DNA of 51,674 bases from Paludibacteraceae bacterium (GTDB taxonomy: Bacteria; Bacteroidota; Bacteroidia; Bacteroidales; Paludibacteraceae). This document shows, one piece after another, positions 1-51,674 of this stretch; the first letter of the stretch is position 1, and each line of letters opens with the position of its first letter. Below the pieces are notes generated by a model. It searched no databases and was not told where the DNA came from. It saw nothing but the letters and a program-made list of their open reading frames with translations. Position numbers and translations under genes: made by a program. The stretch spans positions 1 to 51,674 of the forward strand of contig JAKSKV010000023.1 of the NCBI GenBank assembly GCA_024401555.1. Direction: 5' to 3'.

Positions 1-2
1 TC

Positions 3-71
3 ATTTATAAGAATTACGAGGGTAATCATCGTAATTTATTCATTGATGACGAAGGGTATTTTCAAGAGTAA
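3..71 (+). CDS. C-terminal end of an unidentified protein (5' truncated)
   Basis: An open frame enters from the left edge and ends at TAA 69-71, giving 23 codons that finish with NLFIDDEGYFQE. It ends 23 bp before the next start codon in the same direction, so it is probably the tail of an upstream gene in the same accessory cluster. The ending loosely resembles the FIDRNGNYGW stretch in the next protein, so it could be a paralogue. The fragment is too short to assign a function. Confidence 0.5.
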   Translation: MYKNYEGNHRNLFIDDEGYFQE

Positions 72-94
72 TTAAATTTCTAAAATAGACAATC

Positions 95-1036
95 ATGGTA
101 AAAACGATAAATGACCCCGTATTCGGGGAGTTAGAATACAACGAGAATGAAGGTTATTGGAAAAAAAATATTACCATTGACATTTGGGGCGTTAAGGGTT
201 TTAAAATGGATTTAATGGTAAAATGTGGAAGAAATGAAAATATTTTAGAACTTCAGAAAACGGCTTACATTTCTTATCTGTCAAGATTGGATAAAATAGG
301 AAATGATGTCCCGCCAATGTTGATTTCTTATTTCAAAGACCATTATGAAGATATAGAGAGAACCTATAAATTGGACGATGATTTAAGAATTGATGTGGTT
401 GACAGAAAATCTATAATGAAAAGGCTTGGACTTAAATCACTATTTATCGATCGTAATGGTAATTATGGATGGTTGGTTAATTTCATATGGAAAAACTATC
501 CTATTTCCGTCATTTTATCCGATGATAAGATCAGAATTTATGAAGAATGGTCTGTATTGGTAAACAACTACAGCAGAGTTGATGATGAGGTGTTTGGTGA
601 CATGGTCTATGACTTCGGTTGGAATAAATCAATAAAGAAGGATATCAACGGAGAGAAAGGTGTTTGGATTGATGTGACGGCTGCCGCTTATCCGGGGGAG
701 TCCATTACGCAAGAGCAAAGGAAATGCTATTCCGAATATTTGGCAAGAGAGGAAGATTTCTTGACTGAATTGCCCAATGCATTGATGACCTACTATTTGG
801 AAAATTATGAGCAAATAGACGAGTGGTGGGGTGGTGTCCCAACCGAATATAACAGACATAATATCACCAAAGAATCTCTTATGGAGCTAATCGAAATTCA
901 TAAGATTTATTTTAATAGAGATGGTGAGCGTTATGGTTGGTTGTGTGGTTGCGAATGGGATGATGTTCATGGATTAGGAATTACACTTTCTGGAGATGAG
1001 ATTAAGATAGGTTGGGACGAATCATTGTTCGCGTGA
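95..1036 (+). CDS. Tandem DUF6985-like protein
   Basis: This 313-residue protein has no signal peptide or membrane segment and is probably cytoplasmic. It holds two related halves. Each starts with a DPVFGELEY / DEVFGDMVY motif (about residues 7-15 and 163-171), continues with a block ending in a PPMLISYFKDHYE / PNALMTYYLENYE-like helix, and closes with an FIDRNGNYGWL / YFNRDGERYGWL strand. I recognise this as the DUF6985 type, small acidic proteins common in Bacteroidetes and Firmicutes and often next to polymorphic-toxin or immunity genes; that name is recalled, not searched. The biochemical role is unknown. It follows a truncated reading frame by 23 bp, so the two may be co-transcribed. 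An immunity role would be a guess from context. Confidence 0.7.
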   Translation: MVKTINDPVFGELEYNENEGYWKKNITIDIWGVKGFKMDLMVKCGRNENILELQKTAYISYLSRLDKIGNDVPPMLISYFKDHYEDIERTYKLDDDLRIDVVDRKSIMKRLGLKSLFIDRNGNYGWLVNFIWKNYPISVILSDDKIRIYEEWSVLVNNYSRVDDEVFGDMVYDFGWNKSIKKDINGEKGVWIDVTAAAYPGESITQEQRKCYSEYLAREEDFLTELPNALMTYYLENYEQIDEWWGGVPTEYNRHNITKESLMELIEIHKIYFNRDGERYGWLCGCEWDDVHGLGITLSGDEIKIGWDESLFA

Positions 1037-1068
1037 TATTCAAACCTCCTCTATTTCCTCTTTTTTAG

Positions 1069-1076
1069 TATATTTG
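1069..1076 (+). promoter_or_regulatory. -7 element TATATTTG upstream of the toxin-like remnant
   Basis: TATATTTG matches the Bacteroidetes -7 consensus TAnnTTTG and lies 17 bp before the ATG at 1093. No TTTG -33 box is seen at the usual 19-20 bp spacing, so this is a partial promoter match. Confidence 0.4.
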
Positions 1077-1092
1077 CAGAAACTATAATCGT

Positions 1093-1254
1093 ATGATCCT
1101 TCCCATCGTCGATTCATGGATCATTGTGGACAATGGAGTGGAGCTGCGGGAGGTTATAGCGGAGGGGGACACGAACGAATGTAATGTTTATATAAACGAT
1201 AAGTTTCTTGTCGTATCCGACATCCGTAAAAGTTGCAGTATCTGTGTTCGGTAA
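1093..1254 (+). pseudogene. Zeta-toxin-like ATPase, C-terminal remnant
   Basis: A 53-codon frame starts with MILPIVDSWIIVDNG and continues with REVIAEGD. The order D-S-W, then (V/Y)DNG/S, then IAEG is what I recall from the C-terminal end of the zeta-toxin / predicted ABC-type ATPase family (COG4185), whose members are about 190-260 residues. Everything upstream, including the P-loop, is missing, so this looks like a gene that lost its front. A -7 element lies directly before the ATG, so the remnant may still be transcribed. A dispersed palindrome begins 18 bp after the stop. It could instead be a real small protein of unknown function. Confidence 0.4.
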
Positions 1255-1271
1255 CGTTAAACGATGCGCCT

Positions 1272-1296
1272 GTAGGGGCGTATTGCATACGCCCTG
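1272..1296. repeat. Dispersed GC-rich palindrome (copy 1, half element)
   Basis: GTAGGGGCG followed by TATTGCATACGCCC forms an 8-bp perfect inverted repeat (GGGCGTAT / ATACGCCC, 1276-1294) with a 3-nt centre. The same core occurs at 33110, 34359 and 35711. This copy lacks the second palindrome that accompanies the copies at 33 and 34 kb. It behaves like a REP or MITE-type dispersed sequence. Confidence 0.75.
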
Positions 1297-1405
1297 GTGA
1301 TGGGTGCGGTTAGGGTAATGCATGCATCCATTTTATCTTGTCAGGCACCGAGATTGAGGTGACGGTGCAAGATGAGTTGATTGGCTAGTTTTTAAGTGAT
1401 AAAAT

Positions 1406-1669
1406 ATGGGATTTTTGATTTTCCTTTTTGTTTCGGCTATATTGATTGGACGATTCTTGGTTAATTATCGAAAGCCGAGTTGTAAGCAAGATCGTAAAAC
1501 GGTGGTGCCATATTCTGTGATTGGATTAATCATTCTTTTAGGAGAAATGATATATAGCTTTGCCATGACATCAGTTCTTAGTGGAATCCTTTCAATAGTG
1601 CAAATCATATTGTTTTGTTATCTTGCAGTTTTTGTCTATGTGTTTTCAGACTCATTACATATACAGTGA
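1406..1669 (+). CDS. Small membrane protein, unknown function
   Basis: The 87-residue product has three hydrophobic stretches (about residues 2-18, 36-53 and 58-80) with a basic loop after the first (NYRKPSCKQDRK). That fits a small inner-membrane protein with three helices. No family is recognised and no strong promoter is seen. The 3' end is 22 bp before ogt, so it could be co-transcribed with it. It sits in an accessory patch of remnants, so its reality is moderately certain. Confidence 0.5.
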   Translation: MGFLIFLFVSAILIGRFLVNYRKPSCKQDRKTVVPYSVIGLIILLGEMIYSFAMTSVLSGILSIVQIILFCYLAVFVYVFSDSLHIQ

Positions 1670-1691
1670 GAGATATTTATAACAACAAGCT

Positions 1692-2177
1692 ATGCTCTTT
1701 GCTCAAAGATATGATTCTCCGCTCGGAGAGATGTTACTTGCCTGTGATGAGGCGGGATTGGTTGGTGTGTGGTTTGAAGGACAGAGATATTTCCCCGATA
1801 GAGGTGCTTTTCAGTTTGTTTCCCATCCTATTTTGACGCAGACGGTAAAATGGTTGGATGATTATTTCAAAGGCTTAAAACCCGCTTATTTGCCTCCGTT
1901 GCATTTGCGGGGGAGTGACTTCCAGTTAGAGGTCTGGTCGCTTTTGTGTGAGATTCCCTATGGGGAGCAAATTTCCTATTCGGAATTAGGTCGGAAAATA
2001 GCTGCTCAGCGCGGGCTCTCTTCCATGTCCGCCCAAGCGGTGGGCGGTGCGGTCGGTCGTAATCCGATCTCCATTCTGATCCCTTGCCATCGTGTCGTTG
2101 GCGCCAATGGTTCGTTGACGGGCTATGCGGGTGGATTGGAGCGGAAGGAGTGGTTGTTGGCGTGGGAAAATAATTGA
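1692..2177 (+). CDS. ogt: Methylated-DNA--protein-cysteine methyltransferase
   Basis: This 161-residue protein repairs O6-methylguanine and O4-methylthymine by moving the alkyl group irreversibly to its own Cys. The active-site motif IPCHRVVGANGSL lies near residues 128-140, with the nucleophile in PCHR. The preceding FQLEVWSLLCEIPYGEQISYSELGRKIA is the DNA-binding helix-turn-helix of the family, and GYAGGLERKEWLL closes the domain. The length is that of stand-alone Ogt/AdaB enzymes, with no Ada activator domain. It stands alone between an unknown membrane protein and an Rpn gene. Confidence 0.95.
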   Translation: MLFAQRYDSPLGEMLLACDEAGLVGVWFEGQRYFPDRGAFQFVSHPILTQTVKWLDDYFKGLKPAYLPPLHLRGSDFQLEVWSLLCEIPYGEQISYSELGRKIAAQRGLSSMSAQAVGGAVGRNPISILIPCHRVVGANGSLTGYAGGLERKEWLLAWENN

Positions 2178-2192
2178 ATAATCGCTTCCCCT

Positions 2193-2224
2193 ATTGCTTT
2201 ATGTCTATCGTTTGTTTATTTTTG
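2193..2224 (+). promoter_or_regulatory. Probable promoter of the first rpn gene
   Basis: ATTG (2193-2196), a 20-bp spacer, then TATTTTTG (2217-2224) fits the TTTG-N19/20-TAnnTTTG consensus with one mismatch in the -33 box. The start codon is 34 bp further on. Confidence 0.5.
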
Positions 2225-2258
2225 TGCAGTTTAATATATTTTTAATTCTTGTTTTACT

Positions 2259-3332
2259 ATGGCAAATTATATCCGTTTTGACTGGGCGATGAAGCGATTG
2301 CTTCGTAATAAGGCCAATTATGCAGTCTTGGAGGGCTTTATGACCTCTTTGTTGAATAAACCATTCAAGATTCAGCGTTTTCTTGAGAGCGAAAGCAACC
2401 AACTGGATGAAAACGATAAGTTTAACCGGGTGGATATGTTGGTTGAGGACGATAAAGGTGAGCTCTATATCTTCGAGATTCAAAATAATCGAGAGTTGAG
2501 TTACTTTCATCGCATGCTATATGGCGTGTCGAAAACCATTGTTGATTATATGAATTTGGGTGACGAGTATTCTCGTGTGAAGAAGATTTATTCCATCAAT
2601 ATTGTCTATTTTGAACTTGGGCAGGGAAAGGATTATGTTTATCATGGTTATACCACTTTCCAAGGGCTTCACGATGAAACAGATATATTGCAGTTATCCG
2701 CCTTCCAAAAAACAAAATTTCTTGGAGTCGTGGATGATGAGGTGATAAAGCAGTGTGGCGCAGGTGTGATCTTCCCAGAATACTATGTGCTCAGGGTGAA
2801 TGATTTCGATTCCATATCAAAAACACCATTGGATGAGTGGATATCTTTTCTGAAAACAGGAGCTATTGATGAGAGTTTTTCTGCACCTGGGCTGTCCGAG
2901 GCTCGTGAATGTCTCAATTTCAATTCTTTGACCGAAGACGAGAAGCGTTCCTATATCCGTCATCGAGAGAATATCATGTATCAAAAAAGTGTTTTTGACA
3001 CAAGCCATTACGAAGGCCTACAAGAGGGACGCCAAGAAGGTCTGGCGGTGGGAAGAGCCGAGGGCCTGGCGGAAGGTAGGTTAGAAGGTATTGCAGAAGG
3101 ACGAGCAGAAGGACGAGCAGAGGGACGAGCAGAAGGACGAGCAGAGGGACGAGCAGAGGGGCGAGTAGAGGGGCGAGCCGAAGGAATTGCGGAGGGTCTT
3201 GAGGCTGGAAGAGAAGAGGGCTATCGGGAAGCTTCTTTGTCAATGGCCAAGATCCTAAAATCGAAGGGCCATCCTATTTCGGAAATTGCTGCGGTTACAA
3301 ATCTGAGCGAGGATGAAATTGCCCAGTTGTGA
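2259..3332 (+). CDS. Rpn family recombination-promoting nuclease / putative transposase
   Basis: A 357-residue PD-(D/E)XK nuclease of the Rpn (COG5464 / TIGR01784) type. Known family members cut DNA and promote RecA-independent recombination. The nuclease core is in the N-terminal 130 residues: NRVDMLVEDDKGELYIFEIQ supplies the Asp and the E-x-Q active-site residues. A middle region of about 150 residues is typical of the family. Residues about 250-330 are a string of (A/G)EGR-type tetrapeptides coded by a 12-bp tandem DNA repeat, and the C-terminus (KGHPISEIAAVTNLSEDEIAQL) is a small helix-turn-helix-like module. It is flanked by ogt and the pdx operon, with no recognisable inverted repeats. 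A second, diverged member lies at 33262-34209 on the other strand. Confidence 0.85.
   Translation: MANYIRFDWAMKRLLRNKANYAVLEGFMTSLLNKPFKIQRFLESESNQLDENDKFNRVDMLVEDDKGELYIFEIQNNRELSYFHRMLYGVSKTIVDYMNLGDEYSRVKKIYSINIVYFELGQGKDYVYHGYTTFQGLHDETDILQLSAFQKTKFLGVVDDEVIKQCGAGVIFPEYYVLRVNDFDSISKTPLDEWISFLKTGAIDESFSAPGLSEARECLNFNSLTEDEKRSYIRHRENIMYQKSVFDTSHYEGLQEGRQEGLAVGRAEGLAEGRLEGIAEGRAEGRAEGRAEGRAEGRAEGRVEGRAEGIAEGLEAGREEGYREASLSMAKILKSKGHPISEIAAVTNLSEDEIAQL
3093..3176 (+). repeat. 12-bp tandem repeat inside the rpn gene
   Basis: Seven consecutive copies of a 12-bp unit (GCAGAAGGACGA with A/G changes at a few positions) code for Ala-Glu-Gly-Arg. Units 1, 2 and 4 are identical and units 3 and 5 are identical to each other. 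Because the unit is a multiple of three, copy-number changes would lengthen or shorten the protein without a frameshift. Confidence 0.9.
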
Positions 3333-3381
3333 CAGAGATTTTTAGACTACGTTGTTAGAGCGGGTAGATAGAGTCATAAAC

Positions 3382-3412
3382 AAAAAAGGAGTTTCATTTG
3401 AAACTCCTTTTT
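3382..3412. terminator. Bidirectional terminator between rpn and pdxT
   Basis: AAAAAGGAGTTTCA, a 3-nt loop, and TGAAACTCCTTTTT form a perfect stem with A residues on one side and T residues on the other. It lies between two convergent genes (rpn ends at 3332, pdxT at 3436) and can serve both. Confidence 0.85.
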
Positions 3413-3435
3413 GCGTTTAAAAAGATGATGTCGGG

Positions 3436-4005
3436 TTATTCACCCTTTACCATTTTGATGAAATACTCATGAATTCTCCGGTCCTCATTCAGCTCTGGAT
3501 GGAAAGAGATGGCAAGTTGTTTGCCTTGCCTTGCCGCAACGATGTGACCGTCGTGTGAGGAGAGAATCTCCACGTTTTCTTTCGCCTTGGTGATGTATGG
3601 GGCGCGGATAAAGGTCATCGGCACCTCGCCGATCCCCTTGAAATTTTCGTTGACAAAGAAACTACCCAATTGGCGACCATAGGCGTTTCGGAGAACAGTG
3701 ATGTCCATGGTGGCTAAACGGTTACGGGAGTCGTTTTCCACCTCTTTCGCCAAGAGGATCATGCCGGCACATGTGCCAAAAACAGCCAATCCATCGTTGA
3801 TTTCCTTTTGGATGGGTTCCAATAATCCTTCGTCGTTCATAATACGAAGCATGGCTGTGCTTTCACCACCTGGAAGAATCAAACCATCCTTGGGTTGTTG
3901 CCAGTCGCTTAGCTTGCGTATAAGGAAAGATTCGACGCCCAGTGAGTCAAGCATCTTCTGATGCTCCTCAAAAGCTCCCTGTAGGGCTAAAATCGCTATT
4001 CTCAT
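3436..4005 (-). CDS. pdxT: Pyridoxal 5'-phosphate synthase glutaminase subunit
   Basis: PdxT (189 residues) hydrolyses glutamine and passes ammonia to PdxS for PLP synthesis by the DXP-independent route. Class-I glutaminase features are all present: LQGAFEEH at the N-terminus, LPGGEST (about residues 45-51, oxyanion region), the nucleophile Cys in FGTCAGM (about residue 78), and the His-x-Glu pair in FHPELNED near the C-terminus. The length is normal. It follows pdxS by 36 bp on the same strand, so the two are co-transcribed in the order pdxS-pdxT. Confidence 0.97.
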   Translation of the reverse strand: MRIAILALQGAFEEHQKMLDSLGVESFLIRKLSDWQQPKDGLILPGGESTAMLRIMNDEGLLEPIQKEINDGLAVFGTCAGMILLAKEVENDSRNRLATMDITVLRNAYGRQLGSFFVNENFKGIGEVPMTFIRAPYITKAKENVEILSSHDGHIVAARQGKQLAISFHPELNEDRRIHEYFIKMVKGE

Positions 4006-4041
4006 TCTATTCGCTTGTGATATTCGCCTATATTCGGTTTG

Positions 4042-4914
4042 TTATTTACCTCTCTCAGCCATCAACAATTGGATCTCGCTCTCGTTGATACCAACCATCG
4101 CTTCGCCCAAATCTTCGCTCAATTCGGCCAAAATCTTTGGATTGTTGTAGTTGGTAACCGCCTTTACGATGGCTTGCGCACGCTTTACAGGATCGCCGCT
4201 CTTGAAGATACCGCTACCTACGAATACACCTTCAGCACCCAATTGCATCATCAAAGCAGCGTCTGCTGGAGTTGCCACGCCACCTGCGGCGAAGTTCACC
4301 ACTGGCAACTTGCCGTTCTCGTGAACGAATTGTACCAACTCGTAAGGAACGCGGAGTTGCTTAGCTGCCTCGTACATCTCATCTTCGCTCATGGAAACGA
4401 GTCTTCTGATCTCGCTCTGCATCATGCGCATGTGACGAACGGCTTGAATCACGTCACCAGTTCCAGGTTCACCCTTGGTGCGGATCATGGTAGCACCCTC
4501 GTTGATACGACGAAGCGCCTCGCCCAAATCCTTCGCACCGCAAACGAAAGGCACGTTGAACTTTCTCTTGTCGATGTGATATACATCGTCTGCTGGAGAT
4601 AAAACCTCGCTTTCATCGATGTAATCGATCTCGATGGCCTCCAAAATTTGAGCCTCCGCAAAGTGACCGATGCGGCACTTCGCCATTACTGGAATGGATA
4701 CGGCAGCTTGGATACCCTTGATCATCTTTGGATCGCTCATACGGGAAACGCCACCTGCGGCGCGGATGTCTGCTGGGATACGCTCTAATGCCATGACTGC
4801 GCAGGCGCCAGCTGCCTCTGCGATCTTTGCTTGCTCTGGTGTGGTTACATCCATGATAACACCGCCCTTCAACATCTGTGCAAGGTTGCGGTTGAGAATA
4901 GTTCTATCTTCCAT
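4042..4914 (-). CDS. pdxS: Pyridoxal 5'-phosphate synthase lyase subunit
   Basis: PdxS (290 residues) condenses ribose 5-phosphate, glyceraldehyde 3-phosphate and ammonia into PLP. The TIM-barrel family motifs are clear: [20 protein letters not shown] at the start, [14 protein letters not shown] with one catalytic Lys, [10 protein letters not shown], and [30 protein letters not shown]. The length matches the family. It is the first gene of the pdxS-pdxT pair. Its promoter region faces the end of the kinase-AraC gene, 142 bp upstream. Confidence 0.98.
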
Positions 4915-4927
4915 TATTTTTAAATTT

Positions 4928-4958
4928 AAAATGTATTACAAATCAACTATGCCGCAAA
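4928..4958 (-). promoter_or_regulatory. pdxST promoter
   Basis: Read on the minus strand: TTTG (4955-4958), a 19-bp spacer, then TACATTTT (4928-4935). This differs from TAnnTTTG only in the last base. The -7 box ends 13 bp from the pdxS ATG, so the leader would be very short. The weak last base suits a promoter that needs an activator, such as the AraC-type protein coded just upstream. Confidence 0.5.
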
Positions 4959-5056
4959 GTTGGATAGATTTCACGGTTTTACAAAACAAGTATTCCGATT
5001 TTGGAAAATATTGGACTTAAAAAGGAAAATTCCCTATGGGTTTGGTAGGGTATTGG

Positions 5057-6145
5057 CTATTTGCTTCTGAATTGACTGGGCGAGCATCCCTCGTGGTGTC
5101 GAAAGAACTTGCAGAACATAGCTTGGGAGGAGAATCCTAATTTGTCTGCGATGGCTTGAATCGGTAGGCGGGAATTCTCCAAAAATTCGATGGATTCGCG
5201 TAAAATATAGCTGTCTATAATCTGTTTCGGGCTTCTTCCTACGCTCCCGTTGCAAACTTGTGAAAGGTAGCGGGTAGTGATGGCGAGTTGGTCTGCGTAG
5301 AAGGCCACGTCGTGGTGTTCTGCGTAGCGTTCTGCGATGATGGACATGAACTGGTTGTAGATATCCGCCGCTCGGTAGCTCTCTTGTGATTTTGAACTGA
5401 CAGCATATACCACTTGGCTATGGATGTAGTCGTGGGCGTTTCGGATGGCGGTTGGAATATCGTCCCCCATAGCTATTCTGGTAGCGATGGCGGAGGAGAT
5501 GGCGGCGCTGACTCCGTGTTTTTTCCAACCTTCCGTATTGTGGGAGGAGAAGAACCTACTTTTCCCCTTGTGGTAAAGTAGTGTGGTGATTCTATCCTCT
5601 GTCTCATTTGTCCCGGTGTTAACGCCGCGGAGCATGACCGATTGCGCTCCGATCTTCACGAATGTTTGCGCCGCTGAAATCATATCATCTTCTGTCTTGA
5701 TGGGACGGTGGAGCATCAGCTCAGCTTCGTTGCATTTAAGGATAAGCAGTGTTGATTCTGGAATCAGGTGTCTTTTGATCGATTCCACCGCACTTTCTGG
5801 GGCTAATATGGTTCCGTTGGAGGCGATGATGCCTGGGTCGCAAATGATTTTGCGGCAGGCGATGATTTCATCTCGTAGAGCCTTGATGCTCTCTGCGTTT
5901 CGTACCAAACCAATCTTGATGGCGTCTGGTTTCGCATTGAGGATGACGTTGCGTACTTGTCGTAGAATGGTCTCTTGCGGAAGGTCTTGGATGATGGTAG
6001 CCGCTCCTTCGTTGGTCACGATGGAGGTGATGGCGGAAAGAGGGTAAGCCCCCAGCTCGGATATGGTCTTGAAGTCCGCCTGGATGCCCGTCGCACCGAA
6101 GCTGTCCGATCCGGTGATGGTGAGTATGGAGGTAAGCGGTTTCAT
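5057..6145 (-). CDS. HMP/pyridoxine kinase-like domain fused to AraC-type regulator
   Basis: A 362-residue two-domain protein. Residues 1-255 have the ribokinase-type fold of ThiD/PdxK: TITGSDSFGATGIQADFKT at the N-terminus and LRGVNTG further on. Residues about 262-362 are a complete AraC DNA-binding domain with two helix-turn-helix units (DVAFYADQLAITTRYLSQV, and IQAIADKLGFSSQAMFCKFF). In active ThiD/PdxK enzymes the anion hole reads GTGC or GTGD just before SAAI. Here the equivalent stretch (about residues 206-209) reads WKKH before GVSAAI, so phosphotransfer is probably lost or altered. It lies directly upstream of pdxST on the same strand. I infer a sensor of a B6 or HMP-like ligand that regulates pdxST. 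Fusions of this kind are known in Bacteroidetes. It is the third gene of a DUF853-dacB-regulator run with 12-13 bp gaps. Confidence 0.85.
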   Translation of the reverse strand: MKPLTSILTITGSDSFGATGIQADFKTISELGAYPLSAITSIVTNEGAATIIQDLPQETILRQVRNVILNAKPDAIKIGLVRNAESIKALRDEIIACRKIICDPGIIASNGTILAPESAVESIKRHLIPESTLLILKCNEAELMLHRPIKTEDDMISAAQTFVKIGAQSVMLRGVNTGTNETEDRITTLLYHKGKSRFFSSHNTEGWKKHGVSAAISSAIATRIAMGDDIPTAIRNAHDYIHSQVVYAVSSKSQESYRAADIYNQFMSIIAERYAEHHDVAFYADQLAITTRYLSQVCNGSVGRSPKQIIDSYILRESIEFLENSRLPIQAIADKLGFSSQAMFCKFFRHHEGCSPSQFRSK

Positions 6146-6158
6146 CCGATGGAATCGA

Positions 6159-7586
6159 CTATTTGTTATCTGCTGCGATCACCTCGTTGATCAAGGTGGC
6201 GATCTGTTTCACCAAAGGTTTTCTAACGCCTGTGAAGTTGGAAACCATGATGCAGAAAGCGTACCATTTGCCATTGGCGTTGATGTAGCCCGCATAGTTT
6301 TGCACACGCTCCATGCTACCGCTCTTCACAAAGGCTTTCCCCTCAAGGGCAGTCCCTTTCATAAAAGAGGCCACTGTGCCGTTTCTTCCGGCGGTTGGAA
6401 GAGTGTAGAGAAACTGCTTTTGATATTTGCTTGAAGTGTGCATATAGGTGAGCACATCGACCATAAATTTCGGTGAAATGGCGTTTTTCATAGATAATCC
6501 GGAACCATCCACCTGAAAGATGCGGTTAGCTTCAAGTCCCTTGCTTGTCCAATATTTAGAGATGACGTTGGCGGATCGCCAGCCTACACAAGGGCCGATT
6601 GTGTCTTGTTGCTTGGAGAGCGTTAAGAAGATGCACTCCGCATAGAGATTGTTACTCTTGTAGTTGGTGACACGTTCGATCTCTTTCAAGGTGTTGGATT
6701 TGTGGATGAACAATGTGTCACGGATGGAGTCTCTTTTATACCATTTGGTGGTTGTGGCCTCCAAAGCCACCTCAATGCCTGCGGCGAGTAGCATATTGCG
6801 CATCGAATCGGCAAGGAAAAGGGCGGGTTCCGGCATCTCTGTCTTGATGTATTGCTTCGAATCCATCGGGAGATTTCCCCTTAGGGTAGGATTCCAAGAG
6901 AAGTCTGTTTTGGTCATCCTCCATGATTTCTCTTTGGGTGCTTGCGTCATCTCGATCTTGGGTTGCATGAGCGAGGTGAATGGCGTGCAATTGGTGCAGC
7001 TAATGCCGGTGGAATCGGAAGAAATTACAATTCCTAACAAATTGTCTTGGATGTTAAGTCCCGAGGGCGTAGGAGAGTAAGAGGAGCCGATGTCCTCCAC
7101 CAACCAGTGGAATGGAGCACCATCCTCCCTGAATACGGTGGCGTCGCCCACAATGTGCCCGGTAATCTGTTTGATGCCCTTTTGTTGCAGGGCGATTAAG
7201 GCCTCGGAAAAGAAATCGCAGGTGACGGGTGCGTGGGCGGATCCAAGTGTAGGGTCTCCTCCTCCTCGGATGTAAAGGTCTCCGTGAAGGATGGAGTCGG
7301 AAATGGTACCGCAATATTCGATGTTCGTCTTGAATCGGAATGTGTCCGTCAACATCTCCATAGCCGATGCCGTGGTGATGATTTTTGTGACGGAAGCTGG
7401 ATTCCTGTCCGTATTTTCTTGGTAGTGGGCCACTACCTTCCCGTTGGTGATATCCTTGACCAAGAAACCCACGCTCGCTTGCGTCAGGTTGTCTGAATTG
7501 ACAAACTCCGTAATAGCGCTGTTTTGCGCCATTGCGGAGTTGATGATGGTAAAGGATAGGATGATGCCTTTGATCGCCTTCCTCAT
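6159..7586 (-). CDS. dacB: D-alanyl-D-alanine carboxypeptidase/endopeptidase (PBP4, peptidase S13)
   Basis: A 475-residue periplasmic enzyme that trims peptidoglycan stem peptides or cross-links. It has a cleavable signal peptide (residues 1-20, ending SAMAQ). The three serine-hydrolase motifs are present: SVTK in NPASVTKI (about residue 64), SNN in YKSNNLYAE, and KSG in FVKSGSME. IRGGGDPTLGS is the family block that follows the first motif. The length is usual for Bacteroidetes PBP4. It lies 12 bp after the DUF853 ATPase and 13 bp before the kinase-AraC gene, so the three probably share a transcript. Confidence 0.95.
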   Translation of the reverse strand: MRKAIKGIILSFTIINSAMAQNSAITEFVNSDNLTQASVGFLVKDITNGKVVAHYQENTDRNPASVTKIITTASAMEMLTDTFRFKTNIEYCGTISDSILHGDLYIRGGGDPTLGSAHAPVTCDFFSEALIALQQKGIKQITGHIVGDATVFREDGAPFHWLVEDIGSSYSPTPSGLNIQDNLLGIVISSDSTGISCTNCTPFTSLMQPKIEMTQAPKEKSWRMTKTDFSWNPTLRGNLPMDSKQYIKTEMPEPALFLADSMRNMLLAAGIEVALEATTTKWYKRDSIRDTLFIHKSNTLKEIERVTNYKSNNLYAECIFLTLSKQQDTIGPCVGWRSANVISKYWTSKGLEANRIFQVDGSGLSMKNAISPKFMVDVLTYMHTSSKYQKQFLYTLPTAGRNGTVASFMKGTALEGKAFVKSGSMERVQNYAGYINANGKWYAFCIMVSNFTGVRKPLVKQIATLINEVIAADNK

Positions 7587-7598
7587 ATTTTTACTCTA

Positions 7599-9110
7599 TT
7601 ATCTTTTTCTTTTCTTCGTGCTGGTGCCGAGTAGGTTCTTAATTAGTGCGTTACCAAGATTGGTGAGTAATTTGTTCAATACACTCCAAAAAACTGATTT
7701 ACTCTTGGTGGCCACTTTGGAAGTAGCTTTACGTTCCTTTTCGGCAGCCTTTTCGCGCTCTTTTTTCTCCTTTTCTAACTCTTTTTCTTGGGCGAGTCGC
7801 TCCTCTTCCCGCTTCTTGGCCTCGTCAATTTTTTGAAGCATTTCGTAGGCCGATTCGCGGTCCATTGTTTTGCCGTATTTATTCTCCAAACCGGAATTCT
7901 TCATAGCATCTGAGCGTTCCGCCTCTGTGATTGGACCGATTTGACCTTGAGGACAGAGCATCTTCGCTCTCTCCACGATGTTTGGATTTCCCTTTTCGTT
8001 CAGGAAGGAGATGAGTGCCTCTCCAGTCTCCAGTTCCAGCAATGCTTTCTCCGTATCAAGGTTAGGGTTGGAGCAGAAGGATTGAGCCACCGCTTTTACT
8101 GCTTTTTGGTCTTTTGGCGTGAAGGCGCGCAATGCGTGTTGTACCTTGTTTCCCAATTGTCCTAAAACATTCTCTGGAATATCCATTGGGTTTTGGGTGA
8201 TGAAATAGACGCCCACACCCTTGGAACGGATCAAGCGTACAATCTTCTCTATTTGCTCCAACAATGCTTTGGAGGCATCGTTAAATAGCAAGTGTGCTTC
8301 GTCGAAGAAGAAGATGAACTTAGGCTTGTCCATATCACCCACCTCAGGCATCTTGTTGTAGATGGAACTCAAAAGCCACATCAAAAAGGCTGAGTATAAT
8401 CTTGGGGAATTGTACAATTTATCGGCAGCAAGGATGTTGATCATACCTTTTTTGATGCCGTTGATCTTCTCGATGGAGAAGAAGTCGTCGATATCAAAGG
8501 ATGGCAATCCGAAGAAAAGGTCGCCACCTTGTTCTTGAAGCGCGAGCAAATTCCTTTGGATGGCTCCAACGGATTGGGAGGAGATATTGCCGTAATCGGT
8601 TTGGAAATCCTTCGCGTTTTGTCCTACGTAGTTCAGCATGGCGCGTAGATCTTTCAAATCGTCCAAAGGCATGTTCTTGTCCTCCGCGATTTTGAAAACT
8701 GCGGTAAGCACGCCCTCTTGTGTGTCGCTGAGCGACATAATGCGGGAAAATAGCGTCACGCCGAAATCCCTTACCGTTACGCGCAGAGGGTGTCCCTGTG
8801 TTTGATAGACATCGAAGAATTGTACTGGATAGGGTTGGAATTCGAATTGAACGCCAAACTCATTCTGTCTCTTCTCTATGAATTTGGAAAGCGATCCAGC
8901 CTTGTAAACACCTGACAAGTCCCCCTTCATATCCGCCATAAAGCAAGGCACACCCAAATCGCTGAATGTTTCTGCTAATACTTGGAGGGAAACTGTCTTT
9001 CCTGTACCGGTCGCACCTGCGATGAGACCGTGACGATTGGCCATTTTGGGCTCGATGAAGAGCGGATGGTCTGAATGTGCTACATATAAGCGGTTCTCGT
9101 TGTCTAACAT
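7599..9110 (-). CDS. HerA-like ATPase, DUF853 family
   Basis: A 503-residue P-loop ATPase of the HerA/FtsK clade (DUF853, E. coli YjgR type). The Walker A motif is GATGTGKT (about residues 32-39) and Walker B lies in KFIFFFDEAHLLF (about 265-277). VYFITQNPMDIPENVLGQLGNKVQHALRAFTP carries the sensor and arginine-finger region of the family. Residues about 425-475 are a Lys/Glu-rich helix followed by a basic tail. The cellular role of the family is not established; DNA translocation or repair is inferred from HerA. It is the first gene of a run with dacB and has its own -7 element. Confidence 0.88.
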   Translation of the reverse strand: MLDNENRLYVAHSDHPLFIEPKMANRHGLIAGATGTGKTVSLQVLAETFSDLGVPCFMADMKGDLSGVYKAGSLSKFIEKRQNEFGVQFEFQPYPVQFFDVYQTQGHPLRVTVRDFGVTLFSRIMSLSDTQEGVLTAVFKIAEDKNMPLDDLKDLRAMLNYVGQNAKDFQTDYGNISSQSVGAIQRNLLALQEQGGDLFFGLPSFDIDDFFSIEKINGIKKGMINILAADKLYNSPRLYSAFLMWLLSSIYNKMPEVGDMDKPKFIFFFDEAHLLFNDASKALLEQIEKIVRLIRSKGVGVYFITQNPMDIPENVLGQLGNKVQHALRAFTPKDQKAVKAVAQSFCSNPNLDTEKALLELETGEALISFLNEKGNPNIVERAKMLCPQGQIGPITEAERSDAMKNSGLENKYGKTMDRESAYEMLQKIDEAKKREEERLAQEKELEKEKKEREKAAEKERKATSKVATKSKSVFWSVLNKLLTNLGNALIKNLLGTSTKKRKR

Positions 9111-9143
9111 AACCTTAAAAATCCTGTTTTGTTAATAGTAGTG

Positions 9144-9151
9144 CAAAGATA
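9144..9151 (-). promoter_or_regulatory. -7 element upstream of the DUF853 gene
   Basis: TATCTTTG read on the minus strand matches TAnnTTTG. It is 33 bp upstream of the ATG at 9110. No clear TTTG box is seen at the normal spacing. Confidence 0.55.
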
Positions 9152-9185
9152 GTGTATAATCGCTTAACTCTCCTTGCTTTTTATG

Positions 9186-9812
9186 TTATTCTATTATTCC
9201 TTGTTTTTTATCCTCGAAAATCTTGTTGATACGGGGTTGTAGGAACCAAACTCCTATTGGATGCATCCAGAATAAGAAAAATTCTCCCAAGAAATCCTCA
9301 CCTTGGGCTTCTCTCTGCATTTCAACTGTCTTCAAGAGTTTTGCCAATTTGTATAGAACATAGAGCATGGAAAAGATGCAGAAAAAGTGACATGGAACCA
9401 TTATTATGAAGGCTTGTGGATGAATTGCATTGAACATATCCTCAGGGTGGGTGGTGTTGGTGAAGATGTACATGCTGAAAGCATTAATTATCATTATGTA
9501 GATAACTGTGAAACCCAGACAGAAGATTGGAAATTTTAATCCCTTCCGTAACTCCACTGGTTGTGCGTCATGTAGCGCTCGTAATAGGGTGAAAAGGTAG
9601 AAGAAAAAAATTAGTCCTATAGACAATAATAGAGGGAAGAATGAGAGCATGCTCTGGACAAGATGGTCTGTGTTAGGCTCCGTCCCATTTTGAAAAAAGG
9701 AATGCATTGACTTTCCGATCTGGGATATCCAGTAAATCATAAAGATGATGTAAGCAGAGTATAGCAATAGAAATAATTGCCAATGTTTCATTTTTAGAAA
9801 GAACTTAGCCAT
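9186..9812 (-). CDS. Integral membrane protein, unknown function
   Basis: A 208-residue protein with about four transmembrane helices (near residues 15-33, 58-80, 101-122 and 133-155), then a charged amphipathic stretch and a DUF4234/DUF4282-like end (FFLFWMHPIGVWFLQPRINKIF). The frame could be extended to a TTG at 9854. However, a consensus -7 element (TATATTTG, 9852-9859) overlaps that codon, so the ATG at 9812 (MAKFFLKMKH) is the likely start. I recognise no defined function. It stands alone between the DUF853 gene and the LPS-core genes. Confidence 0.75.
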   Translation of the reverse strand: MAKFFLKMKHWQLFLLLYSAYIIFMIYWISQIGKSMHSFFQNGTEPNTDHLVQSMLSFFPLLLSIGLIFFFYLFTLLRALHDAQPVELRKGLKFPIFCLGFTVIYIMIINAFSMYIFTNTTHPEDMFNAIHPQAFIIMVPCHFFCIFSMLYVLYKLAKLLKTVEMQREAQGEDFLGEFFLFWMHPIGVWFLQPRINKIFEDKKQGIIE

Positions 9813-9851
9813 AGTGAAATTTGATGATTTTATCTTCGGAAATTGTAATGG

Positions 9852-9859
9852 CAAATATA
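9852..9859 (-). promoter_or_regulatory. -7 element deciding the start of the membrane protein gene
   Basis: TATATTTG on the minus strand is a full match to TAnnTTTG. It overlaps the upstream TTG and lies 39 bp before the ATG at 9812, which argues for the ATG start. Confidence 0.6.
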
Positions 9860-9961
9860 GTCATTTTTTTTAATTAATTCGGATTACCCGGATTGTTGTG
9901 GCGCGTTCGGTGGCAAGTTCGAAGACATTTAATCATTTCATAATGATGTCAATTTCGTTGT

Positions 9962-10735
9962 TTAGGCGAATATTTTCTTTCGTAGTTGCTTGAACCGCTC
10001 TTTTTTAGCTCTTTTCGCTCTGTCTTCTCTTTTGTAGTGGAGGAATTTCTCCACACAGCTCTCCACATCGTAGTTCCTCGCTTTCGCGTAGTAGGTGGCA
10101 ACTGTTTTGAAAAAGTCGTCGTTGCCTCTCATTCGAGCGAAGTTTTCGCAGCCCATCTCTACCGAGACTGGTTTGAACTGCATTCTGTTGATGTCCACCA
10201 GTGAGAATTCATATTGGTGATCTCCCTCGTCGGCAATCTTTCCGTAGAGAATGTTGCCCGGTGAGTAATCGCAGTGTAAGACGCTCGATTCGTGTAATTT
10301 TGCGGTGAAAAGGGCGAATTCTTTGATCAGTTGCTCCTTTCCGTCGTTATTTGCATCAGAGTCATTGAAGAGTCGCATGTGTCCGTCCAACGGTGTGTGG
10401 AGCGAGATGAAGAAGCTGCGGTGCAGAAGTCCGCACCTCTTGGTTTCGACGTAGGCGATAGGATCGGGTGTCTTGAACCCTTTCGCAATCAGTTCCATGC
10501 CGTGTTGGTAAGCTCTCTCCGCCTTTGATTTGCGGAACCAGGTGTAGATGATTCTGTTGATGAAGATCGGTACCCTGTATGACTTGACATTTATGAGCGT
10601 GCCTCCGACCTCAAAACTTTTGAGTTTGTTTCGTCTACCATTGTAGATCATGGTTCCGTTGTTGTCGAAATAGTTGGGTATTTCCTCGATGAAATGGCGG
10701 AATTGCTCATAGTCCTTGTTGATGCAAACTTTCAT
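9962..10735 (-). CDS. LPS-core kinase, WaaP/Kdo-kinase-like
   Basis: A 257-residue protein-kinase-fold enzyme of the lipopolysaccharide kinase (Kdo/WaaP) family, which phosphorylates inner-core sugars in the cytoplasm. The catalytic loop HCDYSPGNILY (about residues 156-166) supplies the base Asp and the Mg-binding Asn. LVDINRM (about 182-188) takes the place of DFG. There is no signal peptide. It overlaps the preceding glycosyltransferase by 4 bp (ATGA), so translation is coupled and the pair likely acts on the same core structure. The substrate (Kdo or heptose) cannot be told from sequence. Confidence 0.85.
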   Translation of the reverse strand: MKVCINKDYEQFRHFIEEIPNYFDNNGTMIYNGRRNKLKSFEVGGTLINVKSYRVPIFINRIIYTWFRKSKAERAYQHGMELIAKGFKTPDPIAYVETKRCGLLHRSFFISLHTPLDGHMRLFNDSDANNDGKEQLIKEFALFTAKLHESSVLHCDYSPGNILYGKIADEGDHQYEFSLVDINRMQFKPVSVEMGCENFARMRGNDDFFKTVATYYAKARNYDVESCVEKFLHYKREDRAKRAKKERFKQLRKKIFA

Positions 10736-11487
10736 TCCTTCCCTCCTGAATATTTTAGGTAAACATAGCGTGCGTTCATCTGACAGATTTTAAAACCGTA
10801 GTATCCGTCTAGTATGCCTAATTTGACAAAATAGTCTAATAGAAATCGGTAGGCTGCCTTGATTAAGATGATGGGTTGGCTGTATCGCTTCCCGCTCATT
10901 TTTATCTCTGTGGCGGCTAAACGCGCGTATGTGGTTGTCTTCTGTTCGTGCTGTTCGACACTGTTGTAGGTGTAGTGTTTTAAATCCCCTTTGAGTGTAA
11001 GGGTTGCCGTTAGATTGGAGGTGTCCACGGTCTCGTGCACCAAATTGTTGGTCCAGTTGGCGAATTTCCTGTTGAAAAGGCGGATTTTGCTATCGTGCCC
11101 CCAACCGATGTGTCGGATTAATTTTTTGCAGTAGTAGTTCTTTCGAGGAAAAACGTAGGCGATCTCTTCGTTCATCTCCTCTTCTGTGTTGTTTTTCTTT
11201 TCGAGGATGGATGCTCGCAATTCCTCCGAGAGCTCTTCGTCCGCATCAAGGCTTAAAATCCAATCGTTGGCTGCCTCTCCGACCGCAAATTGCTTTTGAG
11301 GCCCGTACCCTTTGAAATCGTGTTGGACGAATTTCGCCCCCAGCTGGCGGCATATCTCCTCTGTCCTGTCTGTTGAATGGGAGTCAACGACCAGTATTTC
11401 GTCCGCAATCCCCTTCATTGAACGGATGCATCGCTCAATGTTGAGTTCCTCGTTTTTGGTGATGATTACTGCTGAAATCTGTGTCAT
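10732..11487 (-). CDS. Family 2 glycosyltransferase (LPS core, WaaE-like)
   Basis: A GT2 enzyme of about 251 residues. It opens with ISAVIITKNEELNIERCI, has the nucleotide-sugar-binding LVVDSHSTDRT, the divalent-metal motif LDADEE (about residues 85-90), and the RKNYYCKKLIRHIGWGHD block seen in WaaE-type core glucosyltransferases. A GTG at 11538 could extend the frame by 17 codons. That stretch is mostly basic and poorly conserved, and a promoter-like TAAATTCG lies inside it, so I use the ATG at 11487 (MTQISAV). It is coupled by a 4-bp overlap to the WaaP-like kinase. Confidence 0.88.
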   Translation of the reverse strand: MTQISAVIITKNEELNIERCIRSMKGIADEILVVDSHSTDRTEEICRQLGAKFVQHDFKGYGPQKQFAVGEAANDWILSLDADEELSEELRASILEKKNNTEEEMNEEIAYVFPRKNYYCKKLIRHIGWGHDSKIRLFNRKFANWTNNLVHETVDTSNLTATLTLKGDLKHYTYNSVEQHEQKTTTYARLAATEIKMSGKRYSQPIILIKAAYRFLLDYFVKLGILDGYYGFKICQMNARYVYLKYSGGKE

Positions 11488-11627
11488 GACTCTATACAAC
11501 TTAGATTGTAGGGCGAATTTACGATTTTTTTTCGACACAAAAAGTATTCAATCCTTTTTTTGATGGTTGAAGCAGATTGTATGGTGTCGAACGCATCATC
11601 GGAATTATATATATTGGGTGGCGGCGT

Positions 11628-11705
11628 AAAAAGTAAAATGCGACTCGTTTCACAACGAATCGCATTTTTCGTGGTTTTTCTTAAAGTTATTTAAATATCT
11701 ATCAG
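11628..11705 (-). ncRNA. Candidate small RNA, about 78 nt
   Basis: A perfect promoter match on the minus strand (11711-11742) is followed, with no usable reading frame, by a terminator-like hairpin at 11635-11668. The predicted transcript starts near 11705 and ends near 11628. It lies 140 bp upstream of the glycosyltransferase, so it could instead be an attenuated leader of that gene. The RNA ends are inferred from element spacing. Confidence 0.4.
11635..11668. terminator. Hairpin terminator or attenuator
   Basis: Arms at 11635-11649 and 11654-11668 pair over 15 bp with one mismatch around a TCAC loop (GTGA on the minus strand, a GNRA tetraloop). The stem is A/T-flanked on both sides, with TTTTACTTTTT following on the minus strand. 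The 12-nt apex CGTTGTGAAACG is the same as in the terminator at 42940-42974. Confidence 0.7.
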
Positions 11706-11710
11706 TGACA

Positions 11711-11742
11711 CAAATATAGAATCTTTTTCTTCCACTTCCAAA
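11711..11742 (-). promoter_or_regulatory. Consensus promoter, orphan cassette 2
   Basis: On the minus strand: TTTG (11739-11742), a 20-bp spacer, TATATTTG (11711-11718). Both boxes match the Bacteroidetes consensus exactly. No start codon of a credible gene lies close downstream. Confidence 0.7.
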
Positions 11743-11889
11743 TGGAGTGACGGAAAAATAACAATTTTTTAATTTATTTGTGAATTGTAAAGAATAGAGT
11801 GTTTCCTAAATTTTTTTTATTGTCATCCTTTGCGAATTCAATGAAATCATTGAAAAATGAGGGTTGCTGTTCCGCTCTTGTTTAAAGTC

Positions 11890-11924
11890 AAAAAAAATTC
11901 CACTCATCATCGCGATGAATGGAA
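11890..11924 (-). terminator. Intrinsic terminator of orphan cassette 1
   Basis: On the minus strand TTCCATTCATC, a 5-nt loop, and GATGAGTGGAA form an 11-bp stem with one mismatch, followed at once by eight T residues (complement of 11890-11897). Confidence 0.8.
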
Positions 11925-12032
11925 CTCTACTATTAACTTTTAAAATCTTATGTATATGATGTGTATATGATTGAATATTGAAGTCTATTTGTTGTTCCCT
12001 ATACATGAACGCACCTTCTTACGTTCTGATTT
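11890..12032 (-). ncRNA. Candidate small RNA, about 143 nt
   Basis: A perfect promoter (12038-12069) and a strong intrinsic terminator (11890-11924) on the same strand bracket about 143 nt. The only open frame starting inside (ATG at 12006) has no stop before the terminator, so it is not a credible gene. I do not recognise the RNA family. It lies in a 716-bp gap (11488-12203) between two glycosyltransferase genes, which otherwise shows only cassette 2 and A/T-rich sequence. Confidence 0.5.
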
Positions 12033-12037
12033 CGATG

Positions 12038-12069
12038 CAAATGTAGAATTATTCCACAATGTATACAAA
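12038..12069 (-). promoter_or_regulatory. Consensus promoter, orphan cassette 1
   Basis: On the minus strand: TTTG (12066-12069), a 20-bp spacer, TACATTTG (12038-12045). Both boxes match exactly. Transcription would start near 12032. Confidence 0.7.
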
Positions 12070-12203
12070 TTTGATTGTGGAAAAATTCCACTGCCACATT
12101 TTTTTATAATATTTGTCAATGATTTCGGTGCAAATGTTAAGATGTAGATTATCTTTCCTTGGGAAATTTGGCCATATCTTGCTATAAGGATAGAGACGAA
12201 ATC

Positions 12204-13121
12204 CTATTCTTTAAAGAAATTTTTGTTCATGCTTAATTTTTTGCACCAGGTATTGGGGAGGATTTGGTAGTGTAATCCCAGTTGATACCCTGCTATCTTG
12301 GCGATACTTTGCCCGATGAAACGGATAATCTCTTTGTATTCTTTCTGTGTCCAGAGATGTTTGAGAATATAATAGGCTTGTTTCTTCCCTTCGTTCATAG
12401 AGGAGAATTGCTTGAATATGGCTTGATTCATGTGTTGGGAGACACCTTGGTCAAAGTAGCGGTGGAAGATTTTCTTGTAACCGTAGTTGTGTGAGTGTCT
12501 CACTATCGCATCTGCTTCGTAGGCTATGGCATAGCCCGATTTTATGACACAGTATGCGTATATCATATCTTCATTGAATATGTTATAGTCTGAGAAACCG
12601 TTTAATTCCCAGAAAACTTTCCAATTGTATAGTGCGCATACATTTGAATTGAAGATGGTCTTGATGCCAAGTTTTTCCTTGTCCTTCTCTCTCTTGATTT
12701 GGGCGTATGGTGGATAGTTGAATTCCCTGGATAGAGTTTCAATGGGGTAATTGGGATCTCCGATTTGTCGGGCGTAGGAGAGAACCACCTCATCATCTTG
12801 ATGCTGTAATAGCTTCTCTATTAGTTGATTGTCGATTGGTACTGCATCTTGTGTGCAGAAGAGCATATAGTCTGCGCTGCTCTGTTTCGCTCCTTGGTTC
12901 CGCGTGGTGGCGTGGTCGAATTCCGATGGTTCGATGTGGGTGATCGAGATATTCTCTGATATGCCGTAAGTTTCCTCGAAACGCCTCCTGTCACATCCAT
13001 CCGTTAATGTGTTCATCAGGATGATTTTGTTCGGACGGATGGTCTGTTTGAGTAAGGATTGCAGTAGTTGCAGCAATTCCGGTCCTGGTAGGAACGTTGG
13101 TATGATTACGTCAACTGTCAT
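12204..13121 (-). CDS. Family 2 glycosyltransferase, rhamnosyltransferase-like
   Basis: A 305-residue GT2 protein that begins VDVIIPTFLPGPELLQLLQSLLKQT and has FDHATTRNQGA (about residues 69-79) and LFCTQDAVP (about 87-95), the substrate-binding blocks typical of rhamnosyltransferase-like GT2s in O-antigen or exopolysaccharide clusters. FNEDMIYAYCVIKSGYAIAYEADAIVRHSHNY carries the catalytic ED region. No membrane segment is seen. It lies 19 bp after ribF on the same strand and is probably read from the ribF promoter. The sugar and acceptor cannot be told. Confidence 0.88.
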   Translation of the reverse strand: MTVDVIIPTFLPGPELLQLLQSLLKQTIRPNKIILMNTLTDGCDRRRFEETYGISENISITHIEPSEFDHATTRNQGAKQSSADYMLFCTQDAVPIDNQLIEKLLQHQDDEVVLSYARQIGDPNYPIETLSREFNYPPYAQIKREKDKEKLGIKTIFNSNVCALYNWKVFWELNGFSDYNIFNEDMIYAYCVIKSGYAIAYEADAIVRHSHNYGYKKIFHRYFDQGVSQHMNQAIFKQFSSMNEGKKQAYYILKHLWTQKEYKEIIRFIGQSIAKIAGYQLGLHYQILPNTWCKKLSMNKNFFKE

Positions 13122-13140
13122 GGCAATCCTTTGGCTTGGT

Positions 13141-14067
13141 TTATTCTTGGGCGAAAAGTTGAAGTGCCTTCTCCCTGTCCGCTGTGATGGCTGATTTGAG
13201 CTCTTCTTCGTTGCTGTACTTATTCAACGATCTCAACTTGTGGAGGAAGGTGATCTTAATTTTCTCGTCGTAAATCTCTTGGCTGAAATCGAAGATGTTG
13301 ACCTCAATGGACATGTCGCCCCCTCCATAGGTTGGTCGGGTGCCGATGCAAGCCATGCCTTTGTATTGTTTTCCCTCTATTTCCACCTTCACGGTATATA
13401 CGCCGTAGCTTGGAATACACTTGTTATAGATTTTCGGTTCGATGTTAGCGGTTGGGAAACCGAGTTTGCGACCGTTTTGTTGTCCGTGGATCACTTTGCC
13501 CACGATGTTGTATTCGTATCCGAGGTACTTGTTCGCCAATTCGATGTCACCCACGCCCAAAAGGTTGCGGATGAAGGATGAGCTGATGGTGAAGTCGTTC
13601 TCCTCGTAAGGTTCGGCTCGGCTCACGGTAATGCCGAGCTCTTTGCCGTATGCGCAGTAGTCGTCGTATCCCTCCTCGCGGTTTTTTCCGAAGCGGTGGT
13701 CATATCCGATAAGAAGATGCTTGACATTCAATTTGTCTCTGAGAATCTTCTCCATAAAGTCGTGGGCGCTGAGGTTGGAGACGTCAGTGGTGAATGACAT
13801 CTGAACGCAGTAGTCAACGGGGAGTTTTTGGAGCAAGGCGCGTTTCTCCTCGTAGGTGTTGAGGAGTCTTGGTTGGTACTCCTCCTGCAAGATGATTCTT
13901 GGATGCGGCCAGAATGTTAGGATAGCGGATTTGAGCCCTTCGCTCTTTGCCACTTGGATCAACTGATTCGCCAAAAATAGGTGTCCGTGGTGTACGCCAT
14001 CGAAGAAACCAATTGTGAGAGCAAGTCCCTCTCTACACGCTAATTCCTTGTCGTCTATCAATTCCAT
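13141..14067 (-). CDS. ribF: Bifunctional riboflavin kinase / FAD synthetase
   Basis: RibF (308 residues) phosphorylates riboflavin to FMN and then adenylylates it to FAD. The N-terminal nucleotidyltransferase domain shows TIGFFDGVHHGHLFL (about residues 18-32), then LTFWPHP and LIGYDHRFGKNREG. The C-terminal flavokinase domain shows GRKLGFPTANI (about 199-209) and PSYGVYTVKVEIEGKQYKGMACIGTRPT. The length is typical. It is transcribed away from the tRNA gene; the two promoters overlap in a 97-bp space. Confidence 0.97.
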   Translation of the reverse strand: MELIDDKELACREGLALTIGFFDGVHHGHLFLANQLIQVAKSEGLKSAILTFWPHPRIILQEEYQPRLLNTYEEKRALLQKLPVDYCVQMSFTTDVSNLSAHDFMEKILRDKLNVKHLLIGYDHRFGKNREEGYDDYCAYGKELGITVSRAEPYEENDFTISSSFIRNLLGVGDIELANKYLGYEYNIVGKVIHGQQNGRKLGFPTANIEPKIYNKCIPSYGVYTVKVEIEGKQYKGMACIGTRPTYGGGDMSIEVNIFDFSQEIYDEKIKITFLHKLRSLNKYSNEEELKSAITADREKALQLFAQE

Positions 14068-14090
14068 CGTCTTCTTTTTTTATCGAATAT

Positions 14091-14121
14091 TTTGTACTTT
14101 GCCGACAAAATACTACTTTTG
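14091..14121 (+). promoter_or_regulatory. Promoter of the CAU tRNA gene
   Basis: TTTG (14091-14094), a 19-bp spacer, then TACTTTTG (14114-14121), an exact fit to TTTG-N19-TAnnTTTG. The start would be near 14127, 38 nt before the mature tRNA. Confidence 0.7.
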
Positions 14122-14124
14122 TCG
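14103..14124. repeat. Inverted repeat in the ribF-tRNA divergent promoter region
   Basis: CGACAAAA, 6 nt, TTTTGTCG is a perfect 8-bp inverted repeat. It covers the -7 box of the tRNA promoter and lies at the very start of the predicted ribF leader, so it could be an operator or a 5'-end hairpin of the ribF mRNA. Confidence 0.6.
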
Positions 14125-14132
14125 ACGCTTTG

Positions 14133-14140
14133 CAAAGGTA
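14133..14140 (-). promoter_or_regulatory. -7 element of ribF
   Basis: TACCTTTG on the minus strand matches TAnnTTTG. A CTTG (complement of 14159-14162) at 18 bp is a near-match for the -33 box. The ribF ATG is 66 bp downstream. Confidence 0.6.
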
Positions 14141-14164
14141 ACGATTTTTTGTTAATTGCAAGTA

Positions 14165-14239
14165 GGGCCCATAGCTCAGTTGGTTAGTAGCACCTGACTC
14201 ATAATCAGGGGGTCACAGGTTCAAGCCCTGTTGGGCCCA
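14165..14239 (+). tRNA. tRNA with anticodon CAU (elongator Met or Ile2)
   Basis: The cloverleaf folds with a 7-bp acceptor stem (GGGCCCA / TGGGCCC), anticodon stem CCTGA / TCAGG with loop CTCATAA, T-stem ACAGG / CCTGT around TTCAAGC, and discriminator A at 14239. CCA is not encoded. Anticodon CAT (14200-14202) serves either elongator Met or, after lysidine modification, Ile AUA; sequence alone does not settle it. Initiator tRNA is unlikely because the acceptor stem is fully paired and there is no GGG/CCC anticodon stem. The D-arm is odd: GCTC faces GTAGC, one base more than the usual GAGC, so the fourth pair is broken or one T (14188) is bulged. Confidence 0.9.
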
Positions 14240-14244
14240 CGGAT

Positions 14245-14280
14245 AAGGAGAGACGGAAAGGTTTCTCCTTTTTCTTTTTT
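14245..14280 (+). terminator. Terminator after the tRNA
   Basis: AAGGAGA (14245-14251) pairs with TCTCCTT (14264-14270) and is followed by a T-rich tract (TTTCTTTTTT). It begins 6 bp after the tRNA. Confidence 0.75.
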
Positions 14281-14447
14281 TATTGGTGTTTGCGTGTTGA
14301 TATTCAATAAGTTATAAATCGCATATTAACCTTGGAAAGGGAATGTTTTGAGATAGAAATCATTACACATCTATGATAAAATAGGTGTCATGATTTATGA
14401 TTTTATTGTATAATATATTTTATTTATAAACAAAAATCATCGAATTT

Positions 14448-14903
14448 ATGAATAATGAAGAGAGGGTAGAGCGGGCGAAGGAACTTTTTAAAAGTGGATT
14501 TAATTGCTCTCAGTCCGTCGTGGCGGCATTTGCTGATTTATATGGATTAACCGAAGAGCAGGCTTTGAAGGTTTCTGCCTCTTTCGGAGGTGGCATCGGA
14601 CGTATGCGAGAGACGTGTGGTGCGGCGTGTGGTATCTTTCTGTTGGCTGGTTTGAAATATGGTACGACCGATCCGAAGAATGCGGAAGGGAAAGGTGAGA
14701 ATTACCGTATTGTACAGGAGTTGGCGAAGGATTTCATTGAGGCGAATGGATTTTTGAAATGCCGTGACCTTTTAGGTTTGGATAAGGATGCGAAAGAGAC
14801 TTATAAACCAGCCGAACGGAATGCCAGCTACTATGCGAAACGCCCTTGTGCGGAGATTGTGGCGGCCGCAGCCAGGATTTGGGCGGAGAAACACGAGAAA
14901 TAG
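14448..14903 (+). CDS. C_GCAxxG_C_C family protein (putative redox protein)
   Basis: A 151-residue protein of the C_GCAxxG_C_C family (TIGR01909 type). The conserved Cys are visible: FNCSQSV (about residue 19), ETCGAACGIFLLAG (about 55-68), FLKCRDLLG and KRPCAEIV near the end. ASFGGGIGRM precedes the central Cys motif, as in the family. The biochemical role is not established; a redox or metal-binding role is inferred from the Cys pattern. No signal peptide. It lies after the tRNA with about 170 bp of A/T-rich sequence before its ATG and seems to be a single-gene unit. Confidence 0.85.
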   Translation: MNNEERVERAKELFKSGFNCSQSVVAAFADLYGLTEEQALKVSASFGGGIGRMRETCGAACGIFLLAGLKYGTTDPKNAEGKGENYRIVQELAKDFIEANGFLKCRDLLGLDKDAKETYKPAERNASYYAKRPCAEIVAAAARIWAEKHEK

Positions 14904-14927
14904 TGTTAATTTTCGCCCGTTTAATCT

Positions 14928-14962
14928 GATTCGTCGATAAAATCTACCGATTCGTCGATAAA
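14928..14962. repeat. Two direct repeats, 21 bp apart
   Basis: GATTCGTCGATAAA occurs at 14928-14941 and again at 14949-14962. The 21-bp period equals two helical turns, which would place both copies on the same DNA face. They lie about 80-110 bp upstream of the tetR -7 box. Confidence 0.7.
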
Positions 14963-15006
14963 CTCGCCGAATATGTCTGCTAATTATGTTAAAAAATATA
15001 AAAACT

Positions 15007-15047
15007 AAGAAAACTATTTTCGTTTAAAAAGTTTTCTTGTACCTTTG
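15007..15047 (+). promoter_or_regulatory. tetR-efflux promoter with overlapping inverted repeat
   Basis: A -7 box TACCTTTG (15040-15047) matches consensus. Immediately before it, AAGAAAACT (15007-15015) and AGTTTTCTT (15030-15038) form a perfect 9-bp inverted repeat 14 bp apart, filling the -33/-7 spacer where a TetR dimer would block polymerase. A TTTT at the -33 position is a weak match. I infer autoregulation. Confidence 0.6.
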
Positions 15048-15105
15048 CCAATGCTTAAGAAGGCGAGTGATATGATGTTTCATTATAAGTTATAAAACGC
15101 TGAAT

Positions 15106-15726
15106 ATGAGTGCTGAATGTAGAGAGAAAATCATTAAAGGTGCACTGAATCTATTTATGGCTCAGGGAATTAAGTCGGTTACGATGGATAAAGTCGCTGC
15201 CTCTTTGTCTGTTTCCAAGCGTACGATTTATGAGCTTTTCTCTGATAAGAGGCAGTTGGTGTGCGCATGTCTGGCAGACTTTAAAATGACCAACGATCAG
15301 ATGCGCGAAGAGCTTCGTAGCAGTACCTCGAATTCCTTTTCCTATCTGTTGGAGATGTTCAAATATTCAGTCTCCATGCTGAGGACACTTAATGCCAATT
15401 TTTTTACGGACGCCGAGGCAATGTTCCCGGAGATTGTGGAGGAAATTAAACTGAACAAAAGCGCTCAACTCGAGCACTTTAAGGCTTTGATCCAGGATGC
15501 GCAGCGAGATGGACATATTGTCCAGAGTTTCTCGTCTGATGTCTTGGCGGAGGTTTATTATGGTATGTTAAGCTCCATGCGCACTTCTGGATATTACGAT
15601 TACTCAAGAACGCCCTCTTCGGAGATTTTGCGGATATTGTGTAACATCTATTTCCGCGGAGTGGCAACTCCGATGGGATTGTCTCTTATCCATGAACTGC
15701 TTGGTGAGGATGGAGCGGGAGAGTGA
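15106..15726 (+). CDS. TetR/AcrR family transcriptional regulator
   Basis: A 206-residue repressor. The N-terminal DNA-binding domain is classical: EKIIKGALNLFMAQGIKSVTMDKVAASLSVSKRTIYELFSDK-type residues occupy about 6-50, with the recognition helix in VSKRTIYELF. The C-terminal helical domain (about 60-200) would bind the inducer. It is the first gene of the efflux operon, 34 bp before the tolC-like gene, and the inverted repeat in its own promoter is a likely operator. The natural inducer is unknown. Confidence 0.93.
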   Translation: MSAECREKIIKGALNLFMAQGIKSVTMDKVAASLSVSKRTIYELFSDKRQLVCACLADFKMTNDQMREELRSSTSNSFSYLLEMFKYSVSMLRTLNANFFTDAEAMFPEIVEEIKLNKSAQLEHFKALIQDAQRDGHIVQSFSSDVLAEVYYGMLSSMRTSGYYDYSRTPSSEILRILCNIYFRGVATPMGLSLIHELLGEDGAGE

Positions 15727-15760
15727 ATGATCGAAAAAAATAATTAAGAAAAAAATAGAT

Positions 15761-17086
15761 ATGAAAAATGTGATTAGAAAAGCGGAATTTTTGTTGGCAC
15801 TCTCATTGACATTTGCGGTGCCGACTTTCGCTGAGGCGACGGATTCGACAGCAGTCGCTCAAAACGACGCTAAGTTGTCGTTGTCGTTGGATGAGGCGAA
15901 GAAGTATGCGTTGGAACACAACCGTACAATTCAAAACGCGTCGTATGATGTGAAGAAGGCTGAGGCGGCTCGTTGGAAGGCGATCTCAAGTATGTTGCCT
16001 CAGGTGAGCGGTAACGTTGACTATATGAATATGTGTGGCCACGAGATGGATATGATGGGTATGAAGATTGCGATGCCTTCTTACTTTGATTTCGCTATCT
16101 CCGCTTCTATGACAGTGGGCGCTCAACAAATCGTGGGTGCGAGAGTGGCTAAAATGGCGAAGGAGATGTCGGAGATTGCGGTCGGAAAGACAGAGCAGGT
16201 GATCACCTCAAACATTGAGTCCTCGTATATCAATATTCTCGCATTGGAGAACATGGTGAAGCTGTTGGAGAAGAACGTCGCCAATTTGGATAGTGTCTAT
16301 AAGATGACGATGAATGCGGTTCGCGTAGGTGCGGCTGAGCAAAACGCGGCAGACCAAATCTCCGTGCAGGTGGCCTCTATCAAGAGTGGCGTGAATACCA
16401 CGAAGCGTAACATCGAGGTGTTGTACAATACGATTCGTATGTTGATCGGTGCCTCTGCGGATTGTGAGATCGACTTGACCCAGTCGTTGACCGACGTTGT
16501 GAATCCAGCCTCCATCCTTTCGATGATGGAAGAGGGTTTGGTGCTCGACAATAACTACGACTACCAATTACAGAACGCCTCAACTTTGTTGGCGAAGAAG
16601 CAGGTAACCCTTAACAAGATGGCGTATGTTCCTACTTTGACTGCGTTTTATTCTTGGGACAAGAAGAAATATTGCTCCGATGAGGCTACGATGAATATGA
16701 CTCCACCCAATACGGTTGGCTTAAAATTGAATGTGCCTATCTGGTCGTCGGGTAGCCGTTGGGCGGATGTTAGAAGCGCGAAGCTTGAATACGAGAAGGA
16801 GCAAAACAAGTTGGAGGACGCCAAGTTGCAGTTGGGCATCCAGGAGAGCCAGTTGCGCTACAATTTGATTTCCGCTTACGAGAATCACGAGATCCAAAGC
16901 AGTAATATCGATGTGATGCAGCGTGTTTTTAAGAGCAATTCCGAGAAGTACAAATATGGAACTATCTCCAGCATGCAGTTGACAACATCCAGCACGGAGT
17001 TGGTGAATGCCCAAAACACTTATATCAGCTCTTTGATGGATTTGGTTAGCGCTTATGTCAATTTGAAGGCGTTGCTTAATAAATAA
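15761..17086 (+). CDS. TolC-family outer-membrane efflux protein
   Basis: A 441-residue outer-membrane channel subunit of an RND tripartite pump. A signal peptide is present (residues 1-26, ending TFAEA). Two TolC repeats follow: each has long helices (for example LSLDEAKKYALEHNRTIQNASYDVKKAEA near residue 43) separated by strand-rich regions (YMNMCGHEMDM... and FYSWDKKKYC...). The C-terminal QLTTSSTELVNAQNTY stretch is the family's last helix. It is preceded by tetR and followed 28 bp later by the membrane-fusion gene. Confidence 0.93.
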   Translation: MKNVIRKAEFLLALSLTFAVPTFAEATDSTAVAQNDAKLSLSLDEAKKYALEHNRTIQNASYDVKKAEAARWKAISSMLPQVSGNVDYMNMCGHEMDMMGMKIAMPSYFDFAISASMTVGAQQIVGARVAKMAKEMSEIAVGKTEQVITSNIESSYINILALENMVKLLEKNVANLDSVYKMTMNAVRVGAAEQNAADQISVQVASIKSGVNTTKRNIEVLYNTIRMLIGASADCEIDLTQSLTDVVNPASILSMMEEGLVLDNNYDYQLQNASTLLAKKQVTLNKMAYVPTLTAFYSWDKKKYCSDEATMNMTPPNTVGLKLNVPIWSSGSRWADVRSAKLEYEKEQNKLEDAKLQLGIQESQLRYNLISAYENHEIQSSNIDVMQRVFKSNSEKYKYGTISSMQLTTSSTELVNAQNTYISSLMDLVSAYVNLKALLNK

Positions 17087-17114
17087 TTCGTAAATAATTA
17101 AAATAGATATACAA

Positions 17115-18254
17115 ATGAAGAAAGTTGTAAGAATGGTAGGTTTGGCGATGGCTGTAATGGCTATCACCGGCGTTGCAACAAGTTGTAGCAAGAAGGACGA
17201 CAAGAAGGCGGATGCCTCTGCCGTTGAAGAGAAGATTGAGCGGGTACGCGTCGAGAAGGTGCAGACCCAAACAATTGACCGTATTCACGAGTGCACAGCC
17301 GTGCTTGAGGGCTATGAGACTCAAAATGTCTCACCTTCTTTGACCGGTATCATCGAGAAGAGATTCAAGGATGTGGGTGACCGCGTCGCTACCGGCGAGT
17401 TGTTGGTTCGTATGGATCAGACACAATTGAAGCAAGCGAAGTTGCAGTTGGCCAACTTGGAGAATGAGATGAAGCGTATGGATGCTTTGTTGGCTGGTGG
17501 TAACGTTACCCAACAAATCTATGACCAAACAAAGTTGGGTTATGACCAAGCCAAAGAGCAAGTGGAGTTCTTGACGAACAATACCTTCTTTAAGGCTACT
17601 TTCCCTGGTATTGTTTCCGCTCGTAACTTTGAGAGCGGTGAGTTGTTCAATGGCGCTCGTCCGATCTTGACCGTAGTTCAAGTGAATATGTTGAAGGCCA
17701 TCATCAACTTGCCAGAGTCGTATTTCCCTAATGTGAAGGTGGGTATGAAGTTGGATGTCATCTCCGACATCTATCCTGATGCTAAGTTCCCTGCGGTGAT
17801 CGAGACCATCTATCCTACTGTCGATGCCGCTACCCACACTTTCCAATGTAAGGTGAGAGTGCCTAATGGTAATATGAAGTTGCGTCCAGGTATGTATATC
17901 CATACCTCTGTAAATGTTGGTAAGGCTAAGATCTTGGCAGTTCCTTATCAATCCGTTATGAAGTTGACCGGTTCAAACGAGCGTTACTTGTTCTTGAACG
18001 ACAATGGTTCCGCAAAGCGTGTCACTGTTGAGATGGGACAACGTATCAACCGTATGGTTGAGGTGATCAGCGATGTTGTGGCTGACGGCGACGAGGTGGT
18101 TACCCAAGGTCAAGCTCGTTTGGTGGATGGTGCGAAGATGGAGATCATGGATGGAAACTTCGAGGAGGAGGCTTCCGTAAAATCCAATGCTACCGCCCCT
18201 GCCGCAAGTGAGGCGACTGGCGATACCGCAAGCAAGGCTGAGGTGAAAAAATAA
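17115..18254 (+). CDS. RND efflux periplasmic adaptor (membrane fusion lipoprotein)
   Basis: A 379-residue HlyD/AcrA-type adaptor joining the RND pump to TolC. The lipobox GVATSC puts the lipidated Cys at residue 24, so the protein is membrane-anchored. It has the split biotinyl-lipoyl domain (LTGIIEKRFKDVGDRVATGELLVRMD, and FKATFPGIVSARNFESGELFNGA), a helical hairpin between them, a beta-barrel region and the C-terminal LRPGMYIHTSV / MVEVISDVVADGDEVVTQGQARLVDGAKM domain. It ends in an Ala/Thr-rich tail. It lies 31 bp before the pump gene. Confidence 0.95.
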   Translation: MKKVVRMVGLAMAVMAITGVATSCSKKDDKKADASAVEEKIERVRVEKVQTQTIDRIHECTAVLEGYETQNVSPSLTGIIEKRFKDVGDRVATGELLVRMDQTQLKQAKLQLANLENEMKRMDALLAGGNVTQQIYDQTKLGYDQAKEQVEFLTNNTFFKATFPGIVSARNFESGELFNGARPILTVVQVNMLKAIINLPESYFPNVKVGMKLDVISDIYPDAKFPAVIETIYPTVDAATHTFQCKVRVPNGNMKLRPGMYIHTSVNVGKAKILAVPYQSVMKLTGSNERYLFLNDNGSAKRVTVEMGQRINRMVEVISDVVADGDEVVTQGQARLVDGAKMEIMDGNFEEEASVKSNATAPAASEATGDTASKAEVKK

Positions 18255-18285
18255 TAATCGAACGCTCTAAAAAAGGAATTTAACA

Positions 18286-21200
18286 ATGAGTATTTATAAA
18301 ACCGCGATTAACAAACCGGTCACCTCCATTTTGGTGTTCGTGGCCGTTATGTTGATGGGTATCTTCGCTTATATCAAGTTGCCTATCGACCAATTCCCGG
18401 AGATCGAGCCTCCATTTATCGCAGTCATGACCGCTTACCCTGGTGCGAACGCCAGTGAGGTGGAGACCAATGTGACAAAGTATTTGGAGAACAGCTTGAA
18501 CTCTGTGGATGGATTGGATGAGTTGACCTCCACCTCTAAGGATAACCTCTCTTTGGTGGCTTTGGAATTTGAGTGGGGTGAGGAGTTGGACGAGGTGGTG
18601 AATGATATCCGATCCTACGTCGATATGACCAAGGATAATTTGCCAAGTGGATGTTCCAATCCATTGATTATCAAGTTCAATAGTTCCTCTATGCCGATTA
18701 TCCAGTTCGCTGTTCAAGCGAAAGAGAGTTATCCGGGTTTGGAGAAGATCATGAACGATATCGTTATCCCTCAGTTGAACCGTGTGGAGGGTGTGGGTAA
18801 CGTTACCATGTCAGGAGAGCCTGACCGATATATTTATATAGAGATCGACCAAAAGCAATTGGATGCCTATAGCATCACTTTGGAGGCTGTCGGTAATGCG
18901 GTGGCAGGCAACAACTTGAACTTGTCGTGTGGTACCGTAAAGATGGAGAAGGAGCAATATGCGCTCCAAGTCCGCAGCGAGTACGCAGCGAGTTCGGAGA
19001 TCGAGGATATCGTTGTCTCGACCACGCCGGATGGTAAGCAGATTTATGTGAAGGATATCGCTACAGTACGAGACACGATCAAGGACCTCTCTTTGGATGA
19101 GAAGATGAATGGCCAAGAGGCTGTGCGTTTGATCATCTCCAAGCAGACGGGTGCCAACACTGTGCAGATTTGCCGTGATATTCACAAAGAGTTGGATAAG
19201 ATCCAATCTTCCCTTCCGACTGACGTCAAGTTTAAGGAGATTTACGACTCATCCACAGAGATTGTCAGTGCGATCGACTCTTTGAAGGACGCCGTTATGT
19301 ACGCCGTATTCTTTGTGGTTTTGGTGGTGCTCTTCTTCTTGGGTAAGTGGCGTGCTAGCGTCATCATCGGATTGACCATTCCGATCTCTTTGTTGGTGGC
19401 CTTCTTGTACCTATTGTTCGTGGACAGCTCTTTGAACATCATTTCTCTCTGTTCATTGTCCATTGCGGTAGGTATGGTGGTGGATGACGCCATTGTGGTC
19501 TTGGAGAATATTACGAACCATATAGAGCGTGGATCCAGTCCTCGTGAGGCCTCCATCTATGCGACCAATGAGGTGTGGGTATCTGTAATTGCCACGACAT
19601 TGGTGATTTGTGCGGTGTTTGTGCCGCTCACTATGTTGCCAGGTATTGCGGGTATCATGTTTAAGGAGTTGGGATGGATTGTGACCATCGTATGTTGTAC
19701 TTCCACTGCTGTGGCTATCTCTTTGGTGCCGATGCTTTGCTCCAAGATCCTGAAGGCGAAGAAGGTGCAAGTGGATGCCAATGGCCACCTAGTTGTCGAG
19801 AAAAAAGACACGAAGAAGCTCTCTTATGAGAATACGGTAGTGAAGTTCTTGGATAAGTTGGATGCCGTTTACGCGAATGGCCTTCGCTGGTGCTTGGGCC
19901 ACAAGAAACTTACCATGTTGGGTGTTGTCGGCTTCTTTGTCATCTCTTTGATTCCTGCTATGTCGGGTATGATTGGTACCGACTTTATGGCGGTGCCTGA
20001 TAATGGTCGTTTGACGATCGACGTCGAGTTGTTGCAAGGTACTCGCGTGGAGGAGACCGCTAAGTTCGCCCGTATGTTGGAGAAGCGTTTCATGGAGTTG
20101 GTCCCTGAGACCAAGAATATCTCTACCACCTGTGGTGCCAACGAGGATGCCGGAATTTCCGCCCTCTTCGCCTCTACGAGAAATAATACGATCCAAATGC
20201 GTTTCAATGCGGATAAGAAATATACCCGTAAACGTACCATATGGGAGATTTCCGAGGTGCTTCGTGAGGAGATCGCCTCTTATCCGGAGGTGCAGGATTT
20301 CAAGGTGGCTATCTCTTCCAATGGTGGTATGGGTGGACAAAGTACGGTGGATGTTGAGATCTATGGATATGATTTTGATGCGACCAGTACCTATGCGAAA
20401 GCTGTAAAGGCCATTATTGAGGAGAAGATTCCGACAGCCCGTAACGTGGATATTAGCCGTGACGATGACCGTCCGGAGTTGAAGATCACAGTCGATAAGG
20501 AGAAGTCAGCCCGTCATGGACTCACTTCCGCAGCTGTCGCATCGTTGGTTCGTAACCGTACCAATGGAATGGCATGTGGATTCTTGAAGGAGGATGGTGA
20601 CGAGTACAATATCCTTGTCCGTTTGAAGGAGGAGAACCGTAATTCGATTTCAAGCATCGAGGATTTGACAATCCCTTCTGCCACTGGTATGGTTAAGTTG
20701 AGTGAGATCGCCAAGATTGAAGAGTATTGGGGACCACCAGAGATCGAGCGTAAGAGCCGTCAACGCTACTTGAAGGTAGAGGTGACTCCGTTCGAGACCT
20801 CTTTGGGTGAGTTGGCCGCTGAGATCGAGCGTGTCTTGCCGGAGTTGGATAAGCCAGCTGATATCTCCGTTGTGTTGGGAGGTGCCTTTGAGGATCAGCA
20901 AGAGTCGTTCCAAGATATGGGATTGTTGCTCTTGATTATCGTGATCTTGGTTTATGTGGTGATGGCGTCCCAATTCGAGTCTTTCGCGAAGCCGTTTATC
21001 ATCATGATGGCCGTGCCGTTCGCCTTCTCAGGTGTGATTTGGGCATTGCTGATTACCAATACCTCATTGGATATGATTGGCGCACTGGGTTGTATCATGT
21101 TGGTCGGTATTGTGGTGAAGAACGGTATCGTGCTAGTGGATTACATCAACTTGATGCGTGACCGTGGACATGAGTTGAACGAGGCGATCGCTATTTCAGG

Positions 21201-21525
21201 TCAATCCCGTCTTCGTCCGGTGTTGATGACTGCTATGACGACTATCTTGGGTATGTTGCCGATGGCTTTGGCCACTTCCGACGGATCCGAGATGTGGGTG
21301 CCAATGGGTATCGTCGTGATCGGAGGTTTGCTTGTCTCCACATTGGTCACTTTGATTGTGGTGCCAGTTCTTTACGGTATCATGTCAAAGCATGGTGAGC
21401 GAGACAAAGAGGCTGAGACACGCGCTCAGTTCATCTTTATGGATATCAAGACGGATGATCAACCCGGTAATGGCGTAGTAGTCGCTGGCGGCGATCGTTC
21501 GGTGTCAAAGAGTAATAACAAATAA
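18286..21525 (+). CDS. RND efflux pump, AcrB/MexB (HAE1) type
   Basis: A 1,079-residue inner-membrane drug/proton antiporter. The N-terminus (SIYKTAINKPVTSILVFV) and twelve membrane helices in two groups, separated by two large periplasmic loops, follow the HAE1 plan. GMVVDDAIVVLENI (about residues 399-412) holds the paired Asp of the proton relay, and the second half has GIVVKNGIVLVDYIN. The C-terminus extends about 35 polar residues past the last helix. Its neighbours complete a TetR-TolC-adaptor-pump operon, so multidrug, detergent or bile-type efflux is likely, although the substrate is not shown. Confidence 0.95.
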   Translation: MSIYKTAINKPVTSILVFVAVMLMGIFAYIKLPIDQFPEIEPPFIAVMTAYPGANASEVETNVTKYLENSLNSVDGLDELTSTSKDNLSLVALEFEWGEELDEVVNDIRSYVDMTKDNLPSGCSNPLIIKFNSSSMPIIQFAVQAKESYPGLEKIMNDIVIPQLNRVEGVGNVTMSGEPDRYIYIEIDQKQLDAYSITLEAVGNAVAGNNLNLSCGTVKMEKEQYALQVRSEYAASSEIEDIVVSTTPDGKQIYVKDIATVRDTIKDLSLDEKMNGQEAVRLIISKQTGANTVQICRDIHKELDKIQSSLPTDVKFKEIYDSSTEIVSAIDSLKDAVMYAVFFVVLVVLFFLGKWRASVIIGLTIPISLLVAFLYLLFVDSSLNIISLCSLSIAVGMVVDDAIVVLENITNHIERGSSPREASIYATNEVWVSVIATTLVICAVFVPLTMLPGIAGIMFKELGWIVTIVCCTSTAVAISLVPMLCSKILKAKKVQVDANGHLVVEKKDTKKLSYENTVVKFLDKLDAVYANGLRWCLGHKKLTMLGVVGFFVISLIPAMSGMIGTDFMAVPDNGRLTIDVELLQGTRVEETAKFARMLEKRFMELVPETKNISTTCGANEDAGISALFASTRNNTIQMRFNADKKYTRKRTIWEISEVLREEIASYPEVQDFKVAISSNGGMGGQSTVDVEIYGYDFDATSTYAKAVKAIIEEKIPTARNVDISRDDDRPELKITVDKEKSARHGLTSAAVASLVRNRTNGMACGFLKEDGDEYNILVRLKEENRNSISSIEDLTIPSATGMVKLSEIAKIEEYWGPPEIERKSRQRYLKVEVTPFETSLGELAAEIERVLPELDKPADISVVLGGAFEDQQESFQDMGLLLLIIVILVYVVMASQFESFAKPFIIMMAVPFAFSGVIWALLITNTSLDMIGALGCIMLVGIVVKNGIVLVDYINLMRDRGHELNEAIAISGQSRLRPVLMTAMTTILGMLPMALATSDGSEMWVPMGIVVIGGLLVSTLVTLIVVPVLYGIMSKHGERDKEAETRAQFIFMDIKTDDQPGNGVVVAGGDRSVSKSNNK

Positions 21526-21537
21526 AAAAGTTGAAGT

Positions 21538-21831
21538 ATGAAATCTGTAATGATAGTATTCAATCAAGCAAACACAGAACGTGTGGAGTATATGTTGGAT
21601 AGACTTGGAATTCGTGGCTTCACCTTTTTCGAGCAAGTTCAAGGCCGTGGATCCAAATCGGGAGAACCTCGTAGGGGAACCCATACATGGCCTGAAATGA
21701 ACTCCGCGTTGATGACTGTGGTGGAGGATGACCAAGTGCCTACACTGCTTGAAACAGTCCGCAAATTGGATCTTCGTAACGAGGAGGTGGGTGTCCGTGC
21801 CTTTGTGTGGAACATCGAGCAGACTGTATAG
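21538..21831 (+). CDS. PII-like small protein of the RND efflux operon
   Basis: A 97-residue protein that starts 12 bp after the pump gene. The pattern MKSVMIVFNQANTERVEYMLDRLGIRGFTFFEQVQGRG-type N-terminus, then a loop with GTHTWPEMN, then MTVVEDDQVPTLLETVRKLDLR and GVRAFVWNIEQTV, reads as a ferredoxin-like beta-alpha-beta-beta-alpha-beta unit like PII or the DUF3240 proteins that accompany metal RND pumps. Its short T-loop equivalent contains His and Trp that could bind a ligand. I infer that it senses a ligand and tunes the pump; no such role is proven. It is soluble, with no signal peptide. Confidence 0.7.
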   Translation: MKSVMIVFNQANTERVEYMLDRLGIRGFTFFEQVQGRGSKSGEPRRGTHTWPEMNSALMTVVEDDQVPTLLETVRKLDLRNEEVGVRAFVWNIEQTV

Positions 21832-21852
21832 TCTTTGTCAACTACTTTTTTC

Positions 21853-21983
21853 GGTTGAGGCCACCATTGCGTGACCTCAACCCATATATCAACCCTAGGG
21901 TTGGAATTTTTGAAAAATGGTCCAGATTGTATGGGATAGGCAATCCACATTGGAGTTTCGTCACATATTTACTTTCCAATGTG
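21853..21983 (+). other. Hairpin-rich 3' region of the efflux operon
   Basis: The 433 bp between the PII-like gene and the next CDS hold no gene but several inverted repeats. GGTTGAGG / CCTCAACC (21853-21882, 8 bp, extendable past one mismatch). A 14-bp self-complementary CAACCCTAGGGTTG (21890-21903). CACATTGGA / TCCAATGTG (21946-21983, 9 bp). A small CCTCT / AGAGG lies at 22022-22036, and the terminator follows. It may be a structured 3' UTR or an unrecognised RNA. Confidence 0.4.
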
Positions 21984-22047
21984 CGAATGCGGTTTATCTG
22001 TGAAGATATTTTGACATTCTACCTCTCCTGTAGAGGATCAAAATTAG

Positions 22048-22084
22048 GCATGGTTGAGTGATCAACCATGCTTTCTTTTTTTTT
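22048..22084 (+). terminator. Strong intrinsic terminator of the efflux operon
   Basis: GCATGGTTGA, tetraloop GTGA, TCAACCATGC make a perfect 10-bp stem (22048-22071), followed by TTTCTTTTTTTTT. Its position shows that the following gene must start further downstream. Confidence 0.92.
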
Positions 22085-22171
22085 AATGCTTACCTTGTCT
22101 GTTGGTTATCATGTGGTTATCGTTGCTTTATGGAGAAAATTATCCCTTTTCGCAACGCTCTAAAATTCATT

Positions 22172-22202
22172 TTTGAAATTCAACTCTATTTTAATATCTT
22201 TG
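22172..22202 (+). promoter_or_regulatory. Promoter of the long helical protein gene
   Basis: TTTG (22172-22175), a 19-bp spacer, TATCTTTG (22195-22202): an exact fit to the Bacteroidetes consensus. The start would be near 22208, so translation must begin after that point. Confidence 0.75.
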
Positions 22203-22264
22203 TAAGTTCACAAGTATGTTTTGTCGTTTCGTCGGCAGAAATATTGTGCAAAAGAATTATTGAT

Positions 22265-25200
22265 TTGAAGAGATTATTAACCATATTGCTAACGTTGACT
22301 GTTTATGCATCCTTCATGTATGCGCAAACAGATGTCGATCGTATTCGCGAAGAGCAACGCGCCCGTGCCGAAAAGTTGAAGGAGGAGCGTGAGGCGAAGC
22401 GCCAGCAGGAGCTGCGTGAACGCGAGTTACGTTTGGAGCAGGCAAAGGCGGCTAATGATCAGGCGAAGGCAGAGCGTGAAGCGAAGCGTCAGCAGGAACG
22501 CGATGAGAAGATTCGCCAACAGGAGGAGTGGAAGAAGGTAAAGGCCCAGGTGGATGCCCGTAAGGCGGAAGAGAAGGCGGCCGAAGCCCGAAAGTTGAAG
22601 GAGTATGAGCAAATCGTGGAGCAAGAGCGTCAGGCGAGGGAACTTCGCCTTCGTCGTGAGGCGGAGATGAAGCAACTCGACAAGGAGCGTTGGGCGGAGA
22701 AACAGAAGGAGATCGACGCCGCGCGTAAGAGAGACGAGGCTGCCGCGGAGAAGCGTCAACAGCAGTATGTGGCCGCTTCCGAGCGTGAGAAATTGCAACG
22801 TGAACTTCAACGACAGAAGGAGGCTGAAAGACGTCAGCAACAAGTGGAGCAGTGGCAGAAGAAGAAGGAGGAGATGTCCCAAAACCAGCAACAGGCTGCC
22901 GATGAGCGAGAGAGCCGTTTGGCCGATTACCTTGCCGCCGTGGAGTTGGAGCGACAAGCTCGTGAGATGCGTATTCGCCACGAGAACGAGATGAAGCAGA
23001 AGTATACCGAGCTCTGGAATAAGAAGAAGGAGGAGATTGAAGCGGCTCGTCAAAGGGAGAAGGCGGAGAATGACCGTCGTCAAAAAGAGTACGAGGCGGT
23101 GATCGCAAAGCAACGTGAAACTCGTGAGGCACAGCGTCAACGTGAGCAACAGCAGAAGGCGAACGAGCGCGAGATGTGGGAACAGCACAAACAACAACAA
23201 GACGAAATACGTAAACAGCAAGAGTTGGAGAGACAACGTCGTGAGGCTGCCCGTGCCAATGAGGCACAACAGGCTTATGAGGCCCGCCAACAACGTATCC
23301 AAAAGCAGCAGGAGGAGCGTGAGAAGGCTCGTTTGGCACAGGAGCAACGCAAACAGGAACTTCAAAGACGTATGGAGGAACAGGCCGCTAAGCGTCAGGA
23401 GGATGTCCGTAAGCGTCAAGAGGCCGCACAACAAAAGCGTCAAGAGCATGCGGATTGGGTGAATAAGCAAAAGGAACTTCAAAACGAGCGTGTGGAGAAG
23501 CAACGAGAGCGTAAGGCTCAATTGCAAGAGAAACAACGAATTCAACGCGAGAAGCAAAAGGCTGCGAAGGAGAAGGCAAGACAACTGGAGATTCAGAGAA
23601 AGCAGAAGCAGAAGGAGGAGGAGATGCGTAAACGTCAATTCCTGCAACAGATGCGTGAACGCGAGAAGGCGCGTGAGGAGTTGACCAAGAACAAGGAGAA
23701 GGCCTTGGCGGATCGTATGAAGCAGAAACGTATCGAGGAGAAGCAAAAACAGATTGAGATGCGTCAGGCTCAGCGCCAAAAGGAACTGGAGAAGAAACAA
23801 CAAGAAAAGGATCGTGCTGCTGAACTTCGTGAACGGAAGAAGGCGATGATGGAGGAGCAGATCGCTCGCCAACAAGCCTCCCGTGAAGCGGAAAACAACG
23901 ATTTGATCCAAGATGAGGAGAAATTGAAGGAATACCAAGAGCAGCAGGCTGCTTTGGCTGCCGAACAGGAGCGTTTGGCCAAGGAGAATCAATTGGAGGA
24001 GAAGAAGAAGAAGGAGCTTGAGGCACAAAGGGCGAAGATCGAGAAGGAGACGATGAAGCTCGCCAAAAAGATTGTCTCGGCGAAGGCTAAGAAATATGAT
24101 GTTGAGGATAAGGCCAAACGTAAGGAGGAGAAGATGCGCGAGAAGATGCGTAAAGAGATCGAGCGCGACTCCTTGAAGTTGGCTCAACAGGAGAGTGCCG
24201 ATTTGGAGCGTTTCGCCAAGGAGGATGCCCAAGACGAGGCGGCCGCTTTGACCAAGAAACAACAAAAGGCGTTGAAGAAGATCCAGGAGAAGAAACGCGC
24301 ATTGCAGGAGCAGAAGTCTAAAGACTCGCTTATGTTGGCGGATGGAGATTTCGATTTAGCCACCGGCAAGCGTGATAATTCCGATTTGGCTAAGAGCGAC
24401 CGTGACCGTGTGGAGACGAAAGAGAAGCTGCAAGAGGAGAACCAAGTGGAGTTGGATGATGAGAACTCCTTCGCTTTCGCGAGTGGAGAACTTGATTCCA
24501 CCTATATGGCAAACATCGATTCGTTCGCTGTCGATGAGGAGGCTGAGGCTGAGGTTGTGACTTCGCTTATCGACTCAGTCCTTTTGGAGCAGCAGATCGC
24601 GGAGTTGGAGGAGGAGTTGCAGAATATGCGCGATGTGAAGGAGTTGGAACGTAACAAGAACCGTAAGGGTGATGTGATTCTCCGTAAGATTAAGATCCCG
24701 AATTGCCGCTATCTCAACGATGTCTATTATGTCAGGGATAAGTTTGAGTTCCGTTACGAATATGACTTCTTCCTACACTATTTCGACCATAGATATTTCC
24801 ATCGAAAGAAGTTCTACGATTTAGGCGACTCGACTCGATTGGTGGCGAAGTATGTGATGCGTCTGGTCGGTAAGTCCAGGTACCGTCATACGGATTTCAA
24901 TAAGGTGGCCGACTCCGTTGGCGTACTTTTGCCGAACTATCCGGTGGTGGAATATTTGGATACTGTCATCACGCAGTTGAATCTGGAGTATTTGGCTACT
25001 GGTGAAATCAAGATCAAGTACAAGAACCGTCGTCAGGGTAAGATCATCTCTAAGATTAAGCCGACCAAGATCAATCCAGAGGGTGGCGGTTCGTTGGGAG
25101 ACATTAAGTTCTACACCTCTAACCGCCGTAAGGTGATTGAGGAGTTGGATGCTTCCCAATTCGACTCACTCTTGATCAAGCCGGACTCTTTGCAGTTGCA

Positions 25201-25618
25201 GGAGCAACACTTGGCAGACTCGCTTAATCAGATCCTTAACAAGAAGATGGAGCAGGATAGCTTGCAGCGACTCCAAGATAGTTTGAATGTCTTGACCAAC
25301 GAGTTGGCGATGGAGAATTCAGCGAAAGATAGTCTGCATAATGTGTTAGACGATATGTTATTCGGCGCACCTCCTGTCTCCGATGTTTCTTCCGACAGCA
25401 TATCTTCCGAGGCGGAGATGGAGGAGGAGGCAGTTCCTACAAGGGAGGCTCTTCCGGTCGAACCGCACGAGGTTATTTCGTTGAATGATATCAGTAGATA
25501 TATAAAGCAGTTGGAAGCTCAAAGGAAGAACAAGAAGAAGGAGACTTCTGGTGGTGCCTCGCCTTTCAATGTGGCTTTGCCGTTGGATGAACAGACGGCA
25601 CCTGAAGATGGACACTAA
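22265..25618 (+). CDS. Exported Gln/Glu/Arg/Lys-rich long-helix protein with novel C-terminal domain
   Basis: A 1,117-residue protein if started at the TTG at 22265. The frame is open back to 22058, but a terminator and a promoter lie in that stretch, and the TTG gives a proper signal peptide (MKRLLTILLTLTVYASFMYA, cleaved before QTDV). Residues about 25-690 are almost only Q, E, R, K and A with scattered L, M and W (for example REAKRQQELRERELRLEQAK). That fits an uninterrupted coiled coil or single ER/K-type helix about 100 nm long if fully extended. Residues about 690-790 are acidic. About 800-960 form a globular region with Tyr/Phe/His-rich DVYYVRDKFEFRYEYDFF, and a second coil follows (DSLQLQEQHLADSLNQIL). 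I recognise no family. It is probably periplasmic or surface-associated with a scaffold or spacer role. The next gene is cdsA, 65 bp on. Confidence 0.85.
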   Translation: MKRLLTILLTLTVYASFMYAQTDVDRIREEQRARAEKLKEEREAKRQQELRERELRLEQAKAANDQAKAEREAKRQQERDEKIRQQEEWKKVKAQVDARKAEEKAAEARKLKEYEQIVEQERQARELRLRREAEMKQLDKERWAEKQKEIDAARKRDEAAAEKRQQQYVAASEREKLQRELQRQKEAERRQQQVEQWQKKKEEMSQNQQQAADERESRLADYLAAVELERQAREMRIRHENEMKQKYTELWNKKKEEIEAARQREKAENDRRQKEYEAVIAKQRETREAQRQREQQQKANEREMWEQHKQQQDEIRKQQELERQRREAARANEAQQAYEARQQRIQKQQEEREKARLAQEQRKQELQRRMEEQAAKRQEDVRKRQEAAQQKRQEHADWVNKQKELQNERVEKQRERKAQLQEKQRIQREKQKAAKEKARQLEIQRKQKQKEEEMRKRQFLQQMREREKAREELTKNKEKALADRMKQKRIEEKQKQIEMRQAQRQKELEKKQQEKDRAAELRERKKAMMEEQIARQQASREAENNDLIQDEEKLKEYQEQQAALAAEQERLAKENQLEEKKKKELEAQRAKIEKETMKLAKKIVSAKAKKYDVEDKAKRKEEKMREKMRKEIERDSLKLAQQESADLERFAKEDAQDEAAALTKKQQKALKKIQEKKRALQEQKSKDSLMLADGDFDLATGKRDNSDLAKSDRDRVETKEKLQEENQVELDDENSFAFASGELDSTYMANIDSFAVDEEAEAEVVTSLIDSVLLEQQIAELEEELQNMRDVKELERNKNRKGDVILRKIKIPNCRYLNDVYYVRDKFEFRYEYDFFLHYFDHRYFHRKKFYDLGDSTRLVAKYVMRLVGKSRYRHTDFNKVADSVGVLLPNYPVVEYLDTVITQLNLEYLATGEIKIKYKNRRQGKIISKIKPTKINPEGGGSLGDIKFYTSNRRKVIEELDASQFDSLLIKPDSLQLQEQHLADSLNQILNKKMEQDSLQRLQDSLNVLTNELAMENSAKDSLHNVLDDMLFGAPPVSDVSSDSISSEAEMEEEAVPTREALPVEPHEVISLNDISRYIKQLEAQRKNKKKETSGGASPFNVALPLDEQTAPEDGH

Positions 25619-25683
25619 CTTATTTTGTATAATTTTATCGGATGGATCGGATAGGTCCGACGTTTTTTGAGGAGGAAAATAGA

Positions 25684-26508
25684 GTGAAGAATTTGGTGGT
25701 TAGAGCGATTTCCGGCGCGGTTTTGGTGGCGTTGGTGGTTTTGTCGATATTATTGTCGTCATGCTATTGTTTCGGCGTTCTCTTTTTTGCCGTGATGATG
25801 TTGTCCCTTGTCGAGTTTTACAAGATGGCGGAAAAAATAGAGGGTGTAAGTGTGGATAAATGGATGGGATTGGCAGGCGGAGCTGTGCTTTATGCGGCGG
25901 CGTTCTTTGTCTCGTTTTTAGGGAAGTCGGTTACTCTCTTCTCTGTTTACGCTTTGTATGTCTCGGTTCTTATGGCTTTTGAACTTTTTAGAGGGAAACA
26001 ATCGCCTATTCAGAACCTCTCGGCGACTCTGCTGGGTCATCTGTATGTATCGGTTCCATTCGTCCTCTTTTGCTTGGTGGAGGGCGCGACTGAACAGTCC
26101 AAGTATTTGTTGTTGGCCTTCTTTGTTATCATTTGGGCTTCAGATACCGGTGCGTATTTGGTGGGACGTTTCTTCGGAAGACACAAGATGTTTGAACGCA
26201 TATCACCTAAGAAGACTTGGGAAGGATTCGCGGGTGGCTTGATTTTCGCCATGGTGTCGGGCTATATTTTTCATCGTCTTGCGGTTGTTGATACCTTGGA
26301 GCTCGCCTTTTGGCTTGCGCTCTCCGCTGGAGTCTTTGTGTTCGGCGTGTTGGGCGACTTGGTGGAATCCATGTTTAAGCGTAGTGTCGGTGTCAAGGAT
26401 TCTGGAAATCTGATTCCGGGACACGGCGGATTCTTGGATCGTTTTGACAGCGCTTTGTTGGCTGCTCCGGTCCTTTATTTGCTTTTTTCTTGGGTTGTTT
26501 ATCTCTAA
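25684..26508 (+). CDS. cdsA: Phosphatidate cytidylyltransferase
   Basis: CdsA makes CDP-diacylglycerol from phosphatidic acid and CTP, the entry to phospholipid synthesis. It has about eight membrane helices and the family signature near the C-terminus: SPKKTWEGFAGGL, then VFGVLGDLVESMFKRSVGVKDSGNLIPGHGGFLDRFDS, with the metal-binding Asp residues. I start at GTG 25684 (VKNLVVRAISG, 274 residues): it aligns with family starts, and GAGGAGG lies 8 bp before it. An ATG at 25642 would add 14 residues. It is followed by psd and pssA, which use its product. Confidence 0.94.
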   Translation: MKNLVVRAISGAVLVALVVLSILLSSCYCFGVLFFAVMMLSLVEFYKMAEKIEGVSVDKWMGLAGGAVLYAAAFFVSFLGKSVTLFSVYALYVSVLMAFELFRGKQSPIQNLSATLLGHLYVSVPFVLFCLVEGATEQSKYLLLAFFVIIWASDTGAYLVGRFFGRHKMFERISPKKTWEGFAGGLIFAMVSGYIFHRLAVVDTLELAFWLALSAGVFVFGVLGDLVESMFKRSVGVKDSGNLIPGHGGFLDRFDSALLAAPVLYLLFSWVVYL

Positions 26509-26544
26509 ATACGTCCGGTGTGGCATTTTAAAATAAAAAATCAT

Positions 26545-26552
26545 TATCTTTG
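26545..26552 (+). promoter_or_regulatory. -7 element upstream of psd
   Basis: TATCTTTG is a full match to TAnnTTTG, 24 bp before the psd ATG and 36 bp after the cdsA stop. It suggests that psd-pssA-sppA can be transcribed separately from cdsA. Confidence 0.6.
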
Positions 26553-26576
26553 CGTTTCAAATAGTAGAAATATATC

Positions 26577-27248
26577 ATGAGAATTCATAAAGAGGGAAAA
26601 GGAATATTGACTAAATTGTTGCTGGCCATCATCATGGTTGATGTGGCGGTAGCTTGTTTTTTCTATCATAGCGATCCGAATTTGGTGGGATTGATCTGTG
26701 GTTTCAGCTTGCTGGTCTTCCTCTTCTTTTTGAATTTCTTCCGCAATCCCAATCGAATGTTCGAAGGGAATAGCGATGGTTTGGTAGTCGCTCCTGCGGA
26801 TGGTACTGTAGTGGTGATCGAGCCTACTATGGAGGGCGAGTATTTGAAGGAGCAGTGCATCCAGATCTCTATCTTCATGAGTGTGTTTAATGTCCATGCG
26901 AATTGGTATCCGGTGAACGGAAAGATATTGTATTATAACCACAACGATGGTAATTTCATGCGGGCCAATTTGCCGAAATCCAGCACGGAGAATGAGCGTT
27001 CCACTGTGGTGGTCGAGACCGCAAACAGAACGAAGGTTTTGTTCCGTCAGGTTGCGGGTGCTTTGGCGAGAAGAATTGTCACCTACGCAAAGGAGGGTGA
27101 TGAGTGTCATATCAATCAACAAATGGGTTTCATCAAGTTCGGTTCAAGGGTGGATATTTTCTTGCCAATGGATGCGGAGGTGATGGTTAATCTGAAACAA
27201 TCGGTCGTCGGTAACCAGACGGTTATCGCTAAATTGAAAGAAAAATGA
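26577..27248 (+). CDS. psd: Phosphatidylserine decarboxylase (short, archaeal-type proenzyme)
   Basis: Psd (223 residues) converts phosphatidylserine to phosphatidylethanolamine. Two N-terminal hydrophobic segments (about residues 12-32 and 36-55) anchor it. FFRNPNR and VVAPADGTVVVIE are family blocks, and ISIFMSVFNVHANWYPVNG follows. The self-cleavage site is FGSRVDIFLP (about 192-201): cleavage at Gly-Ser gives the pyruvoyl group. The short length is the form usual in Bacteroidetes. Its stop overlaps the pssA start by 4 bp, coupling the two consecutive pathway steps. Confidence 0.96.
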   Translation: MRIHKEGKGILTKLLLAIIMVDVAVACFFYHSDPNLVGLICGFSLLVFLFFLNFFRNPNRMFEGNSDGLVVAPADGTVVVIEPTMEGEYLKEQCIQISIFMSVFNVHANWYPVNGKILYYNHNDGNFMRANLPKSSTENERSTVVVETANRTKVLFRQVAGALARRIVTYAKEGDECHINQQMGFIKFGSRVDIFLPMDAEVMVNLKQSVVGNQTVIAKLKEK

Positions 27249-27961
27249 GCATAAAGAAACACATACCTAATACTATCACATGTATGAATTTAGCCTCCGG
27301 ATGTGTGGCTATTGTGATGGCTTTTCAAGGAAATTTCGTTTGGGCGGCATTGTATATACTTTTAGCGGCTGTCTTCGATTTCTTCGATGGTATGGTGGCT
27401 CGTCTGTTGAATGTGAAATCCGATATCGGAAAGGAGTTGGATTCCCTCTCTGATGTGGTAAGTTTTGGTGTGGCTCCTGCCACGATTATGTACAACTTGC
27501 TGGTGAATCTGATGCCCGATTCTTATGTGCCTTTCGTGGCATATTTGTTGGCTGTCTTTTCTGGATTGCGATTGGCGAAGTTTAATGTGGATGAGCGTCA
27601 GACCAGCTCATTCATCGGCCTTCCGACGCCTGCGAACGCTCTTTTCATGAGTTCTCTCGCATCCCTTTCCGATCCGTTGACTCCATTGCCAGGTTGGTTT
27701 GATTTGGATTTGGTGCACTCGATTGTGACTTCACCTGCGGTGTTGATCACATTGATCGTGATATTCTCTTATTTGTTGGTTTGTGAGTTGCCGATGTTCT
27801 CATTGAAGTTCAAAAACTTGAAGTGGCAGAACAATAAAAAGCAATTCGTTTTGATTATCGTATCCGCTATCTTGGCGGCCATCTTCCAAATGGCGGCTAT
27901 CCCAATGATCATTATTTTCTTCATTGGAATGTCTGTCTATGCGGCAATTTCTAAAAAATGA
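27245..27961 (+). CDS. pssA: CDP-diacylglycerol--serine O-phosphatidyltransferase
   Basis: PssA (238 residues) joins serine to CDP-diacylglycerol to make phosphatidylserine, the substrate of Psd. The CDP-alcohol phosphatidyltransferase motif is complete: DFFDGMVARLL... GKELDSLSDVVSFG (about residues 45-75, with the DG..AR...G...D...D spacing). There are about eight hydrophobic helices. It overlaps psd upstream and sppA downstream by 4 bp each (ATGA), so the three are a tightly coupled unit. Confidence 0.96.
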   Translation: MSIKKHIPNTITCMNLASGCVAIVMAFQGNFVWAALYILLAAVFDFFDGMVARLLNVKSDIGKELDSLSDVVSFGVAPATIMYNLLVNLMPDSYVPFVAYLLAVFSGLRLAKFNVDERQTSSFIGLPTPANALFMSSLASLSDPLTPLPGWFDLDLVHSIVTSPAVLITLIVIFSYLLVCELPMFSLKFKNLKWQNNKKQFVLIIVSAILAAIFQMAAIPMIIIFFIGMSVYAAISKK

Positions 27962-29697
27962 ATTTTGTAAAGAGTGTTTTCTCCTCTTGCTTAGGAGTTT
28001 TGTTGGCTTTTTTCGCCATCTTTTTCCTATTTGTTATAGTAGTGTCCATCTCTGTTGCCGCGCTCTCTTCGCCTGCGGAAACAAAGAATAACTCTGTACT
28101 ATCCATCCCGATGAGTGGTGTGGTGGTGGATTACAATGAGGGTGGTTCCCTCGAGTCGCTATTGAGTTCCGAACAGAAAATTATTGACTTGAGTGATGTC
28201 CTTTGGGCTTTGAAGGAGGCAAAAGGTGATGATCGGATCAAGGGTGTCTCCCTCAAGATGAACTCATTGAGTTGCAGCTATGCGGCTTCCGAGGAGATCC
28301 GCAAGGCACTTCAAGACTTTAAGGAGAGTGGAAAGTTCGTTTACGCCTATTCGGGTCTTTATACCCAGAAAGCCTATTTTATCGCTTCCGTAGCCGATTC
28401 TGTTTTTATCAATCCAGAAGGTTCTTTGGATTTTTCGGGAATCTCCAGTTCTTCGCTCTTCTGCAAAGCCTTCTTAGAGAAGGTTGGAGTAGAGATGCAA
28501 GTGGTCAGGTGTGGAGCCTACAAATCCTATGCTGAGACCTTTTCCAATGATACGATGAGTGCGGAGAACAGGGAACAGATGGAGGATATGATCTCCTCTA
28601 TTTGGGATGTCATCCTTGAAGGTATCTCCGAATCGCGCTCGATTTCGAAGGAGAAGTTAAGTCAGTTGGCGGATGATTATTTGGCTGTAAGACCCGCTCA
28701 ATATTTGCTATCGAGCAATTTGGTGGATGGTTTGGCCTATGGCGATGAGTATGAGAATTATTTGAGGTCTCGTCTCTCGTTGTCCGCTTCTGATGAGGTG
28801 CCAATGGTTGATGTCTCACAATATGTCGCAGCGAAGGAACTTTTGGATTTAGGCGGCGACAAGTTGGCTGTCGTCTATCTGGATGGTGAAATCGATAATG
28901 GCAACCGGGATGGAATCTCCTCGGTGAAGACCATTAAGCTTTTGTCGGAAGTCGAGAAGGATAGTGCCGTCAAAGCCGTGGTGCTCCGGGTGAATTCTCC
29001 GGGAGGAAGCGCTTATGGTTCCGAACAGATTTGTCACGCTGTCGAAAAACTGAAGGCGAGGAAGCCTGTTGTGGCAAGTTTCGGTGGATATGCCGCTTCC
29101 GGTGGTTACTACATTTCGTCTAATGCGGATAAGATTGTTTCCAATGCCTCAACGATAACGGGGTCTATTGGTGTGATAGCTATGGTCCCTAACGCAAAGG
29201 ATTTGGCTGAGAAGCTGGGCGTTCACTATGAAACGGTGAAGACCAATGCCAATGCTGATTTGTTGGAGAATGTTTTCCGGCCGATGACTGAAAGCGAGCG
29301 TGCCGTGGTGCAAGCCTCCGTTGATAATTTCTACTCCACTTTCTTGAAGCGTTGCGCGACAGGAAGAGGTATGTCTGTGGATCAGGTGCATGTCTATGCC
29401 CAAGGCCGTGTTTGGTCGGGTGATGATGCCGCCAAATTGAATTTGGTTGATTCCTTGGGAACCCTGAACGATGCGATCGGCTGGGCGGCTTCCTTGGCAC
29501 ATATTGGGGAAAGTTATACCATCGAAACTTATCCTAAAAAAAGAAATGTATGGGAAGAATTAGAAGAATTTCCCGCATTGGGATATGAAAAGTTGTTCGG
29601 AAACGATGTTTTTTCAAAAGAAAAGTATATATTTGAAAAAATACGTGGTTTGGAGCGTGTCCAGGCCATTATACCATATACCATTGAGTTGAGGTAG
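27958..29697 (+). CDS. sppA: Signal peptide peptidase SppA, 67K type
   Basis: A 579-residue inner-membrane serine protease that clears cleaved signal peptides and membrane fragments. An N-terminal membrane anchor (about residues 9-34) is followed by two tandem S49 domains. The first holds the catalytic Lys region (VVRCGAYKSYAETFSND), the second holds the nucleophile Ser in GGYAASGGYYISSNADKI, and TGSIGVIAMVPN follows. The length is that of the double-domain form. It is the last gene of the psd-pssA-sppA overlap series, and lpxK starts 55 bp after it. Confidence 0.95.
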   Translation: MNFVKSVFSSCLGVLLAFFAIFFLFVIVVSISVAALSSPAETKNNSVLSIPMSGVVVDYNEGGSLESLLSSEQKIIDLSDVLWALKEAKGDDRIKGVSLKMNSLSCSYAASEEIRKALQDFKESGKFVYAYSGLYTQKAYFIASVADSVFINPEGSLDFSGISSSSLFCKAFLEKVGVEMQVVRCGAYKSYAETFSNDTMSAENREQMEDMISSIWDVILEGISESRSISKEKLSQLADDYLAVRPAQYLLSSNLVDGLAYGDEYENYLRSRLSLSASDEVPMVDVSQYVAAKELLDLGGDKLAVVYLDGEIDNGNRDGISSVKTIKLLSEVEKDSAVKAVVLRVNSPGGSAYGSEQICHAVEKLKARKPVVASFGGYAASGGYYISSNADKIVSNASTITGSIGVIAMVPNAKDLAEKLGVHYETVKTNANADLLENVFRPMTESERAVVQASVDNFYSTFLKRCATGRGMSVDQVHVYAQGRVWSGDDAAKLNLVDSLGTLNDAIGWAASLAHIGESYTIETYPKKRNVWEELEEFPALGYEKLFGNDVFSKEKYIFEKIRGLERVQAIIPYTIELR

Positions 29698-29752
29698 CTT
29701 GCATTGAGACGGTGTGCGCTATCCTTCTTTTGACCTTAAATTGCGTACACGA

Positions 29753-30838
29753 ATGAAAAACAAACCATTCATATTATTGGTTCTGTTATGGCCATTTTCC
29801 GTGGTCTATGGCATTGTCGTGTATGTGCGCAACTGGTTGTTCGATCGTGGTATATTGCCTTCTGAGGAGTTTGATTTGCCTGTAATTTCCGTGGGTAATA
29901 TTACGGTAGGTGGTACTGGTAAAACCCCTTTCACCGAGTATCTGATCCGACTCTTGAAGAGTGATCAACCGATGGGTGTTTTGAGCCGTGGCTACAAGCG
30001 TAAAACATCTGGATTCAAGGTGCTCTCAATGAAGGATACCCCCTCTGATGTGGGGGATGAACCATATCAGATGAAACATAAATTCCCGGATGTCACAGTG
30101 GCTGTGGATGCGAACCGTAGGCGTGGTATCCGAAATATGATGAAATTGGAGAAGGGGAAGCCTGATTTGATCATTCTGGATGATGCCTTCCAACATCGAT
30201 ATGTTCAGCCACTTATCAATATTCTGTTGGTGGATTATAACCGTAATATCACAGACGATCATCTTTTGCCTATTGGTCAGATGCGTGAACCGAAACGTTC
30301 CATGAGACGTGCGGATGTGATTGTGGTGACGAAGTGTCCCGATTCCATCACACCGATGGATATGCGTTTCATCCGAAAGAACATCAATCCTTATCCGTAC
30401 CAGTGTCTATGGTTCACGAAATTGGGTTATGGAGAGATGGTTCCACTCTTCCCTCATAAGAAAAAGCACAATGCTTTGACACTCTCCGATTTGTCCAAGA
30501 GTTCAGTCCTTGCCCTTACGGGTATTGCCTCGCCAGCGCCTTTCATATCCTATTTGGAGCAGCATGTCGCCAAGGTGGAGAGTCTTCCGTTCCGTGACCA
30601 TCACCATTACTCTCAGTCTGATATGGATCGTATCGCAAAGAGTTTCGAAGAGATGGAGGGAGCCCAGAAGTATATCCTTACTACGGAGAAGGATGCGGTT
30701 CGTTTGATGACTTGCGAGACCTTCCCAGAGGCATTGAAGAATAAGATATACTATATTCCTCTTACCATCACGTTTGTACGTGACGAAGCGACTCAATTTG
30801 AGACGCACTTGAGGAAACTATTACATAGAAAATTTTAG
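29753..30838 (+). CDS. lpxK: Tetraacyldisaccharide 4'-kinase
   Basis: LpxK (361 residues from this ATG) adds the 4'-phosphate of lipid A at the inner membrane. VISVGNITVGGTGKTPFTEYLI (about residues 45-66) is the P-loop with the family's GNxxxGGTGKTP form, PMGVLSRGYKRK and VGDEPYQM follow, and LIILDDAFQHRYV (about 143-155) holds the DDxxQH motif. One N-terminal hydrophobic segment fits its membrane association. A GTG at 29714 would add 13 residues, but MKNKPFILLVLLWPFS aligns with known starts. It shares the strand with sppA and pnp. Confidence 0.95.
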   Translation: MKNKPFILLVLLWPFSVVYGIVVYVRNWLFDRGILPSEEFDLPVISVGNITVGGTGKTPFTEYLIRLLKSDQPMGVLSRGYKRKTSGFKVLSMKDTPSDVGDEPYQMKHKFPDVTVAVDANRRRGIRNMMKLEKGKPDLIILDDAFQHRYVQPLINILLVDYNRNITDDHLLPIGQMREPKRSMRRADVIVVTKCPDSITPMDMRFIRKNINPYPYQCLWFTKLGYGEMVPLFPHKKKHNALTLSDLSKSSVLALTGIASPAPFISYLEQHVAKVESLPFRDHHHYSQSDMDRIAKSFEEMEGAQKYILTTEKDAVRLMTCETFPEALKNKIYYIPLTITFVRDEATQFETHLRKLLHRKF

Positions 30839-30865
30839 ATTGTTTCACTGTTAATTTTGAAGCGT

Positions 30866-31687
30866 ATGGATTTGTTGAAGGAGATAAAAGCCTCAGGAGA
30901 TTTCTTGAGAAAGAGGACAGAACTTCGTCCTACAGTAGCGATTGTGTTGGGTACAGGTTTGGGTAGTTTCGCTGAACGAATTGTGACAGTGGATACAATC
31001 CCCTATTCAGAGATTCCAGGTTTTAAGACCAGTACTGTGCAGGGCCATTCTGGAAAGTTGATTTTCGGTTATGTGGCGGGTGTGCCTGTGATGGCGATGC
31101 AAGGAAGATTGCACTATTACGAAGGATATTCCATGCAGGAGATCACCTTCCCGGTCCGTGTGATGAAGGAGATTGGCATCAAGACTTTGATGGTATCCAA
31201 TGCGGCGGGTGGACTCAATCCTGAATATGTGCCAGGAGATATCATGATCATCAAGGACCATATCAATTTGTTCCCTGAACATCCATTGCATGGCCCTAAT
31301 ATCGAGGAGTTGGGAACCCGATTCCCTGATATGAGTAATGCTTACGACAAGGCGTTGATCAAGAAAGTGGAGGCGATTGGAAGTAAATTCAATATCCCGT
31401 TGAAATATGGTGTCTATGTGGGTACACAAGGCCCTACCTTCGAGACCTTGGCGGAGTATCGCTATTTCAGAATCATCGGTGGCGACTCATGTGGTATGTC
31501 CACGGTTCCTGAGGTGATTGTGGCGAACCATGCGGGAATGTCTGTCTTTGGCGTATCGGTGATCTCTAATGTGGGTGTGGATGCTAATTTGAGCAATGTT
31601 ACCCACGAAGAGGTGCAACAAAATACCCTTTTGGCCCAGGATAAATTGGCCACCATCTTCACAGAGATGGTAAAGGAGTGTAAATAG
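30866..31687 (+). CDS. Purine nucleoside phosphorylase (trimeric type)
   Basis: A 273-residue enzyme that splits inosine and guanosine with phosphate. Family motifs: AIVLGTGLGSFAE with the phosphate-binding region, VQGHSGKLIFG, MQGRLHYYEGYSMQEITFPVRVM, LMVSNAAGGLNPEYVPGDIMIIKDHINLF (purine site) and GVYVGTQGPTFETLAEYR with the catalytic Glu. The length is that of trimeric PNP. A TTG at 30857 would add three residues; the ATG is preferred. It lies 27 bp after lpxK and ends in a terminator, so it closes this gene run. Confidence 0.95.
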   Translation: MDLLKEIKASGDFLRKRTELRPTVAIVLGTGLGSFAERIVTVDTIPYSEIPGFKTSTVQGHSGKLIFGYVAGVPVMAMQGRLHYYEGYSMQEITFPVRVMKEIGIKTLMVSNAAGGLNPEYVPGDIMIIKDHINLFPEHPLHGPNIEELGTRFPDMSNAYDKALIKKVEAIGSKFNIPLKYGVYVGTQGPTFETLAEYRYFRIIGGDSCGMSTVPEVIVANHAGMSVFGVSVISNVGVDANLSNVTHEEVQQNTLLAQDKLATIFTEMVKECK

Positions 31688-31724
31688 AACTTTATAATAA
31701 CACTTACTTTTTTTGCTTATGAAG

Positions 31725-31762
31725 GTGTCAGTGTCCCGATGGGGATGGCTGACACTTTTTTT
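31725..31762 (+). terminator. Terminator after the purine nucleoside phosphorylase gene
   Basis: GTGTCAG (31725-31731) pairs with CTGACAC (31749-31755), with an inner TCCC/GGGA pairing, followed by seven T residues. Confidence 0.85.
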
Positions 31763-31776
31763 GTGATTCTTCCAGT

Positions 31777-31806
31777 TTTGAGAATCCTATAAACTAACTA
31801 ATTTTG
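31777..31806 (+). promoter_or_regulatory. Promoter of the MATE gene
   Basis: TTTG (31777-31780), an 18-bp spacer, TAATTTTG (31799-31806). The -7 box matches fully and the spacer is one base short of usual. The ATG is 20 bp downstream. Confidence 0.6.
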
Positions 31807-31825
31807 TCTCCTCAAATGTTGGGTT

Positions 31826-33175
31826 ATGGATAACAAAAACAGAGAGGTATTACGCCTGGCGATCCCAGCCATCGTGACCAATATTACGGTCCCTTTGTTG
31901 GGGCTTGTGGATACCCTGATCACAGGGCATTTGGGCCGGACTGCCTATATCGGTGCTGTCTCCGTGGGCGCTACGCTATTCAATATGATCTATTGGAACT
32001 TCGGATTCCTCCGAATGGGTACCAGTGGCCAGACCGCACAGGCTTTTGGCCGTCAAGACCACGAGGAGATGGCGGGAGCGCTCTTTCGTTCCCTCTTTTT
32101 CGCTATGCTCTTTTCTGGGCTCATTTGGTTGTTGCAATGGCCCATCACCACGTTGGCTTTTCGATTGATGGATACTACTCCTGAGGTGGAAGAGAATGCT
32201 TTGCGATACTTCCGCATCTGTATCTGGGGCGCTCCGGCCATTTTAGGAATGTATAGCCTGAAAGGGTGGTACATCGGTATGCAGAACACCCGCTTCCCGA
32301 TGATTGTGGCTATCTCCATCAATCTCTTGAATATCCTTTTCAGCCTGTTTTTTGTCTATGTGTTGGGGTGGAAGGTGGAGGGTGTCGCCTATGGTACACT
32401 CATCGCTCAATACATGGGTTTGATCTGCTCCGTCTCGTTGTGGTTGAAGCGGTACAGCGTCTATTGGTCGCATTTGAATTTTAAGCGTGCGATGCATCGT
32501 GCGGAACTTATGGGTTTCTTCCGATTGAATGGGGGAATATTCCTCCGAACGCTTTGCCTCAATGCGGTAATGTCCTTCTTTACTTTTGCGGGAGCGCACC
32601 AAGGTGAGGTGCTTTTGGCGGTGAATGTCCTGTTGATGCAACTCTTCAACCTCTTCTCTTATTTTACCGACGGTTTCGCCTATGCGGGAGAGGCCTTGGT
32701 GGGGAAGTATGTGGGGGCGAAGGATAGGGAAGGCGTGCGAGACTCAATTAAGCTTATATTTGTCTGGGGTGCTCGTTTGGTGGTACTCTTCACTTTGCTC
32801 TATGCGTTAGGGGCTCAACCTTTCATCCAACTGCTGACCGATCAGGAGGAGGTAAGAAACGCCGCATCAAGCTATTACGGGTGGGTGCTGCTGATTCCAA
32901 TTGCGGGGGTATCCGCTTTCCTGTGGGATGGTATTATGGTGGGTGCCACCGCCATTAAGCCGATGATTTATGCGACGCTCTTTGCCGCCATCGCCTTTTT
33001 CTTGATCTATTTTTCGTGCGAAGGATGGTTGGGCAATCATGCCTTGTGGCTCGCCTTTATTGTCTATCTGGCTATCCGTGGCTTGGTGCAGACGATGATG
33101 CGGAGAAGGGTAGGGGCGTATTGCATACGCCCCCGGTATGCAAAACGGACCGACGCCAATAATGTCTGTGGGTGA
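31826..33175 (+). CDS. MATE family multidrug/cation antiporter (DinF/NorM type)
   Basis: A 449-residue transporter with twelve membrane helices. It begins EVLRLAIPAIVTNITVPLLGLVDTLITGHLG, the family's first-helix pattern, and repeats a related block near the middle (FFRLNGGIFLRTLCLNAVMSFFT). It exports drugs or other compounds in exchange for Na+ or H+. The last 20 or so residues (GAYCIRPRYAKRTDANNV...) are coded by a dispersed repeat that has entered the gene, so the native C-terminus has been replaced. A remnant of the same 3' end, with the same repeat, lies 1,249 bp downstream. Confidence 0.93.
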   Translation: MDNKNREVLRLAIPAIVTNITVPLLGLVDTLITGHLGRTAYIGAVSVGATLFNMIYWNFGFLRMGTSGQTAQAFGRQDHEEMAGALFRSLFFAMLFSGLIWLLQWPITTLAFRLMDTTPEVEENALRYFRICIWGAPAILGMYSLKGWYIGMQNTRFPMIVAISINLLNILFSLFFVYVLGWKVEGVAYGTLIAQYMGLICSVSLWLKRYSVYWSHLNFKRAMHRAELMGFFRLNGGIFLRTLCLNAVMSFFTFAGAHQGEVLLAVNVLLMQLFNLFSYFTDGFAYAGEALVGKYVGAKDREGVRDSIKLIFVWGARLVVLFTLLYALGAQPFIQLLTDQEEVRNAASSYYGWVLLIPIAGVSAFLWDGIMVGATAIKPMIYATLFAAIAFFLIYFSCEGWLGNHALWLAFIVYLAIRGLVQTMMRRRVGAYCIRPRYAKRTDANNVCG

Positions 33176-33214
33176 TTTGCATTGCCCGACAGGGCGTTTT
33201 CAAAACGCCCCTAC
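33061..33214 (+). repeat. 154-bp direct repeat, copy A (MATE 3' end plus palindromic element)
   Basis: 33061-33214 matches 34310-34463 at a constant offset of 1,249 bp with six mismatches and no gaps by my count. The first 49 bp are coding sequence of the MATE gene. The remaining 105 bp are a dispersed element bounded by GTAGGGGCGT and its inverse ACGCCCCTAC, with two inner palindromes centred on TATTGCATA and TTTTCAAAA. Confidence 0.92.
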
Positions 33215-33220
33215 AGAAAC

Positions 33221-33253
33221 AAAAAAAATCACAACCATTAGGCTGTGATTTTT
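33221..33253. terminator. Bidirectional terminator between MATE and the second rpn gene
   Basis: AAAAATCACA pairs with TGTGATTTTT around a short loop (AACCATTAGGC, with inner CC/GG). It serves two convergent genes. Nearly the same hairpin occurs at 35777-35811. Confidence 0.85.
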
Positions 33254-33261
33254 GTGAATGA

Positions 33262-34209
33262 TTATTCTTCGATTTCGTCAATGTTTAGTCCTGTCATGGC
33301 TGTGATTTCTTCCGTAGGGTATCCTTTTTGTTTCATCATACGAGCGATTGATAGGTTGGTTTCGAGGATACCTTTTTTTATACCTTCTTTTATACCTTCT
33401 TCCCGACCTTCTTTTAGGCCTTCTTTCAAACCTTGCGCTCTACCTTCTGCCAAACCACGTTTGATACCTTGCTCAAATCCATAACGCTCCACGGTGCCTC
33501 GATTGGAGAGGACCTTTAGTTCCGCCTCATATTGGGCATACTCCGCCTCGGAAAGGGCGGACACCTTCGCCTTCTCGATGAGTTTCAACAAAGCCTCGTC
33601 GGCTATTTCGTAGATTTCGGGATCCAAATTCTCCATATTGCCTAAGTTTTTAATCGTTTCCAACCAGATGTCCTTGGGTGTGAGGCCGCTTTTCTCGACG
33701 GCCAATTGGAAGTTGGGCAACGAAATGTAGTACTTGCGCATCCTGTCCCAGAACTCGGTCTGCTTGTCGATGTCGAACTCCGCGGTGCGGGTCACCACCT
33801 CTTCCAACTCCTCCATCGGAACACCCAAGATGAACACGCCGATCAATCGGGGAATGTCGCTCTCCCTTTCGCTCCAGGAGACACCCCGCTTGATGTGTTT
33901 GTCCATCAGGTTGTAAAGGTAATAATTTGCCCGTGTTTTGAAAAACGGATGGGTGTAATTCTGCATCTCCACAATCACATCGTCTCCGTTGTCCAGTCGG
34001 CAACGCAGGTCGAATGTGACGCCGCGTAGGTCGGGATGGTCACGGGTCTGCTCCACGGGAAGGAACTCCAGGTGCTCGATGGTGCCGTAATCCTCGCTGA
34101 GAATCGCGTTAAGGAAAGATTTCATACTGGCTTCTTCGCCCATACAATGTTTAAAACCGAAATCGGTTTTGAGGTCAATGTATACGCCTCTGTTTTGATT
34201 TTTTACCAT
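33262..34209 (-). CDS. Rpn family recombination-promoting nuclease / putative transposase
   Basis: A 315-residue PD-(D/E)XK protein of the TIGR01784 type, common in Bacteroidetes in many copies. DLKTDFGFKHCMGEEASMKSFLNAIL is the N-terminal family block. VTFDLRCRLDNGDDVIVEMQ (about residues 74-93) carries the catalytic Asp and E-x-Q. FKTRANYYLYNLMDKHIKRG follows. The C-terminal region has Glu-Gly-(R/I)-(K/E) tetrapeptides (KEGLKEGREEGIKEGI) and ends ITAMTGLNIDEIEE. It differs from the first Rpn protein in its core but shares the tail style. It sits alone inside a 1,095-bp segment between two 154-bp direct repeats. Confidence 0.9.
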   Translation of the reverse strand: MVKNQNRGVYIDLKTDFGFKHCMGEEASMKSFLNAILSEDYGTIEHLEFLPVEQTRDHPDLRGVTFDLRCRLDNGDDVIVEMQNYTHPFFKTRANYYLYNLMDKHIKRGVSWSERESDIPRLIGVFILGVPMEELEEVVTRTAEFDIDKQTEFWDRMRKYYISLPNFQLAVEKSGLTPKDIWLETIKNLGNMENLDPEIYEIADEALLKLIEKAKVSALSEAEYAQYEAELKVLSNRGTVERYGFEQGIKRGLAEGRAQGLKEGLKEGREEGIKEGIKKGILETNLSIARMMKQKGYPTEEITAMTGLNIDEIEE

Positions 34210-34241
34210 AGATTTAACAGGTGTTTTATTATAGTTGTGTG

Positions 34242-34249
34242 CAAAGATA
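34242..34249 (-). promoter_or_regulatory. -7 element of the second rpn gene
   Basis: TATCTTTG on the minus strand matches consensus and lies 32 bp before the ATG. No TTTG box is clear upstream. Confidence 0.55.
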
Positions 34250-34309
34250 ATACAATATTGTTTTGTTTGTGTAATAAATACAGTAAAATAAGGAACGATT
34301 GTGAATTTG

Positions 34310-34463
34310 TGTCTATTGGGTTATCCGTGGCTTGGTGCAAACGATGATGCGGAGAAGGGTAGGGGCGTATTGTATACGCCCCTGGTATGCAAAACGGACC
34401 GACGCCAATAATGTCTGTGGGTGATTTGCATTGCCCGACAGGGCGTTTTCAAAACGCCCCTAC
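34310..34463 (+). repeat. 154-bp direct repeat, copy B
   Basis: This second copy carries a non-coding remnant of the MATE 3' end (34310-34358) followed by the same 105-bp palindromic element as copy A. It lies in the 462-bp space between the rpn start and the lipoprotein gene. The rest of that space holds only the lipoprotein promoter and its leader. Confidence 0.92.
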
Positions 34464-34516
34464 TGCCAGCTATACCACATTTGGTATGAAGTGGTACATG
34501 TTTTCTCTCCCGATTG

Positions 34517-34547
34517 TTTGCCAAGCCAATAAAAACCCCTATATTTG
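34517..34547 (+). promoter_or_regulatory. Promoter of the FISUMP-like lipoprotein
   Basis: TTTG (34517-34520), a 19-bp spacer, TATATTTG (34540-34547), an exact consensus. The start would be near 34553, leaving a leader of about 119 nt before the ATG. Confidence 0.75.
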
Positions 34548-34671
34548 AAAACCTAACGAATGAATCTTTTTGAGGTATGTCCAGTGTATGTGCATTAAAT
34601 ACTTTTAACGGTAAACGTTTGGCGATGTCAAATGTTTGATACAAATAAAACTAATATTTAATCTTTAAAAC

Positions 34672-35556
34672 ATGAAGAAAAGATTTTTATTTTTCGCATT
34701 GCCGTTGGTGGCAATGCTGTCGTTGGGCTCTTGCGGAGACGACGAGATTGAGAGGGAGGATAATACGCCAAATAAGGAGCAGACGGATCCGAACAAGCCA
34801 TCTGGCGATGATGAAGACGACTATGATGACGAGGACGATTACTCCCGCACTTGTGAGGAGAAGTGCACCACCTTTGGCGAGACCAACGGCGTGGAGTATG
34901 TCGATTTGGGTCTGCCAAGCGGTAACCTGTGGGCGACGATGAACATCGGAGCAGATAAGATAGAGGCCTACGGCGACTTGTATTCATGGGGAGAGACTTC
35001 TACCAAGAATAACTATTGTGAAGTTTGTTATTCCTTCTACAAGAAACTCTTCGAGGAGGTGGATGGGTTCACCAACTACATCCATGGTTATACCAAGTAT
35101 ATGCCTAAGGATAAGGCCAGCGAGTATGGCTATGGTGGATTCTTCGACAACAAGACCACTTTGGATTTGACCGACGACGTGGCTCATGTGAAGTTGGGTG
35201 GCTCGTGGCGTATGCCAACCGAGTGTGATTTCGATGAGTTGAAGGAGAACTGCGAGAAAGTGTGGTGTACCTACCAAGGTGTGAACGGCTATAAGTTCAC
35301 GGCGAAAAACGGCAAGTGGCTCTTTTTGCCTGCTGCCGGTTACGGCTACGGCAACCTCGACTACCCTCGCAGCTACGAGGGCGTTTTCGGCTGCTATTGG
35401 TCTAGTTCGCTCAATTCCGACCACCCGGGCTACGCTTACTACCTCCCCTTCTATTCGTTCTATTCGGGCGCCATCTACGTCTACTACGACGGCGACTACG
35501 ACTGCCGCTACTTCGGGTACTCTGTTCGTGCCGTTTGCCCATCCGCAAAGAAATAA
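34672..35556 (+). CDS. Surface lipoprotein with FISUMP / C-type-lectin-like domain, candidate DGR target
   Basis: A 294-residue lipoprotein. The lipobox LSLGSC puts lipidated Cys at residue 21, and GDDE right after it fits the Bacteroidetes surface-export signal. An acidic linker (about residues 30-60) leads to a domain that starts YVDLGLPSGNLWATMNIGA and continues WRMPTECDFDEL, LFLPAAGYG, YWSSSLNS and YSVRAVC. This order is the FISUMP / formylglycine-type C-type-lectin fold seen in many Bacteroides surface proteins, including targets of diversity-generating retroelements. Codons in the last 67 positions of the domain (35338-35538) are mostly NNC, unlike the T-ending codons before them. It has its own promoter and terminator. 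Confidence 0.88.
   Translation: MKKRFLFFALPLVAMLSLGSCGDDEIEREDNTPNKEQTDPNKPSGDDEDDYDDEDDYSRTCEEKCTTFGETNGVEYVDLGLPSGNLWATMNIGADKIEAYGDLYSWGETSTKNNYCEVCYSFYKKLFEEVDGFTNYIHGYTKYMPKDKASEYGYGGFFDNKTTLDLTDDVAHVKLGGSWRMPTECDFDELKENCEKVWCTYQGVNGYKFTAKNGKWLFLPAAGYGYGNLDYPRSYEGVFGCYWSSSLNSDHPGYAYYLPFYSFYSGAIYVYYDGDYDCRYFGYSVRAVCPSAKK
35338..35538 (+). other. Candidate DGR variable region
   Basis: Of 67 codons, 46 end in C, including 16 in a row at 35467-35514 that code for many different residues (G, A, I, Y, V, D, C, R, F). This is expected if AAC codons of a template repeat were changed at their A positions by an error-prone reverse transcriptase. The end, coding YSVRAVC, sits where the unmutated IMH would be in known targets. 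No reverse transcriptase or template repeat lies in this window, so the call is an inference. Confidence 0.5.
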
Positions 35557-35572
35557 CCATATCGCGTAGGAA

Positions 35573-35616
35573 AAAACAAGCGATGCGCAGCCGATGGGTT
35601 GCGCATTGTTTGTTTT
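35573..35616. terminator. Long hairpin after the lipoprotein gene
   Basis: Arms 35573-35592 and 35597-35616 pair over 20 bp, three of them G-U, around the loop GATG, with A residues on the left and T residues on the right. It is a likely terminator. Its GC-rich upper stem with a 4-nt loop just after the putative variable region also resembles the hairpins that follow DGR target regions. Confidence 0.75.
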
Positions 35617-35636
35617 GTAGAGACGGAGGGCATTTC

Positions 35637-35736
35637 CCCGACAGGGCGTTTTCAAAACGCCCCTACATTGCGTCGCACCTCGGTTTGTCGATAATGATGA
35701 ATGGCGTGGTGTATAGGCGTATTGCATACGTCTTGG
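35637..35736 (+). repeat. Dispersed palindromic element, rearranged copy C
   Basis: 35637-35666 equals the right end of copies A and B (CCCGACAGGGCGTTTTCAAA and onward to CCCCTAC). 35711-35736 resembles their left end (GGCGTATTGCATACG), but the two halves are in the opposite order. The 45 bp between them are not similar to A or B. Confidence 0.7.
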
Positions 35737-35776
35737 TGGGTCGGATATTTCCGTTCTAAAATTCGCCCTGAAACTT

Positions 35777-35811
35777 AAAAAAAATCACAACCATCAGGCT
35801 GTGATTTTTTT
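35777..35811. terminator. Bidirectional terminator before the nitroreductase gene
   Basis: AAAAATCACA pairs with TGTGATTTTT around AACCATCAGGC. It differs from the hairpin at 33221-33253 by one base in the loop and sits likewise between convergent genes. Confidence 0.85.
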
Positions 35812-35832
35812 GTTTTGGGATATGCACAATGC

Positions 35833-36483
35833 TTATTTCCAAACATTGTAATGCACATTCTCCGTATTCCACTTATCCTTTGGAGCTGGACTCTCAGCAG
35901 GATAACCCATTGGAATGACGCAAAGCACAATTTGTGAAGATGGCATGTTCAACATTCTACCCATCATCTTCGCCTTATCCAAGTTTGGATAGAAACCTGT
36001 CCAGACAGCGCCCAATCCTAAGGCGTGTGCAGCCAAAAGGATATTCTCGGTAGCGGCAGACGCGTCTTGTACCCAGAACTCGCGGATCTTCTCATCCTCG
36101 ATCGCTTTGGTCATATCACCGCAAACCACGATAGCCATTGGCGCTTTTGCCGCCATGTGCGCATTTTGTGCGGAGTCGGCGATTTGTTGAAGAAGTGCCT
36201 TGTCATTCACCACGGTGAAACTCCAAGGTTGTTTGTTGATAGCGGATGGAGCGGCCATGCCTGCGCGGAGAATCTTCTCGACCTTCCAATCCTCCACGGG
36301 AGTCTCTTGGTAATCCCGTACGCTGGTGCGGGTTTGGATGGCTTGGAGTACAACCTCCGCGCTGTCGATATTATTGCAAGCGGCGTTTTCTGTTTTACAA
36401 CAATTGCCGCAACAAGAAGAGAGTGCGAGTGCACCTGTCAGGAAAAAGTTGGTCATGGCGGCCCACAAAAATTTTTTATTCAT
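35833..36483 (-). CDS. Nitroreductase-family lipoprotein
   Basis: A 216-residue FMN-dependent nitroreductase-fold protein. Residues about 46-205 are the domain: IQTRTSVRDYQETPV, AGMAAPSAINKQPWSFTVV (FMN binding), then DASAATENILLAAHALGLGAVWTGFYP and VIPMGYPAESPAPKDKW. An N-terminal signal with lipobox ALSSC puts the lipidated Cys at residue 24, followed by CGNCC, so the enzyme is outside the cytoplasm. That is unusual for a family that needs NAD(P)H and FMN. The CCGNCC cluster could bind a metal or act in thiol redox. It is divergent from the next gene with overlapping promoters. Confidence 0.9.
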   Translation of the reverse strand: MNKKFLWAAMTNFFLTGALALSSCCGNCCKTENAACNNIDSAEVVLQAIQTRTSVRDYQETPVEDWKVEKILRAGMAAPSAINKQPWSFTVVNDKALLQQIADSAQNAHMAAKAPMAIVVCGDMTKAIEDEKIREFWVQDASAATENILLAAHALGLGAVWTGFYPNLDKAKMMGRMLNMPSSQIVLCVIPMGYPAESPAPKDKWNTENVHYNVWK

Positions 36484-36506
36484 AAGTTTTTGTTATTAAA
36501 TGTTCG

Positions 36507-36526
36507 CAAAAATAGTTATATATTTG
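36507..36526. promoter_or_regulatory. Divergent -7 elements
   Basis: TATTTTTG on the minus strand (36507-36514) serves the nitroreductase gene and TATATTTG on the plus strand (36519-36526) serves the TlpA-like gene. They are 4 bp apart, so the two promoters compete for the same 60-bp space. Confidence 0.6.
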
Positions 36527-36538
36527 TCTATTAAAATC

Positions 36539-37927
36539 ATGATGAGAAAGTTTTTTTACATATTCATCCTATTATGCCTCTTTGGATCCTCCTTCGCGAA
36601 GGAGGTGAAACTGTCGGGTGTAGCTCCCTCTTATGTGGGGGAACAGCTGGAAGTGAGGTGCAATACCAATTTGATGGTAGGCGGGGAGCGGATCCTTGCC
36701 ACTTCGGTTGTGGATTCGACTGGCGCTTTCTCTTTCACCTTCGATCTTTTACAGACCACGCAGGTTTTTATCCCTACCGAGACATCTCGCGGATATATCT
36801 TTATGGAACCAGGTGCCCAGTATGAGGTGAAACTTTTGCCTCGTAAGGAGCGCACCCTCTCCCAGAAGTTGGATCCCTATTTCAAGCCGACCGATTATAT
36901 GTTGGATATTGTCCATCTGAAACATGGTGATATCAATGCACAGATCATGGAGTTTGAGGATGCGTTCGATTTTTATTCCATGAAGCATTTGGTCTATGGC
37001 GCCACTCCCGACTCGCTGAAAAAATCGGTGGGGGAGATTCGTGAGATTTTCCCTGATTTCGCCGCCCATCGTTTCTTGGCGGACTATTTGGATTATCGAT
37101 GTATGCTCATTCTCAATATGGCGCAGAATGTCAATCAAACCAAGATCATCAAGGAGCTGAACGATAAGGATATTGATGTGGAGAACCCCGCATTTTGGGA
37201 TCTCTTCAACACGCTTTTCAACGATTTCATCAAGCAATCGGCTTATGACCGCGAACAGGCGCTTACCTTTTCACGTGTCATTGAGGAGGGAAATGTGAAG
37301 ATGTACCTTTTGAACATCAAAAACCGATATGGCATCAACAACCAAGTCTTGGGTGAATTGGTGGCGATTAAGTGGCTCTACGATTTGTTGAACTCTCCGG
37401 AGTATGACCGTGTGAAGGTCTATGAGATGTTGAGGGGGCTGGGTAGTGTCATTCAGTTGGATTACAACCGAGATCTACTGACGGAGATCCTGAATGGCGC
37501 ATCCGCTATCCAACCGGGGTTGGAGGTGCCCGACTTGAAGGCTCGTACCGTAAAAGGGAAGGCTTGTGGTCTCTCCGACTTTAAAGGCCACTACATCTAC
37601 TTGAATTTTGGAAATAGTTTCATTGATCAGACCCAAAAGGATCTGAATGTGATGATGCGTTTCCAAAACGATTATGGACGTGATTTGGATATCGTGAATA
37701 TCTTTCTGTATGACCAACAGGAGCAGGTTGCCCGACTCTCACAACGATTTGACGGCAAAATGAATTTCTGGTTGGTGGAGGATTCCGATGCGGTGAAGAA
37801 GATGTTTGGCATAAAAAGTCTTCCCGCCTTCTTTCTGATCGATAAGGATGGAACATTCCTGATGACCAAAGGTGCGGAACCCAACGACGAGTTGAAACTG
37901 CTGCTACAACGAATTTTGAAGAGGTAA
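36539..37927 (+). CDS. Exported TlpA-like protein without the CxxC pair
   Basis: A 462-residue exported protein. The frame is open from 36500, but the -7 box at 36519-36526 lies inside that stretch, so the ATG at 36539 (or the next one at 36542) is the start. A signal peptide follows (FFYIFILLCLFGSSFA). Residues about 23-110 look like the DUF4369-type N-terminal domain of Bacteroidetes TlpA proteins, about 110-320 are helical, and about 325-462 are a thioredoxin-fold domain (VPDLKARTVKGKACGLSDFKGHYIYLNF ... LPAFFLIDKDG). Where CxxC should be, the sequence reads GNSFIDQTQ, so it cannot do dithiol exchange. The next gene starts 4 bp after it. Confidence 0.85.
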   Translation: MMRKFFYIFILLCLFGSSFAKEVKLSGVAPSYVGEQLEVRCNTNLMVGGERILATSVVDSTGAFSFTFDLLQTTQVFIPTETSRGYIFMEPGAQYEVKLLPRKERTLSQKLDPYFKPTDYMLDIVHLKHGDINAQIMEFEDAFDFYSMKHLVYGATPDSLKKSVGEIREIFPDFAAHRFLADYLDYRCMLILNMAQNVNQTKIIKELNDKDIDVENPAFWDLFNTLFNDFIKQSAYDREQALTFSRVIEEGNVKMYLLNIKNRYGINNQVLGELVAIKWLYDLLNSPEYDRVKVYEMLRGLGSVIQLDYNRDLLTEILNGASAIQPGLEVPDLKARTVKGKACGLSDFKGHYIYLNFGNSFIDQTQKDLNVMMRFQNDYGRDLDIVNIFLYDQQEQVARLSQRFDGKMNFWLVEDSDAVKKMFGIKSLPAFFLIDKDGTFLMTKGAEPNDELKLLLQRILKR

Positions 37928-37931
37928 GCCT

Positions 37932-38828
37932 ATGGAGAGTTCTAATAAATCATTGCGTGAGGTGTTCCACCAAACGCTTCAAGATCTGATGTTGGACGAT
38001 GCCTTGATGGAGGATCTTGACCGCGTGTATATGCCGATGGCCAATATGATCCGTATGGGGTTCAATACGGGTGAGAGAACTCGCATCATTGGTGTGAACG
38101 GCGCCCAAGGTGCAGGCAAGACCACGTTCGGACGTCTCTTGCAGGTAGTGTTGGAAAAATCGTTTGGAATGAAGGTGGTTCAATTGAGCATAGACGACAT
38201 CTATCTTAGTCGTTCGGCGCGCGAGCGTCTGGCTCAGGAGGTACACCCCTTGTTGGCGACCCGCGGCGTGCCGGGAACGCATGATGTGAAACTGGGTGAG
38301 GATACCTTGGATGCCCTTTGTGAAGCGGGGGCGAAGGATGTGACATTGATCCCTCGATTCAATAAGGCGACAGACGATCCCTTCCCCCGTACGGAGTGGG
38401 ATAGTTTCGTGGGCCGTCCGGATGTGGTAATATTCGATGGTTGGTTCATGGGGGCTGTTGAGCAGAAAGAGACTGACTTGTTGCAGCCTGTCAACGCTTT
38501 GGAACGGGAAGAGGATCCCTACTGTGTTTGGCGCAGATATGTCAATAGTCAGTTAAAAGATAATTATAAATCTCTCTTCAATCGTTTGGACCTTTTGGTA
38601 ATGTTGAAGGTGCCTTCGTTCGATAAGGTATATGAGTGGCGCGCATTGCAGGAGGAGAAGTTGCGGATCAAGACGCAGGGCCAGAAAAATCTGCGTGTGA
38701 TGAGCGAAGAGGAGGTGAAGCGATTTATCTCCCACTACGAAAGATTGACGCGCCATATCTTGGCGGAGATGCCTTCCAGAGCGGATATGCTCTTCAAGGT
38801 GAGCGAAGATCACAGAATCTGCATTTAA
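37932..38828 (+). CDS. D-glycerate 3-kinase-like P-loop kinase (plant GLYK type)
   Basis: A 298-residue P-loop kinase. GVNGAQGAGKTTFGRLL (about residues 54-70) is Walker A, QLSIDDIYLS (about 86-95) and HPLLATRGVPGTHDVKL (about 108-124) are the substrate blocks of the GLYK / YggC-type family, and VVIFDGWFMG (about 168-177) is the Walker B region. In plants the family makes 3-phosphoglycerate in photorespiration; in bacteria it is thought to use glycerate. It lies 4 bp after the TlpA-like gene and ends with a terminator. A 2-hydroxyacid dehydrogenase at 47697 could supply glycerate, but it is distant. Confidence 0.82.
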   Translation: MESSNKSLREVFHQTLQDLMLDDALMEDLDRVYMPMANMIRMGFNTGERTRIIGVNGAQGAGKTTFGRLLQVVLEKSFGMKVVQLSIDDIYLSRSARERLAQEVHPLLATRGVPGTHDVKLGEDTLDALCEAGAKDVTLIPRFNKATDDPFPRTEWDSFVGRPDVVIFDGWFMGAVEQKETDLLQPVNALEREEDPYCVWRRYVNSQLKDNYKSLFNRLDLLVMLKVPSFDKVYEWRALQEEKLRIKTQGQKNLRVMSEEEVKRFISHYERLTRHILAEMPSRADMLFKVSEDHRICI

Positions 38829-38851
38829 TATTTTTGAATATAATTAGTAAC

Positions 38852-38877
38852 GGGGAGCCCAATTAGCCCCCTTTTTT
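38852..38877 (+). terminator. Terminator after the glycerate kinase gene
   Basis: GGGG-A-GC pairs with GCCCC around CCAATTA and is followed by six T residues (38872-38877). The bulged A is the only break in the stem. Confidence 0.75.
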
Positions 38878-38883
38878 CGTAAT

Positions 38884-40662
38884 ATGGCACTTCATTATCT
38901 ACAAGTCGAGAATTTAGCGAAATCATTTGGCGACAACTTTCTGTTCAAGGATATCTCCTTTGGTCTGTTTGAGGGTCAGCGTGTGGCGTTGATCGCGAAG
39001 AATGGAGCGGGAAAGAGCACCTTGTTGAATATCATCGCGGGCAATGAATCTTATGATGCGGGAAAGGTGACATTCAGAAGTGATTTGAATGTCGGTTTCT
39101 TGCCACAGGATCCTAAACTGGATGGCTTCAAGACGGTCGAGGATGTCTGCACTGGTACAGGCAATCCAATCCAAATGAAGCAGATGCTCGGCAAATTGAA
39201 GATTGTGGATATGACGCAGGAGTTGGCCGTGATGTCCGGAGGTCAGGTGAAACGAGTCGCTTTGGCGAAGGTCTTGGTCTCCAATCCTGAACTCCTCATT
39301 TTGGATGAGCCTACCAACCACCTTGATTTGGAGATGGTGGAGTGGCTTGAGGACTATTTGCGTCGTTCCCGTATGGCCTTGCTGATGGTGACGCACGACC
39401 GCTACTTTTTGGACCGTGTTTGCAGTGATATCCTTGAATTGGACCAAGAGCAATTGTTTACCTATAAAGGCAACTATTCCTATTATTTGGAGAAACGGCA
39501 GGAGCGCATCGATGTGCAGAATGCTGAACTGCAAAAGGCGAACAACCTCTTCCGCAAGGAGTTGGATTGGATGCGTCGTCAGCCACAGGCCCGCGCGGGT
39601 AAGGCGCAATACCGTATTGATGCCTTTTATGACTTGGAGAAGAAGGTGAAGGCGCCTCGTGCTTCGGGCAATGTGAAGTTGGATGTCAAGGCGAGTTACA
39701 TCGGCAGCAAGATATTTGAGGCGAAGCAGGTCTATAAGTCGTTCGGCGATCTGAAGATTTTGGATGATTTCAACTATACTTTCAACCGTTATGAGAAGTT
39801 GGGTATTGTGGGAAATAATGGAACAGGAAAGTCCACCTTCGTCAAGATGTTGGTGGGCGAGGAGGCGCCCGACAGTGGCGTGTTCGATATCGGCGAAACC
39901 GTTCGTTTTGGTTATTATAGCCAACAAGGAATGACCTTTAACCCTCAGATGAAGGTGATCGACGCCGTGAGGGATATTGCGGAGGTGGTGCAATTGGGAG
40001 ATGGCAAGAGGCTGACCGTCGGACAGTTTCTCAACCTCTTCTTGTTCACGCCTGAGACGCAGCAGAAGTTTATCTCCAAATTGAGTGGCGGTGAGCGACG
40101 TCGCTTGTACCTCTGTACTGTCTTGATGCGTAACCCGAACTTCTTGGTGCTCGACGAGCCAACCAACGATTTGGATATTATGACCTTGCAGGTTTTGGAG
40201 GAGTATCTCCAATCGTTCAAGGGATGCGTGATCGTGATCTCCCACGACCGTTATTTTATGGACAAGGTGGTGGATCATCTCTTTGTATTCCACGGCGACG
40301 CGAATGTGCAAGACTTCCCCGGCAACTACACGGATTACCGCGAGTACCGCGATATGAAACTCTATTTTGAACGTCAAGAGAAGGAGGAGGCCGCTAAACA
40401 GAAATCGGTTGCTCCCGCTCCGCAGCGAGAGAAACGTGAGCGTGTCCGTAAGATGACATTCCAGGAACAGCGTGAGTTTGAGCAGTTGGAGAAGGATTTG
40501 GCTGCGTTGGAGAGTGAGAAGTCCGCTTTGGAGGAGGCCCTCTCTTCCGGAACATTGGGTGGAGATGAGCTGATGGCGAAGTCGAGCCGTATCGCTGAAA
40601 TCATTGATCTCCTTGATGAAAAGGAGATGCGTTGGTTGGAATTGAGTGAAATAGGAAAGTAA
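38884..40662 (+). CDS. ABC-F family ATPase (Uup-like)
   Basis: A 592-residue soluble protein with two ATP-binding cassettes and no membrane domain, acting on ribosomes or DNA-related processes in this family. First cassette: KNGAGKST (about residues 39-46), MSGGQVKR, LLILDEPTNHLD. Second: GNNGTGKST (about 312-320), LSGGERRR, FLVLDEPTNDLD. The interdomain linker (about 210-270) contains FRKELDWMRRQPQARAGKAQYRI, which is typical of Uup rather than antibiotic-resistance ABC-F. The C-terminal helices (about 515-592) match the Uup DNA-binding coiled-coil domain. It starts just after a terminator and is followed 4 bp later by the peptidase gene. Confidence 0.92.
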   Translation: MALHYLQVENLAKSFGDNFLFKDISFGLFEGQRVALIAKNGAGKSTLLNIIAGNESYDAGKVTFRSDLNVGFLPQDPKLDGFKTVEDVCTGTGNPIQMKQMLGKLKIVDMTQELAVMSGGQVKRVALAKVLVSNPELLILDEPTNHLDLEMVEWLEDYLRRSRMALLMVTHDRYFLDRVCSDILELDQEQLFTYKGNYSYYLEKRQERIDVQNAELQKANNLFRKELDWMRRQPQARAGKAQYRIDAFYDLEKKVKAPRASGNVKLDVKASYIGSKIFEAKQVYKSFGDLKILDDFNYTFNRYEKLGIVGNNGTGKSTFVKMLVGEEAPDSGVFDIGETVRFGYYSQQGMTFNPQMKVIDAVRDIAEVVQLGDGKRLTVGQFLNLFLFTPETQQKFISKLSGGERRRLYLCTVLMRNPNFLVLDEPTNDLDIMTLQVLEEYLQSFKGCVIVISHDRYFMDKVVDHLFVFHGDANVQDFPGNYTDYREYRDMKLYFERQEKEEAAKQKSVAPAPQREKRERVRKMTFQEQREFEQLEKDLAALESEKSALEEALSSGTLGGDELMAKSSRIAEIIDLLDEKEMRWLELSEIGK

Positions 40663-40666
40663 TAAT

Positions 40667-42820
40667 ATGGGAAATAGCAATAAGTTACCTTTGGAGGCTT
40701 GGGTGCCTGGTGGACGGTTATATGATGAATTTCAACCGGAACACTTTACGAGCATCGCTGTCCGTGACCGTTGGGCCGCGGTGGTGGACGCAAAGGGAAA
40801 TTTAACGCTTTACGAGGTGGAGCCGATCTCCTCTAAGATGAAATGTCGTTCGGTCACCTTCCTCAACGACGCTATATTTGATGTTTTGGAGGAGGAGATT
40901 GAGCCAACAGTTCAATTGATCATATCGGGTCTCTCTTTGGAGGAAGAGAGGCTGTCGATTTATCTACAAATCGAATCGTATCTGGTGAAACTGCAAGTGT
41001 GGGAAGAGCAACTCTCGTGGTCGTGGATGGTCTCAACCTCAGATTGGAGGCTGACTGCGACAGATGGTAGGGGTACCTACCTGTTTGTGCTGGAAGATAG
41101 GGAGGAGATTCACACACTTACTCCGCAAGGTGATGAGCGTACGCTCTATGTGGAGAGTGATCCACGCTTTACGCTCCGTACTACGCCCTCCCGCCAGGAG
41201 TTTGGCATCGATCAGATGTTCTTTCTCTCGCCGGATAAGAAAAAATTAGCCTTTTATCGTTTAGACCAATCCGAAGTGACCACCTTCCCGATTGTCGCCG
41301 CACCAGATGGAAAGGAGATGCCGTCGTGTAAGATGGAGCGCTATCCGATGGCGGGTACCCATACGCCGGAACGTGTGGAGGTGGCTGTGTTGGATATGAC
41401 CACCGGTCGTGTTACACATTTGGAGCGTTATGGTGAGATTTGTTACTGGGTAGGACTCACCTGGTCGCCCCTTTCGGATCGTTTATATTGCTTTGCGGTG
41501 GATCGACGCCAACAATCGAGTCGTTTGTTGCGTTTTGATGTGACATCAGGCAAATGTGAGGGTGAAATTTTATGCGAAGACAATTCGAAATATGTCGAAC
41601 AACAGCATTCGCTCTATTTTATCGATGCCGATAGATTCCTCTTCCAGACACGTTCATATTCAGGTTATAACCATATATATCTTTTTGATTTAAAGGTAAA
41701 TACGCTGAATCAGATCACCCAAGGCAATTGGGAGGTGACCTCTCTTTTAGGCTACTCTTCCGAAAGGGATGCGGTTCTATACCTTGCGACCAAGAATTCT
41801 CCGATGAATAGGGATTTTTTTGCAACCCGGTTGTCGGATGGGGAGACCTTTTCGCTCTCTCCGCAGATTGGTACCCACCAAATTTTCATGGATGAGGCCG
41901 TCTCCCTCTATGTCGATCTCTTTCAGTCGGTGAGTGAACCTTGCGTGACAACTTTAGGTAGTTTGGCGTGTTATGGCGATACCCATGTTTTGCTCCGTTC
42001 GCGTAACCCCTACGAGGGGTACGATCTCCCGGAAAGGGAGGTGGGCATCTTGCCGAAGGCGGATCCTTCTGAGGATGACCTCTATTATCGTATCGTAAAA
42101 CCTAAAAATATTAAGCCTGGCGATCGTTTACCAGTCGTTTTCTATGTTTATGGTGGACCTCATGTGCAGTTGATCACCAATACTTGGGGAAGCGGAACCA
42201 AGGGGTTTGAGGAGATGATGGCGGATGCGGGGTGCGTGGTGTTTTACATCGATCCGCATGGATCTGATAACCGAGGTTTTGACTTTGAGAGCGAGATCCG
42301 CGACGACATCAATGGACCGCAGATGCGCGATTATAAGTATGCCCTCAACTGGCTCTTCCTGACGCACGACTATGTCGATAGAAATCGGGTGGCGATTTAT
42401 GGTTGGAGTTTTGGTGGTTTCATGACCTTGACCATGCTGCTTCGTAGCGGATTCCCCTTCAAGGTGGGCGTGGCAGGAGGTGCGGTGGTGTCGTGGCGCT
42501 ATTATGAGACAATGTACACGGAGCGCTATATGAGTTTGGATGAGAAGGGAGAGACCTCCGGCGACCACTTCGACCGTAGCGATATGACACGCTATGTCGC
42601 AAATTTGAAGGCTCCGTTGATGATGATCCACTGTTGCGAAGATCCGGTTGTCTTGCCGCTGCAACTCAACTATCTCCTTTCTGAATTGAACAAGTGCGAT
42701 GGTGGCGTGAACGGGTTGGTCAGCTGTTACCTCTATCCAGGACATCAGCACAATGTCCGTGGACCGCAGCGGGTGAACCTGATGGAGAAGGTCAAAGATA
42801 TGATTTTTAAGTATCTATAG
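40667..42820 (+). CDS. S9 family prolyl oligopeptidase (DPP-IV-like)
   Basis: A 717-residue serine peptidase with an N-terminal beta-propeller (about residues 1-450) and a C-terminal alpha/beta hydrolase domain. The nucleophile Ser is in YGWSFGGFMTL (about 577-587), the catalytic Asp in CCEDPVV (about 656-662) and His in YPGHQHNVRG (about 690-699). VVFYVYGGPHVQLI supplies the oxyanion-side block. It would cut dipeptides with Pro or Ala at position 2. Unlike most Bacteroidetes DPP-IV enzymes it has no signal peptide (MGNSNKLPLEAWVPG), so it may be cytoplasmic. It follows the ABC-F gene by 4 bp, which suggests co-transcription. Confidence 0.92.
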   Translation: MGNSNKLPLEAWVPGGRLYDEFQPEHFTSIAVRDRWAAVVDAKGNLTLYEVEPISSKMKCRSVTFLNDAIFDVLEEEIEPTVQLIISGLSLEEERLSIYLQIESYLVKLQVWEEQLSWSWMVSTSDWRLTATDGRGTYLFVLEDREEIHTLTPQGDERTLYVESDPRFTLRTTPSRQEFGIDQMFFLSPDKKKLAFYRLDQSEVTTFPIVAAPDGKEMPSCKMERYPMAGTHTPERVEVAVLDMTTGRVTHLERYGEICYWVGLTWSPLSDRLYCFAVDRRQQSSRLLRFDVTSGKCEGEILCEDNSKYVEQQHSLYFIDADRFLFQTRSYSGYNHIYLFDLKVNTLNQITQGNWEVTSLLGYSSERDAVLYLATKNSPMNRDFFATRLSDGETFSLSPQIGTHQIFMDEAVSLYVDLFQSVSEPCVTTLGSLACYGDTHVLLRSRNPYEGYDLPEREVGILPKADPSEDDLYYRIVKPKNIKPGDRLPVVFYVYGGPHVQLITNTWGSGTKGFEEMMADAGCVVFYIDPHGSDNRGFDFESEIRDDINGPQMRDYKYALNWLFLTHDYVDRNRVAIYGWSFGGFMTLTMLLRSGFPFKVGVAGGAVVSWRYYETMYTERYMSLDEKGETSGDHFDRSDMTRYVANLKAPLMMIHCCEDPVVLPLQLNYLLSELNKCDGGVNGLVSCYLYPGHQHNVRGPQRVNLMEKVKDMIFKYL

Positions 42821-42858
42821 GCTAATTTTATGAGTTATGATAAGAAATGTAGAAAATA

Positions 42859-42890
42859 TTTGTGTGAAAATATATTTGTGGTTACATTTG
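42859..42890 (+). promoter_or_regulatory. Consensus promoter, orphan cassette 3
   Basis: TTTG (42859-42862), a 20-bp spacer, TACATTTG (42883-42890): exact consensus, 38 bp after the peptidase stop. A second TAnnTTTG (42871-42878) overlaps the spacer. Confidence 0.7.
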
Positions 42891-42895
42891 TAACG

Positions 42896-42974
42896 CAAAC
42901 AAAACAGGTAGATTTTTTCATAGTTAAGGTTTAGATTGGTTAAGGGACGTTGTGAAACGTCCCTTAATTATTTT
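42896..42974 (+). ncRNA. Candidate small RNA, about 79 nt
   Basis: A perfect promoter and a perfect terminator bracket about 79 nt with no reading frame. Ends are inferred from spacing. Its terminator shares the 12-nt apex CGTTGTGAAACG with orphan cassette 2 (11628-11705), and both RNAs have an A/U-rich 5' part of 40-45 nt. No known family is recognised. Alternatively the promoter is a chance match in the peptidase 3' UTR and the hairpin simply ends that transcript. Confidence 0.45.
42940..42974 (+). terminator. Intrinsic terminator
   Basis: TTAAGGGACGTT and AACGTCCCTTAA form a perfect 12-bp stem around the tetraloop GTGA and are followed by TTATTTT. Confidence 0.88.
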
Positions 42975-43080
42975 GTGTCGGTTTCAAGTGCCTAATAATT
43001 TTGATTTATTATCCCCCTTTTTTACCTTTTGATAATTTACTTCTCTCTTTGATTTATCGTTCCATGTCTTTTTTTTTCTT

Positions 43081-43088
43081 TATTTTTG
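43081..43088 (+). promoter_or_regulatory. -7 element of the antiporter gene
   Basis: TATTTTTG matches TAnnTTTG, 22 bp before the ATG at 43111. No TTTG is present at 19-20 bp. The region upstream is pyrimidine-rich. Confidence 0.5.
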
Positions 43089-43110
43089 CATTTGGTAAAT
43101 TGCCAAGTGT

Positions 43111-45252
43111 ATGGAGCAAATAGTGAATAATTTCTTTCATCTTCCGGTGACCGACCCAATCCTGATTTTCGCATTGGTGTTGTTCGTCATCCTTATTGCT
43201 CCGTTGGTATTGGACCGGGTGAAAATCCCTCACATCATTGGACTAATCTTAGCGGGTGTCTTGTTGGGTGAGAATGGTGCGGGTGTCTTGAAGCGCGATA
43301 TGAGTTTTGAACTCTTCGGTGCGGTGGGATTGCTCTACATCATGTTCCTGGCGGGACTTCAAATGGATTTGACCGACTTTAAGAAGAATTCCAAGAAGAG
43401 CGTCTTCTTTGGTCTGGTCACCTTTGCGGTGCCGATGGTCTTAGGCTCAGTGAGCAGTTATTACCTGTTGCGTTATTTCTTTGCCAAATCAACCCTTGAT
43501 TTTCAGGTGACAGGCGTTTTCTCCTTGGATGGCTATCTTGTTTTGGCCTCCTTGTTGATTGCCAGTATGTACGCCTCCCATACATTGATCTCCTATCCGA
43601 TTGTGGGACGTTTCGGTGTGACCAAGAACTCTGCGGTCAATATCTCTTTGGGTGGTACGATGATCGCCACCACGCTCTCCTTGATTATCCTTGCCGTGAT
43701 TGTGGCGATGTGCCGAGGGGAGGTGAGTGCCCAGTATTGGTTGCGTTTTGTGGGATCGGTCCTCATCTTCGCTTTGATCATTGGATTCGTCTATCCGAAA
43801 TTGGCGGATCGGTTCTTTAAGCATCATGAGGATAGTATCCTACAATATATCTTCGTCTTGGCGATGGTTTTCCTCGGCGGGTTTTTGGCGAAGATGGCCT
43901 CTTTGGAACCTATCATCGGAGCCTTCATGGTGGGATTGACCTTGAATCGTTATATTCCCCGCATCTCTCCTTTGATGAACCGCCTGGATTTTGTGGGAAA
44001 TGCGATCTTCATCCCCTTCTTCTTGATTGGAGTCGGTATGTTGATTGATGTCCGCAGCGTCTTTTCGAGTCTCAATTCGTTGATCGCCGCCTTTGTGATG
44101 AGTTTCGTCGCCTCCTTCTCCAAATATTTGGCAGCGGTGATTACCCGCAAGACATTCAAGATGTCGAAGGAGGAGGGTTTGATGATATTCGGATTGAGCA
44201 ATGCCCAGGCTGCCGCCACTTTGGCAGCGGTGATGATTGGCCACTCGATCGAGATCGGTGTGACGCCGGAGGGTATTTCCGTACCTCTTTTGAGCGACGA
44301 TATTTTGAACGGAACCATTGTCATGATATTGGTGACCTGCACGATCTCCTCTTTCGCCACGGAGAAAGCGGCCCGAAAGTTGGTTATCCAACAAGACCAA
44401 TTGGATGAAAAACTCTCTGACGAGAAGTTGGAGGACCGTATTTTGATACCAGTTTACAATCCAGATACTTTGAATAGCTTGATGGAGCTCTCCATCCTAC
44501 TAAAGGTGGATAAGAGCCGTGAGCCGCTCTATGCGTTGGCCATCGCGAACAAGAACGCCGCCCATCTCACCTCTGAGGAGAAGGCGAAGAAATTGTTGGA
44601 ACGTGCGGCCAAGATTGCCTCCGCCACTGATAATTCCGTAAGAATGATGACTCGTTTCGATGTGAATGTGACGAGTGGTATCGTGGAGACCATTCGAGAG
44701 AACCATATCACAGAGGTGGTGATGGGACTTCACCATAAGAACAATTTCGCGGATTCCTATTTGGGTGATAAGACCGACAATTTGTTGAAAGCTACCAACC
44801 AGATGACGATGATTTACCATTCGACGCAACCGGTAAGCACCATTAAACGCATTGTGGTGGCGGTGCCACCGATGGCAGAGTTTGAGGTGGGATTCGTGAA
44901 GTGGTACGATCGTGTGAAGAACATTGCGAAACAGATTGGCGCCCATGTCTTGTTCTATGCGCATAAGGAGACGCTGGATCAAATTCAGGTCTTGGTGGAC
45001 CGCAAAAGGTTCGGCGTTCCTACCCAGTTCAAGGAGTTGGACGATTGGGAGGATTTCTTGGTGCTGACCGGTGAGGTGGGGGATAATGACCTTCTCGTTG
45101 TGGTTACCTCCAGAAAGGGTGCGATGTCTTACAATCCGCTCTTCGAGAAATTGCCAAGTTATCTCTCTAAATATTTTCATAAGAATAGTTATATCCTCCT
45201 CTATCCGGATCAGTTCGATGAGGAGAATCCAGAATCATATAAAACGATATGA
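43111..45252 (+). CDS. CPA2-type cation/proton antiporter with C-terminal universal-stress-like domain
   Basis: A 713-residue inner-membrane protein. Residues about 15-430 contain 12-13 membrane helices of the Na+/H+ or K+/H+ exchanger fold: IPHIIGLILAGVLLGENGAG (helix 2), FLAGLQMDLTDF (helix 3), and LEPIIGAFMVGLTLNRYIPR further on. Residues about 440-710 are cytoplasmic with two UspA-like halves (LEDRILIPVYNPDTLNSL, IKRIVVAVPPMAEFEVGF), which in related proteins bind nucleotides and gate transport. It overlaps the acyltransferase gene by 4 bp (ATGA). The ion specificity is not determined. Confidence 0.92.
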   Translation: MEQIVNNFFHLPVTDPILIFALVLFVILIAPLVLDRVKIPHIIGLILAGVLLGENGAGVLKRDMSFELFGAVGLLYIMFLAGLQMDLTDFKKNSKKSVFFGLVTFAVPMVLGSVSSYYLLRYFFAKSTLDFQVTGVFSLDGYLVLASLLIASMYASHTLISYPIVGRFGVTKNSAVNISLGGTMIATTLSLIILAVIVAMCRGEVSAQYWLRFVGSVLIFALIIGFVYPKLADRFFKHHEDSILQYIFVLAMVFLGGFLAKMASLEPIIGAFMVGLTLNRYIPRISPLMNRLDFVGNAIFIPFFLIGVGMLIDVRSVFSSLNSLIAAFVMSFVASFSKYLAAVITRKTFKMSKEEGLMIFGLSNAQAAATLAAVMIGHSIEIGVTPEGISVPLLSDDILNGTIVMILVTCTISSFATEKAARKLVIQQDQLDEKLSDEKLEDRILIPVYNPDTLNSLMELSILLKVDKSREPLYALAIANKNAAHLTSEEKAKKLLERAAKIASATDNSVRMMTRFDVNVTSGIVETIRENHITEVVMGLHHKNNFADSYLGDKTDNLLKATNQMTMIYHSTQPVSTIKRIVVAVPPMAEFEVGFVKWYDRVKNIAKQIGAHVLFYAHKETLDQIQVLVDRKRFGVPTQFKELDDWEDFLVLTGEVGDNDLLVVVTSRKGAMSYNPLFEKLPSYLSKYFHKNSYILLYPDQFDEENPESYKTI

Positions 45253-46619
45253 GCCAGTATTCTAAAACCTCTCTCTACTACAAGTTGATGAGAGTCTATA
45301 GTAACTTTGTCTATCCGATGTGGTATTCCTCGGAGAATATCATGATCAATGGTCGTGGTAATATCCCTGAGGGCGAACCAGTCATCTTTGCGCCCAATCA
45401 CCAAAATGCGTTTGTGGACGCGATGGCTTTGCTCTATTCCTCTCCCCAACCGGTGGTGTTTTGGGTGAGGGCGGATCTCTTCCAAAATAAACTGGTGGAT
45501 AAAATCCTTCGTTCGTTGAAGATGATGCCCGCCTATCGTATGCGTAACGGTGTGGAGAATTTGAAGAAAAACGATGAGTCTATCGACAATTCGGTGGATA
45601 TCTTGACCCACGACCAGTTCCTTTGCCTGATGCCGGAGGGCGGCCAAGATGAGAAGCGACGCCTTCGCCCGTTGGTGAAGGGAATATTCAGAAGCGCATT
45701 CGCCGCCCAAGAGAAGATGAGTGACGAGTGGGTGAAGATTGTTCCCGTCGGCATAGATTATGGACATTACGACCGAAGTGGAAGGCATTTGATCGTCAAT
45801 TTCGGTCGTCCGCTCAACATCAAGGATTATTACGAGCAGTACAAGGAGAATGCTCCTCGCACCATGAATACCATCAAAGAGGATTTGTCTAGTAGGATGA
45901 AACCCCTTATGTTGCATATCCAAGATGAAGAGGACTACAACACCTTCTATACGGCATCCTATCTCTTCAACGAAGCGATGTTGCGGGCACTTCAGTTGGA
46001 AGACAACTTGACCAACCGTTTGATTGCTAGACAGAAGCTGATTGCGATTTTCGACAAGGCCAAAGCTGAGAACGACGCCGAGTTGAATCCGTTAAGGATC
46101 GCTTGTGCCGAGTGGAATGGCAAGAGCGACGATATCGCTTTCCGTGCGCGTGTGGCGGAGGAAAGAGGTTTCGATGCGGAATTGGTTATCAAGTTGATTT
46201 ATTTGGTGGTGACTTTACCTCTCGTGGTCTATGCGTTGGTGATGAATTTTATCCCGTATGCGATTTCGAAGGCATTGGGAAGAAATTCAAAAGGCAGTGG
46301 ATTTGAGGCCTCTTTCAAAATGGGTGCGGCGATGTTCTTCTGTCCGATTTTCTATCTGATCGAGACGGCGCTCTTCCCGACGTTGCTGGAAGGTCTTTAT
46401 GGCCTATTCGATATTTCCGTGACCGCCACCAGAATGCAGCAATTGCTCTTCTTCTTGACGTTGCCGATCTCTTTCTTCTTCATGTTGCGTTACAAATGGA
46501 AGTTCCAATATGTGAAGGAGCGCCTGCGCAACATCTTCTGCAAACGCTTGGTGAAGAGACGCGATGAGGCGATCGCTTCTATCCAGAAGTTGGTGGCGAA
46601 GTACAAAGAGGATAGGTAA
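45249..46619 (+). CDS. 1-acyl-glycerol-3-phosphate acyltransferase-like protein
   Basis: A 456-residue membrane-associated acyltransferase (PlsC superfamily). The catalytic region is APNHQNAFVDAMALL (about residues 49-63), where His and Asp are five residues apart, a spacing I recall from Bacteroidetes members of this group. LMPEGGQDEKRRLRPLVKG (about 126-144) is the glycerol-phosphate-binding block. Two or three hydrophobic segments near the C-terminus (about 310-330, 355-380 and 395-415) anchor it. It would acylate lysophosphatidic acid or a related lipid, supplying substrate for CdsA. It is translationally coupled to the antiporter gene. Confidence 0.88.
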   Translation: MSQYSKTSLYYKLMRVYSNFVYPMWYSSENIMINGRGNIPEGEPVIFAPNHQNAFVDAMALLYSSPQPVVFWVRADLFQNKLVDKILRSLKMMPAYRMRNGVENLKKNDESIDNSVDILTHDQFLCLMPEGGQDEKRRLRPLVKGIFRSAFAAQEKMSDEWVKIVPVGIDYGHYDRSGRHLIVNFGRPLNIKDYYEQYKENAPRTMNTIKEDLSSRMKPLMLHIQDEEDYNTFYTASYLFNEAMLRALQLEDNLTNRLIARQKLIAIFDKAKAENDAELNPLRIACAEWNGKSDDIAFRARVAEERGFDAELVIKLIYLVVTLPLVVYALVMNFIPYAISKALGRNSKGSGFEASFKMGAAMFFCPIFYLIETALFPTLLEGLYGLFDISVTATRMQQLLFFLTLPISFFFMLRYKWKFQYVKERLRNIFCKRLVKRRDEAIASIQKLVAKYKEDR

Positions 46620-46652
46620 CCATCATTTCTTCATCCCTAATAAAAGTTGTCC

Positions 46653-47672
46653 ATGGAGGATTTTGATATAAGAAATTCAGCGGCGGAACGTGAACGTGAT
46701 TTTGAGAACGCCTTGCGTCCGCTCACTTTCGATGATTTCTCAGGTCAGAGTAAGATCATCGAGAATCTTCGCATCTTCACCCAAGCGGCTAAGATGCGAA
46801 ATGAACCTTTGGACCATATCCTCTTCCATGGTCCTCCAGGTCTGGGTAAGACCACATTGTCCAACATCATCGCCAATGAGTTGGGTGTGGGCTTCAAACT
46901 GACATCCGGCCCTGTTTTGGATAAACCGGGGGATTTGGCGGGTCTGCTCACCAATTTGGATCCGCACGATGTCCTTTTTATTGATGAGATCCACCGTCTC
47001 TCTCCTGTGGTGGAGGAGTATCTCTATTCCGCAATGGAGGATTTCCGTATTGATATTATGATCGATAAGGGGCCGAATGCCCGTTCCATCCAAATTGATT
47101 TGAACCCATTTACTTTGGTGGCGGCGACCACTCGTAGTGGATTGTTGACCAGTCCGTTGCGTGCCCGTTTCGGAATCAATTGCCATTTGGAGTATTACGA
47201 TGTGGATGTCTTGACGAAGATTGTGATGCGTTCCGCTTCCAAGTTGGGTGTCCCTTGCGAAGAGTCGGCCGCCGTGGAGGTCTCTCGAAGGAGTCGTGGT
47301 ACACCGCGTATCGCGAATGCGCTTTTGCGCCGCGTGCGGGATTTTGCCCAAGTGAAGGGAGATGGACGTATTAGTTTGCAAATTGCGCAATATGCCCTTG
47401 AGGCGTTGAATATAGACAAATATGGCCTGGACGAGATCGATAATAAGTTGTTGAATTTGTTGATCGACAAGTTCAACGGCGGACCAGTGGGACTCTCCAC
47501 CATCGCCACTGCGATGGGCGAGGATGCAGGAACCATTGAGGAGGTTTACGAACCTTATTTGATCAAGGAGGGATTCTTGAAGCGTACCCCTCGTGGACGT
47601 GAGGTGACCGATTTGGCGTTGAAACATTTAGGCAAATTCGATGGATTTGCGCGTCAGGGAACGTTGTTTTAG
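46653..47672 (+). CDS. ruvB: Holliday junction branch migration helicase RuvB
   Basis: RuvB (339 residues) is the hexameric motor that, with RuvA, moves Holliday junctions. Walker A is [12 protein letters not shown] (about residues 60-71), Walker B lies in [13 protein letters not shown], then [18 protein letters not shown], and [19 protein letters not shown] carries sensor and arginine-finger residues. The winged-helix end ([23 protein letters not shown]) is complete. A TTG at 46647 would add two residues; the ATG is preferred. ruvA and ruvC are not in the window, so this is a stand-alone copy, as in many Bacteroidetes. Confidence 0.98.
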
Positions 47673-47696
47673 TTAAGTATTAAGAGTTAAGGGGTG

Positions 47697-48662
47697 ATGA
47701 AGCGCTTGCTCGTTACATATGCGATTCCTTCTGAATCTTTGAACGCTTTGAAAGAGCGGTTTGAGGTTATTGTTCCTGAGGAGGGTTCTTTCTCTCGGGA
47801 AGAGGTTTTGCGTCTTGTCCCCAACTGCGAGGCGATGCTTTCTATGTTCTCGTTCAAGGTGGATAGGGAGGTGATGGATGCGGGTAAGTCGTTGAAAATC
47901 ATCTCGAATTTTGGCGTAGGCTACAATAATATTGATATCTCCTATGCGAAGGAGCGTGGAATTGTGGTGACCAATACGCCCGATCCGGTGGTGGAACCAA
48001 CAGCGGAGTTGGCATTCGCTTTGATGTCTGACTTGGCGCGCCGCGTGAGCGAGTGCGACGCTAAACTGAAACGACGTGATGATGGTCTGAAGTGGGGCGT
48101 GATGGAAAATTTAGGCGTCGGCCTTTGGGGAAAGCGGCTCGGCATAGTGGGCCTGGGCAACATCGGCAAGGCGATCGCCCGTCGGGCTTTGGTCTCGGGC
48201 ATGGAGGTTGTCTATTATAATCGTCACCCTTTGAGTTGGCTGGAAGAAGATTATTTAGGCGTTTCTTATCTGCCTTTCGAAGAGCTATTAGCCACCTCGG
48301 ACTATCTTTCGCTCAATACACCATTGACTGAAAGCACCTTTCACTTGATGGATCAAACCACCATCGCCCAAATGAAGCGGGGCGCATTCCTGATCAACAC
48401 AGCCCGGGGCCCTGTGGTGGACGAAGCGGCTTTGGTGTCGGCATTGCGCAGTGGACATTTGGCGGGAGCGGGATTGGATGTCTATGAGTTCGAACCTGCC
48501 ATTACGGATGATTTATTAACAATGGATAATGTGGTTTTGGTGCCCCATATCGGTACCGCCACGATGGATGCCCGTATCGAGATGGGTAATTATGCGGCGG
48601 AAAATATCTTGCTTTTTTTCCGTGGTGAAGAACCATTGAGCGTCGTTGTCGGGGAAAAATGA
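47697..48662 (+). CDS. D-2-hydroxyacid dehydrogenase (NAD-dependent)
   Basis: A 321-residue enzyme of the D-isomer-specific 2-hydroxyacid dehydrogenase family. The NAD-binding motif is LGIVGLGNIGKAIARRA (about residues 147-163). The catalytic residues are Arg in INTARGPVVDEAAL (about 232-245), Glu in LDVYEFEP (about 258-265) and His in VLVPHIGTATMDAR (about 280-293). FGVGYNNIDISYAKERGIVVTNTP is the substrate-side block. Glyoxylate/hydroxypyruvate reductase is the likeliest activity, but the substrate is not fixed by sequence. It starts 24 bp after ruvB. The ATG at 47697 is preferred over the GTG three bases earlier. The 233 bp after it hold no clear gene. Confidence 0.9.
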   Translation: MKRLLVTYAIPSESLNALKERFEVIVPEEGSFSREEVLRLVPNCEAMLSMFSFKVDREVMDAGKSLKIISNFGVGYNNIDISYAKERGIVVTNTPDPVVEPTAELAFALMSDLARRVSECDAKLKRRDDGLKWGVMENLGVGLWGKRLGIVGLGNIGKAIARRALVSGMEVVYYNRHPLSWLEEDYLGVSYLPFEELLATSDYLSLNTPLTESTFHLMDQTTIAQMKRGAFLINTARGPVVDEAALVSALRSGHLAGAGLDVYEFEPAITDDLLTMDNVVLVPHIGTATMDARIEMGNYAAENILLFFRGEEPLSVVVGEK

Positions 48663-48895
48663 TTCGCTATTTTGTTCTGAAAAAATCTCCTAACCATATC
48701 TTCTGACTTGATTTCCCCTATTGGTATCACTATGTGTGTGATTATGTGCTGATTAAAAAATAATGAAAAGTTTTTAAATCAAATAATTATTTCCTAAATT
48801 GCGTGGCGTTTTTTTGAGGACGTGTGTTTTGAGTAAGGTGTTGACAATCAGTATGTTTCCGTTTTGCGGGGATTGTGTTATACTAATTTGTAACC

Positions 48896-51674
48896 ATGAA
48901 GATGCGAAAATTGTTATTAATGGATAAGTATATGGGGTATTTTAAACGAGGATGTCGCGTGTTAACCATGTTGGCATTGGTATCATTTTTTAATGTTGGA
49001 TCGGCCGCTGCGCAATGCGTAGTAGGTAAGATGGACTTTAGTTTGTCTTCGAAGGTGGACCTATGCAACCCTCAGTTGTCGAATGACGAGGATGGCTGGT
49101 TTAATGAGGATGTGGCCGATGAGTTGGATGCGTGTAAGGATTTTTATGCGACTCCGTCAAATGTCGCCCAGTTAGGTATGGCGTCCAATGTGCTTTCGGT
49201 TCCTGGCGCGATGATTACCGAAAAGGCATGGACCACGAATAAGGCGACGCAAAATGCTGCCGATAATTCGGTCGGATATTCCGCAATCGTGGCAAATCCG
49301 AAAATAATTGATCCATTGTTGCTGGAGGTGCCAGGTAAGAATTTGCTTGTCAGTTTCGGTAATTCCCATGATAAAACATACATTATGGGTTATTCCGTCA
49401 GTGGATTGAAACCGGGGTCTATAGCGACAATGACATGTGAAGTTTATAATTTGATTGATCCCGCCTCTTTGGCTGCGAGTGCGACCGCTGCCGCATCAAC
49501 AAAGGAAATTAAGATTTGTGGCCAAACCTATAATCCTCAACAAGATAAGGTCTATGGTCAGGCTGGCGCCATCGTTACAACAGCGACTTCGTTGAATACG
49601 AACGGCGCAGTTCAGGGTTTATCTAATACTATCGGATATGGCGAGTCTAAGAAAATTAGTATTAAGGCGACTGTGGACGAATACGGAAATGCCTCTTTTT
49701 ATATCGGAAAGGGTGGCGGAACCAATTCAATTCCTGTAGGTATCACAGATGTGGAGGTGGTAGGAACGATTAAACCGGAAATTGATTTCAATGACAATCC
49801 GTGTCCTAAGATGCCGGCTGTTGTCAATCTAAAGCAGAAATACCCTGCGGGTACAACTTTTTCTTGGAAAGAGAGCACCACTGGTCAAACATCTTCTACC
49901 GCGTCATTCTCATTCCAACCGCCATCAGAGGGTAAGTATAAGATTTCTTGTACGGTCGATATGGGTAATGGTTGTACTGCCTCTGCGGCGGATGACTTCA
50001 CTTTGGAGGTTGGCAAGTGTTGTGAAAGTGAGGCAGGTGTGGCGATGGCCAAGGTGAACATCTACTACAATGACTTTGGATCCTTCTCCGGATCCACATA
50101 TACCTACCTGAATAGCGTGGGCCAATCCGTATCGGTTCCGACCAAAGATTTGATGGATTGCGGAGCGGGAGGTGTCCCAGCTATAGAAGACCAGTTAGGT
50201 GGTTTCGGCGGTATTAAGTACAATAACAATCCATGTACAGGAACGGGAGGATATGCCATTTCGACAATAGATCCATACACAAGATCTATTGAAGATAAGA
50301 AAGCACCTGGAACAGGAGGTTTCATGGTGATGGACTTGAAGGACAAAAACTTCGATAAGGTGATCTTTGAGAAAGTGATTCCAGATCTATGTGTGGGAAG
50401 AACTTTGTACTTTAATACTGATATCGCTTCTGCCAACAACAAAGCTGCGGAGAATGCTCATATTGATATCGTTGTGATCGAAAAGCACAAAGATGGAACG
50501 GAGATAGAGAAGAAGAGATGGGAGCGTACTTTGACCACCAGTACCAGTTGGATTAATAACTATTTGGAGTTTACTGTAACAGAGGAGTCCGATCTGGTAT
50601 TGCGAATTGAGAGTAAGGATTCTAATTATCCGAACGACTATGGTGATATGGCTTTGGATAATATTTTCCTTCAAGTGTGTGCGCCGCCATCAATTCCATT
50701 TGATTGGGAGTTGAACAGTGATAAAAGCTTGTTGGACCTGTGTACTGGAGATATCTTGACATTGAAGGCAGAGCCATTTAGCACATTGACGGAATTCTAT
50801 GGTGGAGATCCAAAGTATATGTTCCAATATACATACGACGATCCTAAAACCATGGATCCGGAGGATGTGACATGGATCACTATGGATGTGGATGGTAAGA
50901 CTATTTTTGATTCACCTAGTTTCAATATTGAGGAACCTGCTACCCATAAAGCATTTTCGGGAATCAGTGATGGTGATGAGAAAGAGGTTACTTTCCGTGT
51001 TGTTGTAGGTAGAGAGGCAACATTAAAGGATCCCAAAGAGCTGAAGGTGAATGCTCAATCACCTTGTAGAAACATTTCAGTTTCGAATATGTTCGTAACT
51101 GCAAGTTTGAATTGCGCGGCATGTACCAAACCGGACAATGTCGTATTTGCAGCCGATGGCGGTAAATTTGACAAGAAGAACAAAACGGTAGAACTCTGTA
51201 AAGAGGATGACTTCACTACATTAAGCATGACTAACGATGTCCATGGTATAGACAAGAATGGTGATGATTACTATGATTATACCGTAACATGGTACAAAGA
51301 GAGCGTTTCCGGAGCGGGAGAGGCTTCTGCTATAACTAGCAAAGAAAAACCTTCAGCGCCAACGTTGAAGGTGAAGTGGACGGACGCCACGGCGGAGGGC
51401 ACGAAGTACATCCTCTCGATCCACGACAACTTCGACACCGACCCGACAGCCTGCGACATCACGGACACGATCGTGGTGATCGCGAACCCGGAGCCAGAGG
51501 TTCCTGCGATCGAGATCCCGGCGTTCTGCAAGGGCATCGTAGACGACGAGGTAAAGGATTACTTGAGCAATGACCTGAAGAAGCTGCTGAAGGGACTCTC
51601 GGCGGAGATCACAGACCCCAACGGCAAGGAGATCGCCGTAGCCGACCTCGCGACCGAACTGGAGGCGATCCCGG
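48896..51674 (+). CDS. Very large secreted surface protein (3' truncated by the window)
   Basis: An open frame from ATG 48896 runs to the window edge without a stop (926 codons so far). An N-terminal hydrophobic segment (MLALVSFFNVGSAAA, about residues 25-39) after a basic stretch is a long signal peptide, cleaved before QCVVGKMDF. The rest is strand-rich with paired Cys and immunoglobulin- or PKD-like modules (for example NPCPKMPAVVNLKQKYPAGTTFSW near 305, and PSIPFDWEL near 600). The style is that of Bacteroidetes adhesins exported by the type IX system, but the sorting domain would be beyond the window. At about 51360 codon use changes sharply from A/T-ending to G/C-ending within the same frame. 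Confidence 0.85.
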   Translation, partial: MKMRKLLLMDKYMGYFKRGCRVLTMLALVSFFNVGSAAAQCVVGKMDFSLSSKVDLCNPQLSNDEDGWFNEDVADELDACKDFYATPSNVAQLGMASNVLSVPGAMITEKAWTTNKATQNAADNSVGYSAIVANPKIIDPLLLEVPGKNLLVSFGNSHDKTYIMGYSVSGLKPGSIATMTCEVYNLIDPASLAASATAAASTKEIKICGQTYNPQQDKVYGQAGAIVTTATSLNTNGAVQGLSNTIGYGESKKISIKATVDEYGNASFYIGKGGGTNSIPVGITDVEVVGTIKPEIDFNDNPCPKMPAVVNLKQKYPAGTTFSWKESTTGQTSSTASFSFQPPSEGKYKISCTVDMGNGCTASAADDFTLEVGKCCESEAGVAMAKVNIYYNDFGSFSGSTYTYLNSVGQSVSVPTKDLMDCGAGGVPAIEDQLGGFGGIKYNNNPCTGTGGYAISTIDPYTRSIEDKKAPGTGGFMVMDLKDKNFDKVIFEKVIPDLCVGRTLYFNTDIASANNKAAENAHIDIVVIEKHKDGTEIEKKRWERTLTTSTSWINNYLEFTVTEESDLVLRIESKDSNYPNDYGDMALDNIFLQVCAPPSIPFDWELNSDKSLLDLCTGDILTLKAEPFSTLTEFYGGDPKYMFQYTYDDPKTMDPEDVTWITMDVDGKTIFDSPSFNIEEPATHKAFSGISDGDEKEVTFRVVVGREATLKDPKELKVNAQSPCRNISVSNMFVTASLNCAACTKPDNVVFAADGGKFDKKNKTVELCKEDDFTTLSMTNDVHGIDKNGDDYYDYTVTWYKESVSGAGEASAITSKEKPSAPTLKVKWTDATAEGTKYILSIHDNFDTDPTACDITDTIVVIANPEPEVPAIEIPAFCKGIVDDEVKDYLSNDLKKLLKGLSAEITDPNGKEIAVADLATELEAIP

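Follow-up and report, generated by a model that had tools for sequence, protein, structure and literature searches.

A lipoprotein gene of a Paludibacteraceae bacterium with a probable orphan, fossil DGR variable region

The gene described here lies within a stretch of 51,674 nt from a Paludibacteraceae bacterium that was analysed as a whole and is referred to below as the window (features in Table 1). Its product, a lipoprotein, falls short of the curated cut-offs in its two Pfam matches, to Lcl_C (E 0.0029) and to Fib_succ_major (E 0.078). Single-sequence structure prediction of the C-terminal domain yielded a mean pLDDT of 39.8, and a sequence search of the PDB returned nothing better than a match with E>=0.36, to an unrelated regulator. 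The organism's own genome (G000; 159 contigs, scored 99.83% complete) holds 18 additional matches to the lipoprotein, and scans of genome and viral contig collections, at the protein level and by DNA pattern, recovered no relative. Six records of the Prevotella Lak megaphage (H1-H6) encode a relative with 29% identity over 74% of the lipoprotein. To judge from the family, the variable tail probably serves this surface lipoprotein as a ligand-binding face of the C-type-lectin kind.

Table 1. Features at the lipoprotein locus (window coordinates)
Feature	Position	Strand	Basis
Stretch of 1386 bp, with 17 bp in its place in sister genome G012 (empty site, contig C135)	34392..35777	.	
Left copy of a palindromic intergenic repeat with GGGCGTTTTCAAAACGCCCC core, 33 nt	34431..34463	.	
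Lipoprotein gene with C-terminal FISUMP/Lcl_C-like domain, 294 aa	34672..35556	+	ORF; weak Pfam matches
Lipobox cysteine codon (LGSC), putative end of signal peptide	34732..34734	+	Translation inspected by eye
Module of shared DNA, 74% to G012:C96 (L054) over 272 nt, extending beyond the stop codon; upstream part of gene diverged	35305..35576	+	
DGR-type variable region (VR) with NNC codons, probably orphan	35338..35538	+	Codon signature and comparison with relatives
Three codons not in L054 or L057 (placement per alignment)	35356..35364	+	Codon alignment
Exact tandem duplication of 9 nt (two copies of TTCTATTCG), in frame and private	35449..35466	+	Not seen in L054 or L057, nor in the relics on C149 and C13
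Four codons not in L054 or L057 (placement per alignment)	35485..35496	+	Codon alignment
Hairpin of 20 bp with 4-nt loop (arms 35573-35592 and 35597-35616)	35573..35616	+	Folding
Right direct copy of the GGGCGTTTTCAAAACGCCCC-core repeat, 33 nt, 97% identical	35634..35666	.	

The flanks of the 1386-bp insert are present in the sister genome, at 97% (34128-34391), 91% (35778-35823) and 86% (35827-36534), and palindromic repeats lie close to both ends of the insert. The lipoprotein gene is an accessory gene, absent from the sister at this site. In four other genomes of the genus the site is arranged differently, since the stretches fetched beyond the nitroreductase gene (1.8 to 4.0 kb) contain neither the lipoprotein gene nor its Rpn-type neighbour. 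The palindrome GGGCGTTTTCAAAACGCCC has three exact intergenic copies in the window, at 33192, 34441 and 35644, where chance would give zero. The hairpin that the earlier note had placed behind the gene is real (-36 kcal/mol, z -6.94). As a DGR signal it was rejected: behind the genes of the two sister-species relatives that were folded there are strong hairpins as well, unrelated in sequence, which makes a terminator the likelier function, and the structure probably is one.

The same note had drawn attention to the dominance of codons ending in C within the tail, and this observation was borne out by the statistics. Among the 67 codons of the VR 46 end in C, where its residues and the local codon usage would predict 22.8 (z 6.25); the observed count was reached in 0 of 20,000 simulations. 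The longest NNC run comprises 16 codons in the VR and 9 in the other ORFs of the window; of 11,645 overlapping 67-codon stretches of those other ORFs none reaches 46 (maximum 40). The codon-usage reference, 13,823 codons in all, came from a mechanical selection of 33 other ORFs of the window with at least 200 aa. In the 222 upstream codons of the gene itself, NNC is found 68 times against 60.8 expected, and codon use there is therefore ordinary, as had been claimed; the special preference for T-ending codons that had been claimed along with it did not hold.

A comparison of 15 FISUMP-type domains from the own genome (one spurious 24-codon row was left out) gave NNC z-values of 5.86 for the window gene, 5.28 for the domain on contig C126, 4.62 for C119, 4.15 for C3 and 3.63 for C116, and of -3.4 to 1.6 for the remaining ten. 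The genes on C126 and C116 are NNC-rich in their upstream codons too. Those on C3 (L076) and C119 (L075) are 88% identical upstream and have NNC-rich tails that differ from each other; these tails may be additional orphan VRs that belong to another lineage.

A 17-mer from the core of the module that contains the VR is present, with at most one mismatch, in 13 of the 150 genomes of the family. In the sister genome the module DNA is common to three genes, on contigs C96 (L054), C89 (L057) and C161 (L055), each of which has a different upstream part. We counted mismatches per codon position for all but L055. Between the window gene and L054 there are 26, 24 and 42 mismatches at positions 1, 2 and 3 of 60 upstream codons, as compared to 15, 18 and 10 in the 72 codons of the module, which amounts to a drop at the third position (p 3e-11) and a shift towards positions 1 and 2 (p 0.014): the latter differ 33 times within the module, despite a third-position divergence of only 10/72 (42/60 upstream). 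Between the window gene and L057 the counts are 15, 14 and 20 in 25 upstream codons and 19, 19 and 20 in the module, so that similarity rises over that upstream but no excess at positions 1 and 2 is seen. Between L054 and L057 there are 19, 14 and 17 mismatches at positions 1, 2 and 3.

Complete DGR cassettes exist for this kind of target in other genera (G067:C8, G217:C28 and G160:C39). Like the window gene, they have a FISUMP-type target with the YWSSS...SVR frame and NNC codons; unlike it, they are complete and hold the VR gene, a MutS_I-like accessory gene, an AAC-rich template and a DGR-type reverse transcriptase (RT) together. The accessory protein matches Pfam MutS_I at E 0.01, below the cut-off, and none of the NCBIfam models; MutS-like accessories reportedly belong to some DGRs. 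Over 168 nt the G067 template differs from its cis VR at 27/53 A and 0/115 non-A sites, and from three remote VRs at 28/53 and 3/115, 31/53 and 1/115, and 22/53 and 1/115 sites, respectively. A fourth remote VR (28/53 A, 22/115 non-A) has drifted, and L177 (G067 C17), which carries an insertion, was omitted from the comparison. In the case of G217 the template differs at 24/49 A and 1/119 non-A sites from the cis VR and at 20/49 and 3/119 from a remote one; in the case of G160 the cis VR differs at 25/60 A and 3/108 non-A sites. An inferred template was also used as a query against other genomes, with two candidates per genome scored, and in G146, G207 and G289 its match lies 240-300 nt away from an RVT_1 match, as judged from positions only.

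Set against the core of the window VR (54 nt, ungapped), the G067 template, which belongs to another genus, differs at 8/17 A and 5/37 non-A sites. The window VR is thus of the same kind as the retroelement-written tails. The authorship of a DGR, as proposed in the earlier note, is therefore well supported, namely by the NNC excess, by the drop in third-position mismatches with the sister gene and by the adenine-directed, same-module cassettes in three genomes. That change at the window VR was adenine-specific is suggested by these relatives rather than read directly, because the template of its exact lineage was seen nowhere.

With respect to the origin of the tail, one could argue that no DGR took part and that the NNC codons and the variability reflect a preference for certain codons, selection acting on a lectin-like face, and paralogous domains that recombine in the ordinary way. 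Most FISUMP domains of the own genome indeed vary at the same places without an NNC excess, so that variation alone needs no DGR, and recombination has clearly joined the module to upstream parts of different kinds. Such an origin nevertheless leaves unexplained why the third position remains a constant C amid varying first and second positions, and why the same module is paired with templates beside DGR RTs in other genera; we consider it improbable. If a DGR did write the tail, its machinery might still be at work in the own genome. The two RVT_1 matches of that genome sit on contigs C96 and C71, and the window itself thus has no RT, in agreement with what had been reported for it. The RT on C96 (L001, 1315-2649) is a UG27-type defence reverse transcriptase (PADLOC E 8.1e-168). 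The one on C71, found among phage-like genes, is DGR-like (34% identity to the DGR RT of G067, E 1.7e-48) and has a template that overlaps the 5' end of the RT frame and a VR that ends an ORF of 2082 aa (L002, L073). This VR differs from its template at 16/39 A and 0/66 non-A sites, and the element could be imagined to rewrite the window VR in trans; its template, however, mismatches the core of the window VR at 23/37 non-A and 12/17 A sites, which leaves no template relation between the two. We rejected C71 as a trans writer and give this scenario next to no credence.

A template for the window VR was not recovered either. The VR, used as a query against the whole own assembly, yielded no fitting template among the 15 candidates, all of which were scored; the sole other match was a 65-nt piece on C149, which was rejected as a template because it is a broken fragment of a VR and contains few AAC codons. 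The inferred template likewise returned the window (3.9e-36) and the C149 piece (3.2e-4), no template being found among the 29/29 scored candidates; the remaining matches, on C126, C71, C13, C68, C78 and C24, have E-values of 0.007 or weaker, and the weakest (C78 and C24) span 16 nt at E 0.6. A template that differs solely at adenines should have been detected at the settings used. The MutS_I-like accessory of G067 had no match in the own genome at E<=0.01. Of the two items for which a genome-wide search had been recommended, a DGR-type RT was thus found (C71), and a repeat that matches the VR outside adenines was not, in the whole assembly. The suggestion of the earlier note that a retroelement acts on the VR from elsewhere in the genome found no support: there is no fitting template, the DGR-type RT has an unrelated template of its own, and the VR carries a private duplication.

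Several further observations look like signs of decay. Retrohoming would be expected to erase the private duplication and the other in-frame insertions (Table 1). The even spread over codon positions in the comparisons with L057 falls short of a clean DGR signature; it looks like drift since the last rewriting, because most VRs barely differ at non-A sites where a live cassette is present. In an ungapped comparison of 18 modules 5 show <=10/130 non-A changes, where the high non-A counts of other-genus or indel-bearing modules were not taken as evidence. Two broken relics of the VR lineage are found in the own genome, on C149 and C13, and in the latter a VR piece is joined to the 3' end of the module and downstream bases. 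The sister genome (88% complete) has no RVT_1 match. On its contig C96 three 5' fragments of the accessory gene (~60 of 179 aa, each with TAG) lie around the VR gene, as one would expect of a DGR locus that has decayed. The region (G012:C96 1001-7400, L196) is a tandem array of lipoprotein genes, each of which is preceded by such a broken fragment.

The VR might nonetheless still be active in the living strain, with a template and an RT that fell into an assembly gap or that reside transiently on a mobile element. A template-RT locus in a gap is possible since the assembly consists of 159 contigs, remote VRs are real in G067, and G040 (genus g26, 95% complete) offers a case in point. Ten of the 12 DGR-type modules of that genome (L197-L208) are nearly uniform at third positions, the mismatches per pair of 56 codons ranging from 0 to 9 at the third, from 10 to 27 at the first and from 11 to 24 at the second position, and yet the genome contains no RVT_1 candidate; L203 and L207 deviate from these ten, and the module of L203 is interrupted by a stop codon. 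Fresh-looking VRs without a detected RT therefore do occur, although the missing RT of G040 is more simply explained by a gap in its assembly, as several modules lie <200 nt from contig ends. Against current activity of the window VR speak the completeness of the own genome, the lack of a template and of an accessory-gene match in it, the private 9-nt duplication and the third-position drift relative to L054 and L057, and we regard such activity as unlikely. Somewhat less likely still, in our view, is that the DGR-written tails of this family exist independently of the DGR, in that the sets of VRs in genomes without a detected RT (G040, G086, G058 and G012) are spread by recombination and rewritten episodically, whenever another genome or a mobile element brings in a DGR, the window gene being one such shared cassette.

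As a matching template was not found in the genome, the tail is most likely a leftover whose rewriting has ended, and we put the probability that this accessory gene carries a DGR variable region that is orphaned and fossil at roughly 0.68. The codon signature and the relatives suggest the following history. In an ancestor or donor an RT would have copied an AAC-codon-rich template, placing random bases opposite the adenines, and the cDNA would then have replaced the 3' end of the lipoprotein gene. The gene may have become accessory at a site between palindromic repeats, a step visible solely as the empty site of the sister. Because searches of the assembly recovered neither the matching template nor its RT, the VR would by now be a fixed and slowly drifting binding surface.

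In this way a codon signature noticed by eye has brought to light a VR without an RT, relics from the same lineage and, in a sister genome, DGR loci that seem to have decayed. Surveys of metagenomes that look for DGRs next to RTs miss remote targets (PMC8144416), and so miss targets such as the window VR. A comparison of orphan VRs with the living cassettes of the family would show for how long a retroelement-written binding surface is retained after the loss of its writer. A literature search found DGR and FISUMP co-mentioned in no paper, which speaks only to the co-occurrence of the two terms.

Three published systems come close to the window gene. In cyanobacterial DGRs, C-type-lectin paralogues distant from the RT carry VRs and the modules are grafted onto different N-termini (PMC7517822); the window gene resembles these remote variable proteins in both respects, but they have a matching template in the same genome and the window VR has none. 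Partial DGRs of the DUSEL4 Nanoarchaeota comprise, like the window gene, a target with a VR without a local RT, and show adenine-directed variation, for which the authors offer fossils or remote diversification as explanations (PMC4372165); they are unlike it in that they are archaeal, have targets unrelated to the window domain and share their genomes with complete DGRs. The leftovers in Treponema denticola resemble the window gene in being lipoprotein targets with a VR in isolates without RT or template, and were read as remnants of the loss of a core DGR (PMC4891356), whereby the VRs could be compared with a known template from other strains of the species, whereas for the window VR templates come from other genera only. 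Leftover VRs are thus already known, from T. denticola and the Nanoarchaeota, and the window VR adds another case.
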